From Bradyrhizobium sp. RP6 (GTDB taxonomy: Bacteria; Pseudomonadota; Alphaproteobacteria; Rhizobiales; Xanthobacteraceae): 64,000 bases of DNA. Numbering within the stretch: the first letter of the stretch is position 1; every line of letters starts with the position of its first letter. The stretch spans positions 310,001 through 374,000 of the forward strand of contig NZ_RQIT01000004.1 of NCBI RefSeq assembly GCF_003837805.1. Direction: 5' to 3'. The position numbers were made by a program, and so were the translations under genes. Below the pieces are notes generated by a model. That model was given only the letters and a program-made list of their open reading frames with translations. It was not told the DNA's origin and searched no databases. Positions 1 through 64,000 of the stretch are shown here, piece by piece.

Positions 1-186
1 GGCCGCGTCATCATGGCCGCGGCCGAGGGCTGGCTGCGCGCGGCCGGAATTCCAAAACTGCAGCTCCTGGTCCGCCGCGACAATGCGCAGGCCAATGCCT
101 TCTATGGGTCGCTGGGCTTCGAGCTATCGACATCCGTGATGTTCCAGAAGTGGCTCGACGGCCGCACGACCACGCCAAGCAACTGA
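1..186 (+). CDS. GNAT family N-acetyltransferase, C-terminal part
   Basis: The frame is open from the first base to a TGA at 184-186, so the gene starts outside the window. The visible 61 residues contain the end of a GNAT fold: an alpha helix (MAAAEGWLRAAGI), the beta strand KLQLLVRRDN, then NAQANAFYGSLGFE, which is the classic C-terminal motif where the helix packs next to the acetyl-CoA site. It probably transfers an acetyl group to an amine; the substrate cannot be read from this fragment. The stop lies only 8 bases before the nudK start, so the two genes are probably co-transcribed. Confidence 0.85.
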   Translation, partial: GRVIMAAAEGWLRAAGIPKLQLLVRRDNAQANAFYGSLGFELSTSVMFQKWLDGRTTTPSN

Positions 187-194
187 GACCCGCC

Positions 195-776
195 ATGACC
201 ATTTCCGATCGCGTCCGCATCAAGGACGTCCGCGTGCTCTCGGACGGCTGGACTCCCCTGAAGACCACGACGTTCGACTACCGGCGCGCCAATGGCGCAT
301 GGCAGACGCAGCACCGCGAGACCTATGAGCGCGACAATGCCGCCGCCGTGCTGCCCTACAACCGCGCCCGGCGCACGGTGATCCTGGTGCGGCAGTTCCG
401 ACTGCCGGCGTTCATCCGCGGCTACGACGATCTGCTGATCGAGGCGGCCGCCGGCGTGCTTGACAACGCCGAGCCCGAGGCGCGCATCCGCGCCGAGGCC
501 GAGGAGGAGACGGGCTATCGCCTGCACGACGTGCACAAGGTGTTCGAGGCCTTCATGAGTCCCGGCGCCATCACCGAGAAGCTGCATTTCTTCGTCGCCG
601 AATACGAGCCCGAAATGCGCGTCGGCGACGGCGGCGGCCTTGAGCACGAGGGCGAGGACATCGAGGTGCTGGAGCTTTCCATCGACGAGGCACTGGCGAT
701 GATCGCCGACGGCCGCATCATCGATGCCAAGGCGATCATGCTGCTGCAATACGCGGCGCTGCACGTGTTCAGGTAG
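195..776 (+). CDS. nudK: GDP-mannose pyrophosphatase (Nudix, NudK/YffH type)
   Basis: 193 residues. The Nudix region at about residues 87-108 (GVLDNAEPEARIR, then AEEETGY) matches the NudK arrangement, in which the usual Arg of the Nudix box is replaced. It is followed by FEAFMSPGAITEKLHFFVAEY, a hallmark of NudK. The family cleaves GDP-mannose to GMP and mannose-1-phosphate in the cytosol, with Mg2+ held by the glutamates of the box. An upstream in-frame ATG at 150 lies inside the preceding gene; the ATG at 195, just after that gene's stop, is the better start. Confidence 0.88.
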   Translation: MTISDRVRIKDVRVLSDGWTPLKTTTFDYRRANGAWQTQHRETYERDNAAAVLPYNRARRTVILVRQFRLPAFIRGYDDLLIEAAAGVLDNAEPEARIRAEAEEETGYRLHDVHKVFEAFMSPGAITEKLHFFVAEYEPEMRVGDGGGLEHEGEDIEVLELSIDEALAMIADGRIIDAKAIMLLQYAALHVFR

Positions 777-787
777 GTGCGCTCTTC

Positions 788-947
788 ACCCTCCCCTGGA
801 GGGGGAGGGTCGATCGCGCGCAGCGCGAGCGGGGTGGGGTGATCCCTCCACTCGGGCACTGTTGGATGTGGAGAGACCGTCACCCCACCCCGTCTCACAT
901 TTCGCTACGCTCCATGTGAGCCGACCCTCCCCCTCCAGGGGAGGGTA
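788..947. repeat. Palindromic intergenic repeat (CCCTCCCC...GGGGAGGG type)
   Basis: The ends are inverted copies: CACCCTCCCCTGGAGGGGGA at the left and its near complement at the right, with a second inner pair (GGGGTGGGG and CCCCACCCC). The whole stretch can fold into one long hairpin. It is non-coding and sits between nudK and the next promoter. It belongs to the mosaic repeats spread through this window. Confidence 0.75.
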
Positions 948-1011
948 AGAGGCGCCTTCCACGCGGCTTTAGCGTACAATGCAATTCTGACCTGCGCCGC
1001 CTCTCCCCCGG

Positions 1012-1040
1012 TTGAGCTCACTCCTGACTATCTCTACTCT
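1012..1040 (+). promoter_or_regulatory. Possible sigma-70 type promoter of the GrdB-like gene
   Basis: TTGAGC (1012-1017), a 17-base spacer and TACTCT (1035-1040) lie 31 bases before the ATG of the GrdB-like gene, which itself has a good ribosome site (AGGAGA). The match is acceptable but not strong, and it rests on spacing and position only. Confidence 0.35.
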
Positions 1041-1070
1041 GCGCCGAACCAAGAACCAGGAGACGCGCCC

Positions 1071-2000
1071 ATGTCCGCTCCGCGCGACGACGAATTCGGC
1101 TTTGCGCCCGACTACGATTCCCCCGTTCCCTACATGCAGCGCACGCGGGATTATTACGCGGCGATCGGCTACACCACGCCGTATCGCTGGGCGCATTACA
1201 CCGAGGCGCCGTTCCAGCCGCTGAAGAAACCGCTGGCACAGTCGCGCGTCACCATCATCACCACGGCCGCGCCGTTCGATCCGGCCAAGGGCGACCAGGG
1301 GCCGGGCGCGGCGTATAATGGCGGCGCGAAATTCTACCAGGTCTATGACGGCGACACGTCGAAAGAGCACGATCTGCGCATCTCGCACATCGGCTACGAC
1401 CGCAAGCACACCTCGGCCACCGACAGCGGCACCTGGTTTCCGCTGCCGCAGCTGTTGAAGGCGAGTGCTGCAGGCCGGATCGGTGAAGTCGCGCCGCGCT
1501 TCTTCGGCGCACCCACAAACCGCAGCCACCGCGTCACGCTCGACACCGACGCGCCGGAGATCCTGGCGCGCTGCCTTGCCGACAAGGTCGACGTCGCCGT
1601 GCTGGTGCCGAACTGCCCCGTCTGTCACCAGACCACGGCGCTGGTGGCGCGGCATCTGGAGCGGAACGGCATTGCGACCGTGGTCATGGGATGCGCCAAG
1701 GACATCATCGAGCACGCCGCCGTGCCGCGCTTCCTCTTCAGCGACTTCCCGCTCGGAAATTCCGCCGGCAAGCCGCATGACATCGCCTCGCAGGCGCAGA
1801 CGCTCGAGCTGGCGCTCAAGCTGCTGGAGACCGCGAGCGGTCCGCAGACCACGATGCAGTCGCCGCTGCGCTGGAGCGAGGATGCCTCCTGGAAGCTCGA
1901 CTACAACAACGTCGCGCAGCTCTCTCACGAAGAGCTGGCGCGGCGCCGCGCCGAGTTCGACAAGCAGAAGGAGATCGCGCGCGGCAACCGCGCCGCCTGA
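1071..2000 (+). CDS. Cysteine homologue of the glycine/sarcosine/betaine/D-proline reductase B family
   Basis: 309 residues, cytosolic, no signal peptide. The N-terminal half carries the signature of selenoprotein-B-like reductases (RISHIGYDRKHT, then FPLPQLLK, then GRIGEVAPRFFG.PTN). In the C-terminal half, VPNCPVCHQT at residues 180-188 places a CxxC pair (C182, C185) where relatives of the GrdB/PrdB group carry selenocysteine-x-x-cysteine. It is therefore probably a thiol redox enzyme acting on a small organic molecule. The substrate is unknown, and glycine reductase itself is not expected in an aerobe. The CoA transferase 35 bases downstream on the same strand suggests a shared catabolic pathway. 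Confidence 0.7.
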   Translation: MSAPRDDEFGFAPDYDSPVPYMQRTRDYYAAIGYTTPYRWAHYTEAPFQPLKKPLAQSRVTIITTAAPFDPAKGDQGPGAAYNGGAKFYQVYDGDTSKEHDLRISHIGYDRKHTSATDSGTWFPLPQLLKASAAGRIGEVAPRFFGAPTNRSHRVTLDTDAPEILARCLADKVDVAVLVPNCPVCHQTTALVARHLERNGIATVVMGCAKDIIEHAAVPRFLFSDFPLGNSAGKPHDIASQAQTLELALKLLETASGPQTTMQSPLRWSEDASWKLDYNNVAQLSHEELARRRAEFDKQKEIARGNRAA

Positions 2001-2035
2001 CGTCCTCCGACAACAACAAATAAGAGGAGAGCGAC

Positions 2036-3229
2036 GTGACGCGACCGTTCGAAGGCGTGAAGATCCTGGACTTCACGCAAGTGCTGGCCGGCCCCTATGC
2101 GAGCTACCAGCTCGCGCTGCTGGGGGCCGAAATCATCAAGGTCGAGCGGCGCGAAGGCGAGGACATGCGCCGCACGCCGCTTTCCCGCGAATGGGCCGAG
2201 CGCGGGCTGGCGCCGGCGTTCCAGGCCGTCAACGGCAACAAGCGCAGCCTGACGCTCGACCTGCAGAAGCCGGAGGCGATCGCGATCGTGAAGAAGCTCG
2301 CAGACACCGTCGACGTCGTCATGGAGAATTTCCGCCCGGGTGTGATGGACAGGCTCGGCATCGGCTACGAGGCGCTCTCCGCGATCAATCCGAAGCTGAT
2401 CTATTGCGCGGTCTCCGGCTTCGGTCAGACCGGTCCGGACCGCCTGCGGCCCGGCTATGACGGCAAGATGCAGGCGCTGTCCGGCATTATGGCCATCACC
2501 GGCCACCCCGAGACGGGGCCGACCCGCGCCGGCTTTGCCGTATGCGACGTGCTGTCGGGCGCGACGGCCGCGTTCGGCGTGTCGAGCGCGCTGTATCAGC
2601 GCGACCGCACCGGCAAGGGCCAGCTCATCGACGTCTCCATGCTGGAGGCGACGCTGGCATTTCTCTCCGGGCAGATCGCGGACTGGTCGGTCGCCGGTCA
2701 TCGTCAGCAGCTGTCGGGCAACCAGGCAGTCAGCCGCAGGACCACGGCGAATTTGTTCAAATGCGGCGACGGCCATATCCTGCTCGCCGTCAACAACGAG
2801 AAGCAGTACCGCGCGCTGATGAGCGCGCTCGGCCGCGAGGACGCGCTGAGCGACCCGCGCTTCTCCGACTGGTTTTCACGCAACGAGAACGAGCCGGCGC
2901 TCCGCGCGATCATCGAGGAGGCGCTCGCGGCAAGGCCGGCGCGCGAATGGGAGACGATTCTGGAAGATGCCGGCGCGCCCTGCGCCAGCATCTGGAAGGT
3001 CGAGGAGGTCATCGACCATCCGCAAGTGAAGGCGCGCGGCGCGATCCAGGAGCTAGATACGCCGTACGGCCGGCTGCGCTTTGCCGGCAGCGGATTCAAG
3101 CTCGCGCATGGCGGCGGCAGGCTGGATCGGATGGCGCCGGAGCTGGGGGCGGATACGGATGCGGTGCTCGGCGAGCTCGGATTCGATGCGGCGGAGATCG
3201 CGCAGTTGCGGGCAAGAGAGATCGTGTAG
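2036..3229 (+). CDS. Class III CoA transferase (CaiB/BaiF family)
   Basis: 397 residues. Typical family features are visible in order: FEGVKILDFTQVLAGPYASYQLALLGAEIIKVE at the N-terminus, NGNKRSLTLDL, VVMENFRPGVMDRLG (which contains the region leading to the catalytic Asp), and YCAVSGFGQTGP. The family moves CoA between carboxylic acids through an enzyme-bound anhydride and thioester. The start is GTG at 2036, preceded by AAGAGGAGA at a normal distance. The gene probably forms a two-gene operon with the GrdB-like reductase, so the CoA acceptor is likely an intermediate of that pathway. Confidence 0.88.
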   Translation: MTRPFEGVKILDFTQVLAGPYASYQLALLGAEIIKVERREGEDMRRTPLSREWAERGLAPAFQAVNGNKRSLTLDLQKPEAIAIVKKLADTVDVVMENFRPGVMDRLGIGYEALSAINPKLIYCAVSGFGQTGPDRLRPGYDGKMQALSGIMAITGHPETGPTRAGFAVCDVLSGATAAFGVSSALYQRDRTGKGQLIDVSMLEATLAFLSGQIADWSVAGHRQQLSGNQAVSRRTTANLFKCGDGHILLAVNNEKQYRALMSALGREDALSDPRFSDWFSRNENEPALRAIIEEALAARPAREWETILEDAGAPCASIWKVEEVIDHPQVKARGAIQELDTPYGRLRFAGSGFKLAHGGGRLDRMAPELGADTDAVLGELGFDAAEIAQLRAREIV

Positions 3230-3254
3230 GCCGTCACACACTCCGCCGCCGCAG

Positions 3255-4013
3255 CTAGAACAGCGATCCCTGCCCGTCATCTGACGAGGCAGCAGCAACC
3301 TTCCGCACCGCCTTCCTGGGCTTCGCAGCCTCCGCCTCCATCTCCTCCGCGCTGATCGGCAGCACGAGCTGCGCATCGTCATTGGCAACGCGGTTGACGC
3401 GGGTGGAGACGGGGTGCCAGACGAATTCCCCGACGCGCGGGGCCGTCATCAGCGGCAGGATCGCGTCGACCTCGTCGCCGCTGATGTCGAGCCAGCGATC
3501 GAAATCGCGCGGGCTGATGGTCACGGGCACGCGGTCATGCAACGCGGCGAGATCCTCGCCGGCCGCGGCGGTGACGATCGCGACGGTATCGAGCTCCTCG
3601 CCGTTCGGCCCGACCCAGGTCTCGAACACTGCGGCAAAGCCGAGCGGCTCGCCGTCGGCGCGGTGGATGAAGAAGGGCTGCTTGCGGCCGTCTTCCGTCT
3701 TCCACTCGTAATAGCCATCGGCCGGGATCAGGCCGCGCCGGCGACGAATCGCCCTTTTGAAGGCGGGCTTGTCCAGCACCGTCTCGGCGCGGGCATTGAT
3801 CAGGAGCGTAAATCCGCGCGGATCCTTGACCCAGCCCGGCAACAGGCCCCAGCGCATCAGGCGGAAATGGCGCGCGCCGTTCTCGACCAATACGACCGGA
3901 ATCGCTTGTGTCGGGGCGACATTGTACCGGGGCGGGAAATTCGGCTGCTCGACATAGCCGAACAGTTGCCGCAAAGCCGCGGGGGCCGAAGTTATGACGA
4001 AGCGTCCACACAT
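3255..4013 (-). CDS. Abasic-site-processing protein, SRAP family (YedK/HMCES)
   Basis: 252 residues. The catalytic set of the family is intact: Cys2 exposed after Met removal (MCGRF), Asn73 in NARAET, Glu103 in PADGYYEW and His159 in LHDRVP. In characterised members Cys2 forms a thiazolidine crosslink with abasic sites in single-stranded DNA and so protects replication forks. The gene stands alone and is divergent from the gene at 4077, with 63 bases between them, so a shared control region is possible. The last 30 residues (KPRKAVRKVAA, then GQGSLF) are a basic tail. Confidence 0.92.
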   Translation of the reverse strand: MCGRFVITSAPAALRQLFGYVEQPNFPPRYNVAPTQAIPVVLVENGARHFRLMRWGLLPGWVKDPRGFTLLINARAETVLDKPAFKRAIRRRRGLIPADGYYEWKTEDGRKQPFFIHRADGEPLGFAAVFETWVGPNGEELDTVAIVTAAAGEDLAALHDRVPVTISPRDFDRWLDISGDEVDAILPLMTAPRVGEFVWHPVSTRVNRVANDDAQLVLPISAEEMEAEAAKPRKAVRKVAAASSDDGQGSLF

Positions 4014-4076
4014 GCTTTGGTATCTATATAGGGTCCGTTCAGGTCCTTTTAACTCCGAACGCTAACACTGCGGCAG

Positions 4077-4586
4077 ATGAGCTCAACGGCCTCCCAACCC
4101 GCGCGGACGCACGTACAGACGGGCCCCGAGGCGGAGGCCTGGGCCGAACGCCTGCGCGTGGCCAATATCAACCCGCGGACGGGGCTTGCAACCGACTATC
4201 TCAATCATTTCAATGAAGCCGTGATGCTGCTCGAAATGGTCCCGGACATGCCTGAATGCGCCGACGACTTCCTGACCTGGACGCCTCTGTCCTATGCCGA
4301 GCATTTCACGGCGTCGAATTTCAAGGCGCGGGACCTCGCCATCGAGGCCTATGACAAGGCCGATCCCAACGTCCGCGCCCAGTTCGACCACATCACCGAT
4401 ACCATGACCTCGATCCTGACCGCGGTCGGCTCGGCCATGCGCGAAGTCGAGAAGGACACAACCCGCGTCCGCCTCGCCGAGCAGGCCACCCTCTGGGTCA
4501 AGCCGCTGATCGCGGCCTGCGGCGGCATCATCAATGGCGGCGCGGAAGCCGACGTCGACACCATCATGGCGACCTCGGCCGGATAG
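4077..4586 (+). CDS. Conserved protein of unknown function
   Basis: 169 residues, soluble, mostly helical, with no signal peptide or transmembrane segment. I do not recognise a named domain. It is acidic (DMPECADDFLTWTPLSYAEHF) and is predicted from composition to be an alpha-helical bundle (AIEAYDKADPNVRAQFDHIT). Its stop TAG directly abuts the GTG start of the Nudix gene, so the two are translationally coupled and probably work together. Confidence 0.75.
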   Translation: MSSTASQPARTHVQTGPEAEAWAERLRVANINPRTGLATDYLNHFNEAVMLLEMVPDMPECADDFLTWTPLSYAEHFTASNFKARDLAIEAYDKADPNVRAQFDHITDTMTSILTAVGSAMREVEKDTTRVRLAEQATLWVKPLIAACGGIINGGAEADVDTIMATSAG

Positions 4587-5030
4587 GTGACGAGATTGGC
4601 CGCGGTCGTCCAGCCCACCCACCCCCAGCTCGCGGTCAGCGCAGCCATCTTCCGAGACGGCAAGGTGCTGCTGGTCCGACGCGCCCGTTCGCCTGCCAAG
4701 GGGTTCTATTCGCTGCCGGGCGGCCGGGTCGAATTCGGCGAATCGCTGCATCAGGCCCTGAACCGCGAGGTTGACGAAGAGACCGGCCTTCGTATCGAGA
4801 TCATTGGCCTTGCCGGCTGGCGCGAGGTGTTGCCCACCGCGACCGGCGCCGGCCATTATTTGATCATGTCCTTTGCCGCCCGCTGGGTGGCCAACGAACC
4901 GGCCTTGAACGACGAACTCGACGATTACCGCTGGATCGCGCCGGCCGCTCTCGGCGGCCTCGGCGACCTCAAGCTGACCGGAGGGCTGGAGGAGGTCATC
5001 CAGTCCGCCGCCCGGCTGATCGGCCCCTGA
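4587..5030 (+). CDS. Nudix hydrolase
   Basis: 147 residues. A perfect Nudix box GX5EX7REUXEEXGU lies at residues 46-68 (GRVEFGESLHQALNREVDEE is its core). The fold starts with QLAVSAAIFRDGKVLLVRRA, which resembles MutT and ADP-ribose pyrophosphatase subfamilies. It hydrolyses a nucleoside diphosphate linked to another moiety; the substrate is not readable. The start is GTG at 4587, immediately after the stop of the preceding gene with no free base between, which indicates coupled translation. Confidence 0.9.
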   Translation: MTRLAAVVQPTHPQLAVSAAIFRDGKVLLVRRARSPAKGFYSLPGGRVEFGESLHQALNREVDEETGLRIEIIGLAGWREVLPTATGAGHYLIMSFAARWVANEPALNDELDDYRWIAPAALGGLGDLKLTGGLEEVIQSAARLIGP

Positions 5031-5049
5031 CTGAGCGGCAAACTCCGAC

Positions 5050-5078
5050 ACCTCTCCCGCTTGCTTGCCGGGGGAGGG
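5050..5078. repeat. Fragment of CTCTCCCGC-type palindromic repeat
   Basis: CCTCTCCCGCTTGCTTGCCG followed by GGGGAGGG resembles one end of the element at 13241-13358. Only one half is recognisable. It lies between the Nudix gene and the TIGR02301 gene. Confidence 0.4.
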
Positions 5079-5140
5079 AGCGCACCGTCCGCGCGACTCC
5101 GCCTTGCGTCCACCGCCCCGAGGGGGCATACAGCCCGCCG

Positions 5141-5518
5141 ATGTCTACGCGATTTCTGGCCATTCTTGCCTTGATTCTCGCCTGCGCCGCCGGGTCCGTC
5201 CGGGCCCAGGACGTAGCGGCGCCGTTTGACGCCGATTTGCAGCGCCTGGCCGAGATCCTCGGCGGCCTGCACTATCTCCGCGGCATCTGCGGGTCCAACG
5301 AGGGCAACAAATGGCGCAACGAGATGCAGGCGCTGATCGAGGCCGAAACCCCCTCCGGGGAGCGCCGCACCCGTATGATCGCCGGATTCAACCGCGGCTA
5401 TAACGGCTTTCAGCAGACCTACCGGAGCTGCACGCCGGCCGCGACGGTGGCGATCCGCCGCTACATCGAGGAAGGCTCGAAGATCTCGCGGGATCTGACG
5501 GCGCGCTACGCGAACTGA
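5141..5518 (+). CDS. TIGR02301 family exported protein
   Basis: 125 residues. A signal peptide is clear (RFLAILALILACAAGSVRA, cleavage after about residue 22). The mature part matches the TIGR02301 family: LQRLAEILGGLHYLRGICG, then WRNEMQALIEAE, then FNRGYNGFQQTYRSCTPAA. Two cysteines may form a disulfide in the periplasm. The family is restricted to alphaproteobacteria and its function is unknown. Confidence 0.85.
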   Translation: MSTRFLAILALILACAAGSVRAQDVAAPFDADLQRLAEILGGLHYLRGICGSNEGNKWRNEMQALIEAETPSGERRTRMIAGFNRGYNGFQQTYRSCTPAATVAIRRYIEEGSKISRDLTARYAN

Positions 5519-5530
5519 CCGCTCTCTGCT

Positions 5531-5655
5531 TGTCATTCCGGAGCGGGACGAAATCGCGAATCCGGAATCCATCGCACCACCAACTCTGCGCCAGATGGAT
5601 TCTCAGGTGCGTAGTTGCGCACCGTAGTTCGCGCTGCGCGCGCCCCGGACGGGTG
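5531..5655. repeat. Degenerate TCATTCCGG-type intergenic repeat
   Basis: TGTCATTCCGGAGCGGGACG and CGAATCCGGAATCC, followed by GCGCGCGCCCCGGACG, are pieces of the same repeat family seen at 34633-34731 and 37883-37926. The remainder of the 272-base gap up to 5791 shows no gene. Confidence 0.45.
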
Positions 5656-5790
5656 CTGGAACCCTGTCGTCGACTTTGTGCACAGCCGTTAACCGTTCTT
5701 AAAGATGTGGCCTAGCGGTCGTTAACGCCCGTGCTACACCTCTCGCATAGCGCATCGCCGTGGATCGCGCCCCAGCCCTGACCGAGTTTC

Positions 5791-6051
5791 ATGAACCAGC
5801 CGATTTCCTACGCCCGCGCGCCGCTGCCCGATCACGAGCAGAAACAAGCTGCCCTGAGCTATCTCAACGAGGCCTGGGCCGAGGCGCGCCATGACGGCGT
5901 CGACGGTGATTGCCTGGCTCAGGCGAGCCTGTTCGCGGCACTGGCCGAACTCGTCGGCACCTATGGCGAGGACGCGGTAGCGAAGTTCGTCGAGGGCTTT
6001 CCTGGCCGCATTCGCAACGGCGAGTTCTCGGTCGGCATCTCCAGGCAGTAA
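5791..6051 (+). CDS. Small conserved soluble protein of unknown function
   Basis: 86 residues, acidic, predicted helical, no signal peptide or membrane segment. I do not recognise a domain. The sequence (LSYLNEAWAEARHDGVDGDCLAQASLFAALAELV, then YGEDAVAKFVEGFPGRIRNGEF) has normal codon use for this genome and reads as a structured helical protein. It is monocistronic. A GC-rich hairpin at 6067-6085 follows the stop but lacks a T tract. Confidence 0.65.
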   Translation: MNQPISYARAPLPDHEQKQAALSYLNEAWAEARHDGVDGDCLAQASLFAALAELVGTYGEDAVAKFVEGFPGRIRNGEFSVGISRQ

Positions 6052-6239
6052 ACCCGTCGAAAATGACCCCGCCACGCGGGCGGGGCCAGTCGACGGATGA
6101 AAGACTTTGCGAACGGATTTGACGAAAGCCTTCGCGAAGTCTCCCGCCTTTATCGCACGGAGGCCACGTCAGGCTGATGAGCATTAGTCTCGCGGCGGTC
6201 GGGAGATGTTCCCGTCGCGATCGGGAACGTGCTCCCTCC

Positions 6240-6551
6240 TCACGGCTCGACCTTGAGCGTCGCTTTCATGTTGGGATGATAGCGGCAGTAATAATCGATC
6301 GTCCCCGCCTTCTTCAAAACCGACGTGGCCGACTTCTTCGGCGGCAGCATCACGTCGAAGTCACCGTTCTTCGCGGTCGCGGTGTGAGCGAAGACGTCCT
6401 TGTTGATCCAGGTGATGGTATCGCCCACCTTCGCCGATATCTCGGCCGGTGAGATCACGAGGTTGTCCATCGTGATCTCGATCGTCGCGGCGCGCGCCGG
6501 GACGACCATCGCCACGACGAGCGCGACAGCGGAGAACACTCGTCCCGACAT
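6240..6551 (-). CDS. Periplasmic cupredoxin (amicyanin/plastocyanin-like)
   Basis: About 104 residues with an N-terminal signal peptide ending near ARAAT. The type-1 copper ligands are all present: His57 (VFAHTA), then Cys90, His93 and Met96 in YYCRYHPNM. The protein is a small blue-copper electron carrier in the periplasm. It starts 7 bases after the stop of the DUF4142 gene, so the pair forms one operon read from the ECF-type promoter at 7144-7173. The start has two adjacent ATG codons (6554 and 6551). Confidence 0.9.
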   Translation of the reverse strand: MSGRVFSAVALVVAMVVPARAATIEITMDNLVISPAEISAKVGDTITWINKDVFAHTATAKNGDFDVMLPPKKSATSVLKKAGTIDYYCRYHPNMKATLKVEP

Positions 6552-6561
6552 CATCGCTCTC

Positions 6562-7095
6562 CTATTTCAGTTCGGCCGCGACGTGCTCGGCGTGCTGCTG
6601 ATGGCCCTGGAAGATCTTCAAGCCGGTTTGGAGCAGGCTCTTCAGCTCGGCGTTGCTGGCCGAGGGAATGAGCTGGGTCTCCAGCGCGGAATTGACCTGC
6701 TTGTGGTAGGCGACCTCGTTGGCGACATAGGCCTTGTCGAATGCGGCACCGCTCAGCTTGTCGAGCTCGGCCAACTTGTCGCCGGCCTGCTTGGACAGCG
6801 CCTTGCTGGTGTCGTTGTCCTCAGGGGTGACGTTCAGCTTCTTGACCAGCGCGAGCGCCTGCTTGTTGACGGCCTCGTGGTCGCGCAGCATGTCCTCGGC
6901 GAACGCCTTCACCTCCTTGCTCTTCGCCTTCTTCTGCGCCTGCTTGGCGGCGTTGATGTCGATCACGCCTGCGGTGTAGGCGATGTGAGCGATCTGCGGA
7001 TCGGTGGGCTTGTCGGCTGCACCGGCGCTTTGCAACAGCGCGGGACTGGACAACAGAATGGCTGCGGCGGCGGCCGCGCTCCAACGGACAAACAT
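6562..7095 (-). CDS. DUF4142 exported protein
   Basis: 177 residues with a signal peptide (AAAAAILLSSPALLQSAGAA). The mature part is a ferritin-like four-helix type of DUF4142: IAHIAYTAGVIDINAAKQA, then EVKAFAEDMLRDHEAVNKQALALV, then AYVANEVAYHKQVNSALE. In many alphaproteobacteria these proteins are periplasmic stress factors of unknown biochemistry. A good ribosome site (AGGAG) lies before the ATG, and an ECF-type promoter lies about 50-80 bases upstream. The cupredoxin follows in the same operon. Confidence 0.88.
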   Translation of the reverse strand: MFVRWSAAAAAAILLSSPALLQSAGAADKPTDPQIAHIAYTAGVIDINAAKQAQKKAKSKEVKAFAEDMLRDHEAVNKQALALVKKLNVTPEDNDTSKALSKQAGDKLAELDKLSGAAFDKAYVANEVAYHKQVNSALETQLIPSASNAELKSLLQTGLKIFQGHQQHAEHVAAELK

Positions 7096-7143
7096 GGTGA
7101 GACTCCTGTGCTGCCGGGCATTCGCCGGCTTTGCTTCACGGGA

Positions 7144-7173
7144 GTTGGATGAGCGTTTCGTGCAAACGTTCCC
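7144..7173 (-). promoter_or_regulatory. ECF-sigma promoter of the DUF4142-cupredoxin operon
   Basis: Read on the minus strand: GGGAAC (7173-7168), a 16-base spacer, then CATCCAAC (7151-7144). Both boxes and the spacer length are identical to the element upstream of the sigma gene at 7901-7930, although the spacer sequences differ. The predicted transcript start gives a leader of about 40 bases. Confidence 0.72.
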
Positions 7174-7181
7174 AAGAATTT

Positions 7182-7871
7182 TCAGCCGCCGACAGCAAGC
7201 CGCTTCAACACCGCTTCAGTCAGGCGCTCGCACCGCCAGCCGGCGAACGGGAATGCATCCATCATCACCGGACCGATCTCCTTCTCGACATTCTCGCGCA
7301 GCATCGTGCGGGCGCGATGCAGCCGCGTCTTCACGGTCTCCGGTTTCACGCCGAGCAGATCTGCCGTCTCCTCGATGTTCATGCCCTCCATGACGCGCGC
7401 GATGAAGACCATGCGGAAGACGTCCGGCAGTTCGTCTATGGCGCGTTCGACGACGCGCTGGATTTCACGTTGGGCCATGGTCTTTTCCGGATCGCCTGCG
7501 GAAGAAGCGGGGAATTTGATGATCTGCGCCGCGATCGCCTCTTCCGGCACCGCACCAAGCTCGACATGCGGCTTGGCGCTTCGCATCCTCCCAAGGGCTT
7601 CGTTGATGGCGATCCGCGACAGCCAGGTCGACAGTCCCGACTCGCCGCGGAAGCCGTCGAGATGGGTGAATGCGCGAACGTAGGTTTCCTGCACCACGTC
7701 CTCGGCTTCGCTGTCGCTGCGCAGGATGCCGCGCGCCAGGCGATAGAGCCTGCGGTTGTTTGCCTGCATGATCTCGCGCAAAGCAGTCTCGTCCCGGCGC
7801 CGCGCGCGGTTGATCAGCGCGGCCTCCAATGTCCTGGCCCCGGCGGACAGGCCGGCTGCAGTCCCTGGCAT
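7182..7871 (-). CDS. ECF RNA polymerase sigma factor
   Basis: 229 residues. The sigma-2 region runs from about residue 25 (LREIMQANNRRLYRLARGIL, then SEAEDVVQETYVRAF, then LSTWLSRIAINEALGRMR). Sigma-4 lies near the C-terminus (ELPDVFRMVFIARVMEGMNI, then LLGVKPETVKTRLHRARTML). An in-frame ATG exists at 7889, but GGAGATAGG sits just before the ATG at 7871 and the mapped promoter would leave almost no leader for 7889, so I chose 7871. No anti-sigma gene is adjacent. The matched promoters imply that it activates itself and the DUF4142-cupredoxin operon. Confidence 0.92.
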   Translation of the reverse strand: MPGTAAGLSAGARTLEAALINRARRRDETALREIMQANNRRLYRLARGILRSDSEAEDVVQETYVRAFTHLDGFRGESGLSTWLSRIAINEALGRMRSAKPHVELGAVPEEAIAAQIIKFPASSAGDPEKTMAQREIQRVVERAIDELPDVFRMVFIARVMEGMNIEETADLLGVKPETVKTRLHRARTMLRENVEKEIGPVMMDAFPFAGWRCERLTEAVLKRLAVGG

Positions 7872-7900
7872 GGCGTTACCTATCTCCATTCGCTCCAGAC

Positions 7901-7930
7901 GTTGGATGCAGGCTGGCGGAAAAGGTTCCC
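7901..7930 (-). promoter_or_regulatory. Autoregulatory ECF-sigma promoter
   Basis: Minus strand: GGGAAC (7930-7925), a 16-base spacer, CATCCAAC (7908-7901). It is identical in both boxes and in spacing to the element in front of the DUF4142 gene. It lies about 30 bases before the preferred start of the sigma gene. Confidence 0.72.
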
Positions 7931-7962
7931 AGTTTTCTTTCGCCCAAAGGGGGCCAGCAAAC

Positions 7963-8832
7963 CTAATTCGTCTCGATCGGCAGCGCCGGATCTTTCGCCC
8001 ATTCGCCCATCGAGGCGTCGTAGAGCGTCAGCTTGTCGAAGCCGAGTTGCGCCAGCAGGAAGAGGTCGACCGTCGTCGAAATGCCGCCGCCGCAATAGCA
8101 AATGACGGTCTTGTCGCGCGTGACGCCCTGGGCCGCGAATTTGGCCTCGGCATCTGCAAGCGTCGTCAGCGTCTTGTCGGCGTTCACCAGCGTTGCGGCT
8201 GGAACGTTGACGCTGCCGGGCACGCGACCCGGCCGGCCATAGCGGCTGGGTTCGAGGCCGCGGTGAAACTGCGGCCCGAGCGCGTTGACGATGACAGTCG
8301 CGGGATCTCCGATCCGCGCCAGCACGGTGGTCTTGTCGATAAAGAAGCCCGCGCGCGGCGTCGCCTTGAAGGTCGTCGCCGGATAGCCCTTCGGGGCACC
8401 TCTTTCGACCGGCCGCCCCTCCTCCTTCCATTTGTCGAACCCACCATCGAGCACGAGCGCATCGATGCCGAGCGCGCGCAACATCCACCAGAACCGCGTC
8501 GCCCACATCATGGTGCCGATGCTGTAGAGCACGATGGTCTTGGACGCGTCGACCCCATGCCGGCCGAACCCGGCCTCCAGCTGGGCGACGTCAGGCATCA
8601 TGTAGAAGTGTTGCGACGAGGCGTCCGAGAACTCACCTTGCAGGTCGAGGAAATCGGCACCGGGGATGTGGCCGGCTGCGAAGGTCTTGTCGCCGGGCAC
8701 CGCGCGATAGGGCACGTCGCTGCCTGGGGGCACCGGCTCGTTATAGGTCGTGCAGTCGTAGAGGCGGAGATTGGGATCGCCCAAGATGGCGGCGAGCTGG
8801 TCGGTGGTGATGAGGCCGGCTGGCTGGGACAT
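7963..8832 (-). CDS. Sulfurtransferase with two rhodanese domains (TST/MPST type)
   Basis: 289 residues, two rhodanese modules. The N-terminal one is inactive; the C-terminal one carries Cys247 in ICYCGGGIS. In 3-mercaptopyruvate sulfurtransferases the active loop is usually CG(S/T)GVT and in thiosulfate enzymes CRKGVT, so CGGGIS is closer to the mercaptopyruvate type but not identical. Other family features are AGHIPGADFLDLQGEFSD and GSVNVPAATLVN. The protein is cytosolic and transfers sulfane sulfur to a thiol acceptor. It is monocistronic. Confidence 0.88.
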   Translation of the reverse strand: MSQPAGLITTDQLAAILGDPNLRLYDCTTYNEPVPPGSDVPYRAVPGDKTFAAGHIPGADFLDLQGEFSDASSQHFYMMPDVAQLEAGFGRHGVDASKTIVLYSIGTMMWATRFWWMLRALGIDALVLDGGFDKWKEEGRPVERGAPKGYPATTFKATPRAGFFIDKTTVLARIGDPATVIVNALGPQFHRGLEPSRYGRPGRVPGSVNVPAATLVNADKTLTTLADAEAKFAAQGVTRDKTVICYCGGGISTTVDLFLLAQLGFDKLTLYDASMGEWAKDPALPIETN

Positions 8833-8875
8833 TGGATTACTCTCCCGTTCGAGAGGGAGTGTAAGCCTCTCCCCT

Positions 8876-8960
8876 CGTCATTGCGAGGAGCTCTTGCGAC
8901 CAAGCAATCCAGACTGCCTACCGAAAATTTCTGGATTGCTTCGCTGTGCTCGCAATGACG
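8876..8960. repeat. Palindromic repeat family A (CGTCATTGCGAG...CGCAATGACG)
   Basis: The ends are inverted (CGTCATTGCGAG and CTCGCAATGACG) with an inner inverted pair (AAGCAATCCAGA and CTGGATTGCTT). It is the same family as 30540-30626 and 45255-45370 and can fold into a long hairpin. It separates the sulfurtransferase from dihydroorotase. Confidence 0.85.
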
Positions 8961-8992
8961 GGGGATGGTGCGTTCGTCCCCCGACAGAAGCT

Positions 8993-10327
8993 CTACGGCT
9001 TCAGCGTCTCCAGAAACCGCACCGCCTCGCCCTGCGAGGGGGTCACCAGCTCGCCCTGCCACATCACGCGGCGGCCGCGGATGAAGGTGCCGACGGGCCA
9101 GCCCGTCACGCGCACGCCGTCATAGGGAGTCCAGCCGGCCTTGGATGCAACCCATTTGTTGGTGATGGTCTCGCTGCGCTTCAGATCGACGATGGTGAAA
9201 TCGGCATCATAGCCGGCGGCGATGCGGCCCTTGCAGGCCATGTTGTAAATGCGAGCGGGACCGGCGCTGGTGAGGTCGACGAACCTCGCCAGCGACAGGC
9301 GGCCGGCATTGACGTGGTCGAGCATGAGCGGCACCAGCGTCTGCACCCCGGTCATGCCCGAGGGCGAGGCCGGATAGGTCTTCTGCTTCTCTTCCAGCGT
9401 ATGCGGTGCATGGTCGGAGCCTAGCACGTCGATGATGCCCTGCTCGATGCCGCGCCAGATGCCGGCGCGGTGATCGGCGCCGCGCACCGGCGGGTTCATC
9501 TGCGCCAGCGTGCCGAGCCGCTCGTAGCATTCGGGCGCGACCAGCGTGAGATGATGCGGCGTCGCTTCGCAGGAGGCGACATCCTTATGGTCGCGCAGGA
9601 ACTCGATCTCCTGCTTGGTCGAGATGTGCAGCACGTGAATGCGCTTGCCCGTCTCGTGCGCGAGATTGACCAGTCGCTGCGTCGCCACCAGCGCCGCGGT
9701 CTCGTCGCGCCAGACCGGATGCGAGCGCGCGTCGCCCTCGATGCGCTGCGGCTTGCGCTCGTTGAGCCGATACTCGTCCTCGGCGTGGAAGGCCGCACGG
9801 CGGCGGATCACCTGGAAGATGCGGCGCAGGCTTTCGTCGTCCTCCACCAGCAGTGCGCCGGTCGAGGAGCCGATGAACACCTTGACGCCGGCGCAGCCGG
9901 GGGCGCGCTCGAGCACCGGCAGGTCCTGCACGTTCTCGCGGGTGCCGCCGATGAAGAAGGCGAAATCGCAATGCATGCGATGATGGGCGCGCTTCACCTT
10001 GTCGGTGAATTCGGCCTCCGTCACCGTCAGCGGCGCGGTGTTCGGCATTTCGAACACGGCGGTGACGCCGCCCATCACGGCGCTGCGCGAGCCGGTCTCG
10101 AGGTCTTCCTTGTGCTCCAGCCCGGGCTCGCGGAAATGCACCTGCGTGTCCATCACGCCGGGCAGGATGTGCAGGCCCTTGCAGTCGAGCACCTCCGCGG
10201 CGTTGCCTTGCGACAGCGGGCCCAGCTCGGCGATGCGCCCGCCCGTGATGCCGATGTCGCGAACAGCCTCGCCGTCCTGGTTGACCACTGTGCCGCCCTT
10301 GAGGATCACATCGAAACGCTGGCTCAT
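8993..10327 (-). CDS. pyrC: Dihydroorotase (amidohydrolase family)
   Basis: 444 residues. Metal ligands of the amidohydrolase fold are visible: the family motif DTQVHFREPG (normally DxHxHxR; Gln replaces the first His), GVKVFIGSSTGALLVEDDE around the bridging residue region, HVLHISTKQE, ATPHHLTL and the final Asp in GSDHAPHTLEEK. The family interconverts carbamoyl-aspartate and dihydroorotate in pyrimidine synthesis; hydantoinase-like members act on similar rings. Because the HxH pair is changed to QxH and I see no carbamate Lys in the usual place, the exact substrate is less certain than the family. The divergent gene ygfZ starts about 100 bases away. Confidence 0.8.
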   Translation of the reverse strand: MSQRFDVILKGGTVVNQDGEAVRDIGITGGRIAELGPLSQGNAAEVLDCKGLHILPGVMDTQVHFREPGLEHKEDLETGSRSAVMGGVTAVFEMPNTAPLTVTEAEFTDKVKRAHHRMHCDFAFFIGGTRENVQDLPVLERAPGCAGVKVFIGSSTGALLVEDDESLRRIFQVIRRRAAFHAEDEYRLNERKPQRIEGDARSHPVWRDETAALVATQRLVNLAHETGKRIHVLHISTKQEIEFLRDHKDVASCEATPHHLTLVAPECYERLGTLAQMNPPVRGADHRAGIWRGIEQGIIDVLGSDHAPHTLEEKQKTYPASPSGMTGVQTLVPLMLDHVNAGRLSLARFVDLTSAGPARIYNMACKGRIAAGYDADFTIVDLKRSETITNKWVASKAGWTPYDGVRVTGWPVGTFIRGRRVMWQGELVTPSQGEAVRFLETLKP

Positions 10328-10428
10328 GGCTGAAGGCCTTTCTCATCCCCAAGCGCAGGGCTCGAGGTCTTGTCGTTTATGCGTTGGGGGCTTACGTTCC
10401 GGAGCAACATGTCGCAAGAGATTTTCGC

Positions 10429-11310
10429 ATGAAATCGGCGTTTCTTCCCGACCGGGGCGTGGTCAAGGTCGCGGGCGAGGATGCGCGCAACTTCCTCAAC
10501 GGCCTGGTCACGACCGACGTCGACAGGCTGAAACCGGGCCTGGGGCGATTCGGCGCGCTGCTGACGCCGCAGGGCAAGATCATCGTGGATTTCCTGATCA
10601 CGGAAGCGCCCGCGGGTCACGGCGGCGGGTTCCTGATCGACTGCCCGAAAGCGCTGGCAGACAGCCTCGCCACCAAGCTGAAATTCTACAAGCTGCGGGC
10701 CAAGGTCACGGTCGACAACCTTTCCGACGATCTCGGCGTGCTCGCGGCCTGGGACGGCCAGCCCGCGGCCGAGCCGGACCTCGCCTTCATCGATCCACGG
10801 AACGACGGGCTCGGCTACCGCATCCTGATCCCGGAAAATCTCAAGCAGAAGCTGTCCGACCTGATCGGTGCCGAGCTGGTCGATGCGGCCGAATACGAGG
10901 CGCACCGCATCGCGCTCGGCGTGCCCCGCGGCGGGCTCGATTTCATGTACAGCGATGCATTCCCGCACGAGACCAACATGGATCGCCTCGCCGGCGTCGA
11001 TTTCGACAAGGGCTGCTATGTCGGTCAGGAGGTCGTCTCGCGCATGCAGCATCGCGGCACCGCGCGCACGCGCAGCGTGAAGGTGCTGCTCGAGGACGCG
11101 TCGCCCGAGCCGGGTGCGACCATTCTCGCCGGCGACAAGCCGGTCGGCACCATCGGCTCGACTGCCGGCGGCAAGGGCATTGCCCTGGTGCGCATCGACC
11201 GCGTCGCGGAAGCGCTCGACGCGGGCCAGCCGCTCACCGCTGGCGGGCTGCCTCTGACGCTCGCTGAACCGGACGTCGTTCGAATTCCAGCCAAGCAGCC
11301 CATCGCATGA
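10429..11310 (+). CDS. ygfZ: Folate-binding protein YgfZ (iron-sulfur cluster assembly)
   Basis: 293 residues, GcvT-like fold. The family signature K-G-C-Y-x-G-Q-E is present at residues 194-201 (DKGCYVGQEVVSR). YgfZ uses tetrahydrofolate to support maturation or repair of certain iron-sulfur enzymes in the cytosol. An upstream TTG at 10384 is in frame, but the homologous N-terminus (SAFLPDRGVVKVAGEDARNFL) begins at the ATG at 10429. The stop overlaps the tag start by four bases (ATGA), so translation is coupled. Confidence 0.9.
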   Translation: MKSAFLPDRGVVKVAGEDARNFLNGLVTTDVDRLKPGLGRFGALLTPQGKIIVDFLITEAPAGHGGGFLIDCPKALADSLATKLKFYKLRAKVTVDNLSDDLGVLAAWDGQPAAEPDLAFIDPRNDGLGYRILIPENLKQKLSDLIGAELVDAAEYEAHRIALGVPRGGLDFMYSDAFPHETNMDRLAGVDFDKGCYVGQEVVSRMQHRGTARTRSVKVLLEDASPEPGATILAGDKPVGTIGSTAGGKGIALVRIDRVAEALDAGQPLTAGGLPLTLAEPDVVRIPAKQPIA

Positions 11311-11933
11311 GCCGTGCTCCCCGCCTGCATCCCGACGGCCTGAAGCGGTGCCCCTGGCCTGGCGAAGATCCGCTTTATGTCACCTATCACGACACCGAAT
11401 GGGGCGTGCCGGAATATGACGACCGCGCGCTGTATGAGAAGCTGATGCTCGACGGCTTCCAGGCCGGGCTGTCCTGGATCACGATCCTGCGCAAGCGCGA
11501 CAATTTCCGTAAAGCCTTCGACGATTTCCAGCCGGAGAAGATCGCGCGCTACAACGCGAAGAAGGTCCATGCGCTGATGAACGATGCCGGCATCGTGCGC
11601 AACAAGGCCAAGATCGACGGCGCGATCCTGAGCGCAAAGTCCTATCTCGATATCATGGAGAAAGGCCCGGGCTTCTCGAAGCTGCTGTGGGACTTCATGG
11701 ACGGAAAACCGCAGGTCAACCAGTTCAAGACCACCGCGAGCGTGCCCGCATCGACGCCGCTGTCGGTGCAGATCTCCAAGGAGCTGTCCTCGCGCGGCTT
11801 CAAATTCGTCGGCCCGACCATCGTCTATGCCTTCATGCAGGCGACCGGCATGGTCAACGATCATCTCGTCGACTGCCACTGTCACGCCACCTGCGGCAAG
11901 ACGCAGCGCAAGCCGCGCCTCAAGGCCAAATGA
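11307..11933 (+). CDS. tag: DNA-3-methyladenine glycosylase I
   Basis: 208 residues. Typical Tag features are RCPWPGEDPLYVTYHDTEWG at the N-terminus, the helix-hairpin region ending KFVGPTIVYAFMQATGMVNDH, and a C-terminal zinc site (VDCHCHATC) that pairs with the N-terminal Cys. It excises 3-methyladenine from alkylated DNA. It is the middle gene of a ygfZ-tag-HD operon with four-base overlaps on both sides. Confidence 0.95.
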   Translation: MSRAPRLHPDGLKRCPWPGEDPLYVTYHDTEWGVPEYDDRALYEKLMLDGFQAGLSWITILRKRDNFRKAFDDFQPEKIARYNAKKVHALMNDAGIVRNKAKIDGAILSAKSYLDIMEKGPGFSKLLWDFMDGKPQVNQFKTTASVPASTPLSVQISKELSSRGFKFVGPTIVYAFMQATGMVNDHLVDCHCHATCGKTQRKPRLKAK

Positions 11934-12544
11934 CGGCGAAGAAGACCGCGCGCGATGCGCAGTCCCGCGCCTGGCAGCGCATGCTGTCGGGCCGGCGGCT
12001 CGACCTGCTCGATCCCTCGCCGCTCGACATCGAGATCGCCGACATCGCGCACGGCCTTGCCCGCGTCGCGCGCTGGAATGGGCAGACCATCGGTGCGCAC
12101 ATCTTTTCGGTTGCGCAGCACACGCTGCTGGTGGAAACCGTGCTGCGGCACGAGATGCCGCGAGCCGACCAGCGCATGCGGCTCGCTGCCCTGCTGCACG
12201 ATGCGCCGGAATATGTGATCGGCGACATGATCTCGCCGTTCAAGGCCGTGCTCGACGGCCACTACAAGGCAGTCGAGAAGCGCCTGCTCGGCGCTATCCA
12301 TATCCGCTTCGGCCTGCCGCCGGTGCTGCCCGACGAGATCACGCAAGCCATCAAGGCCGCCGATCGCGGCGCAGCTTACCTCGAGGCAACCGAACTGGCC
12401 GGCTTCAGCGAGAGCGAGGCCAAGCGCCTGTTCGGCAAGAATCCCGGCCTGTCCGACACCATCCGGCGCGACTACCTGACGCCTTGGACGGCGGCGCGGG
12501 CCGAGAAGCAGTTTCTGGAGCGATTTGGCGCCGTGTTTGCGTAG
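11930..12544 (+). CDS. HD-domain phosphohydrolase (YfbR-like)
   Basis: 204 residues. It shows the HD-domain metal set: a first His in FSVAQHTLLVE, then HD in LLHDAPEYVIGDMISPFK and a late Asp in IKAADRGAAYLEA. The arrangement is that of YfbR-type 5'-nucleotidases or related nucleotide phosphohydrolases, so it probably removes phosphate from deoxynucleotides. The ATG at 11930 overlaps the tag stop (ATGA); longer in-frame openings upstream fall inside tag and are not needed. Confidence 0.82.
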   Translation: MTAKKTARDAQSRAWQRMLSGRRLDLLDPSPLDIEIADIAHGLARVARWNGQTIGAHIFSVAQHTLLVETVLRHEMPRADQRMRLAALLHDAPEYVIGDMISPFKAVLDGHYKAVEKRLLGAIHIRFGLPPVLPDEITQAIKAADRGAAYLEATELAGFSESEAKRLFGKNPGLSDTIRRDYLTPWTAARAEKQFLERFGAVFA

Positions 12545-12708
12545 GTCCTGTAAGGTGGCAAAGGCGCACTGCGTCGCGCCCCCCATCCCTTCGCGTTTGC
12601 GACAAGAGTGGCGGGCACGCTTCCGCCTTCGCTCTTCGAGCTACGGCGGACATGTCGCTTTGCCCATCCCACCGACCCTCGCTATAATCGGCGGCAAAAA
12701 GGTCTCCC

Positions 12709-13215
12709 ATGATCCATGTCTGTTCCCTCGCCGCGCTTCCCGAAACTGTCCGCATCACCGGCGCCAGCCATGTGTTGACGGTGATGGCCAATGTCGAGCA
12801 GGTGGCACGTCCGGTGTCGGTGCTGCCGGCCAACCACCTCAAGGTGTCGATGGACGACATTACCGAGGAGATGGACGGTTTCGTCGCACCATCGGAGGCG
12901 CATATCGAGCAGGTGCTGACCTTCGTGCGCGGCTGGGACCGCAGTGCACCGCTGGTGGTGCATTGCTATGCCGGCATCAGCCGCTCCACCGCGAGCGCGT
13001 TCGCGGCCGCCTGCGCGCTCAATCCGAATCGCGACGAGATCGAGATTGCCAGGAAGATCCGCGCGGCATCGCCGATTGCCTCGCCGAACCGGCGCATCGT
13101 CGACCTCGCCGATCGTGCTCTCGGGCGCAACGGCCGCATGCTGCGCGCGCTCGACGAGATGGGACCCGGTGCGATGATGGTGGAAGGCCGCCCCTTCGTA
13201 ATCGAGCTCGAATGA
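12709..13215 (+). CDS. Protein tyrosine/dual-specificity phosphatase-like protein
   Basis: 168 residues. The P-loop signature HCxxGxxR is intact: His85, Cys86 to Arg92 in VVHCYAGISRSTA. It resembles small cytosolic protein tyrosine phosphatases common in alphaproteobacteria. The start ATG at 12709 has a purine-rich AAGGTCT upstream. It is monocistronic, between a non-coding 164-base gap and a palindromic repeat; no partner kinase lies nearby. Confidence 0.85.
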   Translation: MIHVCSLAALPETVRITGASHVLTVMANVEQVARPVSVLPANHLKVSMDDITEEMDGFVAPSEAHIEQVLTFVRGWDRSAPLVVHCYAGISRSTASAFAAACALNPNRDEIEIARKIRAASPIASPNRRIVDLADRALGRNGRMLRALDEMGPGAMMVEGRPFVIELE

Positions 13216-13240
13216 CCAGGCGTCACGAGATAGGTGCGCT

Positions 13241-13358
13241 CCCTCTCCCGCTTGCGGGAGAGGGTTGGGGAGAGGGTGCGTCCTCATCGGGACACTCCCG
13301 GTGTGGAGACAACCCTCGCCCGGCGCTACGCGCCGACCTCTCCCGCAAGCGGGAGAGG
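13241..13358. repeat. Palindromic repeat (CCCTCTCCCGC...GCGGGAGAGG)
   Basis: The left end CCCTCTCCCGCTTGCGGGAG is itself a hairpin, and the right end CTCTCCCGCAAGCGGGAGAG is an inverted partner of it. A GCGCTACGCGCC hairpin sits inside. It is non-coding, between the phosphatase and the NAD regulator. Confidence 0.78.
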
Positions 13359-13432
13359 TTGCAGCGCCTCCGCGGTGAAACCGCCTCAAACAACCGACAA
13401 GCCGTTTTCACAGCACCTGCGATCCCGGCCGC

Positions 13433-14401
13433 ATGAGCGACAGGCAGCTGACGCCGATCGAGATTGGCCTCACCGCCGCCATCGTTGCGATCGAGAACCA
13501 CGAGCCGCTGATCCTGACCGCACCTGGTGCCGACGGGCTTGCCGGCCTGCCGTTCGGCCCGTTCGACGCGGTGAGCCATCGCACCTTCGAAATCGGCCTG
13601 CGCGCCTGGGTCGAGCAGCAGGCGGGCCTGCGGCTTGGCTATGTCGAGCAGCTCTACACCTTCGGCGATCGCGGCCGCCATGCCGAGGCCGGCGATACCG
13701 GCGCGCATATGGTGTCGATCGGCTATCTCGCACTGACGCGCCCTGTGGACGGCGAGCTCGCCGCAAACGCGGCGAGCTTTGCGCCATGGTATCGCTTCTT
13801 CCCCTGGGAAGACTGGCGCGAGCAGCCGCCGGCGATCATCGCCCGCGACATCATTCCGGCGCTGACGAAGTGGGCCGAGCAGGAAACGCCGGAGACGACG
13901 CGCGCGCTGCCGCGGAAGGATCGCGTGCGGTTCTATTTCGGTCTCGACGGCGCGCCCTGGGACGAGGAACGCGTGCTCGACCGCTATGAGCTGCTGTACG
14001 AGGCCGGGCTGATCGAGGAAGCACGGCGCGATGGCCGCCCTGCGGCATTAGCGCGCAAGACACTTCCCCCGCTCGGCACGTCGATGCGCTTCGACCACCG
14101 CAGGATTCTCGCCACTGCGATCGCGCGGCTGCGTGCCAAGCTGAAGTATCGTCCTGTCATCTTTGAACTTTTGCCAGCCGAATTCACACTTACCGAACTG
14201 CAGCACACGGTGGAGGCGATCTCCGGCCGGCATCTGCACAAGCAGAATTTCCGTCGCCTGGTCGAAATGGAAGCCCTGGTCGAACCGACCGGCGTCATGT
14301 CGACACAGACGGGCGGACGGCCGGCGGCGCTCTACCGCTTCCGCCGCGAGGTGCTCCAGGAGCGGCCCGCGCCGGGCTTGCGCGTGCGCTCCCGGCGCTA
14401 G
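13433..14401 (+). CDS. NAD-biosynthesis regulator with Nudix-like N-domain and winged helix (NrtR/NadQ type)
   Basis: 322 residues. The N-terminal half is a degenerate Nudix-like domain (GLTAAIVAIENHEPLIL, then FEIGLRAWVEQQAGLRLGYVEQLYTFGD) without a catalytic Nudix box. The C-terminal part from about residue 205 is a winged helix (PVIFELLPAEFTLTELQHTV, then HKQNFRRLVEMEALVEPTG), the layout of NrtR and the related alphaproteobacterial NadQ proteins. These sense NAD-related metabolites and repress NAD synthesis genes. The nadABC operon lies 10 kb away with two copies of a palindrome in its leader, which I infer to be this protein's operator. The choice between NrtR and NadQ is not certain. Confidence 0.72.
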   Translation: MSDRQLTPIEIGLTAAIVAIENHEPLILTAPGADGLAGLPFGPFDAVSHRTFEIGLRAWVEQQAGLRLGYVEQLYTFGDRGRHAEAGDTGAHMVSIGYLALTRPVDGELAANAASFAPWYRFFPWEDWREQPPAIIARDIIPALTKWAEQETPETTRALPRKDRVRFYFGLDGAPWDEERVLDRYELLYEAGLIEEARRDGRPAALARKTLPPLGTSMRFDHRRILATAIARLRAKLKYRPVIFELLPAEFTLTELQHTVEAISGRHLHKQNFRRLVEMEALVEPTGVMSTQTGGRPAALYRFRREVLQERPAPGLRVRSRR

Positions 14402-14452
14402 ATCCTGATATTTGTGGTACCGGCCCCCGCCCGCCGGTTGCCTGGAGGCTCC

Positions 14453-17161
14453 ATGTTCGACGGCCCGTTTGACGTCTTTGCGCTGATCATTGCGATCGTC
14501 GCCTTCCTGATCGCGATCAAGGCGACCAACCAGGCGACCGAGCTGCGCCGCCGGCTGAGCTCGCTCGAAGAGATGTTTTACGCGCAGCGGCAGGTGCAGC
14601 CGCCGCCGTTGATACCCGCGGCGGTGCAGACCGAGGCGCCAGCAACGGCTCCAGCGGAGCCGCCGCCGCTTGCGCCCGAAACCGAGCTTGCGTCGCCTCC
14701 GCCGGTCACCGCAGATGCTTCGCCGCCCCCATTCGAGGCCGGGAGCGAGGTCGGCGCACCGCCGCCGCTGCCCGCACCGGCGCCCGGGTTAGAGGAGCGG
14801 CTCGGCACCCGCTGGGTGGTGTGGATCGGCGGGCTCGCGCTCGCGCTCGGCGGCTTCTTCATGGTGCGCTATTCGATCGAGGCCGGCCTCCTCGGCCCCG
14901 GCGTGCGCGTGTTCCTCGGCGGATTGTTCGCGCTGGCGCTGTTAGGAGCCGGCGAATGGACGCGGCGCAAGGAGGCCATCTCCAGCATCCAGGCGCTGCC
15001 AATCGCCAACATCCCCGCGATCCTCACCGCGGCCGGCACGGCGGTAGCGTTCGCAACCATCTACGCGGCCTATGCGCTTTACGGCTTCCTCGTGCCCGCA
15101 ACCGCCTTCGTGCTGCTCGGCCTGGTCGCACTCGGCACGCTCGCCGCCGCGCTGCTGCACGGGCCCGCGCTCGCCGGCCTCGGCGTGGTCGGCGCCTTCG
15201 TGACGCCGATCCTCGTCTCCAGCGGCAAGCCGGACTATTGGGCGCTTTACATCTATCTTGCGATCGTCACCGCCGCGAGCTTCGGCCTCGCCCGTATCCG
15301 CCTGTGGCGCTGGCTTGCAGTCACGACAATCGTTTTCGCCGTGCTCTGGATCCTGCCGGGTCTCGACGCCGCCGAACTGCAGGTCGCACCGCACGCCTTC
15401 CATGTCATCGCGGGCTTCGTGCTGGCCGCGCTGCTCGTCGTCTGCGGCTTCATGCTCGGGCCCGGCATCGAGGACGGCGAGATCGAGCCGGTCTCGTCGA
15501 GCTCGCTCGGTGCCTATCTGTTCAGCGCGATGCTGATCGTGCTGTCGAGTGCGCATGCCGATCTGGCGCTGATCGCGTTTGCGCTGCTCGTCGGCGCAAC
15601 CCTGTTCGTCGCCTGGCGCGCGCCGGCGGCCACCGGCGCGATCGGCGCGGCTGCCGCCACCGTCTTCATCGTGTTCGCCGAATGGGCGGTGCGCGCCAAT
15701 CCTGACATGCTGGTGCTGCCGGGCGGCCCCATGCCCGGCATTGGACCGACAGCAACCGACAGCGCGGTGACGCTGCACCTGGTGACGGCCGCGATCTTCG
15801 CCGCCGGCTTTGGCGTCGCCGGCTTCCTGGCACAAGGCCGCTCGAACTCGGCGATCATTCCGGTGGTGTGGTCGGCGGCCGGCGTCGCGACGCCGATCGC
15901 GATCCTGGTCGCGCTCTATGCGCGCATCGCCCATCTCGACCGCTCGATCCCGTTCGCGATGCTCGCCGTGCTGCTCGCCGCCGCCTTCGGCGCTGCGACC
16001 GAGGCGCTCACGCGCCGCGAGACCCGGCCTGGCGTTGCGATCTCCACTGCCCTGTTCGCGACCGGCACGCTCGGCGCACTGGCACTGGCGCTGACCTTCG
16101 CGCTGGAGAAAGGCTGGCTGACGATCGCGCTTGCGCTGATGTCGCTCGGCACGGCCTGGATCTCGATGCAGCGGCCGATTCCGTTCCTGCGCTGGCTCGT
16201 CGCGATCTTCGCCGCGCTCGTCACCGCGCGCATCGCCTACGATCCGCGCATCGTCGGCGACGCCGTCGGCACCACGCCGATTTTCAACTGGCTCTTGTGG
16301 GGCTACGGCCTGCCGGCGCTTTCCTTCTGGGGCGCGAGCATCTTCCTGCGCCGCCGCGCCGATGATGTGCCGCTGCGCATGGTCGAGACCGCCGCCATCC
16401 TGTTCACCGCGCTGCTCGCCTTCATGGAGATCCGGCACTTCGCGACCGGCGGCCGCATGACCGCCGCTCCCTCGCTGCTCGAATTCGCGCTGCAGGTCTG
16501 CATCACGCTGGCAATGGCGATCGGGCTGGAGCGCTTGCGGCTGCGCAGCCACAGCATCGTGCACAATGTCGGCGCGGTGGTGCTGACCGCAATCGCCGGG
16601 CTCATCAGCGTGCTGGGGCTCCTGCTCCTGGAGAACCCGCTGCTGCTCTCCGGCGTCAATGTCGGCGGCCTCGTATTCAACCTGCTGCTCCTCGCCTATG
16701 CGCTGCCGGCCGTGCTGATGCTGCTGCTCTCTTACGCCGTGGCGGTCCATCGCCCTGTCGCATACGCCAACACGATCGCCGGCGGCGCGCTGGTGTTCGC
16801 CCTCACCTATGTGACGCTGGAGATCCGGCGGTTCTACCACGGCCCGGTCCTGCTCTACGGCGGCACAACGAGCGCGGAGCAATATACCTATTCGATCGGC
16901 TGGCTCGCATTCGGGGTGATGCTGCTTGGCGTGGGCATCCTGGTCAATTCGGAGCGTGCACGCCTGGCCTCGGCCGCCGTCATCGCGCTGACGATCCTGA
17001 AGGCCTTCGCCGTCGACGTCTGGACGCTGACAGGCGTCTATCGCGCGCTCTCGTTCATGTGCCTCGGCGTCGTGCTGGTCGCGATCGGCTGGCTGTACCA
17101 ACGCATCCTGTTCCGGCGGCAGGTCACACTGCCGCCGGCCGCGCCGCAAACGGGCACGTGA
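14453..17161 (+). CDS. DUF2339 multi-spanning membrane protein
   Basis: About 902 residues. After one N-terminal membrane helix there is a short coiled segment (ELRRRLSSLEEMF), a Pro/Ala-rich linker (about residues 50-110), then WVVWIGGLALALGGFFMVRYSIE, the start of the DUF2339 domain, followed by some 20 or more hydrophobic helices to the end. The role is unknown; members are predicted inner-membrane proteins. The ATG at 14453 is preceded by TGGAGG, better than the GTG at 14414. It lies 51 bases after the NAD regulator and may be co-transcribed with it. Confidence 0.85.
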   Translation: MFDGPFDVFALIIAIVAFLIAIKATNQATELRRRLSSLEEMFYAQRQVQPPPLIPAAVQTEAPATAPAEPPPLAPETELASPPPVTADASPPPFEAGSEVGAPPPLPAPAPGLEERLGTRWVVWIGGLALALGGFFMVRYSIEAGLLGPGVRVFLGGLFALALLGAGEWTRRKEAISSIQALPIANIPAILTAAGTAVAFATIYAAYALYGFLVPATAFVLLGLVALGTLAAALLHGPALAGLGVVGAFVTPILVSSGKPDYWALYIYLAIVTAASFGLARIRLWRWLAVTTIVFAVLWILPGLDAAELQVAPHAFHVIAGFVLAALLVVCGFMLGPGIEDGEIEPVSSSSLGAYLFSAMLIVLSSAHADLALIAFALLVGATLFVAWRAPAATGAIGAAAATVFIVFAEWAVRANPDMLVLPGGPMPGIGPTATDSAVTLHLVTAAIFAAGFGVAGFLAQGRSNSAIIPVVWSAAGVATPIAILVALYARIAHLDRSIPFAMLAVLLAAAFGAATEALTRRETRPGVAISTALFATGTLGALALALTFALEKGWLTIALALMSLGTAWISMQRPIPFLRWLVAIFAALVTARIAYDPRIVGDAVGTTPIFNWLLWGYGLPALSFWGASIFLRRRADDVPLRMVETAAILFTALLAFMEIRHFATGGRMTAAPSLLEFALQVCITLAMAIGLERLRLRSHSIVHNVGAVVLTAIAGLISVLGLLLLENPLLLSGVNVGGLVFNLLLLAYALPAVLMLLLSYAVAVHRPVAYANTIAGGALVFALTYVTLEIRRFYHGPVLLYGGTTSAEQYTYSIGWLAFGVMLLGVGILVNSERARLASAAVIALTILKAFAVDVWTLTGVYRALSFMCLGVVLVAIGWLYQRILFRRQVTLPPAAPQTGT

Positions 17162-17164
17162 AGG

Positions 17165-18856
17165 TCAGGCCGCGCGGACCGATTCCAGGAACTGCGCGAC
17201 TTCGACCTTCAGGCGGGTGCTGTCGGTCGCCAGCGACTTCGCCGCCGACAACACTTCGCCCGAGGCCGAGCCGGTCTCGATCGCGCCGCGCTGCACGTCG
17301 GTGACGTTGGATGATACTTGCTGCGTGCCGAGCGCGGCCTGCTGAACGTTGCGCGAAATCTCCTGCGTGGCCGCGCCCTGCTCTTCGACGGCGGCAGCGA
17401 TGGCCGAGGATACTTCGGAGAGGCGCTCGATGGTGCCGCCGATCTCCTGAATCGCGCTGACGGATTCCTGCGTTGCGGCCTGGATGCCGGACACCTGCGC
17501 GCCGATCTCGCCGGTCGCCTTCGCGGTCTGCTCGGCCAGCGCCTTGACTTCGGAGGCGACGACGGCAAAGCCGCGGCCGGCCTCGCCGGCGCGCGCTGCT
17601 TCGATGGTCGCGTTCAGCGCGAGGAGGTTGGTCTGGCCCGCGATGGTGTTGATGAGCTCGACCACGTCGCCGATGCGGGAGGCCGCCTGCGACAGCGCGT
17701 TGACGCGCTCGTTGGTCCGCGCCGCCTGCTCGACGGCTTCGGCAGCCATCCGCGCCGAATCCTGCACGCGGCGGCTGATCTCGGTGATGGAGGACGACAG
17801 CTCCTCGGAGGCGGACGCCACCGCCTGGACGTTGGTGGAAGCCTCCTCCGAGGCCGCCGCAACAACGGTTGCGAGCTCCTGGCCGCGCTGGGCCGTGCCG
17901 CTCAGCGTGGCCGCGGAGGCCTCGAGTTCGGTCGAGGCCGATGACACGGTCTCGACGACTTCGCCGATCATGACCTCGAAATTGCGGGTGATGGCATCGA
18001 CGCGGCGGCCACGCTCGATCTTGGCCTCGGCGTCGCGCGCCGCCGCCTCGTCGGCCGCCTTCTTGGCGATCAACGCCTCCTTGAAGATCTGGAGCGCATC
18101 CGCCATCGAGCCGATCTCCGTCTTCTCGCCGCGGTGCGGCACGTCGGCCGAGAGGTCGCCCTCGCCGAGCGACTGCATCGGACGGATGATCGAGGCGATT
18201 CCGCGCGAGACGTCGCGCACGAGGTAATAGGCGGCAGCGATCGCGATCGCGACCGCTGCAACGATGATGCCGACGAGTGCGCGGAAGATGGTGGCGTAGC
18301 TGTCGGCCGCCTGCTTCGTTTCCGCTTCGGCGCCGCTGTTGTTGAGCTCGATGCTCTTCAGGAGCAGGGGATCCGCCGCCTGAGCCATCTTCGCGACCTT
18401 GGTCTGCAGCAGCTCGTTGGCATCGGTCGGGAAGCGGCCGGTGCTCTTGCGCGACAGCGCCATCGTCTCCTGAACGCCATTGAGGTATTCGGCCCAGGCC
18501 TTGGTCCACTGCTGATAGATCGAGCGTTCCTCTGGCAAGGTGATCAGGCCTTCATAGACCTTGCGCGTCTTCTCGATGCGCTCGCGTAGCGGAGCCATGC
18601 GCTTCTCAGCGGCGTCCTTGCCTTCAATGCTCTCCTGCATCAGGTGGAGTCGCAGGACGACGCGCAGCTCGTTGATGTCGGCGCGCATCGAGCCGAGTGC
18701 ACGCACGCTCGGCAGCCAGCTCTCCGCGATCTCGACCGTATGGGCGTTGATGTTCTGCATCGTGCCGATCGCCATCACGCCGACGCCGGCGAGCGAGAGC
18801 ACGAGGACCGACAGCACGGTCAGCAGCTTGAATACGATCGACAATTTCGACATCAT
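17165..18856 (-). CDS. Methyl-accepting chemotaxis protein
   Basis: 563 residues. TM1 is at about residues 8-32, a periplasmic four-helix sensor (4HB_MCP type) at 33-188, TM2 at about 190-213 and HAMP next. The cytoplasmic signalling hairpin contains the CheA/CheW-binding tip ([20 protein letters not shown], then [20 protein letters not shown]). It detects a periplasmic ligand or metabolic cue and controls the flagellar kinase. There is no C-terminal CheR-binding pentapeptide (it ends FLESVRAA). A second receptor follows in tandem upstream, and their signalling parts are nearly identical at DNA level. Confidence 0.95.
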   Translation of the reverse strand: MMSKLSIVFKLLTVLSVLVLSLAGVGVMAIGTMQNINAHTVEIAESWLPSVRALGSMRADINELRVVLRLHLMQESIEGKDAAEKRMAPLRERIEKTRKVYEGLITLPEERSIYQQWTKAWAEYLNGVQETMALSRKSTGRFPTDANELLQTKVAKMAQAADPLLLKSIELNNSGAEAETKQAADSYATIFRALVGIIVAAVAIAIAAAYYLVRDVSRGIASIIRPMQSLGEGDLSADVPHRGEKTEIGSMADALQIFKEALIAKKAADEAAARDAEAKIERGRRVDAITRNFEVMIGEVVETVSSASTELEASAATLSGTAQRGQELATVVAAASEEASTNVQAVASASEELSSSITEISRRVQDSARMAAEAVEQAARTNERVNALSQAASRIGDVVELINTIAGQTNLLALNATIEAARAGEAGRGFAVVASEVKALAEQTAKATGEIGAQVSGIQAATQESVSAIQEIGGTIERLSEVSSAIAAAVEEQGAATQEISRNVQQAALGTQQVSSNVTDVQRGAIETGSASGEVLSAAKSLATDSTRLKVEVAQFLESVRAA

Positions 18857-19144
18857 GACAATCCCGATGTAGCCAACAACGCGCGAATGACCTGCGCCGC
18901 AATCGTCGCGACGGACGACAGGGCGGAAGTCAGTTCAACAATGCTGGCTGGTTCTTGTCCCGAGAGATTGCGCCCATAATCGCAAACAGGCGTTAACAGG
19001 AACCTACGTAAAACTACGGCTCGCGCCCGTGATCGCCAACCATCTGTTGCGGCGCGCATGGACGTCTCCTGCCGCGATGCGGACGCAGCTTGATGCACCG
19101 CATCACGGAGGGGATGACGGCTTCCCTCACGGTGACGGCGAGCG

Positions 19145-20881
19145 TCACGCCGCGCGCACGGTACCGAGGAATTTTCCGACCTCCAGCTTCAGCCGGTTGC
19201 TGTCGCCGGACAGCGATTGCGCCGCCGCCAACACCTGCGAGGACGCCGATCCGGTCTCGCTCGCGCCTTGCTGCACATCGATGATGTTGGACGACACCTG
19301 ATGGGTGCCTGCCGCGGCCTGCTGCACGTTGCGGGAAATCTCCTGCGTTGCGGCGCCCTGCTCTTCGACCGCGGCTGCGATGGTCGAGGAGATCTCCGAG
19401 AGCTTCTCGATGGTGTGGCTGATGTCCTTGATCGCGCCGACCGAATGCTCGGTGGCGGTCTGGATGCTGGCGATCTGCTGGCCGATCTCGCCGGTCGCCT
19501 TCGCGGTCTGCTCGGCGAGCGCCTTGACCTCGGAGGCGACGACGGCAAAGCCGCGGCCCGCCTCGCCGGCGCGCGCGGCCTCGATGGTTGCGTTGAGCGC
19601 CAGGAGATTGGTCTGGCCCGCGATGGTGTTGATCAGTTCCACCACGTCGCCGATCCGCGCCGCCGCAGCGGAAAGCTCGCCGACGCGGTCGGTCGTGGTC
19701 CGGGCCTGGCTCACCGCATTGCTCGCGACGCGGGCCGATTCCTGCACCTGCCGGCTGATCTCGGTGATCGACGACGACAGCTCTTCGGTCGCCGACGCCA
19801 CCGACTGCACATTGGTGGACGCTTCCTCGGATGCAGCAGCAACCATGGTGGTGAGCTCCTGTCCACGCGCCGCAGTCGACGTCAGCGTCGAGGCAGAAGC
19901 TTCCAGTTCGGTCGATGCCGAGGAGACGGTATCGACGATTTCGCCGATCGCAGCCTCGAAGCTGTCCGCGAGCTTGTGCATCTCCGTCTTGCGCTGCGCG
20001 GCCGCAATCTGGTCCTGCCTGATCTTGGCTTCAGCTTCCTCGCGCGCCTTCTGTTCTGACACGACCTTGAACTTTTCGACCGCCGCAGCGACGCCGCCGA
20101 CCTCGTCCTTGCGCCCGAGACCGGGCAGCACCACGGAGAAATCGCCGCCGGCGAGCTTGTCCATGGCGACCGTAAGCGCGCGGATCGGCCGCGCGATGGT
20201 GAGAAACGACATCAGCCAGGAGCCGACGAGGACGAGCATGGCAAGTGCACCGACCAGCATCGCGAGCTGCTCGCTCGATTTCATTCGTGTAGCGGCCGCT
20301 GCATTTTTCTCCTCGGACTTGCGCCCCGCGTAGTCGGCGATCTGACCGATCAGGACATCGAGTTCGGCGGCAATCGGCAGGGTCACCTCGCGAGCGATGC
20401 GTACAGCGTCTTCATTGAGCTTGGCGGCACGCGACGCGCTATCTGCGCCGCTCGCAGCCAATATCTCGCTGCGGACGCCAGAAATCTGCTGCGCGGCCTT
20501 TCCATAATCCGCCGCCATCGACCTCAACTTCTCCATGCGGGCGCGGTTCTCAGCCTCGTGCGACAGGCGCAGCATCCGGTCGACCAATAAGCCGGTCGAT
20601 TTCTGCTGATCCTCCAAACTCTGATTCGCCTTTTGGATATCGGCCTGGCTATTGGCTAGACGAAGGTCTCGTACAGCGAGTTGCATGCCGCGAACAGCTG
20701 CCTCCGCCTTCACGGCGTCGCGCGCGATCTGCTGCTGCGCAACTGCACTCTCTGTGATCTCGCGGACACTGACATTGCCGAGCATCTGGCTCGCGATCAT
20801 GGCTCCGACCAGGAGCACCCCGAGTGCCGAAGCAATCGCCAGCTTGGTGCCGATTCTCAAATTCTGAACAAGGCTCAACAT
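19145..20881 (-). CDS. Methyl-accepting chemotaxis protein
   Basis: 578 residues. TM1 is at about residues 13-34, a periplasmic helical sensor follows (to about 200), TM2 is at about 205-228 ([20 protein letters not shown]), then HAMP ([20 protein letters not shown]) and the conserved signalling hairpin. The sensor domain differs from that of the neighbouring receptor, so the two probably detect different cues while sharing the same output. It is separated from its neighbour by 288 bases without a gene, so it is likely transcribed on its own. Confidence 0.95.
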
Positions 20882-21087
20882 GGGCAGTTTCCCCCGAAGG
20901 AATGCGCAGCCGAGTCATTGTCGACTGTCCCTAGGCCTTGACTGCGCCCTTGCCTAAAAATTGAGCGCGGCACCTTCCGATTTGGTTAAGGACATCACTC
21001 GCAGAAATACGGATTTGTTACGCTAAATGATTGAAAGCGAAGGGAATTGATCTCGCCATAGTTGTAAATTGCAGCTGGAGGTCGGAT

Positions 21088-21333
21088 CTAGGGGGCTCTG
21101 CACCCGACCGTCTCGCCGACGACGCTGATTCGAAAGACCGGCTTCTTGTTCTCGTCGAGCAGCTCCATGCACCACTCGGCGTTTGGCTTCAGGCTACGCG
21201 CTATGCCGCCGAGCAGATTGGCGCACACCTCGGTCATCTCGGTCCAGGCCGCCACGCGATCCTCGAACTCGTACGGCTGGTCGGCGGCGCCGGAATAGCG
21301 GCCGGTACTGATGCGAAAGAAATAGAGCGACAT
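21088..21333 (-). CDS. Small DUF6894-like protein
   Basis: 81 residues: MSLYFFRISTGRYSGAADQP at the start, then EDRVAAWTEMTEVCANLLGG and WCMELLDENKKPVFRISVVG. The opening YFFRI and the closing hydrophobic strand with Glu/Asp resemble the DUF6894 group common in Bradyrhizobium. The function is unknown. The ATG at 21333 is preceded by GAGGGGT at a good distance, so the longer in-frame opening is not needed. Confidence 0.7.
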   Translation of the reverse strand: MSLYFFRISTGRYSGAADQPYEFEDRVAAWTEMTEVCANLLGGIARSLKPNAEWCMELLDENKKPVFRISVVGETVGCRAP

Positions 21334-21492
21334 CGTTGACCCCTCGCGTAGAACCGCCCCGGCCGCACGCAAATTGAAGGCGAACAGCTACCAACGCATG
21401 AAGGCCGCAGTCCGTATCAATACGGCGCAGCGGCTTCGTGTTCGACGGACGTCTTCGGCGACAAGTTGCGCGGATGGTCCCGCGCGGCCAGC

Positions 21493-22080
21493 TCACTGGG
21501 TCGACTGGCGCAACTCCAGCGGGCCCTCATTCTTCGCCGGCTCGGACTTCACCGGCTCGAGCCGGCTGCTCTCGACACGCGGCGTCTCGACGCGCGCGGC
21601 GACTTCGGTGTTCGATGCGCCGATCGAACCGGTACGCTCCGAGGTCCGCAGCGAGCGCGGCCGCGCCGCAGCGCGCGCCATCAGCATCTGGTTGCCGCCC
21701 TGGTGATGGAAGTCGCAATAGGCGAAGCCCATGCCCGACACCGAGCCGCGGAAGCTGCGATCGTCGGTCTTTTCCAGGTTGAAACAGGGCTCGAACGGGA
21801 TGCCCTTGATCGAGGCGCAAACGTTCTGGCCGCGGATCTGGAGCGTATTGCCGGGCAGGCGGAGGTGACGGACCGGGCCAGCGCCCGAGAACTGCACCGC
21901 ACCGGCGGCGCCGAGGTCGTCGAGGATGCGGCCTGCACCGCGGGTGCCGTCGAAGCAGGTGAAGGCGAACACTTTGCCCGCCACGAAGCGACGCGCCTCG
22001 TCGGCGTTCATGCTCCCAGCAATGGCTGGCGCAAACGTTGCTGCCGCCGTAACAGCCCCCAACACAATACGCGCAAGCAT
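21493..22080 (-). CDS. Exported protein of unknown function
   Basis: 195 residues with a signal peptide (MLARIVLGAVTAAATFAPA, cleavage near IAGS). The mature part (NADEARRFVAGKVFAFTCFD, then GAGRILDDLGAAGAVQF, then FNLEKTDDRSFRGSVSGMGF) has four cysteines that could form disulfides. The last 60 residues are low-complexity and charged. A homologous group is known to me only as hypothetical proteins of Nitrobacteraceae. The ATG at 22080 has GGAG upstream; the in-frame alternative at 22098 has no signal-peptide advantage. Confidence 0.72.
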   Translation of the reverse strand: MLARIVLGAVTAAATFAPAIAGSMNADEARRFVAGKVFAFTCFDGTRGAGRILDDLGAAGAVQFSGAGPVRHLRLPGNTLQIRGQNVCASIKGIPFEPCFNLEKTDDRSFRGSVSGMGFAYCDFHHQGGNQMLMARAAARPRSLRTSERTGSIGASNTEVAARVETPRVESSRLEPVKSEPAKNEGPLELRQSTQ

Positions 22081-22193
22081 GCTCAACTCCGAACTCAACC
22101 CCCGCAGCGGGCGATGCCTATCTCTTTACCCACTGCTTACCATACCAACCAAGGCAACATTGGAGCAGCTTGGTTGGTAAAGTCTAAACGCCG

Positions 22194-23180
22194 TTAGTCA
22201 ATTTTAACCACGATGCGGCCCCGGACTTGGCCGGCAAGGATCTTCGCGCCCCACTCCGAAACTTCGTCGAGCGAAATTTCCTTAGTGATTTCAGATAGCT
22301 TTGTCCGATCCAGATCGGACGCGAGGCGTTGCCAGGCTGCCTTCCTCGGCTCGATCGGGCACATCACGGAATCGATGCCGAGAAGGCACACTCCGCGCAA
22401 AATAAACGGCGCGACCGAGGACGGCAGGTCCATACCGGCGGCCAGACCGCAAGCCGCGATCGCTCCACCATATTTCGTCATCGAGAGCAGATTCGCGAGG
22501 GTCGCCGAGCCGACGCTGTCGACGCCGCCTGCCCAACGCTCCTTGGCGAGGGGCTTTGCCGATGCCGAGAGTTCATTGCGGTCGATGACTTCGGCTGCTC
22601 CCAGGTGCTTCAGGTAGTCGGCCTCGGAGGCCCGGCCGGTCGACGCGATGACGTGGTAGCCGAGCTTGGAGAGCACGGCGATCGCGACCGAGCCGACGCC
22701 GCCGGCAGCGCCGGTCACCACGACCGGGCCGCTCTTCGGCGAGAGACCGTGCTTCTCGAGCGCCAGCACCGCGAGCATCGCAGTGAAGCCGGCGGTGCCG
22801 ATCGCCATGGCATCGCGCGCCGACAGGCCCTGCGGCAAGGCGACCAGCCAGTCGCCCTTCACCCGCGCCTTCTCCGCGTAGGCGCCGAGATGGGTCTCGC
22901 CCATGCCCCAACCGGTGCAGACCACCTTGTCGCCCGCCTTCCACTGTGAATGCGATGAGGCTTCGACGGTGCCGGCGAAGTCGATGCCGGCAATCATCGG
23001 GAAGCGGCGCACCACCGGGGCCTTGCCTGTGAGCGCAAGGCCGTCCTTGTAGTTCAGCGTCGACCATTCCACACGGACGGTGACGTCACCGTCCATCAGC
23101 TCGGCTTCGTCGAACTGCGTGAGCTGCGCGGTGGTGCCCTTGTCCGCCTTGTCGATCCGGATCGCCTTGAATGTGGCCAC
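22194..23180 (-). CDS. acuI: Acrylyl-CoA reductase-like quinone oxidoreductase (AcuI/YhdH type)
   Basis: 328 residues, zinc-less MDR fold. Signature pieces are [46 protein letters not shown], and the NADPH motif [23 protein letters not shown], followed by STGR where the adenosine phosphate is held. The AcuI/YhdH group reduces acryloyl-CoA to propionyl-CoA, which detoxifies a reactive intermediate. It lies 40 bases downstream of the MFS gene on the same strand, so the two may form an operon. Confidence 0.85.
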
Positions 23181-23220
23181 GACTGAACTCCCTGACTTGT
23201 TTCAGGGATTGTTTAGCCGA

Positions 23221-24474
23221 TCAGGCAGGCTGTGCAACCGCTCGCTCGACAGGTTTCTCCACAATGGGAAGATTGATCAGCGCGGAAAGCACGCCGAACA
23301 GGATCGAGAGCCACCAGATCGGCGTGTAGGAACCGAACCGCTCGAACACGATGCCCCCTAACCAGACGCCGAGGAAACCGCCGACCTGATGGCTGACGAA
23401 AGCGAAGCCGTACAGCGTCGCGAGCCAGCGCGTGCCGAACATCAGCGCCACCAGCGCCGAGGTCGGCGGCACCGTCGACAGCCAGGTCAGGCCGGAAATC
23501 GCGCCGAATGCGATCGCCGAGAACGGCGTGATCGGGAACGAGATGAAGGCGAGCGTTGCCAGCGCACGCGTGAAGTAGATGGTCGAGAGGATGTAGCGCT
23601 TGGGCAGGGAGTTCTGGAGATAGCCGACGCTGAGCGAGCCAATGATGTTGAACAGGCCGATTGCCGCGATCACCCAGCCTCCGGTTTGCGCGGAGATGCC
23701 GCGATCGACCAGGAAGGCCGGCAGATGCACGGTGATGAAGGCCAGCTGGAAGCCGCAGGTGAAGAAGCCGAGCACCAGCAGCACGTATGAGCGGTGGCCG
23801 AAGGCTTCGGCCAGCGCCCTGGTGAAGGTCTGCTCATCTACAGGCGCCGTGTTGGCCGTGCTTGCGACCGGCGGCGTCGAGAGCGCCAGTGACAGCGGGA
23901 TGATCAGCAGCATCAGGAAACCGAACACGGAGAGCGCCTGCTGCCAGCCGAAATTATCGATCAATGCGACGCCGATCGGTGCGAACAGGAACTGCCCGAA
24001 CGAGCCCGCCGCCGTGCCGGCACCGAGCGCGAGGCCGCGCTTCTCCGCCGGCAAGAGCTTGCTGAACGCCGACAGCACCAGGTTGAACGAGCAGCCGGCA
24101 AGACCAAAGCCGACCATCACGCCAGCGCCGATGTCCAGCGACAGCGGCGTCGAGGAGTAGCGCATCAGGAGCAGGCCGCCGGCATAGAGCAGAGCGCCGA
24201 CACACATCACCCGGAACAGGCCGAAGCGATCGGCAACTGCGCCGGCGAAGGGCTGGCCCAGCCCCCACAACAGATTCTGTACGGCAATCGCGAGGCCAAA
24301 CACGTCGCGGCCCCAGCTGAATTCGTGACTCATCGGCTGCACGAAGAAGCCGAGCGCCGAGCGCGGACCGAAGCCGAGCATGCCGATCGCACAACCGCAG
24401 AGAATGATGACGGCCGGGGTACGCCAGTTGGAGGAACGTGAGGCCGGAGCGAGCTCGCCGATCTGTGTCGACAT
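23221..24474 (-). CDS. Major facilitator superfamily transporter
   Basis: 417 residues, 12 predicted membrane helices. The arrangement resembles monocarboxylate/oxalate-formate type MFS carriers (RSALGFFVQPMSHEFSWGRD, then GLGQPFAGAVADRFG, then GLAGCSFNLVLSAFSKLLPAEKRGLALG). The substrate cannot be read; an organic acid is likely. A ribosome site (GAGGAAG) precedes the ATG. It is transcribed divergently from nadA, with 356 bases between them, and acuI follows it. Confidence 0.85.
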   Translation of the reverse strand: MSTQIGELAPASRSSNWRTPAVIILCGCAIGMLGFGPRSALGFFVQPMSHEFSWGRDVFGLAIAVQNLLWGLGQPFAGAVADRFGLFRVMCVGALLYAGGLLLMRYSSTPLSLDIGAGVMVGFGLAGCSFNLVLSAFSKLLPAEKRGLALGAGTAAGSFGQFLFAPIGVALIDNFGWQQALSVFGFLMLLIIPLSLALSTPPVASTANTAPVDEQTFTRALAEAFGHRSYVLLVLGFFTCGFQLAFITVHLPAFLVDRGISAQTGGWVIAAIGLFNIIGSLSVGYLQNSLPKRYILSTIYFTRALATLAFISFPITPFSAIAFGAISGLTWLSTVPPTSALVALMFGTRWLATLYGFAFVSHQVGGFLGVWLGGIVFERFGSYTPIWWLSILFGVLSALINLPIVEKPVERAVAQPA

Positions 24475-24715
24475 GGTCTTCCTCGTCTGTCGTTGACGGA
24501 TGCGCGATCAGCAGCCGCGGGAGAGCCCGTTTAATGCATCTGCATGCAAATCCCAAGTCAAAAAAGATCGCCAGTCGAGGACGATTGCATTCCATGAGGG
24601 GCTGCCGCGGGAGCATTGCGTTTCAATGCGGCCTCGCGCGGCGCTTCACCCGCGAACTGACGGGAATGTGTGCGGCAGGATCTAGCGGCCCGAACCGGAG
24701 CGTGCTATCTTCGAT

Positions 24716-24733
24716 TTACTCAGATTGAGCATA
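24716..24733 (+). promoter_or_regulatory. Putative NAD-regulator operator, copy 1
   Basis: TTACTCAGATTGAGCATA: the palindromic core CTCA-N3-TGAG (24719-24729) is followed by CATA. It is repeated at 24790-24807 with the same core and flank. It lies 98 bases from the nadA start. Confidence 0.6.
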
Positions 24734-24789
24734 TTTGGGTACAACCTGATCTGACCGGCCTTCTCGGCCGGATTTATCAGGCCCTATAT

Positions 24790-24807
24790 ATTCTCATATT
24801 GAGCATA
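24790..24807 (+). promoter_or_regulatory. Putative NAD-regulator operator, copy 2
   Basis: ATTCTCATATTGAGCATA: again CTCA-N3-TGAG (24793-24803) followed by CATA. The two copies are 74 bases apart, about seven helical turns, which suits two dimers bound on the same face. This copy lies 24 bases before the nadA ATG, where a bound repressor would block transcription. Confidence 0.6.
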
Positions 24808-24830
24808 ATAACCATGCATGGGAGGCTTCA

Positions 24831-25937
24831 ATGCCGATCGCTGGAATTTACGGCCCCGACGATTTTGCCAATCGGCCGCAGGGCCAACTCATCACCTCCC
24901 CTCGCGCCGCGTCGGCGCCCGCGGGACCGACGTGGCCAATGCCCTCCCTGGAATGGACGGCGGGGGTCGAGCGCGCCACCGCGCCGCTCTATGAGCGCGT
25001 GAAACACGTGATCCCGCCGATCGAATGGCCGCTGATGGCGCCGACCATCAACGCGATCAACGAGTTGAAGCGCGCGCGGGGTGCGGTGATCCTCGCCCAC
25101 AACTACCAGGCCCCGGAGATCTTCCACTGTGTGGCCGACATCGGCGGCGACTCGCTCCAACTCGCCGTCGAAGCCACCAAGGTGAAGGCAGACATCATCG
25201 TCCAGTGCGGCGTGCACTTCATGGCGGAGACCTCCAAGCTGCTCAATCCGGACAAGACCGTTTTGATTCCGGATTCGCGCGCGGGCTGCTCGCTCGCCGC
25301 CAGCATCACCGGCGCCGACGTGCGGCTGCTCCGCGAAAGATTCCCTGGCGTGCCCATCGTTGCCTATGTCAACACCTCGGCAGAGGTGAAGGCGGAAGTC
25401 GATATCTGCTGCACGTCTTCGAACGCGGTGCAGGTGGTCGAGAGCCTAAACGCGCCGAGCGTGATCTTCCTGCCCGACCGATACCTCGCCACTTACGTGG
25501 CTTCGAAGACCGACGTGAAGATCATCGCCTGGAAAGGCGCCTGCGAGGTGCATGAGCGCTTCACGGGCGAGGAGCTGCGGACTTTTCGGCAAGCCGATCA
25601 GTCCGTCCAGATCATCGCGCATCCGGAGTGCCCGCCGGACGTCCTGGCGGAAGCCGACTTCACCGGTTCGACCGCACACATGATCAACTGGGTGCGCGCG
25701 AAGCGGCCGCGGCGCCTCGTCATGATCACCGAATGCTCGATGGCCGACAATGTGCGGGCCGAGCTTCCCGATGTGGAGATGCTGCGGCCCTGCAATCTCT
25801 GCCCGCACATGAAGCGCATCACGCTCGCCAAGATCCTGGAGAGCCTGCTGACGCTTCGCGAGGAGGTGACGATCGATCCCGCGCTTGCCGAACGCGCGCG
25901 GCGTTCGGTCGAGCGAATGATCAACCTGAAGAACTAG
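24831..25937 (+). CDS. nadA: Quinolinate synthase A
   Basis: About 368 residues. It condenses iminoaspartate and dihydroxyacetone phosphate to quinolinate with a [4Fe-4S] cluster. The three cluster cysteines of the family are visible in QCGVHFMAE (about residue 126), GACEVHERF or HPECPPDV (about 237-266) and CNLCPHMK (about 320-323). The opening catalytic region reads [15 protein letters not shown]. The ATG at 24831 follows GGGAGG. It is the first gene of nadA-nadB-nadC, though the 192-base gap to nadB contains a repeat. Confidence 0.96.
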
Positions 25938-25963
25938 GACGGGACGCAGCAACACACACGTCT

Positions 25964-26010
25964 GTCGTCCCGGACAAGCGCGCCTCGAGCGCGCGCAGAT
26001 CCGGGACCCA
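25964..26010. repeat. Palindromic repeat (GTCCCGGA...TCCGGGAC)
   Basis: GTCGTCCCGGACAAGCGCGC and GCGCGCAGATCCGGGACCCA are inverted partners around CTCGAG. It is a partial member of the family at 41645-41785 and 50980-51116. It lies inside the nadA-nadB gap. Confidence 0.7.
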
Positions 26011-26129
26011 TAATCACAGGCAGATATTTGGCGAAGAACGGCGTTGCGCAGCTTCGCGCAACAAGCTCCCGCCGAGCGTATGCGGTCCCTGCTTTCGCAG
26101 CGACGACGGCGGAGTGAATGGAGAGGACA

Positions 26130-27734
26130 ATGACCAACGCCATCCACAACCTCACCCGCAGCACCGACGACGTCGTCATCGTCGGGGGCGGCCTCGCCGG
26201 ACTGTTCTGCGCGCTGAAACTCGCGCCGCGGCCGGTGACGTTGGTCTCGGCGGCACCGCTCGGACAGGGCGCGTCGTCCGCGTGGGCGCAAGGCGGCATC
26301 GCCGCGGCGGTGGCCGAAGGCGACACGCCGGAGGCACACGCCGCCGATACCGTCGCGGTCGGCGGCGGCCTTGTCGATGAAGCAGTCGCACTCGGGATCG
26401 CGCGCGAGGCGGCCCCGCGCATCCATGATCTTCTCGCTTACGGGGTGCCGTTCGATCGCGATCTCGACGGCAGGCTTGCCGTCGGACGGGAAGCTGCGCA
26501 TTCCGCACGTCGCATCGTGCATGTGCGCGGCGATGGTGCTGGCGCCGCGATCATCGCAGCGCTGAGCGAAGCCGTGCGGCGCACGCCCGCGATCCGTCTG
26601 ATGGAAGGCTTTGTCGCCGAAGCCCTGCTGACCGAGGACGGCGCCGTGACCGGCCTTCAATTGCGCGAAACCGGCCATCCCTCTGCACGGGCGGTCGTGC
26701 TCGCTTCACGCGCGATCGTGCTTGCGACCGGCGGAATCGGACATCTCTATGGCGTCACCACCAACCCGTGTGAAGCGAGCGGCTCGGGCCTTGCGATCGC
26801 CGCCCGCGCCGGCGCCGTGATTGCCGATCCTGAATTCGTGCAGTTCCACCCGACCGCCATCATGGTCGGCCGCGACCCGGCACCGCTCGCCACCGAAGCG
26901 CTGCGCGGCGAAGGGGCAACGCTGATCAATGGCAACGGCGAGCGCTTCATGAGCGCCCGCCACCCGCTCGCGGAGCTCGCGCCCCGCGATATCGTGGCCC
27001 GCGGCGTGTTCGCCGAGATCGCGGCCGGACGCGGCGCCTTCCTCGATGCGCGGCAGGCACTGGGCGCGCGCTTTGCCGAGAAGTTTCCGACCGTGCATGC
27101 GAGCTGCATCGCCGCCGGCATCGATCCCGCGGCGCAGCCGATTCCGATTGCGCCGGCCGCACACTATCACATGGGCGGCATCGCGGTGGACATGCGCGGC
27201 CGCAGCTCGATCGACGGGCTCTGGGCCTGCGGCGAAGTGTCCTCGACCGGCGCGCACGGCGCCAACCGCCTCGCCTCCAATTCGCTGCTCGAAGCCGTGG
27301 TCTATGCCGCGCGCATCGCTGACGACATCGCCGGCCATGCGATCCCCGCGCCCGCCCGTCTGCCCGATGCTGTGACAGCGCGAGGCGGTACGGCGGATAG
27401 CACAGCCGTGAAGCGGCTGCGCGCGATGATGAGCGCGCATGCCGGCGTGATCCGCGACGGTGACGGGCTTGCGCAAGCCGTGCGCTACTTCGCCATGCTC
27501 GAACGCGAGGCCGCAGACATCGTCCTCCGCAACATGGCGGTTTCGGCCCTGCTCATCGCCGTTGCGGCCTGGACGCGGCGCGAGAGCCGCGGTGCGCATT
27601 TCCGTTCCGATCATCCGGCTGACGATCCCGGGCGGGCCCGGAGAACGATGACGACGCTCGTCGCGATGCGCGAGGTCGCGGAGAGTCTCGACGAGCGTGC
27701 GCTGCCACGCATTGCGCAATCCATGATCGGCTGA
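26130..27734 (+). CDS. nadB: L-aspartate oxidase
   Basis: 534 residues, FAD enzyme of the succinate dehydrogenase/fumarate reductase flavoprotein type. It has the FAD-binding GGGLAGL near the N-terminus, [13 protein letters not shown], the GGIGHLY segment, FVQFHPTA and the late [16 protein letters not shown] region. It oxidises aspartate to iminoaspartate, which NadA uses. An ATG at 26118 is in frame, but GGAGAGG immediately precedes the ATG at 26130, so that start is preferred. Confidence 0.95.
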
Positions 27735-27744
27735 AGGAGGCCCC

Positions 27745-28623
27745 ATGATCACCCCGACTTCACTGCTCTATCCCGACGCCTTTCTCTCTCCGCTCGCGAT
27801 CGACGCGGCCGTGCAGCGCGCGCTCGACGAGGACCTCGGCCGCGCCGGCGACATCACCTCGCTTGCGACGATTCCGGAAGCGACGACGGCGCAAGCGGTC
27901 CTCGTCGCGCGTCAGTCCGGCGTGATCGCCGGATTGCCGCTGGCGCTCGCGACCTTGCAGAAACTGTCGCCCGACATCGAGCTGCGTGCACATGTCCGCG
28001 ACGCCGCGCGGGTTGCGCGCGGGCAGCATGTGCTGACGATCTCGGGCCCCGCGCGCGTCATTCTCACGGCCGAGCGAACCGCGCTCAACTTCGTCGGCCG
28101 CCTGTCGGGCGTCGCCACGCTCACGGCGGAGTATGTCGCGCGCACCGAAGGCACGAAGATGCGCATCTGCTGCACGCGAAAAACCACGCCCGGACTACGC
28201 GCACTGGAGAAATACGCGGTGCGCTGCGGCGGCGGCTTCAATCATCGCTTCGGGCTCGACGATGCCATCCTGATCAAGGACAATCACATCGCGGTGGCCG
28301 GCGGCATCCGTCCGGTGCTGGAGCGCGCCCGAGCCCACGCGGGCCACCTCGTCAAGATCGAGATCGAGGTCGACACGCTGGCGCAACTGCGCGAAGTGCT
28401 CGACAGCGGGATGGCCGACGCGGTGCTGCTCGATAATATGGACCTCGCGATGCTGCGCGAGGCCGTCAGGATCAACGGGGGCCGTCTCAAGCTGGAGGCG
28501 TCCGGCGGCGTCACGCTGGACTCGATCGCCGCGATCGCGGCGGCCGGTGTCGATTATGCGTCGGCGGGCGCATTGACGCATTCGGCGCCCAACTTCGACT
28601 GCGCACTGGATATCGAGGCGTAG
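27745..28623 (+). CDS. nadC: Nicotinate-nucleotide pyrophosphorylase (quinolinate phosphoribosyltransferase)
   Basis: 292 residues. It converts quinolinate and PRPP to nicotinate mononucleotide. Family features: [12 protein letters not shown] near the start, [55 protein letters not shown] and the final [31 protein letters not shown]. The start lies 10 bases after the nadB stop with AGGAGG before it, so nadB and nadC are tightly linked. Confidence 0.96.
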
Positions 28624-28652
28624 TTCAAGCACCTGAACTTCCACACCGACTT

Positions 28653-28730
28653 GGCCGGGCTTGTCCCGGCCATCCACGTCTGGCATGCGGAACGAAGAAC
28701 GTGGATGCCCGGAACAAGCCCGGGCATGAC
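28653..28730. repeat. Palindromic repeat (GGCCGGGCTTGTCCCGGCC type)
   Basis: GGCCGGGCTTGTCCCGGCCA followed by CATCCACGT is mirrored by ACGTGGATGCCCGGAACAAG then CCCGGGC. It can form a stem of nearly 30 bases. It sits between the converging nadC and sleB-like genes and might act as a bidirectional transcription barrier. Confidence 0.8.
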
Positions 28731-28745
28731 GACCATCTCCAGATT

Positions 28746-30194
28746 CTAACGCCGCTCGCCCATCTCGGCGGAGCTCTTGGCTTCCTGCGCGAGTTCAGCG
28801 GACAGCGCGGCGGTCTGGGCCGGGGTGCCCCAGCTCGGCTCCTCGCTGCCGTCGCCCCAGTTGCGCGGCCGATAGAAGGTGTGCACGCCGGTCTTGTACA
28901 GCTTCTTCATCTCGGCGACCCAGGACGGGCGGACCCAATAGGCGTGGTAGTGCGTGGACTTGCCGACCTCGGGCAGCCAGATCTGGCCGTCGAGCATCGC
29001 CCTGGAGATCTTCCTGGCCCGCTCCCACATTTCGGGCTCGCGGATCACGTCCGGATTGTTGTCGCAGGCGAAGGTGAACTGGCAGGCGAAGTGGCGGTAC
29101 TTGTTCTGGTAGACCACGCCGCACACGGTTTCGGGATATTTGCCGGAGAACACGCGGTTCATCACCACCTGCGCCACGGCGATCTGGCCGCGCACGGCCT
29201 CGCCGCGGGATTCGAAATAGACGGCTTCGGCGAGGCACTTCTCCGATTTCGCGCGCGACTTGTCGTCGAGCGCGAGCCGCTCCGCCGGCGATCTGGCACG
29301 CTGGCTGTCGGCGTTGACCTCGCCCTTCGGCGCAACGCTCTCGCCGCCTTCGACGTCCTTGTCAACCTCCGCCGATGAAGGCGACAGCGAAGCCGTCACC
29401 TTCATGTCGGGATCGGGCACCACGATCAGCGGCTCGGCGCCCGGCTGCCAGCTCTCGATGGTCTCGAGATTGCCGCCCAGCGAGGAGCTGCCGAAGAACA
29501 GGCTTGAGGTCTTGACGGCGAAGGGATCGCGCACCGGTGCGGGCGCAGCAAGGTCCCGCTTCAAGGCCTCCAGCGGTGCGGTTGCGAGCGCGCGCGCAGC
29601 ATCGCTGGCCTGCGGCGGATTGGAATATTGCGGCAGCGGCGGCGCGCGCAGCGCTTCCTGGAGCTCGGGATCGAGCACGGCTGCGGATTCCGGCGACATC
29701 GCCGGCGGCAATGCGGCGGTCTTGGAGCCGAACACCGAGCGGTTCGACGTCGCGGGATCTTCCTGTGCCGGTTCTGCAGCCGGCGCGACCGTCTCGGGAG
29801 CCTGTGGCGGCGCGACGATTGCGAGGCGATCGCCCTTCAGCGAGCGATCGACCTTGGGAAAGTCGGAAGCCTGGTAGCGCAGCGGCGCCTGAAGCGCAGG
29901 ATTGCGGCTGATCGCGCCGATGACGTCGCGGCCGTCGAGGCTCGCGAGCCGAACCATCGCGCTCTGCGGAGCGGAGGTGCCGATTGGCCGTGAAAAGCTG
30001 TAGGTGGCGAGCTGGATCGAGGACGCCGCGGAAAACACCTGCTTCTGCCAACGCTCGGCGACGCCGGGTTGGCGCGCCAGCAGCGAGGCAATATCCTGAT
30101 AGCCGGTCTCTCTCGGCATCAATGCGAAGATGCAGAGACCGATGCCGAAGGACGCGAACCGCGCGCCCTTCGGATGGTTACGCAACACTGACAT
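28746..30194 (-). CDS. Cell wall hydrolase, SleB family
   Basis: 482 residues from the ATG at 30194. A single N-terminal membrane helix (ASFGIGLCIFALM) leads to a long low-complexity Pro/Ala-rich linker (about residues 80-330). The C-terminal 140 residues form a Hydrolase_2/SleB domain: CLAEAVYFESRGEAVRGQIA, then VVMNRVFSGKYPETVCGVVY, then ACQFTFACD and YHAYWVRPSW. The catalytic Glu lies in YFESRGE. It is probably anchored in the inner membrane and cleaves peptidoglycan in the periplasm. In-frame ATGs further upstream (up to 30323) exist, so the start is uncertain. Confidence 0.85.
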   Translation of the reverse strand: MSVLRNHPKGARFASFGIGLCIFALMPRETGYQDIASLLARQPGVAERWQKQVFSAASSIQLATYSFSRPIGTSAPQSAMVRLASLDGRDVIGAISRNPALQAPLRYQASDFPKVDRSLKGDRLAIVAPPQAPETVAPAAEPAQEDPATSNRSVFGSKTAALPPAMSPESAAVLDPELQEALRAPPLPQYSNPPQASDAARALATAPLEALKRDLAAPAPVRDPFAVKTSSLFFGSSSLGGNLETIESWQPGAEPLIVVPDPDMKVTASLSPSSAEVDKDVEGGESVAPKGEVNADSQRARSPAERLALDDKSRAKSEKCLAEAVYFESRGEAVRGQIAVAQVVMNRVFSGKYPETVCGVVYQNKYRHFACQFTFACDNNPDVIREPEMWERARKISRAMLDGQIWLPEVGKSTHYHAYWVRPSWVAEMKKLYKTGVHTFYRPRNWGDGSEEPSWGTPAQTAALSAELAQEAKSSAEMGERR

Positions 30195-30539
30195 CGATAC
30201 GCTCACGCTACGCTTACGCTCGTCCGATCGAACTCGGTACATCCGTGCAATTCGATCTTTATCGTAAGTATCCAATTTAGGTTGCCGGGGCGTTAATCCG
30301 CGTTGCGCATGCGGCACACTCAAGCGAATGCAGGTGTTTTCACGGAGCGACGTCGCGCATTGGTAAATGCGGCCTGACGTGAAGCGGTAAACATCGCGTC
30401 AACGCGCATGGTGAAGGAACTCTTGCGCATGCGTATCATTACGGGACGCGTGACGGGTTCCTGTTGTAGCGACTGCTGTCCTGCCCCGGTCAAGCCGGGC
30501 TATGACAGGGAGGGGATGGCACGCGCGTAGCCACAAACT

Positions 30540-30626
30540 CGTCATCGCGAGGAGCACTTGCGACGAAGCAATCTAGAATCCCTCCGCGGAAGGATTCTGG
30601 ATTACTACGCCGCGCTCGCAATGACG
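30540..30626. repeat. Palindromic repeat family A
   Basis: CGTCATCGCGAG at the left and CTCGCAATGACG at the right, with GAAGCAATCTAGAATCC paired to GGATTCTGGATTACT inside. It is the same family as 8876-8960 and 45255-45370. Confidence 0.85.
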
Positions 30627-30654
30627 TTGTTGAAAGAGCGTGACGTCAAATGAA

Positions 30655-30680
30655 AGAGGCGGGGTCCTGGCCCCGCCTCT
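30655..30680 (-). terminator. Rho-independent-like terminator of ppdK
   Basis: A perfect 10-base stem AGAGGCGGGG/CCCCGCCTCT with a six-base loop. On the minus strand it is followed by TTTCATTT. It lies 25 bases after the ppdK stop, as expected. Confidence 0.75.
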
Positions 30681-30704
30681 CTCATTCCAGCATCCTAGTT
30701 CTGC

Positions 30705-33632
<2,928 letters not shown>

Positions 33633-33728
33633 AGCTTGCACACAACCTGCGAGAGGAATGGGAAATCGCGGGCCTTACACCATTTTGGGCGGGCCCGCGC
33701 AAGTCGGACGGTTCCTAAAAGTGAACGC

Positions 33729-33884
33729 CTAGAAGCGGAGCCACTTCAGGAGCCCGAGCCCGATCGCGCCGTTGACGATGAGGAAGATCGCGACGATGAG
33801 GTTGAGAAGCCGCGGCATGATCAGGATGAGCACGCCCGCAATCAACGACAGGATCGGCGAAATGTGGGCGACGGTGATGTGCAT
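33729..33884 (-). CDS. Small DUF3096 membrane protein
   Basis: 51 residues, too short for common ORF cut-offs. MHITVAHISPILSLIAGVLI, then LIMPRLLNLIVAIFLIVNG and a basic end (LKWLRF). It has two hydrophobic helices separated by MPR, the DUF3096 layout. It is an inner-membrane protein of unknown role. A good ribosome site (GTGGAG at about ten bases) supports the start at 33884. Confidence 0.8.
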   Translation of the reverse strand: MHITVAHISPILSLIAGVLILIMPRLLNLIVAIFLIVNGAIGLGLLKWLRF

Positions 33885-34110
33885 GAACTATCTTTCTGTG
33901 GAGGTGAGGCGAATCGCGCGCGGATCATAGCCGGCCCGGTTCCGGGAGTAGAGATGCGCAAGACGCGCTTCGAGTTCCCCGCTTCGCGAAAACCGCCCGA
34001 AATTGCCGCGAATGCGGCAGGCCTTTTCCCGGAACATTGCCATGAGGCACGCATTGGCAACCGGTCGCGCCAGTCGCGCGCCCGCAAAAGAAACGTCGAA
34101 GGAGTTGTCC

Positions 34111-34464
34111 ATGCGGAACAGGATTCTTGCTCTTGCAGCGGTCGCAGCCGCGGTCGGCTCGCCTCTGGCGGCGCAGGCGCAAAGCGGTGTCACCGTGGGA
34201 CGCGCGCCGGCCGTGGTCGACAGCGCCCCGACCATTGCGGTCGACCAGCGGCCAGCCTTCCGCGAATATGTCGTCGAACAACGTGTGCCGCCCTTCCGGA
34301 TTCCGGATCGTGTCGTGGTCGGCGCCACCTTACCCGAAAGCGGGGTCACTTATTATGACGTGCCGCAACGCTTCGGGGCCACCACCTATCGCTACACCGT
34401 CGTGAACGGCGAGACCGTGCTGGTCGAGCCGCGCTCGCGCCGCATCGTCGAGGTGCTGGACTAA
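34111..34464 (+). CDS. DUF1236 exported protein
   Basis: 117 residues with a signal peptide (RNRILALAAVAAAVGSPLAA, cleavage near AQAQ). The C-terminal DUF1236 part is YYDVPQRFGATTYRYTVVNG, then ETVLVEPRSRRIVEVLD. Members are small periplasmic proteins frequent in Bradyrhizobium, with no assigned function. The start ATG at 34111 is preceded by AAGGAG; longer in-frame openings upstream add a non-signal stretch. A hairpin terminator follows at 34605-34625. Confidence 0.85.
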   Translation: MRNRILALAAVAAAVGSPLAAQAQSGVTVGRAPAVVDSAPTIAVDQRPAFREYVVEQRVPPFRIPDRVVVGATLPESGVTYYDVPQRFGATTYRYTVVNGETVLVEPRSRRIVEVLD

Positions 34465-34476
34465 ATTCGCGTTTGG

Positions 34477-34522
34477 ACGCGTTTTCCCACGCGAAGCGAC
34501 ACCCACTTCGCTGGGGAACGCT
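34477..34522. repeat. Dispersed hairpin repeat (ACGCGTTTTC...GAAAACGC family)
   Basis: GACGCGTTTTCCCACGCGAA followed by CACCCACTTCGCTGGGGAAC forms a two-tier hairpin (GCGAAG/CTTCGC inside, GTTTTCCCA/TGGGGAAC outside). I recognise it as a variant of an intergenic element widespread in Rhizobiales genomes. It starts 13 bases after the DUF1236 stop. Confidence 0.65.
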
Positions 34523-34604
34523 GCCGTTCCATTCGATGTCCGGCGCGTCACATCAGGCTGGCGCGAGCAGTACTAAATCGGACATCGGCCCTGCCCGGTC
34601 CTCC

Positions 34605-34625
34605 CCCCGCCGGGCGGGGCTTTTT
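34605..34625 (+). terminator. Rho-independent terminator
   Basis: CCCCGC-CGG-GCGGGG followed by CTTTTT. It lies 140 bases after the DUF1236 stop and would end that transcript together with the structured 3' region at 34477-34600. Confidence 0.7.
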
Positions 34626-34632
34626 GCGTCCT

Positions 34633-34731
34633 GTCATTCCGGGGCCAACGAAAGCGCGAATCCAACGAAAGCGCGAACCCGGAATCTTGAGATGCCGGGT
34701 TCGGTGCTCCGCACCGCCCCGGAACGACAAA
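34633..34731. repeat. TCATTCCGGGGC-type intergenic repeat with a short tandem duplication
   Basis: The ends GTCATTCCGGGGC and GCCCCGGAACGAC are inverted. Inside, a 17-base unit (CCAACGAAAGCGCGAAT) occurs twice in tandem with a small change. It lies between DUF1236 and the end of glyS. Confidence 0.65.
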
Positions 34732-34755
34732 GGTTGTTTGCCGCGCGAACGCTGC

Positions 34756-36855
34756 TCAATCCTGGATCTTCGAGAAATCCGCCACCGCGCGCGTCGCGCT
34801 GCGGATCTCGTTCAGAAGCTTGAGGCGGTTCTCGCGCACCTTCGTATCGTCGTCGTTGACGCGCACCTTGTCGAAAAAGGCATCGACCGGCGGACGCAGC
34901 TTCGCCATCGCGCTCATCGCTGCAGCGAAATCCTCCTTGGCGACGGCCACGCTGGCTTCCGTCTTCACCTCGCCGATTGCCTTCGCCAGCGCCTTCTCCT
35001 CGTGGAGGCTGTAAAGCGCCGCATCCGGCGTGCCGTCGAAGCTGCGCTTGTCCTTTTTCTCCTCGATCGAGAGGATGTTGCTGGCACGCTTGGTGCCGGC
35101 CAGCAGGTTCTTGCCGTCATCGGTATCGAGGAATTTACCGAGCGCCTCGACGCGGCGGACGATCATGAGGAGGTCGTCCTGGCCGCCGAGCGCGAACACG
35201 GCGTCGACGAGATCGTGCCGCGCACCCTGCTCGCGGAGCTGGACCTTGAGGCGGTCGGCGAAGAAGGTGAGCAGGTCGCTCGGAAGCTTCTGCGCATCGG
35301 CAGGCTTCACCCACAAGCCAGCGAGCGCGGACGCCGCCACCTTCATCAACGACAGACGAAGTGCATTCTCGGCAATCAGCCTGATTACGCCCAATGCTGC
35401 TCTCCGCAACGCATAGGGGTCCTTGCTGCCCGTCGGCTTCTCGTCGATCGCCCAGAAGCCGACCAGGGTATCGATCTTGTCCGCTAGCGCCACCGCGACG
35501 CTCACCGGATCGGTCGGCACGCGATCGGCGGGGCCCTGCGGCTTGTAGTGCTCCTCGCAGGCGGCGGCGACGGAGGGGTCCTCACCCTGGGCCAGGGCAT
35601 AGTATTTGCCCATCAGCCCCTGCACCTCCGGGAATTCGCCGACGACTTCGGTCAGCAGATCCGCCTTCGCCAAATGCGCGGCGCGCGTGGCCCTGGCGAC
35701 ATCGGCGCCGACCAGCGGCGCGATCTCGGCGGCAAGGCGTTCGATGCGCTTGATGCGCGCGGCTTGCGTGCCGAGCTTCTCGTGGAACACGATCTGCTCA
35801 AACTTCGGCAGCCGATCCTCGAGCTTCGTCTTGAGATCGGTCTCATAGAAGAACTTCGCGTCGCTCAGCCGCGCGCGAATGACGCGCTCGTTGCCGGCGA
35901 TGATGGTCTTGCCGCCATCGGTCGCCTCGATGTTGGCGACCAGAATGAACTTGTTGGCGAGCTTGCCCGTCTTGGCGTCGCTCACGACAAAGCACTTCTG
36001 GTTGTTGCGTATGGTGGCGCGGATCACCTCCGCCGGCGTCGCAAGGAACTCCGGCTCGAACGAGCCCATCAGCACGACCGGCCATTCGACGAGGCCGGCG
36101 ACCTCGTCGAGCAGATTCTGGTCCTCGACGAGTTCGAAGCCCTGCGCGAAGGCCAACTGCTTGGCGTCGGTGAGGATCGCGTCCTTGCGGCGCTCGGGGT
36201 CGAGCACGACCTTGGCGTCGAGCAGTTTTGCTTCGTAGTCCTCGAAGCGGCGCACGGAAATCGCCGCGGGCGCAAGGAAGCGATGGCCGTAAGTGGTCTG
36301 GCCGCTCTCGATGCCGTCGACCTCGAATTTCACGACATCGGGCTCTTCGGTCTCGAGGCCGAAGGTCGCGGTGATCGCATGCAGCGGACGCACCCAGTTC
36401 AGCGAGCCGGGCTTGCCGGAGCGCGCGCCCCAGCGCATCGATTTCGGCCACGGGAAGGTGCGGACGATGACGGGCAGGATTTCCGCGAGGACGTCTATCG
36501 CGTCGCGGCCGGGCTTTTCGATCAAGCCGATGTAGAAATCACCCTTGGGGTCGCGCTGGATTTTTGCTTCGTCCAGCGACTTCAATCCCGTCGCTTTCAG
36601 GAAGCCCTGGACGGCCGCGTCGGGCGCGCCGACCTTGGGTCCGCGGCGCTCGGTCTTGAGATCGGGCTGGCGCGCAGGAATCCCGTGCACGGTGAGCGCA
36701 AGGCGGCGCGGCGTCGCGAAGGCTTTTGCGCCCTCATAGACGAGACCTTCGGCAACCAGCTTGTCGGTGACCATGCGGCGCAGATCGTCGGCCGCCTTCC
36801 CTTGCATGCGCGCGGGGATTTCTTCCGAGAACAGTTCAAGCAAAAGATCGGGCAT
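34756..36855 (-). CDS. glyS: Glycyl-tRNA synthetase beta subunit
   Basis: 699 residues. It begins [18 protein letters not shown], the standard start of GlyS, and contains [20 protein letters not shown] and the [11 protein letters not shown]-like core ([19 protein letters not shown]) and the C-terminal anticodon-binding helices. With GlyQ it forms the alpha2-beta2 enzyme that charges tRNA-Gly. Its start overlaps the glyQ stop by one base (TGATG), so translation is coupled. Confidence 0.97.
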
Positions 36856-37793
36856 CAGGCCGCTCCGCCCGCTTCAGTATGGATCCAGGCCTCGCCGCAA
36901 GCCTTGGCCAGCTCGCGCACGCGAAGAATGTAGCTCTGCCGCTCGGTCACGGAGATCACGCCGCGCGCGTCGAGCAGATTGAAGACATGGCTCGCCTTGA
37001 TGCACTGGTCGTAGGCCGGCAGCGCCATCAGATGCTGTTTCCGATTGCCGCCTTCGCGCCAGCCGGCGTCGAGATATTTCCGGCAGGCCGCTTCCGCCAT
37101 CTTGAACTGCTCGAACAGCATCGCCGTGTCGGCATGTTCGAAATTGTGCCGCGAATATTCCTGCTCGGCCTGCAGGAACACGTCGCCATAGGTGACCTTG
37201 GCGTCCCCCTCGCGGCCGTTGAAGTTGAGGTCGTAGACGCGGTCGACGCCCTGCACATACATCGCGAGGCGCTCGAGGCCATAGGTGAGCTCACCCGCGA
37301 CCGGCGCGCATTCGAAGCCCGCGACCTGCTGGAAATAGGTGAACTGAGAGACCTCCATGCCGTCGCACCAGCATTCCCACCCCAAACCCCAGGCACCGAG
37401 CGTCGGGCTCTCCCAATCGTCTTCGACGAAGCGGATGTCGTGCACGGCGGAATCGATGCCGATCGCAGCGAGCGACTTCAGGTACAGCTCCTGAAGGTTC
37501 GGCGGCGACGGCTTCATGATCACCTGGAACTGGTAATAGTGCTGCAGCCGATTCGGGTTCTCGCCGTAACGGCCGTCCTTGGGCCGGCGCGAGGGCTGCA
37601 CATAGGCCGCGTTCCAGGGCTTTGGCCCGAGCGCGCGCAGGGTGGTCGCCGGATGGAAGGTGCCCGCGCCCATCTCCATGTCGTAGGGCTGCAGGATCAC
37701 GCAGCCCTGCTCGGCCCAGAACCGCTGGAGCGCGAGGATGAAGCCCTGGAACGAGCGTTCCGGGCGCATATGGGCGGGCAATGAGGCGTCCAT
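36855..37793 (-). CDS. glyQ: Glycyl-tRNA synthetase alpha subunit
   Basis: 312 residues. Class II catalytic core: [20 protein letters not shown], then [20 protein letters not shown], then [20 protein letters not shown], and the C-terminal half with [20 protein letters not shown]. It activates glycine with ATP. It is first in the operon, with glyS following in overlap. An alternative start eight codons in (residue Met9) also fits family length. Confidence 0.97.
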
Positions 37794-37882
37794 CGTCAGA
37801 TCGGGCTCTCGCGGGGGGTTTTGAATCGCGCGGGACCGTATCGACGGCGGGGATGGGAATCAAGGCGAAGGGGCCGGAAATG

Positions 37883-37926
37883 GCCGTCATTCCGGGGCGC
37901 CCTAAGGGCGAACCCGGAATGACGGC
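37883..37926. repeat. Palindrome GCCGTCATTCCGGG...CCCGGAATGACGGC
   Basis: Perfect 14-base inverted ends with an inner GCGCCC/GGGCG pair around TAA. It lies between the 63-residue gene and glyQ and could act as a terminator or mRNA-end stabiliser. Confidence 0.8.
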
Positions 37927-37945
37927 ATGAATGAAAAGGTGCGGC

Positions 37946-38137
37946 CTAACCCGGCCGGTAAGCTCCGGTCACGGGGTCACGCTTCAGCGTCTGGATATCC
38001 CCCATATGGGCGGCTTCAGCGACGCGCGACAGACGCATCTCCTCCAGCTCCTGGTTGATCCGGACAGCGGTCTTGTAGGCCCAGCGGACCACGGCAAGCC
38101 CGCCCAGCACGCCCGCGAAAGCGACGAACGGCGGCAT
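37946..38137 (-). CDS. Small membrane-associated protein of unknown function
   Basis: 63 residues: PPFVAFAGVLGGLAVVRWAY forms one N-terminal membrane helix, then a charged helix (RINQELEEMRLSRVAEAAHM) and the end TLKRDPVTGAYRPG. The last motif (LxRDPxTGxYRP) is seen in small proteins of Nitrobacteraceae that I know only as hypothetical. It lies between glyQ and the SppA-like gene, all on the minus strand. Confidence 0.7.
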   Translation of the reverse strand: MPPFVAFAGVLGGLAVVRWAYKTAVRINQELEEMRLSRVAEAAHMGDIQTLKRDPVTGAYRPG

Positions 38138-38241
38138 CGGTCGATCCTTGTCTAGTGCTCAGCCCCCACGCGCATTGTTGCGCAGATGGGCCTGCGCCGC
38201 AATCTGCGGGTCGAGGGCCAAATGGCGCGGCAGGGCCCGGC

Positions 38242-39150
38242 CTAAAACCCGAATTTCGCCCAGATCGCCCGCGTCTCGACCGCCGAGATCAGCTCGTCCG
38301 GCAAGCCGACCATCGATTCCAGGGCCAAAAGCTGCCCCGCGCCGGGCGATTTCCGCCCCAAAAGGCCGGAGAGCAGTCCTGTCGGCTGTGCGATCACGGG
38401 GGTGAGAACCTTCTCGCCAAAGCGAGCACGAAGAGTTGAGCGAAGATCACCGATGTGGTCGGCAAGCCCCAGCGCGATGGCGCTCTCACCGGCCCAGTAT
38501 TCCCCCGTGAACAGGGTGTCGTCCGCTCCCTTCAGCCGCGCGCCGCGGCTTTCCTTGACCAGCGAGATGAAGATCTGGTGGATCTCGCGCTGGATCGCCT
38601 TCAGCTTGGCGACGTCGTCAGGGTCTTCCGGGAGGAACGGGTCGAGCATCGCCTTGTGTTCGCCCGCCGTGTAGAGGCGCCGTTCGATGCCGAGCCGCCT
38701 GATCGCCTCCTGAAAGCCGAAACTGCCGCCGACCACGCCGATCGAGCCGAGGATCGAAGAGGGATCGCAGATGATCTCGTCGCCGGCGCAGGCGATCATG
38801 TAGCCACCGGACGCCGCGACATCCTCGACGAACACCAGCACCGGCAGCTTCTTCTCCGCCGCGAGCTGCTTGATGCGCAAGTAGATCTGACGCGACTGCA
38901 CCGGCGAGCCGCCGGGAGAATTGATCACCAGCGCCACCGCCTTGGCGTGCCGATACGAGAACGCGCGCTCGAGCACCCGCGCGACGCCAGCAAGCGTCAA
39001 GCCGGGGCGCAGCGGCGTCACCGCACCGATCACCCCTGACAGCCGCACCACCGGCACCACCGAGGTGCCCGGCCGAAAGCGCGCCGGCAGATATTGCATG
39101 AGCTTGTCGGCCAGGCCGGAACTCTCACGATCGTTCAATTGTTCGGCCAT
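38242..39150 (-). CDS. S49 family serine peptidase (SppA-like)
   Basis: 302 residues. The S49 core is present: VALVINSPGGSPVQSRQIYL, the nucleophile Ser114 in VAASGGYMIACAGDEI, and a Lys in TAGEHKAMLDPF that supplies the general base. The short form lacks the extra N-terminal domain of E. coli SppA. There is no clear signal peptide or TM, so it may be peripheral or cytosolic. The family degrades signal-peptide remnants or membrane-associated peptides. Confidence 0.88.
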   Translation of the reverse strand: MAEQLNDRESSGLADKLMQYLPARFRPGTSVVPVVRLSGVIGAVTPLRPGLTLAGVARVLERAFSYRHAKAVALVINSPGGSPVQSRQIYLRIKQLAAEKKLPVLVFVEDVAASGGYMIACAGDEIICDPSSILGSIGVVGGSFGFQEAIRRLGIERRLYTAGEHKAMLDPFLPEDPDDVAKLKAIQREIHQIFISLVKESRGARLKGADDTLFTGEYWAGESAIALGLADHIGDLRSTLRARFGEKVLTPVIAQPTGLLSGLLGRKSPGAGQLLALESMVGLPDELISAVETRAIWAKFGF

Positions 39151-39204
39151 GCCGTTACCTCTGATTAACCATTTCTTATCACGCGACTGTCATTGGAAGT
39201 GCCC

Positions 39205-39230
39205 GGAACGTGCTTTGCAGTTTTCCCGTT
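39205..39230 (+). promoter_or_regulatory. EcfG (general stress response sigma) promoter
   Basis: GGAAC (39205-39209), a 17-base spacer and CGTT (39227-39230). This is the consensus of the alphaproteobacterial stress sigma factor EcfG (GGAAC-N16/17-CGTT). It is placed 31 bases before the start codon at 39262, with a plausible transcription start near 39237. Confidence 0.7.
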
Positions 39231-39261
39231 GGGAGGCTGCAATGAGGCAGCGGAGAACACC

Positions 39262-39360
39262 ATGAAAATCTATCTGCTGATGCTGCTGATCGGCGCGCTG
39301 TTCACGGCGATCCGCCTCACCTCGCCGCAAGAGCAGCAGTCCGAATCGCTTCCCCGGTAA
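39262..39360 (+). CDS. 32-residue membrane peptide, probable stress-response member
   Basis: MKIYLLMLLIGALFTAIRLT then SPQEQQSESLPR. One membrane helix (about residues 3-19) and a polar tail. GCGGAG lies seven bases before the ATG, and a consensus EcfG promoter lies upstream. It is too short for most annotation. The function is unknown; the promoter suggests expression in the general stress response. Confidence 0.7.
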   Translation: MKIYLLMLLIGALFTAIRLTSPQEQQSESLPR

Positions 39361-39364
39361 GCCC

Positions 39365-40129
39365 TCACGGTTCCACCAGCGGCAAGGCCGCTCTCCCTTC
39401 CAGAATCTGCGTCACTGCGCTTTCGGACATGCGTGACTCGTTGTTGAGCATGAGGCCCGGCAGCAATCGCGTCGGGGCCCGACCGCCTTTCACCGCACGC
39501 ACCAGCACGCGGATCGCGGGCCGCCCCGCCTCGCCATGAACCGGCAGGATCGAGACGCTGCCGAACCCGCGTGACAGCGCTGCCAGGACCTCGGCGATTC
39601 CATCCGCACGCCAGATCAAGGTCAGCACGCCATTGGATCGGAGGATACGTCGCGCTGCATGCACCCACGCATGCAGGGTCTCCTCCGTCGCCACATGCGC
39701 GGTGTGCCGCGCCCGATCCGGCGAGCCGCGATGCCGCGCCGGATCGTTGAAGGGCGGATTCATCAACACCACGTCCGCGCTGTCGGGCGACAGCCCGTTT
39801 GACGCAAAGGCCTGCGGCTCGGCCGTAACGTCGAGCACGATCGTCTCGGCGGCAATCGCATTCGCCGCCGCGTTGCGCCGCGCGAGCTCGGCCAGCTCCG
39901 GATCGATCTCGACCAGGCTGAGCCTGATGCCCGCGACGCGGCGCGCCAGCGCCAGTCCGGCCGCGCCGATACCGGCGCCGAAATCGACCACGCGGTCCCC
40001 CGCCTTCGCGTCGATCGCCGCCGCAAGCAGGATGGCGTCATGCCCGGCGCGATGGCCGGATCGTTTCTGCATCAAGCGCAATTGCCCGCCGAGAAAGGCG
40101 TCCTCGGTAATATCTGCGGCCTCAATCAT
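39365..40129 (-). CDS. tRNA1(Val) (adenine-N6)-methyltransferase-like protein (TrmN6 type)
   Basis: 254 residues. SAM-binding motif I is VVDFGAGIGAAGLALARR, and the N6-adenine methyltransferase motif is NPPFND, at the position expected for TrmN6/YfiC. The start is ATG at 40129; it overlaps the end of the DUF2007 gene by eight bases, so the two are coupled. The product is expected in the cytosol, acting on adenine in RNA. Confidence 0.85.
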   Translation of the reverse strand: MIEAADITEDAFLGGQLRLMQKRSGHRAGHDAILLAAAIDAKAGDRVVDFGAGIGAAGLALARRVAGIRLSLVEIDPELAELARRNAAANAIAAETIVLDVTAEPQAFASNGLSPDSADVVLMNPPFNDPARHRGSPDRARHTAHVATEETLHAWVHAARRILRSNGVLTLIWRADGIAEVLAALSRGFGSVSILPVHGEAGRPAIRVLVRAVKGGRAPTRLLPGLMLNNESRMSESAVTQILEGRAALPLVEP

Positions 40130-40349
40130 CGCCGCGCAGTTCGTGGCTGAGGCCGGCTTCGGTGAGGAGAGCCCTCGCCTCCTGGGCGTCGTCCTCATGG
40201 ACCAGGATCCGCCGCGGCAAAATGCCGAGCGAGCCCTCGATGATGCTCATGTTCTGGTCCAGCACCAGATGATGGATGTTGGCACCGTCAAGCAGCGCGC
40301 CGATCGCCGACACCAGCACCATGTCATTGGTCCGAACCAGTTCGCGCAA
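40122..40349 (-). CDS. DUF2007 domain protein
   Basis: 75 residues: RELVRTNDMVLVSAIGALLD, then IHHLVLDQNMSIIEGSLGIL and RRILVHEDDAQEARALLTEAG, the DUF2007 (GlnB-like signal domain) layout. The start is TTG at 40349, shown by CAGGAGA eight bases upstream and by the family's N-terminus. Its end overlaps the TrmN6-like gene by eight bases. The function is unknown. Confidence 0.82.
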   Translation of the reverse strand: MRELVRTNDMVLVSAIGALLDGANIHHLVLDQNMSIIEGSLGILPRRILVHEDDAQEARALLTEAGLSHELRGDD

Positions 40350-40481
40350 AACGCAGATCTCCTGCCTGAAAGGGGGGCATGCGGCAAATGTCAATGGTTC
40401 CGAGGTCTTGCCGCGTCCGTCGCCAGTTTCTATTGTCTTTCCATCAGAATAGCCCTTCCGGGGCAAATATTGGAGACCGGC

Positions 40482-41489
40482 GTGGCCGTCATCGTACCTT
40501 TCGAAACTCCCGGCGCGTCGATCGAAGAGCTGGTTGCCCTTGTCGCCCCTGACATGGAGCGCGTCAACGCCACGATTCTGTCGCGGACTGGCTCCGAGGT
40601 GACCATGATCCCGGAGGTCGCCAACCACCTGATCTCCTCCGGCGGCAAGCGCCTGCGGCCGATGCTGACGCTCGCCATGGCCAACCTGGCCGGCTACGCC
40701 GGCGACGGCCATATCAAGCTCGCTGCCTCCGTCGAGTTCATGCATACCGCCACCCTGCTCCACGACGACGTCGTCGACGAGAGCGAATTGCGCCGCGGCA
40801 AGCTGTCGGCGCGCATGCTCTGGGGCAACGAGGCGAGCGTGCTGGTCGGCGACTTCCTGCTCGGCCAGGCCTTCCGCATGATGGTCGAAGTCGGCTCGCT
40901 CCGCGCGCTCGACATCCTCTCCGCGGCCGCCGCGACCATCGCCGAGGGCGAGGTCATGCAGCTGGCCGCAGCCAAGAACACCGCGACCACCGAGGACGAA
41001 TATCTCGCCGTGATCCGAGGCAAGACCGCCGAATTGTTCGCGGCCGCCTGCGAGGTCGGTCCCGTCATCGCCAACCGGCCGAAGGCGGAGCAGACCGCCT
41101 GCCGCTCGGTCGGCATGAATCTCGGCATCGCCTTCCAGCTCGTCGACGACGTGCTCGATTATGGCGGCAAGAGCGCCAAGCTCGGCAAGAACACCGGCGA
41201 CGATTTCCGCGAAGGCAAGATCACCCTGCCGGTCGTGCTCGCTTTCCGACGCGGCAACGACACCGAGCGCGCCTTCTGGATCCGAGCGCTAGAGCGCGGC
41301 GAGATCGGCGATGGCGATCTCGACCACGCCATCGGCCTGATGAACAAGCATCGCGCGCTCGAGGATACGCTGAGCCGCGCCCAGCACTACGGCGCCATGG
41401 CGGTGGACGCGCTGGCGCTGTTCCCGCCCTCGCCGATGAAGAGCGCACTGGAGCAGGTCGTGGCGTTCTGCCTGGCACGGTCGCATTAG
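40482..41489 (+). CDS. ispB: Polyprenyl diphosphate synthase (octa/decaprenyl type)
   Basis: 335 residues from GTG at 40482 (GGAG in good spacing). The two Asp-rich motifs are present: LLHDDVVDESELRRGK (DDVVD at residues 95-99) and LVDDVLDYGG, followed by GDDFREGKITLPVVLA. It builds the long isoprenoid chain of ubiquinone from IPP and FPP or GGPP. It is divergent from the DUF2007 gene with 132 bases between. The exact chain length is not readable. Confidence 0.92.
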   Translation: MAVIVPFETPGASIEELVALVAPDMERVNATILSRTGSEVTMIPEVANHLISSGGKRLRPMLTLAMANLAGYAGDGHIKLAASVEFMHTATLLHDDVVDESELRRGKLSARMLWGNEASVLVGDFLLGQAFRMMVEVGSLRALDILSAAAATIAEGEVMQLAAAKNTATTEDEYLAVIRGKTAELFAAACEVGPVIANRPKAEQTACRSVGMNLGIAFQLVDDVLDYGGKSAKLGKNTGDDFREGKITLPVVLAFRRGNDTERAFWIRALERGEIGDGDLDHAIGLMNKHRALEDTLSRAQHYGAMAVDALALFPPSPMKSALEQVVAFCLARSH

Positions 41490-41644
41490 GCGACTGGCTG
41501 ACGTACTTCCCGATTTTCGCACCGTTGCCTACTCCGCCATCCTGAGGCTCGCCTAAGAGGCGAGCGCCTCAGGGGACCGGTGACGGATAAGTGCGCGCTG
41601 TCTCCACCAGTCATTGCGTGCGTAAGGCGCGACGGCACCGCTCG

Positions 41645-41785
41645 CTCTCGTGTCCCGGACGCGCTGCAGCGTGAAACGCTGCTGCGCAGAGCCGGGACCC
41701 ATCCGACCTCCAACGATCAGCAGTATGGGCCCCGGCTCTGCAGCGCACCGCAAAGAGGCGCTGCGCTGCGTCCGGGGCACGAGAG
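41645..41785. repeat. Palindromic repeat family B (CTCTCGTGTCCCGGACGC...GCACGAGAG)
   Basis: The outer ends CTCTCGTGTCCCGGACGC and GCGTCCGGGGCACGAGAG are inverted, and an inner pair (CAGAGCCGGGACCCA and GGGCCCCGGCTCTG) adds a second stem. It is the same family and nearly the same length as 50980-51116. Confidence 0.88.
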
Positions 41786-41857
41786 CGTCTGTCCAGCAAC
41801 TGCGCTTCGCCTCACCAGCAGAAGCCAGCTTCATTCGCTCCGCATGCTTGGCCCATC

Positions 41858-41884
41858 TAGTTACTTGCATTTTGCAAGTAACTA
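41858..41884. promoter_or_regulatory. Operator palindrome of the HxlR regulator
   Basis: A perfect 12-base inverted repeat TAGTTACTTGCA-TTT-TGCAAGTAACTA, 15 bases before the HxlR start codon. Long symmetric TACTTGCA...TGCAAGTA sites are typical for this family, so autoregulation is likely. Confidence 0.75.
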
Positions 41885-41899
41885 CCCTAACCTCCCGCC

Positions 41900-42415
41900 A
41901 TGCAGCCAAAATCCCCTTCCATCCTGGAATGTCCGGTCGGCCGCGCCGTGGAGACGGTCGGCGAATGGTGGAGCATCCTGATTCTGCGCGATGCGTTTCA
42001 GGGCGCGACGAAATTCGACGAGCTCGCGCAAAGCCTCGGGATCGCGCCGAACATCCTGTCGCGGCGCCTCGCCCATCTCACCGAGAGCGGCATGTTCGTC
42101 CGACGCCGCTACAACGAACGCCCGCCGCGCTACGAATATGTGCTGACGGACAAGGCGCGGGATTTTTTCCCCGTCATCGTCGCGCTGCTCGCCTGGGGCA
42201 ACAAGCATCTCGCGCCGAAGGGCGAATCCATCCTGTTGGCGAACCGGAGCGACGCTCGCCCGTTCGATCCGATCGTCGTCGACGCCGCCGACATGCAGCC
42301 GATCACGCTTGCCAACACGGTCGCCATTCCCGGTCCCCGCGCCAGCCGCGGCATGCGCGCGCGGCTCGCTTCGCTCAGGGCCATGAACCCGGCCGTCGCG
42401 CCGGCTGGAGATTGA
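41900..42415 (+). CDS. HxlR family transcriptional regulator
   Basis: 171 residues. Winged-helix HxlR domain: ECPVGRAVETVGEWWSILIL, then RDAFQGATKFDELAQSLGIA, then ILSRRLAHLTESGMFVRRRY and PPRYEYVLTDKARDFFPV. HxlR proteins are often redox or electrophile sensors through a Cys near the N-terminus (here Cys11 in LECPVG). The last 70 residues are an extension. The fabF-like gene starts one base after its stop, so the two are co-expressed. Confidence 0.92.
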   Translation: MQPKSPSILECPVGRAVETVGEWWSILILRDAFQGATKFDELAQSLGIAPNILSRRLAHLTESGMFVRRRYNERPPRYEYVLTDKARDFFPVIVALLAWGNKHLAPKGESILLANRSDARPFDPIVVDAADMQPITLANTVAIPGPRASRGMRARLASLRAMNPAVAPAGD

Positions 42416-42416
42416 C

Positions 42417-43679
42417 ATGCGTCGTATCGTCGTGACTGGCATGGGCGCGGTGTCGCCGCTCGGCTGCGGTGTCGAACTGTCCTGGCGGCGGCTGCTCGCC
42501 GGCCGAAGCGGGCTGCGACCTCTGCCGGAGTGGGCGCAGGTACTTCCCGCGCGCATCGCCGGTCTCGTGCCCGACAAGACCGATGACGCCGATGGCGGCT
42601 TCGATCCGGCACAGGCGGCTGCGCCAAAAGACCAGCGCAAGATGGACCGCTTCATCCTGTTCGCGCTGCTTGCCACCGGAGAAGCGGTCGCGCAGGCCGG
42701 ATGGACGCCGCAGGATGCGGCGGCGCTGGAGCGGACCGCGACGATCATCGCTTCCGGCATCGGCGGCTTTCCGGCGATGGCGGAGGCGGTGCGCATCACC
42801 GAGCAGCGCGGCGCGCGCCGGCTGTCGCCGTTCACGATTCCCTCCTTCCTCGCCAATCTCGCAGCCGGCCAGGTCTCGATCAAATACGGCTACAAGGGAG
42901 CGCTGGGCACGCCGGTCACGGCGTGTGCCGCCGGCGTGCAGGCGATCGGCGATGCCGCGCGCATGATCCGTGCCGGCGAAGCCGATGTCGCGATCTGCGG
43001 CGGCGCGGAGGCCTGCATCGACATCGTCAGCCTCGGCGGCTTTGCCGCGGCCCGCGCGCTGTCGAGCAGCTTCAACGACGAGCCCGCACGCGCCTCGCGC
43101 CCATTCGATCGCGACCGCGACGGCTTTGTGATGGGCGAAGGCGCCGGCATCCTGGTGATCGAGGCGCTGGAGCATGCGCTGGCGCGCGGCGCGACGCCGA
43201 TCGCGGAGATCGTCGGCTACGGCACGACGGCGGATGCCTATCACATGACGTCGGGTCCGCCCGACGGCGATGGCGCGCGCCGCGCCATGGAGATCGCGCT
43301 ACGGCAGGCGAAGCTCGCACCCGCGGATGTACAGCACCTCAATGCGCATGCGACCTCGACTCCAGCCGGCGACGAGAGCGAGTTCGGCGCGATCGCAGCG
43401 CTGTTTGGCCGCAACCGCGGCATTGCCGTCAGCGCGACCAAATCGGCCACCGGGCACCTGCTCGGCGCTGCCGGCGGGCTGGAGGCGATCTTCACCGTGC
43501 TCGCTTTGCGCGACCAGATCGCGCCGCCGACGCTCAATCTCGACAATCCGGATCCCGGCGCTGACGGTATCGACATCGTTGCCGGCGCAGCAAGAGCGAT
43601 GCCGATGCAGCATGCCATCTCCAACGGATTCGGCTTCGGCGGGGTCAATGCCAGCGTGATCTTCCGCCGGATGGCTTGA
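42417..43679 (+). CDS. fabF: Beta-ketoacyl-ACP synthase II (FabF-like)
   Basis: 420 residues. The Cys-His-His set is intact: Cys170 in GTPVTACAAGVQAIG, His311 in LNAHATSTPAGD and His347 in KSATGHLLGAAG. It condenses malonyl-ACP with acyl-ACP in fatty acid synthesis. Location behind an HxlR regulator and outside a fab cluster suggests a secondary KAS with a specialised lipid role; this is inference. The start lies right after the regulator's stop. Confidence 0.88.
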   Translation: MRRIVVTGMGAVSPLGCGVELSWRRLLAGRSGLRPLPEWAQVLPARIAGLVPDKTDDADGGFDPAQAAAPKDQRKMDRFILFALLATGEAVAQAGWTPQDAAALERTATIIASGIGGFPAMAEAVRITEQRGARRLSPFTIPSFLANLAAGQVSIKYGYKGALGTPVTACAAGVQAIGDAARMIRAGEADVAICGGAEACIDIVSLGGFAAARALSSSFNDEPARASRPFDRDRDGFVMGEGAGILVIEALEHALARGATPIAEIVGYGTTADAYHMTSGPPDGDGARRAMEIALRQAKLAPADVQHLNAHATSTPAGDESEFGAIAALFGRNRGIAVSATKSATGHLLGAAGGLEAIFTVLALRDQIAPPTLNLDNPDPGADGIDIVAGAARAMPMQHAISNGFGFGGVNASVIFRRMA

Positions 43680-43736
43680 ACGAGGTCTTTGAACAAGAGG
43701 CCTTGCAATCGCGGCAGGCTCGGCTACCAAAACAGG

Positions 43737-44369
43737 ATGATCGAAACCAATTTCTGGCTGTTCCTTGCCGCCGCCTTCCTCGTTGCCGCCGTTCCCGGCC
43801 CCGGCATCTTTTATGTTGCGGCACGCACCTTGTCCGAGGGACGCGCCAGCGGTTTTGCATCGACCGCGGGCACGGCGCTGGGCGGGCTGGTTCACGTGGT
43901 TGCAGGCAGTATTGGTATCTCCGCGATCATCCTGGCCAGCGCCGAGCTGTTTGCGGCGGTGAAGTTCGTTGGCGCGCTCTATCTGATCTGGCTCGGCATC
44001 AAGACGTTTCGCAACGCCGGCCGCGCGCTGTCGCTCGCGGGCGAGCCCATCGGCGACAAGCGCGCGTTCCGTGACGGCGCGCTGGTGGAGGCGCTGAACC
44101 CGAAGACCGCGGCGTTCTTCCTCGCCTTCATACCGCAATTCCTTGATCCTGCGGGATCGAACCCCACGCTGCAGTTCATCGTGCTGGGAGCGATCTCGGT
44201 GGCGCTGAACACGCTCGCCGATGTCGTGGTGGTGCTGATGGCCTCTGCGACGCGCGCGCAGTTGATCGAACGGCCGCAGCTGATGCGGCGTCTCACGCAG
44301 GGCTCCGGCGTCTTCATCGCGGGGCTCGGCCTCTCGCTCGCGCTGGCGCGGCGGCCGGCAAATGGCTAG
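43737..44369 (+). CDS. LysE family translocator
   Basis: 210 residues, six predicted helices. The LysE/RhtB motif is VAAVPGPGIFYVAARTLSEGR followed by GTALGGLVHVVAGSIGI and LIWLGIKTFR. It exports an amino acid or a similar metabolite across the inner membrane. The ATG at 43737 is chosen because the family starts with the first helix; the upstream GTG-type opening adds polar residues. It overlaps the next gene by eight bases. Confidence 0.9.
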   Translation: MIETNFWLFLAAAFLVAAVPGPGIFYVAARTLSEGRASGFASTAGTALGGLVHVVAGSIGISAIILASAELFAAVKFVGALYLIWLGIKTFRNAGRALSLAGEPIGDKRAFRDGALVEALNPKTAAFFLAFIPQFLDPAGSNPTLQFIVLGAISVALNTLADVVVVLMASATRAQLIERPQLMRRLTQGSGVFIAGLGLSLALARRPANG

Positions 44370-45240
44370 CGCTCCGCAAAGCCGCTTCTATGAATCGCAC
44401 GGCCTGCGGCTGCATTACGCCGACTGGGGCAACGAGGGCGCGCCACCTCTGATCCTGGTCCATGGCGGCCGCGATCATTGCCGGAGCTGGGATCACATCG
44501 CCCGATCGTTGCAGCCGCATTTCCACGTCATCGCGCCCGACCTGCGCGGCCACGGCGATTCCGACTGGACCAAAGGCGGCAGCTACGCACTGACGGAGTA
44601 CGTCTACGATCTCTCGCGGCTCGTCCGCAATATCGCAGCGCCTCCGGTCACTCTCATCGGCCATTCGATGGGCGGCATGGTCAGCCTGATCTTTTCGGGC
44701 TCATTCCCCGAGCAGGTCACCAAGCTCGTCGTCCTCGACGGCGTGACCATGTTGCCGGATACGCCAAAACCGCCGGTTCATGAGCGCATCGGCAAATGGG
44801 TCGGTCAGCTCGACAAGCTGCACGACCGCACCCCGCGCCGCTATGCCGCCCTCGAGGACGCCGCCGCGCAGATGATGCTTCACAACAAGCGCCTATCCCG
44901 CGACCTCGCGCTGCATCTCGCCACGCATGGCGCGCGGCAGAACGAGGACGGCACCTATAGCTGGAAGTTCGATCCCTATCAGCGCGCCTCTGCGCCGCAC
45001 CGGCTCTGGCCCGACGACCACATCGAGCTCTGGTCACGCATCGCCTGCCCGACGCTGCTGCTCAATGCCGGCGAAAGCTTTCTCGCCGGTGCCAGGGCCG
45101 CAGGCCTGGAGCGCTACTTTCCGCAGGCGCGCATCAAGACCATCGCCGGCGCGGGACACTGGCTGCAGCACGACAAGCCGCGGGAGGTGCTGGGCGAGAT
45201 CCGGCAGTTTCTCGGGCTGGCTGAAGACAGCGCGGAATAG
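44362..45240 (+). CDS. Alpha/beta hydrolase
   Basis: 292 residues. It has the oxyanion HGG in LILVHGGRDHCRSWD, the nucleophile Ser102 in LIGHSMGGMVSLIF, an acid in the NAGESFLAG segment and the His in AGAGHWLQHDKP. It is cytosolic with no signal peptide. The substrate is unknown. It overlaps the LysE gene by eight bases, which suggests one function, perhaps release and export of a small acid or amino-acid derivative. Confidence 0.88.
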   Translation: MASAPQSRFYESHGLRLHYADWGNEGAPPLILVHGGRDHCRSWDHIARSLQPHFHVIAPDLRGHGDSDWTKGGSYALTEYVYDLSRLVRNIAAPPVTLIGHSMGGMVSLIFSGSFPEQVTKLVVLDGVTMLPDTPKPPVHERIGKWVGQLDKLHDRTPRRYAALEDAAAQMMLHNKRLSRDLALHLATHGARQNEDGTYSWKFDPYQRASAPHRLWPDDHIELWSRIACPTLLLNAGESFLAGARAAGLERYFPQARIKTIAGAGHWLQHDKPREVLGEIRQFLGLAEDSAE

Positions 45241-45254
45241 CACAACGATATCCA

Positions 45255-45370
45255 CGTCATTGCGAGCGCAGCGAAGCAATCCAGACTGTCACGGCGGAGG
45301 GATTCCGGATTGCTTCGCGGAGCCTGTCATCGGGCCGCGCTTCGAGCGGACCCGGTGGCTCACAATGACG
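45255..45370. repeat. Palindromic repeat family A, long form
   Basis: CGTCATTGCGAGCGCAGCGA at the left and CTCACAATGACG at the right; AAGCAATCCAGACTG pairs with GGATTGCTTCGCGG inside. It has an extra GGGCCGCGC...GCGGACC segment compared with 8876-8960 and 30540-30626. Confidence 0.85.
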
Positions 45371-45377
45371 ACCAGAC

Positions 45378-46262
45378 CTAGCTCAAGGTCCCCGCATGCA
45401 CCCACCAGCCGTGGTGATCGCGCCTGATCTTCTCGGCGGCGGCATGGGCTTCGGCCGGCGCGCCATAGATCGCAAAGCACGTCGCGCCGGAGCCGGACAT
45501 GCGGGCGAGCTTGACGCCGGCGGAGGTACGCAAGGCCTCCAGCACCTCGCCGATGACAGGCTCGATGCGCAGCGCGGGCGCTTCAAGGTCGTTGGCGACG
45601 GTTTCCAGAACCTCCACCCAATCGGAAATAGAGGCGCCCTCCCCAGGCCAGGCCGGAGCGCGGATGACGTCGGTGACGCCGACCAGAAGCTCGCCGTTAC
45701 GCAGACCCAGCGCCTGGAACACGTCCTTGGTCGCGACCGGCACGCGCGGATTGACCATGACGCAGGGCATGCTCGGCAGCGCGAGCGGCAACAGCTGCTC
45801 GCCGACGCCGGTCATGTCGCAGGCGCGCGAGACGAGGCACACCGGCACGTCCGCGCCGGTCGCGAGGGCGACCTTCTGAACGCGGGGATCGTCGAGCGAC
45901 AGATCGTTCAGGCGCGCCAGGAGCCGCAGCGCCGCCGCGGCATCGGCCGAGCCGCCGCCGATGCCCGCCGCGACGGGAAGCACCTTGTCGAGCGCGAAGG
46001 CGCCGAGTTTCAGGCCGGGCACCGCCTCGGCCAGAAGTCTCGCAGCCTTGAGCACGAGATTGTCGGACGTCTCGCCACAGGCCGCCGCCAGCGGGCCGGT
46101 GGTGGCGAGCTTCAGCTCGCCGCCCGGCTCCAGCGTGAGCCGATCGGCGCAATCGGCGAACGCCACCACGCTTTCGAGATCATGATAGCCGTCGGCACGA
46201 CGGCCGACGACGCGAAGGCTCAAATTGACCTTCGCCCGCCCCTCTTCAATCAACGCCGACAT
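45378..46262 (-). CDS. ispE: 4-diphosphocytidyl-2-C-methyl-D-erythritol kinase
   Basis: 294 residues, GHMP kinase. It starts EEGRAKVNLSLRVVGRRADG, has the ATP loop PVAAGIGGGSADAAAALRL and the C-terminal motif LARMSGSGATCFAIYG. It phosphorylates CDP-ME in the non-mevalonate isoprenoid pathway. A TTG at 46283 is in frame, but the ATG at 46262 follows GGGGG at good spacing and gives the standard N-terminus. It follows the TPR gene by 24 bases on the same strand. Confidence 0.94.
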   Translation of the reverse strand: MSALIEEGRAKVNLSLRVVGRRADGYHDLESVVAFADCADRLTLEPGGELKLATTGPLAAACGETSDNLVLKAARLLAEAVPGLKLGAFALDKVLPVAAGIGGGSADAAAALRLLARLNDLSLDDPRVQKVALATGADVPVCLVSRACDMTGVGEQLLPLALPSMPCVMVNPRVPVATKDVFQALGLRNGELLVGVTDVIRAPAWPGEGASISDWVEVLETVANDLEAPALRIEPVIGEVLEALRTSAGVKLARMSGSGATCFAIYGAPAEAHAAAEKIRRDHHGWWVHAGTLS

Positions 46263-46286
46263 CGGCGACACGCCCCCAAGCAAACC

Positions 46287-48083
46287 TCAGCCGCCCCTGC
46301 CGTCGTCCTTCTTCTTCTCGGCCTGCGCCGCAGAAGAGTTCGAATTGTCATCCGGAAGGCCGTTGGCGATCTTGGCCTCGATCTTCGGAAGCTCTTCCGG
46401 CTCCGGCTTGAGATCGCGGGCATGCGACCACTGGAATTTTGCCTCCAGCGTGCGGCCAACGCGCCAATAGGCATCGCCGAGATGGTCGTTGATGGTGGGA
46501 TCCTCGGGCTTGAGATCGATCGCACGCTCGAGGTTCTTCACCGCCTCTTCATAGTTGCCGATGCGGTAATAGGCCCAGCCGAGGGAATCGACGATGTAGC
46601 CGTCGTCGGGACGCTGCTCGACGGCACGCTTGATCATCTTCATGCCTTCGTCGAGATTCACGCCCTGGTCGATCCAGGAATAGCCGAGATAGTTGAGGAC
46701 GTGCGGCTGATCGGGCTGCAGTTCGAGCGCCTTCTTCATGTCGGCCTCGGCCTTGCTCCACTGCTTGGAGCGCTCCTCGCAGATACCGCGATAATAGTAC
46801 CAGACGCTGTTGGCCTTGTCGTTGCCGGGCGGCAGCACGTCGATTCCTTGCGAATAGGTCGCGCCGCAATCGCCGAACCGCTTGCGACCGCGCTCGATGT
46901 TTCCGAGCGCCATGATGGCTTCGAGGTCCTTGGCATCCTCCGAGGTGACGCCCTTGAGGATCTTGATCGCCTCGTCGGTGCGGTCGGCGGAATCCAGGTC
47001 AATGGCAAGCTGGATCTGTGCATTGCGCTTGAGCGGCGAGGTCGCGGGCACGCGCTCATAGACCTTGATCGCCATCTTCGGCCGCTTCACCGATTCATAG
47101 AGATCGGCGAGCGAGAGCAGCGCCAGCGGATGGGTCGGCTGGAGGTAGAGCGCGAGCTGGAGATAGACCAGCGCCAGGTCCTCACCGCCGCGGCGGGTCA
47201 GCGTGGCGCCGATGCCATAGAGCGCTTCGGCGGCGCCGGCCTGCGCGGAATCGACGAGTGGCGGCATCTTCTTGCCGGCCTTGGTCTCGCGCAGGCCTTC
47301 CTGGATCAGCGGATGGCGTGCGAGCTTCTTGTCGAAAGCCTGGTAGACGGTGGTCGCCGCGGCAGAATCCTTGTTGCGCGAGAGCCAGCGCGCATAGGCC
47401 TCGGTCACGCGCAGCATGGAATCGTCGAGCTTGTAGGCGCGCTCAAAGCGGGTGCCGGCGTCCTTCTCCTTGCCGGCGAGTTCCAGGATCAGGCCGGCGT
47501 GAAGGTCCTTGAACAGCGGATACCATTCCGGACCAGCCAGCTTGTCGATGGTGGCGACACCACCCTTGGCATCTCCTGCACCATAGGCGGCCCAGCCCGA
47601 CAGCAGCGTGGCGACCAGATCGGTGATCGGGCCGCGGACCGACTGGTTGATATTGGTCTGCGCGGCCGCGTATTTCTTCAGCTTGAGATCATGCACGCCG
47701 ACGACGAGACGCGCGACGCGGTTGGTCTTGTCGATGGTGAGGATGCGCTCGGCGAGCTTGACCGCCTCCTCGAGGTCGCCGTCGGCGACCGACGAGATGA
47801 AGGCTCGGTCCAGCAGCTCGTTGTTCTTGGGATCGGTGCGGAGCGCCGAACGGTAGAATGCGGCGGCGGATGCCGCGTCACGCTCGACGCTGGCGTGGCG
47901 GGCGGCAAGATAGCTACCGGCACCGGTGAGCGACTTCAGATCGTTTCGGGTCGGAAACTGCGCCGCCGTGTTCTCCGGGTGGTCCGGCGTCTGCGCCAGG
48001 ACCGCGCCCGGGACCGCCACGATCGCGGTGCCCATGAGAGCGATGGCGACAGCAGTCCAGCGGTTGAAACGATTTGAAAGCAT
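46287..48083 (-). CDS. Tetratricopeptide-repeat exported protein
   Basis: 598 residues with a signal peptide (RWTAVAIALMGTAIVAVPGA, then VLAQ). At least eight TPR-like units follow; the clearest are KANSVWYYYRGICEERSKQW, then QPHVLNYLGYSWIDQGVNLD and DDGYIVDSLGWAYYRIGNYE near the C-terminus. This layout is of a periplasmic or lipoprotein-like scaffold of Nitrobacteraceae. It probably forms an operon with ispE, 24 bases downstream. The start is ATG at 48083; longer in-frame openings upstream are not supported. Confidence 0.85.
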   Translation of the reverse strand: MLSNRFNRWTAVAIALMGTAIVAVPGAVLAQTPDHPENTAAQFPTRNDLKSLTGAGSYLAARHASVERDAASAAAFYRSALRTDPKNNELLDRAFISSVADGDLEEAVKLAERILTIDKTNRVARLVVGVHDLKLKKYAAAQTNINQSVRGPITDLVATLLSGWAAYGAGDAKGGVATIDKLAGPEWYPLFKDLHAGLILELAGKEKDAGTRFERAYKLDDSMLRVTEAYARWLSRNKDSAAATTVYQAFDKKLARHPLIQEGLRETKAGKKMPPLVDSAQAGAAEALYGIGATLTRRGGEDLALVYLQLALYLQPTHPLALLSLADLYESVKRPKMAIKVYERVPATSPLKRNAQIQLAIDLDSADRTDEAIKILKGVTSEDAKDLEAIMALGNIERGRKRFGDCGATYSQGIDVLPPGNDKANSVWYYYRGICEERSKQWSKAEADMKKALELQPDQPHVLNYLGYSWIDQGVNLDEGMKMIKRAVEQRPDDGYIVDSLGWAYYRIGNYEEAVKNLERAIDLKPEDPTINDHLGDAYWRVGRTLEAKFQWSHARDLKPEPEELPKIEAKIANGLPDDNSNSSAAQAEKKKDDGRGG

Positions 48084-48373
48084 CAGGGCTCGCCTTGAGT
48101 TGGTAGTGCCTGGGTTTGCAGCAGGAGGCCGCATCGCACGCGAAAGCGGCCGGTGGCATCGGGACCCGGAACCGTCGGGCCGACAATGCCGCTTTTGGCG
48201 CTCCCCCGCAAGGATTCGGACCGGGCGATCCCCGCCGCATGCCCCAAATCGGCCAAGCGGATCCACCAAGAACGTCCCAAGACGCCGCTACTATGGCCTT
48301 ATCGTGGCCGCGGCGGCTGGCCGCACACGGGTCCTCACGCGAACGTGCGCCAGATCACCCGCGTGACCTGCCT

Positions 48374-50035
48374 TTACATCGCCTCGTAATTCGGACCGCC
48401 GCCGCCCTCGGGTGGAACCCAGGTGATGTTGCCATTGGGGTCCTTCACATCGCAGGTTTTGCAGTGGACGCAGTTCTGGGCATTGATCTGGAAACGGGGG
48501 CCGGAGCCCTCCTCAATCCACTCATAGACGCCGGCCGGGCAATAGCGGTTCGAGGGACCTGCGAAGACGTCATGCTCGGAGCTCTTCTGGAGGTTCATGT
48601 CGGTGACCTTCAGATGGATCGGCTGGTCCTCCTCGTGATTGGTGTTGGACAAGAACACCGAGGACAGCTTGTCGAACGTGATCTTGCCGTCGGGCTTTGG
48701 GTAGTTCCTGGGCGCGTGGCTCTTGGCCGGATCGAGCGTGGCGCGGTCGGGCTTGACGTGCGACTGCGTGCCGAACAGCGAGGCGCCGAACAGCGTATTG
48801 CACCACATGTCGAAGCCGCCCAGCGCGACGCCGAGCACGGTGCCGAACTTCGACCACAGCGGCTTGACGTTGCGGACCAGGAACAAATCCTTGCCGACCG
48901 ACGAGGACCGCCAGGCGTTCTCGTACTCGATCAGTTCGTCATTGGCGCGATCGGCGGCAATCGCGGCTGCAACGTGCTCGGCCGCGAGCATGCCGGTGCC
49001 CATCGCATTGTGCACGCCCTTGATGCGGGGCACGTTGACAAAGCCCGCGGCGCAACCGATCAGCGCGCCGCCGGGGAAGCTGAGCTTCGGCACCGACTGA
49101 TAGCCGCCCTCGGTGATCGCACGCGCGCCGTAAGCGAGCCGCTTGGCGCCTTCGAAGATGCCGCGAATCGAGGGGTGGGTCTTGAAGCGCTGGAATTCGT
49201 CGAACGGGGAGAGATAGGGATCGTCGTAGTTCAGATGCACGACGAAGCCGACTGCGACGAGATTGTCGTCGTAATGATAAAGGAACGAGCCGCCACCGGT
49301 CTTGAGGTCAAGCGGCCAGCCGAATGAATGCTGGATCAAGCCCTTCTGGTGCTTGGCGGGATCGATCTGCCAGACCTCCTTGAGGCCGATGCCGAATTTC
49401 GGCGGCTCGCTCTTGGCGTCCAGCGCAAATTTGTTGATGAGCTGTTTGGTGAGGCTGCCGCGGGCGCCTTCGGCGAACAGCGTGTACTTGCCGAGCAATT
49501 CCATGCCGCGGGTGAAGGAGTCCTTCGGCTTGCCGTCGCGGCCGATACCCATGTCGCCAGTGGCGATGCCCTTGACCTTGCCCTCCTCGTCATAGAGCAC
49601 CTCGGCCGCCGCAAAGCCGGGATAGATCTCGACGCCGAGCGCCTCGGCCTTGCGCGCCAGCCAGCGGCAGACATTGCCGAGCGAGCCGATGTAGCAGTGA
49701 TGATTGTTCATCAGCGGCGGCATCATGAAGTTCGGCAGCTTGATCGCGCCGCCGCCGGTCATCCAGAAGAAGCGGTCGTCCTTCACCTTCGTCTTCAGCG
49801 GGCAGTCGGAATCCTCGCGCCAGTCCGGGATCAGCTTGTCGAGCCCGGCCGGGTCGATCACAGCGCCCGAGAGAATGTGCGCGCCAACCTCGGAGCCCTT
49901 CTCCACCACGACCACGTTGAGATCGGCGTTGAGCTGCTTCAGCCGGATCGCGGCCGACAGGCCCGAAGGGCCGGCGCCGACGATGACGACGTCGAATTCC
50001 ATGGATTCGCGCGGGGGAAGTTCTTCGGTGCTCAT
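48374..50035 (-). CDS. Electron transfer flavoprotein-ubiquinone oxidoreductase
   Basis: 553 residues. FAD-binding start FDVVIVGAGPSGLSAAIRLK; the body contains FMMPPLMNNHHCYIGSLGNV and IKGVHNAMGTGMLAAEHVA; the C-terminus has the [4Fe-4S] cysteines: CPAGVYEW, then NCVHCKTCDVKDP and TWVPPEGGGGPNY. It passes electrons from acyl-CoA dehydrogenase flavoprotein ETF to ubiquinone at the inner membrane. It is monocistronic, with 290 non-coding bases up to the TPR gene. Confidence 0.95.
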   Translation of the reverse strand: MSTEELPPRESMEFDVVIVGAGPSGLSAAIRLKQLNADLNVVVVEKGSEVGAHILSGAVIDPAGLDKLIPDWREDSDCPLKTKVKDDRFFWMTGGGAIKLPNFMMPPLMNNHHCYIGSLGNVCRWLARKAEALGVEIYPGFAAAEVLYDEEGKVKGIATGDMGIGRDGKPKDSFTRGMELLGKYTLFAEGARGSLTKQLINKFALDAKSEPPKFGIGLKEVWQIDPAKHQKGLIQHSFGWPLDLKTGGGSFLYHYDDNLVAVGFVVHLNYDDPYLSPFDEFQRFKTHPSIRGIFEGAKRLAYGARAITEGGYQSVPKLSFPGGALIGCAAGFVNVPRIKGVHNAMGTGMLAAEHVAAAIAADRANDELIEYENAWRSSSVGKDLFLVRNVKPLWSKFGTVLGVALGGFDMWCNTLFGASLFGTQSHVKPDRATLDPAKSHAPRNYPKPDGKITFDKLSSVFLSNTNHEEDQPIHLKVTDMNLQKSSEHDVFAGPSNRYCPAGVYEWIEEGSGPRFQINAQNCVHCKTCDVKDPNGNITWVPPEGGGGPNYEAM

Positions 50036-50170
50036 CTGATCTCAGCCCTTGAGACGGTCCTTGGTCGATTGCGCCCCCTTGTTTCCGATTTTTCCGGGTA
50101 GGACAACCATGGAAATGCATTCCGCTGGGATGCAAGGCCGTCCAAGGTGGTATAAAAGCCAGACATTCCC

Positions 50171-50977
50171 ATGATCCCCGAACCCGCCCCCACCGTCCGC
50201 GAGCTGCTCGCCTTCTATCTGGAGGCCGGTGTCGACTGCGCGCTCGCGGAAGAACCGATCGGCCGCCTGGCGGAATTGGATGCCCCGCGGCCAGCACCGC
50301 GCGCGGCACCTCCGGTCGAGGCACCGCGGCCGCTCGCCGCACCCGCGGTGATGCGGGGCGAGGCCGCGCCGGCGCCTGATGTCGCGATCGCGTCCGCACG
50401 CGAGGCCGCACGCACCGCGCCGACACTCGAGGCATTGCGCGAGCTGATGCAGGGCTTCGAGGGCTGCGCGCTGAAGCACACCGCAACGCGGCTGGTGTTC
50501 GCCGACGGCAATCCGCAGGCGCGCATCATGTTCGTCGGCGAAGCGCCGGGCCGCGACGAGGACATTGAGGGGCTGCCTTTCGTCGGACGCAGCGGCAAGC
50601 TGCTCGACCTCATGATCGGCGCGATCGGACTCAACCGCACCACCGCCTACATCGCCAACGTCATTCCCTGGCGACCGCCCGGCAACCGCACGCCGACGCC
50701 GCAGGAGACGCAAATCTGCCTGCCATTCATCCAGCGCCATATCGAACTGGTGAACCCGGACGTGCTGGTGACGCTCGGCAATCCCTCGACGCAGACCCTG
50801 CTCGGAACGCGTGAAGGCATCATGCGTACCCGCGGACGCTGGTTCGATTACGATGCCGGCGGGCGCACCATCCGCGCGCTGCCGACGTTCCACCCGGCCT
50901 ATCTCTTGCGCTCGCCATCCTACAAGCGGCTGGCCTGGCAGGACCTGCGGTCGATCGCCAAGGTGCTGGCGGGTTGA
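50171..50977 (+). CDS. Uracil-DNA glycosylase, family-4-like without the full iron-sulfur site
   Basis: 268 residues with a Pro/Ala-rich N-terminal part to about residue 80. Motif A is GEAPGRDED at 123-131 and motif B is HPAYLLRSP at 241-249, both of family 4 type. Of the four cysteines that bind the cluster in family 4, only Cys99 (FEGCALKH) and Cys183 (QICLPFI) remain; the partners are Phe96 and Trp167 ([10 protein letters not shown]). A Bradyrhizobium diazoefficiens enzyme (BdiUNG) with this kind of loss was described as a separate UDG class. This gene is likely the same type. Confidence 0.85.
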
Positions 50978-50979
50978 TG

Positions 50980-51116
50980 CTCTCGTGTCCCGGACGCGGT
51001 GCGGCACGTCGTGACGCTCCGCAGAGCCGGGACCCAGCACTACGTACCGTGCGGCAAGATAGGCCCCGGCTCTGCTGCGCATCACTTCGTGCTGCGCAGC
51101 GTCCGGGGCACGAGAG
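50980..51116. repeat. Palindromic repeat family B
   Basis: CTCTCGTGTCCCGGACGC and GCGTCCGGGGCACGAGAG ends, GCAGAGCCGGGACCC and GGCCCCGGCTCTGC inside. It is the partner of 41645-41785. It lies between the converging UDG and GT39-like genes. Confidence 0.88.
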
Positions 51117-51118
51117 TG

Positions 51119-52627
51119 TCACGTCCCCTTCGGCCGCACGATGGCCCAGCCGATGCGCAGCAACTGCTGGCGGCCGGTCACCAGCCATTCGAACGCGCGC
51201 GGGACTTCCGGCACGATGCCGGGGAAGCGCTTGAGGATGTCCGGCGGCGGGGTGCCGGCGGTATCGGAGGCGCGCCAGACCACGACGCCCCCGGTCTCGC
51301 TGAATTTGGCCTGATTCATCCACGGCGTCCGCGCAGGATCGGCATCGATGAACAGATGCGGCCGGCCGGAATGCAGCGCGATCAGGCTGGCGAGTTGCGT
51401 CTCGCCGGCGACGGCGCGCAGGCGATGGTTGGTGCGACGGGCAAAGCTCTCGTCGAAGAAGTCCGAGATCGCGCGCGCCGGCATCGAGGTCGCAATCTCG
51501 TTGGCGCCGGTCCAGGGCAGGAACAGGACGGCGAGCACCACGCCGGCGGCGGGCGCGATGATGGCAGCAGCCCATACCGTGCGCAGCATCCGCGTGCGGC
51601 GCATCGCGATGAAATCGCCGGCCGCAACGACCACGGCAAGCCCAGGCATGACCAGCACGACACCGGCGCCGCCGACGACGGAGTCGAGCCCGAGCAGGCC
51701 GGAGATCAGCACCGCGCTAAGCGGCGGAGCCAGCGCGAAGAAATAGACGAAGTTGCGCGCGAGCGGCTCGACCGGCGGTCGGTAGATGACCGGCGGTTCC
51801 TCGCCCTTGCCGTCGAACAGCCCGGTGTTGAGGAAGGTCAGCGCCGGGATCGCGGCAGCCCCGAGCACGAGTCCACCGAACAGCCAGGCCGCGTGCAGCG
51901 CGCGGGCGTTGAGCTCGGCGACTTGCGGCATGTCCGGCATGGCCAACGTCTCGGCCCGCATCAGCCAGACCGCATAGGGCAGCGCCAGCACGGCAACCAC
52001 GATCAGCGCAAACAGCGGATCGAGCCTGCGCAGCGTCCGGCGGCCGCCGGCGGTCGACACCGCGAAGACGACGATCAGCCCGAGCAGAAAGATCGCCGCG
52101 GGCGTCGTCAGCAGCAAGAGGCCTGCTTCGATCGACCAGGCGAACCAGGCATTGCCGCGGCGCTGGCCGATGATCTGCCAGGAATGCAGCAGCAATAGCG
52201 CCCAGAGCGGCCGCGCCAGCACCAGAGGGCCGAAGTCGAGCGCAGGCGAGGAGAAGGCCAGCACGGTCATCGTCAGCAGCACGGCTAGCACCGCCTGCTG
52301 CGAACCGATCACGGCGCGAGAGAGATGGTAGAGTGCGATGAAGGTCGCGATCTCGCAGATCTCGGCAAGCACGTAGACGCCCAGCATGTGGCCGCCTGCG
52401 GCCCGATAGGCGATATCGGCGAGCCAGACCGGCAGCGGCGGGCCGAGATCGGTGCCGACCTGGTATTCGCGTCCGAAAGCCAGCAGCGTCGCGAGGGTGC
52501 CGGGCGGGCTGCGGTAGAACACCAGCGCCACGAACAGCCACATCAAAGCCTGGAGCAGCACGGCGATCCAGACGATCAGCCGCGGCCGGGCGCGAATGAG
52601 CTCGATGACCAGGGAGGTAAACCGCAT
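51119..52627 (-). CDS. GT39-like integral membrane protein
   Basis: 502 residues, about ten membrane helices. The first helix is RLIVWIAVLLQALMWLFVAL, followed by a large loop with EYQVGTDLGPPLPVWLAD, the place where an acidic pair occurs in dolichyl/undecaprenyl-phosphate sugar transferases (GT39/ArnT). The C-terminus is a soluble periplasmic domain. It probably uses a lipid-linked sugar or acts in envelope polysaccharide assembly. I could not read the substrate and the family assignment is by topology. Confidence 0.65.
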   Translation of the reverse strand: MRFTSLVIELIRARPRLIVWIAVLLQALMWLFVALVFYRSPPGTLATLLAFGREYQVGTDLGPPLPVWLADIAYRAAGGHMLGVYVLAEICEIATFIALYHLSRAVIGSQQAVLAVLLTMTVLAFSSPALDFGPLVLARPLWALLLLHSWQIIGQRRGNAWFAWSIEAGLLLLTTPAAIFLLGLIVVFAVSTAGGRRTLRRLDPLFALIVVAVLALPYAVWLMRAETLAMPDMPQVAELNARALHAAWLFGGLVLGAAAIPALTFLNTGLFDGKGEEPPVIYRPPVEPLARNFVYFFALAPPLSAVLISGLLGLDSVVGGAGVVLVMPGLAVVVAAGDFIAMRRTRMLRTVWAAAIIAPAAGVVLAVLFLPWTGANEIATSMPARAISDFFDESFARRTNHRLRAVAGETQLASLIALHSGRPHLFIDADPARTPWMNQAKFSETGGVVVWRASDTAGTPPPDILKRFPGIVPEVPRAFEWLVTGRQQLLRIGWAIVRPKGT

Positions 52628-52767
52628 GCAACGTCCGAATGATGCAGCCAGTCCAGCCGGCCCTATTCGCTCATCCGTTTGATAATGGGCGCTGCGCGCC
52701 GTGGCAACTTCGGTGTGCTCCCTCTCCCCGTTCTGACGGGGGAAGAGTCCGCCGCTCGAGATGAGTC

Positions 52768-53670
52768 TTAGAGCCCAGCCGACGCGTCGATCTCAACGCT
52801 GGCTTCCACCTCCACTTCCACCTCCGTGACTGAGAACAGGTCCAGCACCGGCTCGACGGTCCACGGCATGTGCTTGGCGCGGGCGGCGGCGACGGGGGCG
52901 AAGAAGCGGCGGTGGTGGATGGACGGGCCCAGCCGGTCGAGCGCCTCGAGGTGTTCGGGGACGGCGTAGCCCTTGTGCTGCTCGAAGCCGTAGCCGGGGC
53001 AATCCTGCGCCAGCGCGCACATCAGCCGGTCGCGCGTGACCTTGGCGACGATGGACGCCGCGGCAATCGACGACACGATGCCGTCGCCACCGATCACGGC
53101 CTCGCAGTCGCATTCGGTGTCGAGCCGATCGCGGCCGTCGACGAAGACGTGCCTGGGCGCCTCCGGCAATGCCACCACGGCGCGCTTCAGTGCCCACAGC
53201 GAGGCGCGCAGGATGTTGTCGCGGTCGATCCGCGAGGGCGAGGCGACGGCGACCGAAACCTGCGCGGTGGCGCAGATCTTGTCGAACAGCTTCTCGCGCT
53301 CCTCGGCTGTCAACCGTTTCGAATCATCGATGCCGCGCGGAATGCGGTCGGGATCGAGAATCACCGCGGCCGCAACGACGGGACCCGCCAGCGGGCCGCG
53401 GCCGGCCTCGTCGCATCCGGCAACCGGCCAGACGCCGCGCTTGATCAGCGCGCGCTCGCGGCGGAAGCTGGGCGGAGCAATGGCAATGATGCCCTTCTTG
53501 GCAACAGGAACCTGCGGAGCCTTCACTGCAGATGCTTTGCCTGCAGATGCCTTGCCTGCAGGTAGCTTGGCCGCACGCAGCTTGGCCGCCTTGGCAGGCG
53601 CAGCCTTCTTCGCAGCTTCCTTTTTAGGCGCCTCTCTGGCTGGGTTCTTGGCGGACTTGTCCCGAATCAT
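52768..53670 (-). CDS. rnhB: Ribonuclease HII with a basic N-terminal extension
   Basis: 300 residues. The catalytic core starts at [19 protein letters not shown] (Asp87, Glu88) and continues with [23 protein letters not shown] and [17 protein letters not shown]. It removes ribonucleotides from DNA. The first 60 residues are a Lys/Ala-rich tail ([20 protein letters not shown]), like the tail of the PPDK in this window. The C-terminus has a run of Val-Glu repeats (VEVEVEA). Confidence 0.93.
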
Positions 53671-53746
53671 GCCGGGATCGTGCGCAAGCGGCTTCGCCAG
53701 CGCAACCGGGAACCCAGGATAATTCCCGCTATTCAGGCCGGCCGTC

Positions 53747-54202
53747 CTACTCCGCCAGATGCACCCGGCGGTCCTCGCCCACCTCGATACCGGGCGCGAC
53801 CACGACCTCCCAAGGATGGCCGTCGGGGTCGCTGAAGTAGCCGGAATAGCCGCCGTAATCGGTCTCGTGCGCCGTCTTCAGCAAGCTGGCCCCCTTCGCG
53901 ACGGCGAAGGCCATCACCTGATCGACCTCCTCGCGCGTCCGGCAGTTCCATGCGAGCGTCATGCCGCGAAAGGTCGATGGCCTCGGCGCGTCCGGCAGGG
54001 TCGCGTCTGCCGCGAGCTGATCCCACGGATACAGGGCGAGCACCGGACCGCCGGTATCGTAGAAGGCGACGGCCTCGCCGGTGGCCTTCAGCCGGCGCGA
54101 GAAGCCGAGAGCTTCGTAAAAAGCGATGCTGGCGCGGATATCGCTGACACCCAGCGTGACGACGGTGAGTCTCGGCACAGGGCCCGGCAATTCCTGACTC
54201 AT
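53747..54202 (-). CDS. VOC family protein (glyoxalase/bleomycin resistance fold)
   Basis: 151 residues, two beta-alpha-beta-beta-beta units: [20 protein letters not shown] opens the first, [20 protein letters not shown] the second. A metal ligand candidate is Glu near the C-terminus ([16 protein letters not shown]). The substrate is unknown. It lies between rnhB and the radical SAM gene, all on the minus strand. Confidence 0.85.
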
Positions 54203-54225
54203 GCCATGCCTCTTTCACTTTCCCG

Positions 54226-55389
54226 TCAGAACAGGCTGAGCTGATCGCCGTTCCGCTTCGGCCGCGCGAAGTGATCCGTCGTGAGCTTGGAGCGCCGCTT
54301 GTTGAGTCCGAGCCTGTCGCAGGCGATCTCGAAGCGGCGGCCGATGGTCCAGGCCATCGGGCCGGTTCCCTTCATCCGCTCGCCCCATTTCGCATCGTAG
54401 TCGCGCCCGCCGCGCATGTCGCGAATCAGGGTGAAGACGTGGCGATAGCGGTCCGGATAATTCGCCATCAGCCATTCGCGGAAGAGATCGCGGACCTCGA
54501 GCGGCAACCGCAACAGCACATAGGCGGCTTCCTTGACGCCGGCATGGGCGGCGGCATCGAGGATGCGCTCGATCTCGGAATCGTTCAACGCAGGGATCAC
54601 GGGCGCGACCATCACGGTGGTCGGAATGCCGGCATCCGAGAGCTGCTTCAGCGCCTCCAGCCGCTTCGGTGGCGTCGAGGCCCGCGGCTCCATGGTGCGC
54701 GCAAGCTTCGGATCGAGCGAGGTGACCGAGATCGCGACCTTGGCGAGGTTGCGTTTGGCCATCCGCTGGAGAATGTCGATGTCGCGCACTACCAGCGTCG
54801 ATTTGGTGACGATGCCGACGGGATGGCTGGCGCGTTCCAGCACCTCGAGGATGCCACGCATGATCTTTCGCTCGCGCTCGATCGGCTGGTAGGGATCGGT
54901 GTTGGTGCCGATCGCGATCATCCTGGGCTCGTAGCCGGTGGCGGCGAGTTCCTTCTCCAGCAGCGAAGGCGCCTCGGGCTTCACGAACAGTCTTGCCTCG
55001 AAGTCGAGCCCCGGCGAGAGGCCGAGATAGGCATGCGTCGGTCGCGCGAAGCAGTAGACGCAGCCGTGCTCGCAGCCGCGATAGGGATTGATCGAGCGGT
55101 CGAAGCCGATGTCGGGGGAATCGTTGCGGGTGATCACCTTGCGCGAGGTATCGATGCCGACACTGGTCTTGAACGGCGGCAGCTCCTCCAGGCTCTGCCA
55201 GCCGTCGTCGAAAGCGACGCGGGCCTCCGCCTCATAACGGCCGCTGGCATTGGATTGCGCGCCCCGCCCTCGCCGTCGCGCGCGATCGATGGCGACGCCA
55301 AGCTCGGGGAAATCTGAAGGCGCACCCGCCGGCTCGGAGGGCGCCGTGACCGGCGGGTGCTTGAGAGCATGAGAGGATGCTGGACTCAT
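54226..55389 (-). CDS. PA0069-type radical SAM protein
   Basis: 387 residues. The radical SAM CxxxCxxC is at residues 106-113 (RGCEHGCVYCFARPTHAYLG). The rest follows the PA0069/SPL-like group: LSPGLDFEARLFVKPEAPSL, then IAIGTNTDPYQPIERERKIM and GIVTKSTLVVRDIDIL. It uses SAM and a [4Fe-4S] cluster for radical chemistry; the substrate is unknown. It is divergent from the phosphoketolase gene. Confidence 0.9.
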   Translation of the reverse strand: MSPASSHALKHPPVTAPSEPAGAPSDFPELGVAIDRARRRGRGAQSNASGRYEAEARVAFDDGWQSLEELPPFKTSVGIDTSRKVITRNDSPDIGFDRSINPYRGCEHGCVYCFARPTHAYLGLSPGLDFEARLFVKPEAPSLLEKELAATGYEPRMIAIGTNTDPYQPIERERKIMRGILEVLERASHPVGIVTKSTLVVRDIDILQRMAKRNLAKVAISVTSLDPKLARTMEPRASTPPKRLEALKQLSDAGIPTTVMVAPVIPALNDSEIERILDAAAHAGVKEAAYVLLRLPLEVRDLFREWLMANYPDRYRHVFTLIRDMRGGRDYDAKWGERMKGTGPMAWTIGRRFEIACDRLGLNKRRSKLTTDHFARPKRNGDQLSLF

Positions 55390-55529
55390 GAAGCCAAGAT
55401 AGCACGCATAAGGAACAAATCAAGAACACAAACAAAAAACGTGAAAACAACCCCATGCAAAGTAGCCGCCCAAATTTCGGGCGCGCCGCTTTGACCTCAC
55501 GCAACACGCCCGTCACGAGGATTTCGTTT

Positions 55530-55546
55530 GATCCCGCACAGGGATC
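55530..55546. promoter_or_regulatory. Inverted repeat upstream of the phosphoketolase gene
   Basis: GATCCC-GCACA-GGGATC, perfect six-base arms, 53 bases before the xfp start. It is longer in spacing than a FixK/Fnr box (TTGAT-N4-ATCAA), so I do not call it one. It might be a regulator site. Confidence 0.3.
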
Positions 55547-55599
55547 GATCGTGCCGGAACAAAGTTGGTGACGATCGCTGGGTGAAAGCCGACGGGAAC

Positions 55600-58014
55600 A
55601 TGACAATTCAACAAAAAACCGCCGCCGCGATCGGCGACCTCGGTCTGCTCGACCGCTATTGGCGCGCCGCCAACTACCTCTCGGTCGGGCAAATCTACCT
55701 GCTCGACAATCCGTTGCTGCGCGAGCCGTTGCGGCCCGAGCACATCAAGCCGCGTTTGCTCGGCCATTGGGGCACCACGCCCGGCCTGAACTTCATCTAT
55801 GCCCATCTCAATCGCGTGATCCGCGCGCTGGACCTCAACGTCATCTATGTCTGCGGGCCCGGCCACGGCGGCCCCGGAATGGTCGCCAACACCTATCTCG
55901 AAGGCAGCTACAGCGAGATCTATCCCGACATCGCGCGCGATACGGACGGATTGCGCAAGCTATTCAGGCAGTTCTCCTTCCCCGGCGGCATCCCGAGCCA
56001 CGCGGCGCCGGAAACGCCGGGCTCGATCCACGAAGGCGGTGAGCTCGGCTACGCGCTGGTACACGCCTATGGCGCTGCATTCGACAATCCTGATTTGATC
56101 GTCGCCTGTGTCGTCGGCGACGGCGAGGCCGAAACCGGCCCTCTCGCCGCGTCCTGGCATTCGAACAAGTTCCTTAACCCGGCGCATGACGGCGCGGTGC
56201 TGCCGATCCTGCATCTCAATGGCTACAAGATCGCAAATCCGACCGTGCTCGGACGGATGGCAGATGCGGAGATCCGCGATCTCTTCCGTGGGTTGGGCCA
56301 TGAACCGCTGTTCGTCGCCGGCGATGATCCCGAATTGATGCACCATGCCATGGCGGATGCGCTCGATGTCGCACTCGCCAGCATCCGCTCGATCCAGCAG
56401 CATGCCCGCGACGGGCGCAAAAGCGTCGAGCGGCCGCGCTGGCCGATGATCGTGCTGCGCAGCCCGAAGGGCTGGACCGGTCCGAAGGAGGTGGACGGCA
56501 AGAAGGTCGAAGGCTTTTGGCGTGCGCATCAGGTCCCCGTCGCCGGATGCCGCGAGAACCCGGCGCATCTGAAGGTGCTCGAAGACTGGATGCGCAGCTA
56601 CGAGCCGGAAAAGCTGTTCGACGCGAACGGCGCGCTCGCTCCCGAGCTTCAGGCGCTCGCACCCCAAGGCGTCAGGCGCATGGGCGCCAATCCTCACGCC
56701 AATGGCGGCCTGTTGAAGAAGGAGCTGAAGCTGCCCGACTTCCACAGCTTCGCAATCGAGGTGCCGCAGCCCGGCGGCGCCATCGCCGAAGCGACGCGCG
56801 AGCTCGGCAAATTCCTGCGCGACGTCATCCGCCTCAACGCGCGACAGCGCAATTTCCGCATCATGGGGCCGGACGAGACCGCGTCGAACCGGCTAGATGC
56901 GGTGTTCGACGCCACCGAGCGCGTCTGGATGGAGCCGATCGAACCTTACGACGTCCATCTCGCCCAGGACGGCCGCGTGATGGAGGTGTTGAGCGAGCAT
57001 CTCTGCCAGGGCTGGCTCGAGGGTTATCTGCTCACGGGACGGCACGGCTTCTTCTCCTGCTATGAGGCCTTCATCCACATCGTGGATTCCATGTTCAACC
57101 AGCATGCCAAATGGCTGAAGGTCACGCGCGACCTGCCGTGGCGGCGCCCGATCGCCTCGCTCAATTATCTCCTGACCTCGCATGTCTGGCGTCAGGACCA
57201 TAACGGCTTCAGCCATCAGGACCCCGGATTCGTCGATCTCGTCGCCAACAAGAAAGCAGACATCGTCCGCATCTACTTCCCGCCGGATGCCAACACGCTG
57301 TTGTGGATCGCCGATCACTGCCTGCGCACCTACAACCGCATCAACGTAATCGTCGCCGGCAAGCAGCCGGCGCCGCAATGGCTCTCGATGCAGGACGCTG
57401 CGACGCATTGCGCAGCCGGCATCGGCATCTGGGGCTGGGCCGGAACGGAAGACGGACAGGGTGAGCCCGACGTGATCATGGCCTGCGCCGGCGACGTGCC
57501 GACGCTGGAGACGCTCGCCGCCGTCGACCTCCTGCGCAAGGCGCTGCCGGACTTGAAGATCCGCGTCGTCAACGTCGTCGACCTCATGACGCTGCAGCCA
57601 AGGGAGCAGCATCCGCACGGCCTCGCCGACCGCGACTTCGATGGCCTGTTCACGCGCGACAAGCCGGTGATCTTCGCCTATCACGGCTACCCCTACTTGA
57701 TCCACCGGCTGACCTATAGCCGCACCAACCATGCCGGCATGCATGTGCGCGGCTTTGCCGAGGAAGGCACCACAACGACGCCGTTCGATATGGTCGTGCT
57801 CAACGAGCTTGACCGCTACCACTTGGCAATCGAGGCGATCGAACGCGTGCCGGGGCTTGCGACCAAAGCCGCGCGGGTAAAGCAACAGTTCCGCGACAAG
57901 CTGATCGAGCACTCCCGCTATGTTCGCGAGCATGGTGAGGACATGCCCGAGATCCGCGACTGGGTGTGGCAAAACAGTGCCGGCGGCAACACGCCGGCCG
58001 AAGCCGGCGACTAG
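55600..58014 (+). CDS. xfp: Xylulose-5-phosphate/fructose-6-phosphate phosphoketolase
   Basis: 804 residues, thiamine diphosphate enzyme. Motifs: [20 protein letters not shown] at the N-terminus, [60 protein letters not shown] for cofactor binding, and [20 protein letters not shown] in the C-terminal part. It splits ketose phosphate with Pi to acetyl phosphate. The ATG at 55600 gives the standard N-terminus. It is followed after 2 bases by acetate kinase, which uses its product. Confidence 0.96.
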
Positions 58015-58016
58015 CC

Positions 58017-59209
58017 ATGCCGAACACGATCCTCGTCCTCAACTCGGGATCGTCGAGCATCAAGTTCGGCCTGTTCGATGTCTCGGCAGCTGAGCCCTCC
58101 CTGCTCTGCAGGGGCCTGCTCGACGAACACGAGGCAAGACCCCGGCTCGTGGTGAAGGACCCCGCGGGCGAGGACCTGTTCGAGGCGCGAAGGGACGCGC
58201 CGGACGCCGACGGCGGCGGCCATCTGTTCGCCGACGTGCTCGCGTTCATCGAGGACCGGTTCGGTGCAGACAGCTTGCGGGCCGTCGGCCACCGCATCGT
58301 CCACGGCGGGCCGGATTATTCGGGCCCGGTCGTCCTGACGGACGACATCACCGCGAAGCTGGAGGCATTGACGCCGTTGGCGCCGTTGCACCAGCCGCGC
58401 TGCCTTGCGCCAGTCCGCGCGTTCGCGTCGATCCGGCCCGGGCTGACGCAGATCGCGTGTTTCGACACCGCCTTCCACCACGGCCTCGCGCCGCCGGCGA
58501 GCCGCTTCGCCATTCCCAGGCGACTCGAGGCGCGCGGCGTCAGGCGCTACGGCTTTCACGGCCTCTCTTTCGAATATGTCGCGGGACGCCTTTCCGAGAT
58601 CGCGCCGGAGCTTGCGACCAGACGCACCGTCATCGCGCATCTCGGCAACGGCGCCAGCCTCTGCGCATTGCGCGATGGCCGCAGCATCGACACCACGATG
58701 GGACTGACGCCGCTCGACGGCCTCGTGATGGGCACACGCTGCGGCACGATCGATCCCGGCGTGCTGCTCTATCTGCAGCAACACGAGAGCATGTCCGTCG
58801 AGGAGGTCCAGCACCTGCTCTATCACGAGTCAGGCCTCTTCGGCGTCTCCGGCACCTCCGCGGACATGCGCACGCTGCTGGCGAGCGGCGAGAGCGCGGC
58901 GCGAGGGCGGTCGATCTCTTCACCTTCCGTGCGGCGCAGGCAGTCGCAATGATGGCGACGACGCTCGGCGGCCTGGACTGTCTGGTCTTCACCGGCGGCA
59001 TCGGCGAGCATGCCAAGGAGATCCGCAGCGCGATCGGCGAGCGTCTCGCATGGATGGGCGTGCGCATCGATGCCGCCAGCAACGACGCGGCACGCGGACG
59101 CATCAACGGCAGCGACAGCGCCGTCGAAATCTTCGTCATTCCAACCAATGAAGAGATGACGATCGCGCGCCATTGCGCCGCGCTGATCCGTGGGCGCCAC
59201 GCCACGTGA
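58017..59209 (+). pseudogene. ackA: Acetate kinase, interrupted by one frameshift
   Basis: From the ATG at 58017 the frame reads a normal acetate kinase (ILVLNSGSSSIKFGLFDV, then RYGFHGLSFEYVAGRL, then AHLGNGASLCALRDGRSIDT, then GVSGTSADMRTLLASGESAA). Near 58890-58910 (GGCGCGAGGGCGGTC) it leaves frame and stops at 58952. The rest continues in another frame from AVDLFTFRAAQAVAMMATTL through FTGGIGEHAKEIRSAIGERL to the TGA at 59207. One added base restores a protein of about 398 residues, the usual length. It is either a recent mutation or a sequence error. It would convert acetyl phosphate and ADP to acetate and ATP. Confidence 0.88.
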
Positions 59210-59292
59210 CAATTTTATGAATGATCTGCCGCAATGCTGCCGCCGCGGTTTCGCGGCACAGATACCGCATCAATCCTGGTTGCGGACCGATC

Positions 59293-61220
59293 ATGAAAAC
59301 CCAGATCATCGAAGAGCTCGGACAAGGCAGCATCCTGTTGCCCGCGCTGGTGGCGGAAGGGCTCGCCGCCAACGACCGGATCAAGGTGCGGATGAGCGCG
59401 TTGCAGGCGGCGGCCGGCATGCGCAGGAGCCTGACGGGCCCGCGAATGACCTCGGGGTCGAAAGCCAGACTGCAGGCATCGCTCCCGCCGGGATCGCAGC
59501 GCTGATCGGCGGCGCGCATCTGATCGGACAGGGCCGGCTCGCAGCCCCCGATCTTGCGAAGCTGATGCAGGAGATTGCGGACGATGCAGCGACCATGATC
59601 CGCGCCGTCGGCGCCGGCGCGGTGAGCGAAGGCGAAAGGGCGCAGGCGCGGCTTGACGCGATCCGCACAGCCGGCCTGCTCGATGCCACCGGCGAGATCG
59701 AGATGTCCCGCATCTCGCGCCTGACCGGCGTCGCCGATGCAGGCAGCGACAGCCTGCATCGCCTCGTCATGGATCTGCACAAGCAGCTCAACCGGCTTGC
59801 GGCGAGCTGCTCGGAGGAAGCGCTCGACGGCGCCCATGTCTTCGGCCTGCACAGCGAAGACCGGCCGGCCGTCGCCGCCTTCATGAAGGGCCTGAACGCG
59901 ACGCGGGGTCTGAAGTTCAATCACCCCGGTCTCGACACCATGGCAACACGCGCCGGCGGCCGGCTGCTGATCCAGAACGACATCGGCACCACGGACGCCC
60001 ATGTCGTCGTGATCGCGGTTAAGAAGAACGCGGTCACCGTCACCTACACCGACGTGCATCTGGCGCGGGCGAAGTTCTTCATCTCGCTGTTCGAGGCGTT
60101 CGAGGCGAGCTGGAGCGGCCTTGATCGTCACACCGCGGCCGGCCTCGGCGAGGACAATTCCTTCTATCTCGTCACCGGGCAGTATCAGGGCGACCACGCC
60201 GCCGATCGCAACGAATTCCTCGCGGCGCTCGGTGCGACCCTTGTGTTTCTGATCGACTGGAACAAGGCGCGCAAGCTGCTCAGGACCTGGGTCGCCAAGG
60301 AAGACGCGGCACGCATCCTCGAATGGGCTGCGCGTCAGCGGATTGGCCATCGCGGCTTCCTCGAGCTCGGCGGCAACGATCTGCTCGGCTCCGCTGTCCG
60401 GAACGCCGCTCCGACGCGGATCGGCTTCGGCGAGCGGCTCGACCAGGCGCTCGGCCGCAACGCTGCAATCGATTTTCTGAAGACATCTCTGCGCGCCTCC
60501 ACCGAGGCACTGCTTGCGGGCCGCTCGGTCAGGACGGTGCGCGACCAGATCGAGGCCGATCTGATGCGGCACCTCGATCGCGTCGATGGGACTCTGCTCG
60601 CAGCCGTGCTGCGTCAGATCGGCCTCGCCCACGATCTCGTCGCGGCGATCTCGCGCCATATTGCCGCGCTCCGCGCGGACCAGCCCGCCGACGGCAAGCT
60701 GTTGACGCAACACTGCAGCGCGATCGAGCAGAAGGCCGACCGAATCGCGATCGAGAGCCGCAACGAGGTCGACCGCCTCAATGCCCGCCCGCTGATCGGA
60801 CAATTGATCGATCGCGCCGAGGAAGCCGTCGACGAGCTGGAGCAGGCCGCATTCATCGCCGCACTGATGCCGGAAAGGACCGATCCATCCCTGCTGGAAT
60901 CGCTGGCCGAGCTTTGCACGGTGGCAGAGACCGCGACCGAAGTGGCCGCGAGCGGCGTCGCGGCAGCGATCGACGTGCCGGAGGGACGGCGCGCCGATTC
61001 CGAGGACGCGCTCTCCGCCGTGACCCGCCTGATCGACGCCGAACACGCCGCCGACAGCCGCGAACGCGCGATCACCGCGCTGGTCTTCCGCGGCGGCTTC
61101 GACGTCGCGACCTCGCTGTCGGTGATCGAGCTCGCCCGCGCCGTCGAGCGCGCCACCGACCGCTTCGCCGCGTTCGGCCATCTGCTCCGCCGTCACATCA
61201 TGATCGATCTCGCAGCTTGA
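59293..61220 (+). pseudogene. PhoU/DUF47-like protein of about 642 residues, interrupted by one frameshift
   Basis: From the ATG at 59293 the frame reads MKTQIIEELGQGSILLPALV, then AEGLAANDRIKVRMSALQAA, and is lost near 59410-59425. The remaining reading frame continues HAQEPDGPANDLGVESQTAG to the TGA at 61218. One added base joins them. The first two thirds have no domain I recognise (GLKFNHPGLDTMATRAGGRL, then YTDVHLARAKFFISLFEAFE). The C-terminal 180 residues resemble the PhoU/DUF47 fold (PLIGQLIDRAEEAVDELEQA, then VIELARAVERATDRFAAFGH). It lies between ackA and the PPDK half, with 11 bases to the next start. Confidence 0.7.
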
Positions 61221-61231
61221 GGACGCTACCC

Positions 61232-62842
61232 ATGCATATCGTCCGTATCGGCGCTGAGGCCGCCGAATTGCGGCCCGCCGAAGAGATCGGCGCCAAGGCC
61301 GCCAATCTCGCCCGCATGGCGGCGCTGGGCCTGCCGGTGCCGCCTGCCTTCGTGCTCCCGGTCAAGCTCTGCGCCGACATCATTGCCGGCCAGGCGCAGG
61401 CCACGCGGCACCTGCGCGATGGCCTGAAGGAGGGAATCTCGTTCCTGGAGGGCGCCACTGGAAAGCGCTTCGGGGATCGCCGGCAGCCGCTCCTGGTGTC
61501 GGTGCGCTCGGGAGCGGCGCGATCGATGCCGGGCATGCTCGACACCGTTCTCAACGTCGGCTGCACGCTAGACGCCGTGCATGGCCTGATCCGTGCGACC
61601 GGCCGGCCGCGGCTCGCCTGGGATTGCCGCCGCCGTTTCCTGGAGAGCTTTGGCGAGACCGTGCTCGAGCTCGACCCGACCGCCTTTGCCGCGTGCATCT
61701 CGGAGCTCGTCGCAGCCGAAGACGCCGGCAGTGACCGTGAGCTCGACAGTGAAGCGCTCGAGCGGCTCGCCGGCCGCGAGCAGGCGCTGATCGAGAATCG
61801 CGCCGATGCCCCGCTGGAGGACGCGTTCGCGCAGCTGGAGGCGGCGGCCCAAGCGGTCTATCGTTCCTGGACGAGCGAGCGTGCGCTGACCTATCGAAGC
61901 CTCCAGCACCTCGAAGCGCTCGAGGGTACCGCCGTGACCGTGCAGGCGATGGTCTTCGGCAATGGCGGTCTTGCCTCCGGCGCGGGCGTGGCATTCTCGC
62001 GCGATCCATCGACGGGCGCGCGGCGCCCGATGATCGACCTCGTACTCGATGCGCAGGGTGAAGACGTGGTTTCCGGACGACGCACACCTGATACGGCCGA
62101 GGCGATCGCCCGCGAGCTGCCGAAGCTCGAAGCCGAACTCGGCGATGTCCTGAGGCGGCTCGAGCACGCGTTCGCCGACGTCCAGGACGTCGAGTTCACG
62201 GTCGAGAACGGCAGGCTCTGGATCCTCCAGACCCGCACAGCCAAGCGCACGCCGCGGGCCGCCGCCAGGATCGCGATCGACCTCGTGCATGAAGGCCTGA
62301 TCTCGAAGGAAGAGGCCTTGGAGCGGATTGCGGAGATCGACCTCGCCTCGCTTACCGAAACAAGGCTGGTTTCCTCCGGCAAGCCCGCGACGACCGGCAT
62401 CGGCGCCGCCGGCGGCATCGGGATCGGACGGGCGGCGTTCTCGTCCGAAAGCGCCCAGCGCCTCTCGGCGGCGGGCGAGCCGGTCATCCTGCTGCGTCCC
62501 GATACAAGCACCGCCGACGTCGCGGGCTTCGCGCTGGCCGCGGGTATCGTCACATCGGTCGGTGCGCGCACCTCGCATGCGGCCTTGGTGGCGCGGCAAA
62601 TGGGCAAGCCCTGCGTGGTCGGCTGCCGTGAGTTGAAGATCGATCTCGTTACGAAGCGCGCCCAGCTCGGCCAAGTCAGCTTTGCCGAAGGCGAGTGGAT
62701 GACGATCGAGGGCGACGCCGGAGAGCTCTATCTCGGACGCTGCGAGACGATCCGGACACGGCCCGAAGCCGAGCTTGCCGAGATCGCCACGTGGCAGGCG
62801 CAATCCAGCCAACATGCTCGGCGCGCCGCCGCGCCTCAGTGA
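61232..62842 (+). CDS. Free-standing ATP-grasp and phosphohistidine half of pyruvate phosphate dikinase
   Basis: 536 residues. It matches the N-terminal half of PPDK: PAEEIGAKAANLARMAALGL (ATP-grasp start), RRQPLLVSVRSGAARSMPGM, GAGVAFSRDPSTGARRP, FTVENGRLWILQTRTAKRTP, and the phosphohistidine loop GARTSHAALVARQMGKPCVV with the catalytic His intact. The C-terminal PEP/pyruvate barrel is absent: the protein ends (AELAEIATW, then a 16-residue tail) where full PPDK continues with GVRVNADTPDDA. It can therefore be phosphorylated but cannot make PEP alone. Start: GAGGACGCT before the ATG. Confidence 0.88.
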   Translation: MHIVRIGAEAAELRPAEEIGAKAANLARMAALGLPVPPAFVLPVKLCADIIAGQAQATRHLRDGLKEGISFLEGATGKRFGDRRQPLLVSVRSGAARSMPGMLDTVLNVGCTLDAVHGLIRATGRPRLAWDCRRRFLESFGETVLELDPTAFAACISELVAAEDAGSDRELDSEALERLAGREQALIENRADAPLEDAFAQLEAAAQAVYRSWTSERALTYRSLQHLEALEGTAVTVQAMVFGNGGLASGAGVAFSRDPSTGARRPMIDLVLDAQGEDVVSGRRTPDTAEAIARELPKLEAELGDVLRRLEHAFADVQDVEFTVENGRLWILQTRTAKRTPRAAARIAIDLVHEGLISKEEALERIAEIDLASLTETRLVSSGKPATTGIGAAGGIGIGRAAFSSESAQRLSAAGEPVILLRPDTSTADVAGFALAAGIVTSVGARTSHAALVARQMGKPCVVGCRELKIDLVTKRAQLGQVSFAEGEWMTIEGDAGELYLGRCETIRTRPEAELAEIATWQAQSSQHARRAAAPQ

Positions 62843-63675
62843 GTACCCGTCAGGATCTGGAAAACCCCCATCGCGACCTCGATCAGGATCAGCACCACGA
62901 CGGCAATCTCCAGGCGGAGCGAGCGCTGGGTGTCGATGATGTCGGTCAGCGCGTTGGCGGTCTCCGATATCGCGGCAAGCTTGCGCTCGAGCGTGTCGAG
63001 GCGCTCCTTCAGCTCGTACTCGTCCTCCAGGCGCGAATAGAGCCGATCGAGCTCGGGCTTCTCCCAGAGCACGTCGGGCTTCTCGGCGATGGCGACCCGG
63101 CCGGCGACCCGCTGCTGCACCAGCAGCGCGTTGCCGATCAATTGCAGGATGCCTTTGCGCCGTTGCGGCGTGCGGCCGTGTTCGGCGAGCTCCCGTGCAA
63201 ACGGCTCGATCACATCGAAGACCGCGGCGACGCGGCGCTCGTCGCGCGCCAGCGAAGTGCTCTTGGCCAGCGCATCCGCAACCAGCAGCAGCCGGTCGTC
63301 GGAGAATTTGGCGAGGCAGATCGGCCCGCCCGGCTGGATCGTCTCGGCGGCTTCTTCGTTGCAGAGCTGCGCCTGCGCGATCTCCTCCTCGTACGGGCTG
63401 AGTTCTCCGGTCACGCGTGACTTCAGATTGTCGATAAGGACCTTCTCCTCGGACGGAAGCAGCCCGATCAGCACGACGACGCCGTGGCGAAAGATCACGG
63501 CAAGACCGGCATGAACGCGGAAGGCGGCCGGCGTCGAGGACACCAGCGTGCCGATCTCCAGGCTGGAAGCATTAATGCGGTCGCCCAGCATCAGCGCCCG
63601 GATCCGCAAGGTCGGCGCAGTCCCCTGCTTCGGCGACGCTGGCACCGCGCCGACGGCGAGTTGATCGGCGTTCAT
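62836..63675 (-). CDS. RMD1/DUF155 family protein
   Basis: 279 residues. RMD1-type core: PTLRIRALMLGDRINASSLE, then AVIFRHGVVVLIGLLPSEEK, then ETIQPGGPICLAKFSDDRLL. The C-terminal part is a coiled coil (YSRLEDEYELKERLDTLERK) followed by one membrane helix (LEIAVVVLILIEVAMGVFQI). Eukaryotic members are mitochondrial inner-membrane proteins; the bacterial role is unknown. The stop overlaps the end of the convergent PPDK-half gene by seven bases. Confidence 0.88.
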   Translation of the reverse strand: MNADQLAVGAVPASPKQGTAPTLRIRALMLGDRINASSLEIGTLVSSTPAAFRVHAGLAVIFRHGVVVLIGLLPSEEKVLIDNLKSRVTGELSPYEEEIAQAQLCNEEAAETIQPGGPICLAKFSDDRLLLVADALAKSTSLARDERRVAAVFDVIEPFARELAEHGRTPQRRKGILQLIGNALLVQQRVAGRVAIAEKPDVLWEKPELDRLYSRLEDEYELKERLDTLERKLAAISETANALTDIIDTQRSLRLEIAVVVLILIEVAMGVFQILTGTH

Positions 63676-64000
63676 GTGAGGCCACTCCCGGGACCAAGAT
63701 CACACATCTTCGTTGACCTATGTTGCAAGCTGCATCCTCGTCTGAGAGGGACCGACTGCCCGTTGCGCAGCGAAATGTCCAGGAAGCTTCGAGTTATTAC
63801 CGCCGGGATGAGCTTGTGCCGAAACATTCGGCAATATTTCCAGCCCGCACACGACACATTTGGCTGCAATGACTGGCTGCGGTTTACCATCGCATGCCGA
63901 AGCGCCGCCGGAAAGTTGCACTCGGCAACGCTACGGGTTTATGACAACATCATATAAAACTACGCTTCTCCCGAAGTGCAGACACTGAAGCCTCAATCAT
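63676..64000. other. Intergenic region at the end of the window
   Basis: 325 bases with no gene I can support. The first 40 bases hold the promoter side of the RMD1 gene. The remainder is richer in A and T than the window average and contains short direct fragments (CGAAACATTCGGCAATATTT). It may be the upstream region of a gene beyond the right edge. Confidence 0.5.

What the first reader, a model, noticed from the sequence alone, without database searches (positions are those of the whole stretch)
55600..62842. Possible phosphate-linked carbon-shunt module: phosphoketolase, acetate kinase, PhoU-like protein and half a PPDK
Four co-directional genes with gaps of 2, 83 and 11 bases (reconstructed). 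Phosphoketolase consumes Pi to make acetyl phosphate, and acetate kinase turns it into ATP. The third gene ends in a PhoU/DUF47-like domain, a fold linked to phosphate sensing. The fourth keeps only the ATP-grasp and phosphohistidine domains of PPDK. I infer that the last two form a phosphotransfer pair (a kinase half acting on a partner or sensor) attached to the phosphoketolase shunt. I know of no described role for this arrangement.
Basis: partly seen in the sequence, partly recalled or inferred. Interest (0 to 1): 0.72.

Follow-up and report, generated by a model that had tools for sequence, protein, structure and literature searches.

The report
Half-PPDK kinase and PhoU-fusion partner
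Two adjacent bacterial genes, a truncated phosphate-transferring kinase and a large partner protein ending in a phosphate-sensor-like domain, travel together as a fixed pair in many bacteria, and only in some Bradyrhizobium do they sit behind a known low-oxygen carbon-shunt operon.

Summary
The four genes are there, with gaps of 2, 83 and 11 bases. In this assembly ackA and the third gene (called G3 here) each lack one base relative to relatives. The four are not one conserved module. xfp-ackA is the already published FixK2-controlled phosphoketolase/acetate kinase operon of Bradyrhizobium, and the window carries the identical FixK2 box. The last two genes are an independent pair: a half-PPDK follows G3 at once in 78 of 79 database loci (the 79th contig ends), in 10 of 10 distant alphaproteobacterial genomes and on both plasmids inspected. 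Only 30 of 79 loci have xfp, and in eight sister genomes xfp-ackA occurs at the same site without the pair. G3 has three parts: an N-terminus resembling the small partners of other half-PPDKs (suggestive only), a middle domain rich in invariant His/Asp/Asn without a confident PDB match, and a PhoU domain whose four E/DxxxD motifs are invariant (67 of 67). The half-PPDK keeps its catalytic His. Best reading: a PPDK-derived phosphotransfer pair, acceptor in G3, gated by the PhoU domain. No phosphotransfer was tested; any tie to the shunt is lineage-specific.

The parts
55491..55504 (+). FixK2-type box TTGACCTCACGCAA, starting 109 bp before the xfp ATG
   Evidence: the identical motif is printed for bll2518-bll2517 in PMC9104804 (table passage). 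The pattern TTG[AC]N6[GT]CAA is found at -105 to -119 in 27 of 30 xfp-bearing G3 loci, 23 of them letter for letter. The window holds 4 such patterns, 3.3 expected by chance, so the weight lies in conservation and the paper.
55600..58014 (+). xfp, phosphoketolase, 804 aa
   Evidence: XFP_N, XFP, XFP_C; NCBIfam phosphoketolase NF003621 1650.5 bits, cut-off 1295
58017..59209 (+). ackA, acetate/propionate kinase, frame broken near 58904-58910 in this assembly
   Evidence: Two frames both match Acetate_kinase; one base missing against 4 relatives
59293..61220 (+). G3, PhoU-fusion partner (642 aa in relatives), frame broken near 59419-59421 in this assembly
   Evidence: one base missing against 4 relatives
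59293..59801 (+). G3 N-terminal part (about residues 1-170 in the numbering of L050) with N27-x3-K31-x6-Q38 and D-S-x-H156-x6-H163; contains the frame break and overlaps the modelled start of the middle domain
   Evidence: N27, K31, H156, H163 in 67 of 67; Q38 in 66 of 67; likeness to small half-PPDK partners
59745..60446 (+). G3 middle domain (residues 152-385), invariant H211, N229, D230, H237, D254, H256, D322, W323, N324, R327, K328
   Evidence: 67 of 67 each; AlphaFold2 pLDDT 87.7 on a relative; folded alone, best PDB matches only VIA-align Z 6.4 and Foldseek E 0.007
60552..61217 (+). G3 PhoU domain (residues 421-642) with four E/DxxxD motifs
   Evidence: Z 24.2 to 3l39, Z 21.7 to 1t72; all four motifs 67 of 67
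61232..62842 (+). half-PPDK, 536 aa: ATP-grasp plus phosphohistidine swivel domain, no PEP/pyruvate domain
62576..62578 (+). codon of the predicted phosphorylated His449 (GARTSHAALVAR)
   Evidence: Alignment with full-length PPDKs

Best explanation
Two units sit end to end. (1) xfp-ackA: a FixK2-controlled shunt (fructose/xylulose phosphate + Pi to acetyl phosphate, then ATP). (2) G3 + half-PPDK: an obligate two-protein, PPDK-derived phosphotransfer unit. The half-PPDK binds ATP (and, if it kept PPDK chemistry, Pi) in its ATP-grasp domain and charges His449 on the swivel domain. Having no pyruvate/PEP domain of its own, it docks the swivel domain on G3, which supplies the acceptor: either a small molecule bound in the His/Asp/Asn-rich middle domain (slightly favoured) or a G3 histidine of the D-S-x-H-x6-H helix. 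The PhoU domain, with its four E/DxxxD motifs, gates the reaction by Pi or metal. Shown: the genes, domains, invariant residues, strict adjacency, and that the pair and xfp-ackA occur without each other. Inferred: complex formation, phosphotransfer, the acceptor and the gating.
For: Adjacency in 78 of 79 loci, 10 of 10 distant class genomes and 2 of 2 plasmids inspected of 3 with a match; median gap 13 bases, 69 of 78 at most 30. In a class scan with a half-PPDK profile, all 10 other G3 genomes were listed with a match next to G3, and the only other listed frame under 700 aa was at a contig end (list cut, and frames are stop to stop, so a half can hide in a long frame). The 12 half-PPDKs beside G3 that were compared fall on one side of a branch (100/100) and keep the ATP-site and His motifs. 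The host also has a full-length PPDK (978 aa, window 30705-33641), so the half is not its substitute. PhoU fold and four invariant E/DxxxD motifs. Small partner genes also flank other half-PPDKs, and that partner family is fused to a PEP-utilizing enzyme and, beside a half-PPDK, to an AMP-binding protein. Precedents: VadK autophosphorylates on His422, and its operonic partner was washed off with 2 M NaCl; HpeHI is a split dikinase.
Against: No biochemistry. No substrate is suggested by context: the wider neighbourhood is heterogeneous. The middle domain has no confident fold match, so 'acceptor site' is a guess from invariant residues. The likeness of the G3 N-terminus to the small partners is weak: hhalign probability under 10%, P 0.003 to 0.29 by mode; N-x3-K-x6-Q in 8 of 14 partners. 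In this very genome G3 is broken. PhoU domains usually act as regulators (general knowledge), which would favour a signalling over an enzymatic role.
Confidence: 0.52

Rival explanations
1. One reading: the pair is a regulatory arm of the phosphoketolase shunt in Bradyrhizobium, the half-PPDK acting like VadK on a central-carbon enzyme (Xfp or AckA), with G3 as sensor.
For: Co-directional; no terminator-like site on + between ackA and G3; a FixK2 box upstream of xfp; 25 of 79 loci with xfp and ackA upstream on the same strand; VadK is reported to tune carbon flux in mycobacteria.
Against: 43 of the 73 loci with at least 3.7 kb upstream have no xfp, nor have the 10 distant relatives. In 8 of 11 further xfp loci fetched xfp-ackA sits between the same flanks without the pair. 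At the same radical-SAM flank the pair occurs without xfp/ackA (L077, L082, L089) or with xfp but no ackA (L054, L061, L074, L083, L111).
Confidence: 0.12
2. Purely regulatory phosphorelay: the half-PPDK phosphorylates a histidine of G3 (H156 or H163), and G3's PhoU domain passes the signal on, for example to a phosphate transporter or sensor kinase; no small-molecule substrate.
For: Invariant H156 and H163 in a D-S-x-H-x6-H helix (67 of 67), PhoU domain, VadK precedent as a histidine kinase. One locus (L100) has a hybrid sensor kinase gene 134 bp upstream of G3.
Against: At least eleven further invariant residues in a separate middle domain look catalytic or ligand-binding rather than like a relay. 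No transporter or sensor gene was identified as a constant neighbour, but clusters were not annotated by family, so this is weak.
Confidence: 0.25
3. In this strain the module is a decaying remnant: the single-base losses in ackA and G3 are real mutations.
For: Both breaks lie within about 520 bases. Of 36 ORFs of one relative with a good match in the window, 32 were covered by one piece and ackA was the only one flagged as split between frames (the G3 break escapes that test because its long part exceeds 85%). G3 is also broken by stops in L121, interrupted in L080, and reduced to an N-terminal remnant in G017.
Against: Single missing bases in GC-rich runs of a draft assembly are a common error; xfp and the half-PPDK are intact; the sequence after each break stays 71 to 92% identical to relatives. 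Against a second relative (13 ORFs, 10 whole) the same test also flagged a 1152-aa mechanical frame that spans other window genes, so the test is coarse.
Confidence: 0.4
4. The half-PPDK is an inactive or scaffold remnant of PPDK that stabilises G3.
For: It lacks the PEP/pyruvate domain.
Against: The catalytic His, the VRSGA...SMPGM loop, [ST]R[DN]P and QDxEFT are kept in all 12 half-PPDKs compared; VadK shows that a half-PPDK can autophosphorylate.
Confidence: 0.06

Closest known systems
VadK (Rv1127c), half-PPDK histidine kinase of mycobacteria (PMC13400623: abstract, sections 16, 17 and 18, and passages seen)
   Same: Same truncated architecture (ATP-grasp plus phosphohistidine domain, no PEP/pyruvate domain), catalytic His kept, operonic partner gene
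   Different: Partner here is a 642-aa PhoU fusion instead of a separate neighbour gene of another kind; the G3-linked half-PPDKs form their own group; no link to the methylcitrate cycle seen; no biochemistry
Two-component small-molecule dikinases HpeHI, CreHI, PpsAB (PMC12167813: abstract and passages seen)
   Same: PPDK-type phosphohistidine chemistry split over two proteins
   Different: There the cut falls between ATP-grasp and swivel+substrate domains; here ATP-grasp and swivel share one chain and G3 matched neither
FixK2-regulated phosphoketolase/acetate kinase operon bll2518-bll2517 of Bradyrhizobium diazoefficiens (PMC9104804 and PMC6515984: one table passage each)
   Same: Same first two genes, same box TTGACCTCACGCAA upstream
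   Different: The predicted operon printed there has two genes only; G3-half-PPDK is an extra cassette in some species
PhoU / DUF47 (PhoU_div) proteins, PDB 3l39, 1t72, 2olt
   Same: C-terminal 220 residues of G3 share the fold and have four E/DxxxD motifs
   Different: Fused to about 420 residues with no family match; beside a half-PPDK
Canonical PPDK (own copy at window 30705-33641, minus, 978 aa)
   Same: N-terminal and central domains
   Different: Half-PPDK lacks the C-terminal PEP/pyruvate domain; falls in a separate group

Membership tests
VadK-type half-PPDK kinase | ATP-grasp and phosphohistidine domains without the PEP/pyruvate domain | tested here: met
   Only PPDK_N and PEP-utilizers found in 536 aa
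VadK-type half-PPDK kinase | Catalytic His in T-S/A-H context and ATP-site motifs | tested here: met
   12 of 12 G3-linked rows
VadK-type half-PPDK kinase | Groups with VadK-like half-PPDKs in a tree | tested here: inconclusive
   G3-linked rows on one side of a branch, 100/100; their place relative to VadK-like and full PPDKs unresolved (31/24). Rv1127c itself was not in the tree.
VadK-type half-PPDK kinase | Small (about 200 aa) partner gene next door, as on the plasmids inspected | tested here: not met
   The neighbours in the window are G3 (642 aa in relatives) and a minus-strand 279-aa gene. A resemblance of G3's N-terminus to such partners is suggestive only
VadK-type half-PPDK kinase | ATP/Mg-dependent autophosphorylation; binding to methylcitrate enzymes | not testable with these tools
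   Needs purified protein
Canonical PPDK | C-terminal PEP/pyruvate-binding domain | tested here: not met
   the chain ends at 536 aa and the next gene is on the other strand
PhoU | PhoU helical-bundle fold | tested here: met
   About residues 421-640, Z 20.1-24.2 to eight entries named PhoU or PhoU-like; next unrelated row Z 16.6; profile match to 3l39 E 0.0014
PhoU | E(D)xxxD motifs | tested here: met
   Four motifs, 67 of 67 sequences; motif named in the abstract of PMC5686610 (listing seen)
PhoU | Gene linked to a Pst or Pit phosphate transporter | not tested
   Neighbour clusters were not annotated by family
Two-component small-molecule dikinase (HpeHI/PpsAB type) | ATP-grasp alone on one chain, swivel plus substrate domain on the other | tested here: not met
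   ATP-grasp and swivel are on one chain
FixK2-regulated xfp-ackA operon | FixK box upstream of xfp | tested here: met
   TTGACCTCACGCAA at 55491-55504; same motif printed in PMC9104804

The most novel reading that the evidence does not exclude
G3-half-PPDK is a new kind of split dikinase: the ATP-charging half and the acceptor half are separate proteins, the acceptor half carries a catalytic domain not yet matched in the PDB plus a PhoU domain that makes the reaction phosphate-responsive, and its N-terminus is a docking module shared with the partners of other half-PPDKs, VadK's included.
Probability: 0.22. Interest if true: 0.8.

Novelty: new variant of a known kind. Interest (0 to 1): 0.5.

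Why it matters
In the papers found here a half-PPDK is reported as a kinase only in 2025-2026 (VadK), and what such enzymes pass phosphate to is open. This is a second group with a strictly linked, much larger partner in soil bacteria (506 confirmed stretches in one scan), whose partner carries a PhoU domain and an unmatched, highly conserved domain. It offers a non-pathogen system to ask what half-PPDKs phosphorylate, and a genetic tie between PhoU-type phosphate sensing and PPDK chemistry, which consumes Pi. It also corrects a tempting reading of the four-gene block as one pathway.

Tried and rejected
Small-partner search in 398 phylum genomes with one plasmid protein gave nothing, which by the tool's own note shows nothing. 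Four hits outside the class (L132-L135) cover only the PhoU part; they are separate ORFs of 208-239 aa, and no half-PPDK match (E<0.01) lies in the 11-13 kb stretches around them. In that phylum sample full-length G3 was found in 4 of 398 genomes, all of the window's class. NCBIfam's weak ISNCY transposase hit to G3 (E 8e-5, 21.5 bits, cut-off 325) was set aside as chance. Tektin and GCN4/tropomyosin hits are taken as helical coincidences. Middle-domain matches to MotA (Z 6.4 alone, 7.8 in the whole model), Arp2/3 subunit, BirA and YbjN are below the level I would trust; a missing match does not show a new fold. Wider neighbours: of 52 clusters shared by at least 4 of 62 diverse loci (40 printed), only one outside the pair spanned more than 6 loci (17, by eye ABC-transporter ATPases, easily linked by family size). 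Genes just upstream or downstream differ: QueG-like, ABC, HlyD, cytochrome, phosphoesterase, sensor kinase and others. FixK-type pattern within 300 bp of G3 in loci without xfp: 3 of 49.

Likeness of G3's N-terminus to the small partner family: 0 of 399 column shuffles reached the score for residues 1-185 (25.4, best shuffle 24.2), but 1 of 149 did for the full profile (25.6), 1 of 149 for the middle segment that holds the second motif (23.1), and 12 of 149 for the PhoU part (16.5). hhalign probabilities were 0.1 to 9.8% and P 0.0033 to 0.29 over modes. It is kept as a lead. Rv1126c was never seen as sequence; that it belongs to this small-partner family is a guess from gene order and recalled size.

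Literature: searches showed no paper on this pair in the held open-access library (listings seen; opened only: PMC13400623, PMC12167813, PMC9104804, PMC6515984, PMC3050613). PMC10551460 holds 'DUF47' and 'PEP-utilizing' and was not opened. PMC3050613 (passages) lists a Rhodopseudomonas palustris phosphoketolase among putative FixK targets with fold changes that differ between growth conditions. Most subscription journals are not held.

Rows dropped: A4 uses 55 of 79 loci (near-copies left out by choice; L080, L114, L121 as interrupted, partial or with stops). A5 uses 51 of those 55. The 67-row set is A4 plus 10 class relatives plus 2 plasmids. The first PPDK tree held five mis-framed rows that I removed; only the second is used, with 12 G3-linked rows (L042, L045, L046 and the 78 database loci were not in it). 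Beside the 14 small partners one further gene called MarR was left out after alignment. The 79 loci are the best-scoring of 506 stretches and lean to Bradyrhizobium; some are the same genomes as the genus handles, none shares a contig length with the 10 distant class loci. ORF calls around loci were mechanical and some are antisense shadows.
Full report
OBSERVATION. The four genes are present on + with gaps of 2, 83 and 11 bases: xfp 55600-58014, ackA 58017-59209, the third gene (here G3) 59293-61220, half-PPDK 61232-62842. ackA and G3 each need a frame change: against four Bradyrhizobium relatives the window lacks one base in ackA and one in G3. In relatives both are single frames. Of 36 ORFs from one relative with a good match in the window, 32 were covered by one piece and ackA was the only one flagged as split between frames; against a second relative (13 ORFs, 10 whole) ackA and one 1152-aa mechanical frame spanning other genes were flagged. 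The G3 break is not caught by that test because its long part covers over 85%. Whether the breaks are real or assembly errors cannot be told.

WHERE. The window is C44:310001-374000 of a 7.7-Mb, 85-contig genome. Its genus is Bradyrhizobium by inference: contigs of 'same genus' handles have the same lengths as named Bradyrhizobium contigs (e.g. 100045, 245841, 89896, 28889 bases).

THE FIRST TWO GENES ARE KNOWN. A FixK-type box TTGACCTCACGCAA starts 109 bp before the xfp ATG. A table passage in PMC9104804 lists bll2518 (phosphoketolase) and bll2517 (acetate/propionate kinase) of B. diazoefficiens with this same motif, a two-gene predicted operon, and about tenfold lower expression in a fixK2 deletion. 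PMC6515984 lists bll2518 in a table comparing protein and gene expression in microoxia (passage). The pattern recurs at -105 to -119 in 27 of 30 xfp-bearing G3 loci and at -106 to -117 in 9 of 11 further xfp loci. By chance the window would hold 3.3 such patterns and holds 4, so the evidence is the conservation and the published data, not the match alone. The upstream region is itself well conserved (mean 0.81, box 0.91, with stretches above the box).

THE LAST TWO GENES ARE A SEPARATE, FIXED PAIR. G3 is full-length in 9 of 36 genus genomes (own included; a tenth, G017, keeps an N-terminal remnant) and in 11 of 385 class genomes (own included; a twelfth hit is a 38-residue match). In 398 phylum genomes it was full-length in 4, all of the class. 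A scan of the 84,980-species collection gave 506 confirmed stretches, of which the best 79 loci were kept; by title they are alphaproteobacteria except one Terriglobia MAG. In 78 of 79 a half-PPDK follows at once; in the 79th (L102) the contig ends 126 bases after G3. The median gap is 13 bases, 69 of 78 at most 30. In all 10 other class genomes with G3 the half-PPDK follows. A tblastn against plasmids found three records with G3; the two inspected, from Methylocella tundrae and the betaproteobacterium Aquabacterium olei, have the pair, annotated 'DUF47 family protein' or 'phosphate transport regulator' and 'PEP/pyruvate-binding domain-containing protein'. The third, also M. tundrae, matched over 43% in two pieces and was not inspected. 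A class scan with a half-PPDK profile (372 genomes, 280 with a match) listed all 10 other G3 genomes beside G3; the only other listed frame under 700 aa was at a contig end (G212). That list is cut, and its frames run stop to stop, so halves elsewhere are not excluded.

INDEPENDENCE FROM THE SHUNT. xfp is found in 30 of the 79 loci, xfp and ackA upstream on the same strand in 25; of the 73 loci with at least 3.7 kb upstream, 43 lack xfp. None of the 10 distant class loci shows either gene in the stretch fetched. xfp is in 30 of 36 genus genomes. I fetched 11 further xfp loci (10 of the 22 genus genomes with xfp but no full-length G3, and G032): in eight (L221-L228) the order is radical-SAM gene, xfp, ackA, the minus-strand gene homologous to window 62836-63675, with nothing of the pair between. 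At the radical-SAM flank other genomes have the pair without xfp/ackA (L077, L082, L089) or xfp and the pair without ackA (L054, L061, L074, L083, L111). So the linkage is lineage-specific. Which state came first is not settled; the wide spread of the pair without xfp suggests that it is older than the linkage (inference).

ANATOMY OF G3. The window's G3 passes no Pfam cut-off; across 55 relatives DUF47/PhoU_div matches 28 at E<=1, best 1.7e-7. AlphaFold2 on a full-length relative (L050) with 55 sequences gives pLDDT 89.9. Residues 421-640 are a PhoU domain: Z 24.2 to 3l39, 21.7 to 1t72, with unrelated helical bundles (ALMT channels) at 16.6 and below; the profile matches 3l39 at E 0.0014. Its four E/DxxxD motifs (479, 510, 584, 619) are kept in 67 of 67 sequences and are the only such motifs there in L050; the motif is the one used to recognise PhoU in PMC5686610 (abstract in listing). 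The middle domain (152-385), folded alone at pLDDT 87.7, has no confident match (Foldseek best E 0.007, VIA-align best Z 6.4). H211, N229, D230, H237, D254, H256, D322, W323, N324, R327 and K328 are in 67 of 67. The N-terminal part has N27-x3-K31-x6-Q38 and D-S-x-H156-x6-H163; D153 and S154 vary (59 and 53 of 67).

A LEAD ON THE N-TERMINUS. VadK-like half-PPDKs on actinobacterial and burkholderial plasmids sit beside or near a roughly 200-aa gene (Mycobacterium branderi; Rhodococcus, 54, 96, 103; Streptomyces atratus, 78; Diaphorobacter, 79). That family also forms the C-terminus of an AMP-binding protein next to a half-PPDK and of a PEP-utilizing enzyme; some members have no half-PPDK in the stretch fetched. 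It shares N-x10-Q (14 of 14; with K at +4 in 8) and [DES]-S-x-H-x6-H-E (13 of 14) with G3 in the same order. hhalign aligns the second motif, P 0.004, 0 of 399 column shuffles as high for residues 1-185, 1 of 149 for the full profile, but probability stays under 10%. I treat this as a hypothesis: a shared docking module of half-PPDKs.

THE HALF-PPDK. PPDK_N plus PEP-utilizers only; NCBIfam PRK05878 at 438.7 bits, cut-off 456. The 12 G3-linked half-PPDKs compared fall on one side of a branch (100/100) and keep the ATP-site motifs and the catalytic His (His449 here); the relation to VadK-like half-PPDKs is unresolved. The genome has a 978-aa PPDK inside the window at 30705-33641 minus, full-length by size and alignment; I did not scan its C-terminal domain.

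MECHANISM. Established elsewhere: VadK, a half-PPDK, autophosphorylates on its catalytic His with ATP and Mg, its operonic partner aids solubility and was removed with 2 M NaCl, and it is proposed to act on methylcitrate enzymes (PMC13400623). HpeHI shows that PPDK-type dikinase chemistry can be split over two proteins (PMC12167813). Inferred here: the half-PPDK charges His449 and passes the phosphate to an acceptor in G3, a bound small molecule or a G3 histidine, with the PhoU domain as Pi/metal gate. PPDK chemistry consumes Pi, which would make a PhoU gate sensible (family knowledge, recalled).

VERDICT. Interest rests on the pair, a new variant of half-PPDK systems with a new partner.

Noticed in passing
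window 30705-33641 (-): Full-length PPDK of the host (978 aa) in the same window as the half-PPDK.
   Followed up: partly
G000:C44:163456-164448 (L001), outside the window: A third, strong PPDK_N match (373.7 bits, 899-aa frame) in the same contig; not identified further.
   Followed up: no
L024 (G017), about 7550-7783: Remnant of the G3 N-terminus downstream of xfp with the rest gone: a trace of loss of the cassette.
   Followed up: partly
L121 and L080: G3 broken by stops (L121) or its match stretched by about 580 extra bases (L080), so the gene seems to decay in some Bradyrhizobium.
   Followed up: no
L152 2441-4612; L156 2177-4558: The small half-PPDK partner domain at the C-terminus of an AMP-binding protein (Rhodococcus sp. 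LW-XY12) and of a PEP-utilizing enzyme (R. opacus B4): hints at a wider family of split dikinases on catabolic plasmids.
   Followed up: partly
L144 3839-7473: Rhodococcus sp. 008 plasmid: PEP-utilizing 123-aa gene, partner gene, hypothetical gene and half-PPDK in a row.
   Followed up: no
L148 1388-4542: Skermanella plasmid: pyruvate kinase gene directly before a half-length PPDK (568 aa) that groups with full-length PPDKs (98/95), apparently a separate truncation.
   Followed up: partly
window 62836-63675 (-): A 279-aa gene on the other strand overlaps the 3' end of the half-PPDK by 7 bases; it looks like an RMD1/DUF155 protein (by eye, no call).
   Followed up: no
L109: A MAG labelled Terriglobia carries the pair, 55% identical to Bradyrhizobium, beside a biotin carboxylase gene: transfer or mis-binning.
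   Followed up: no
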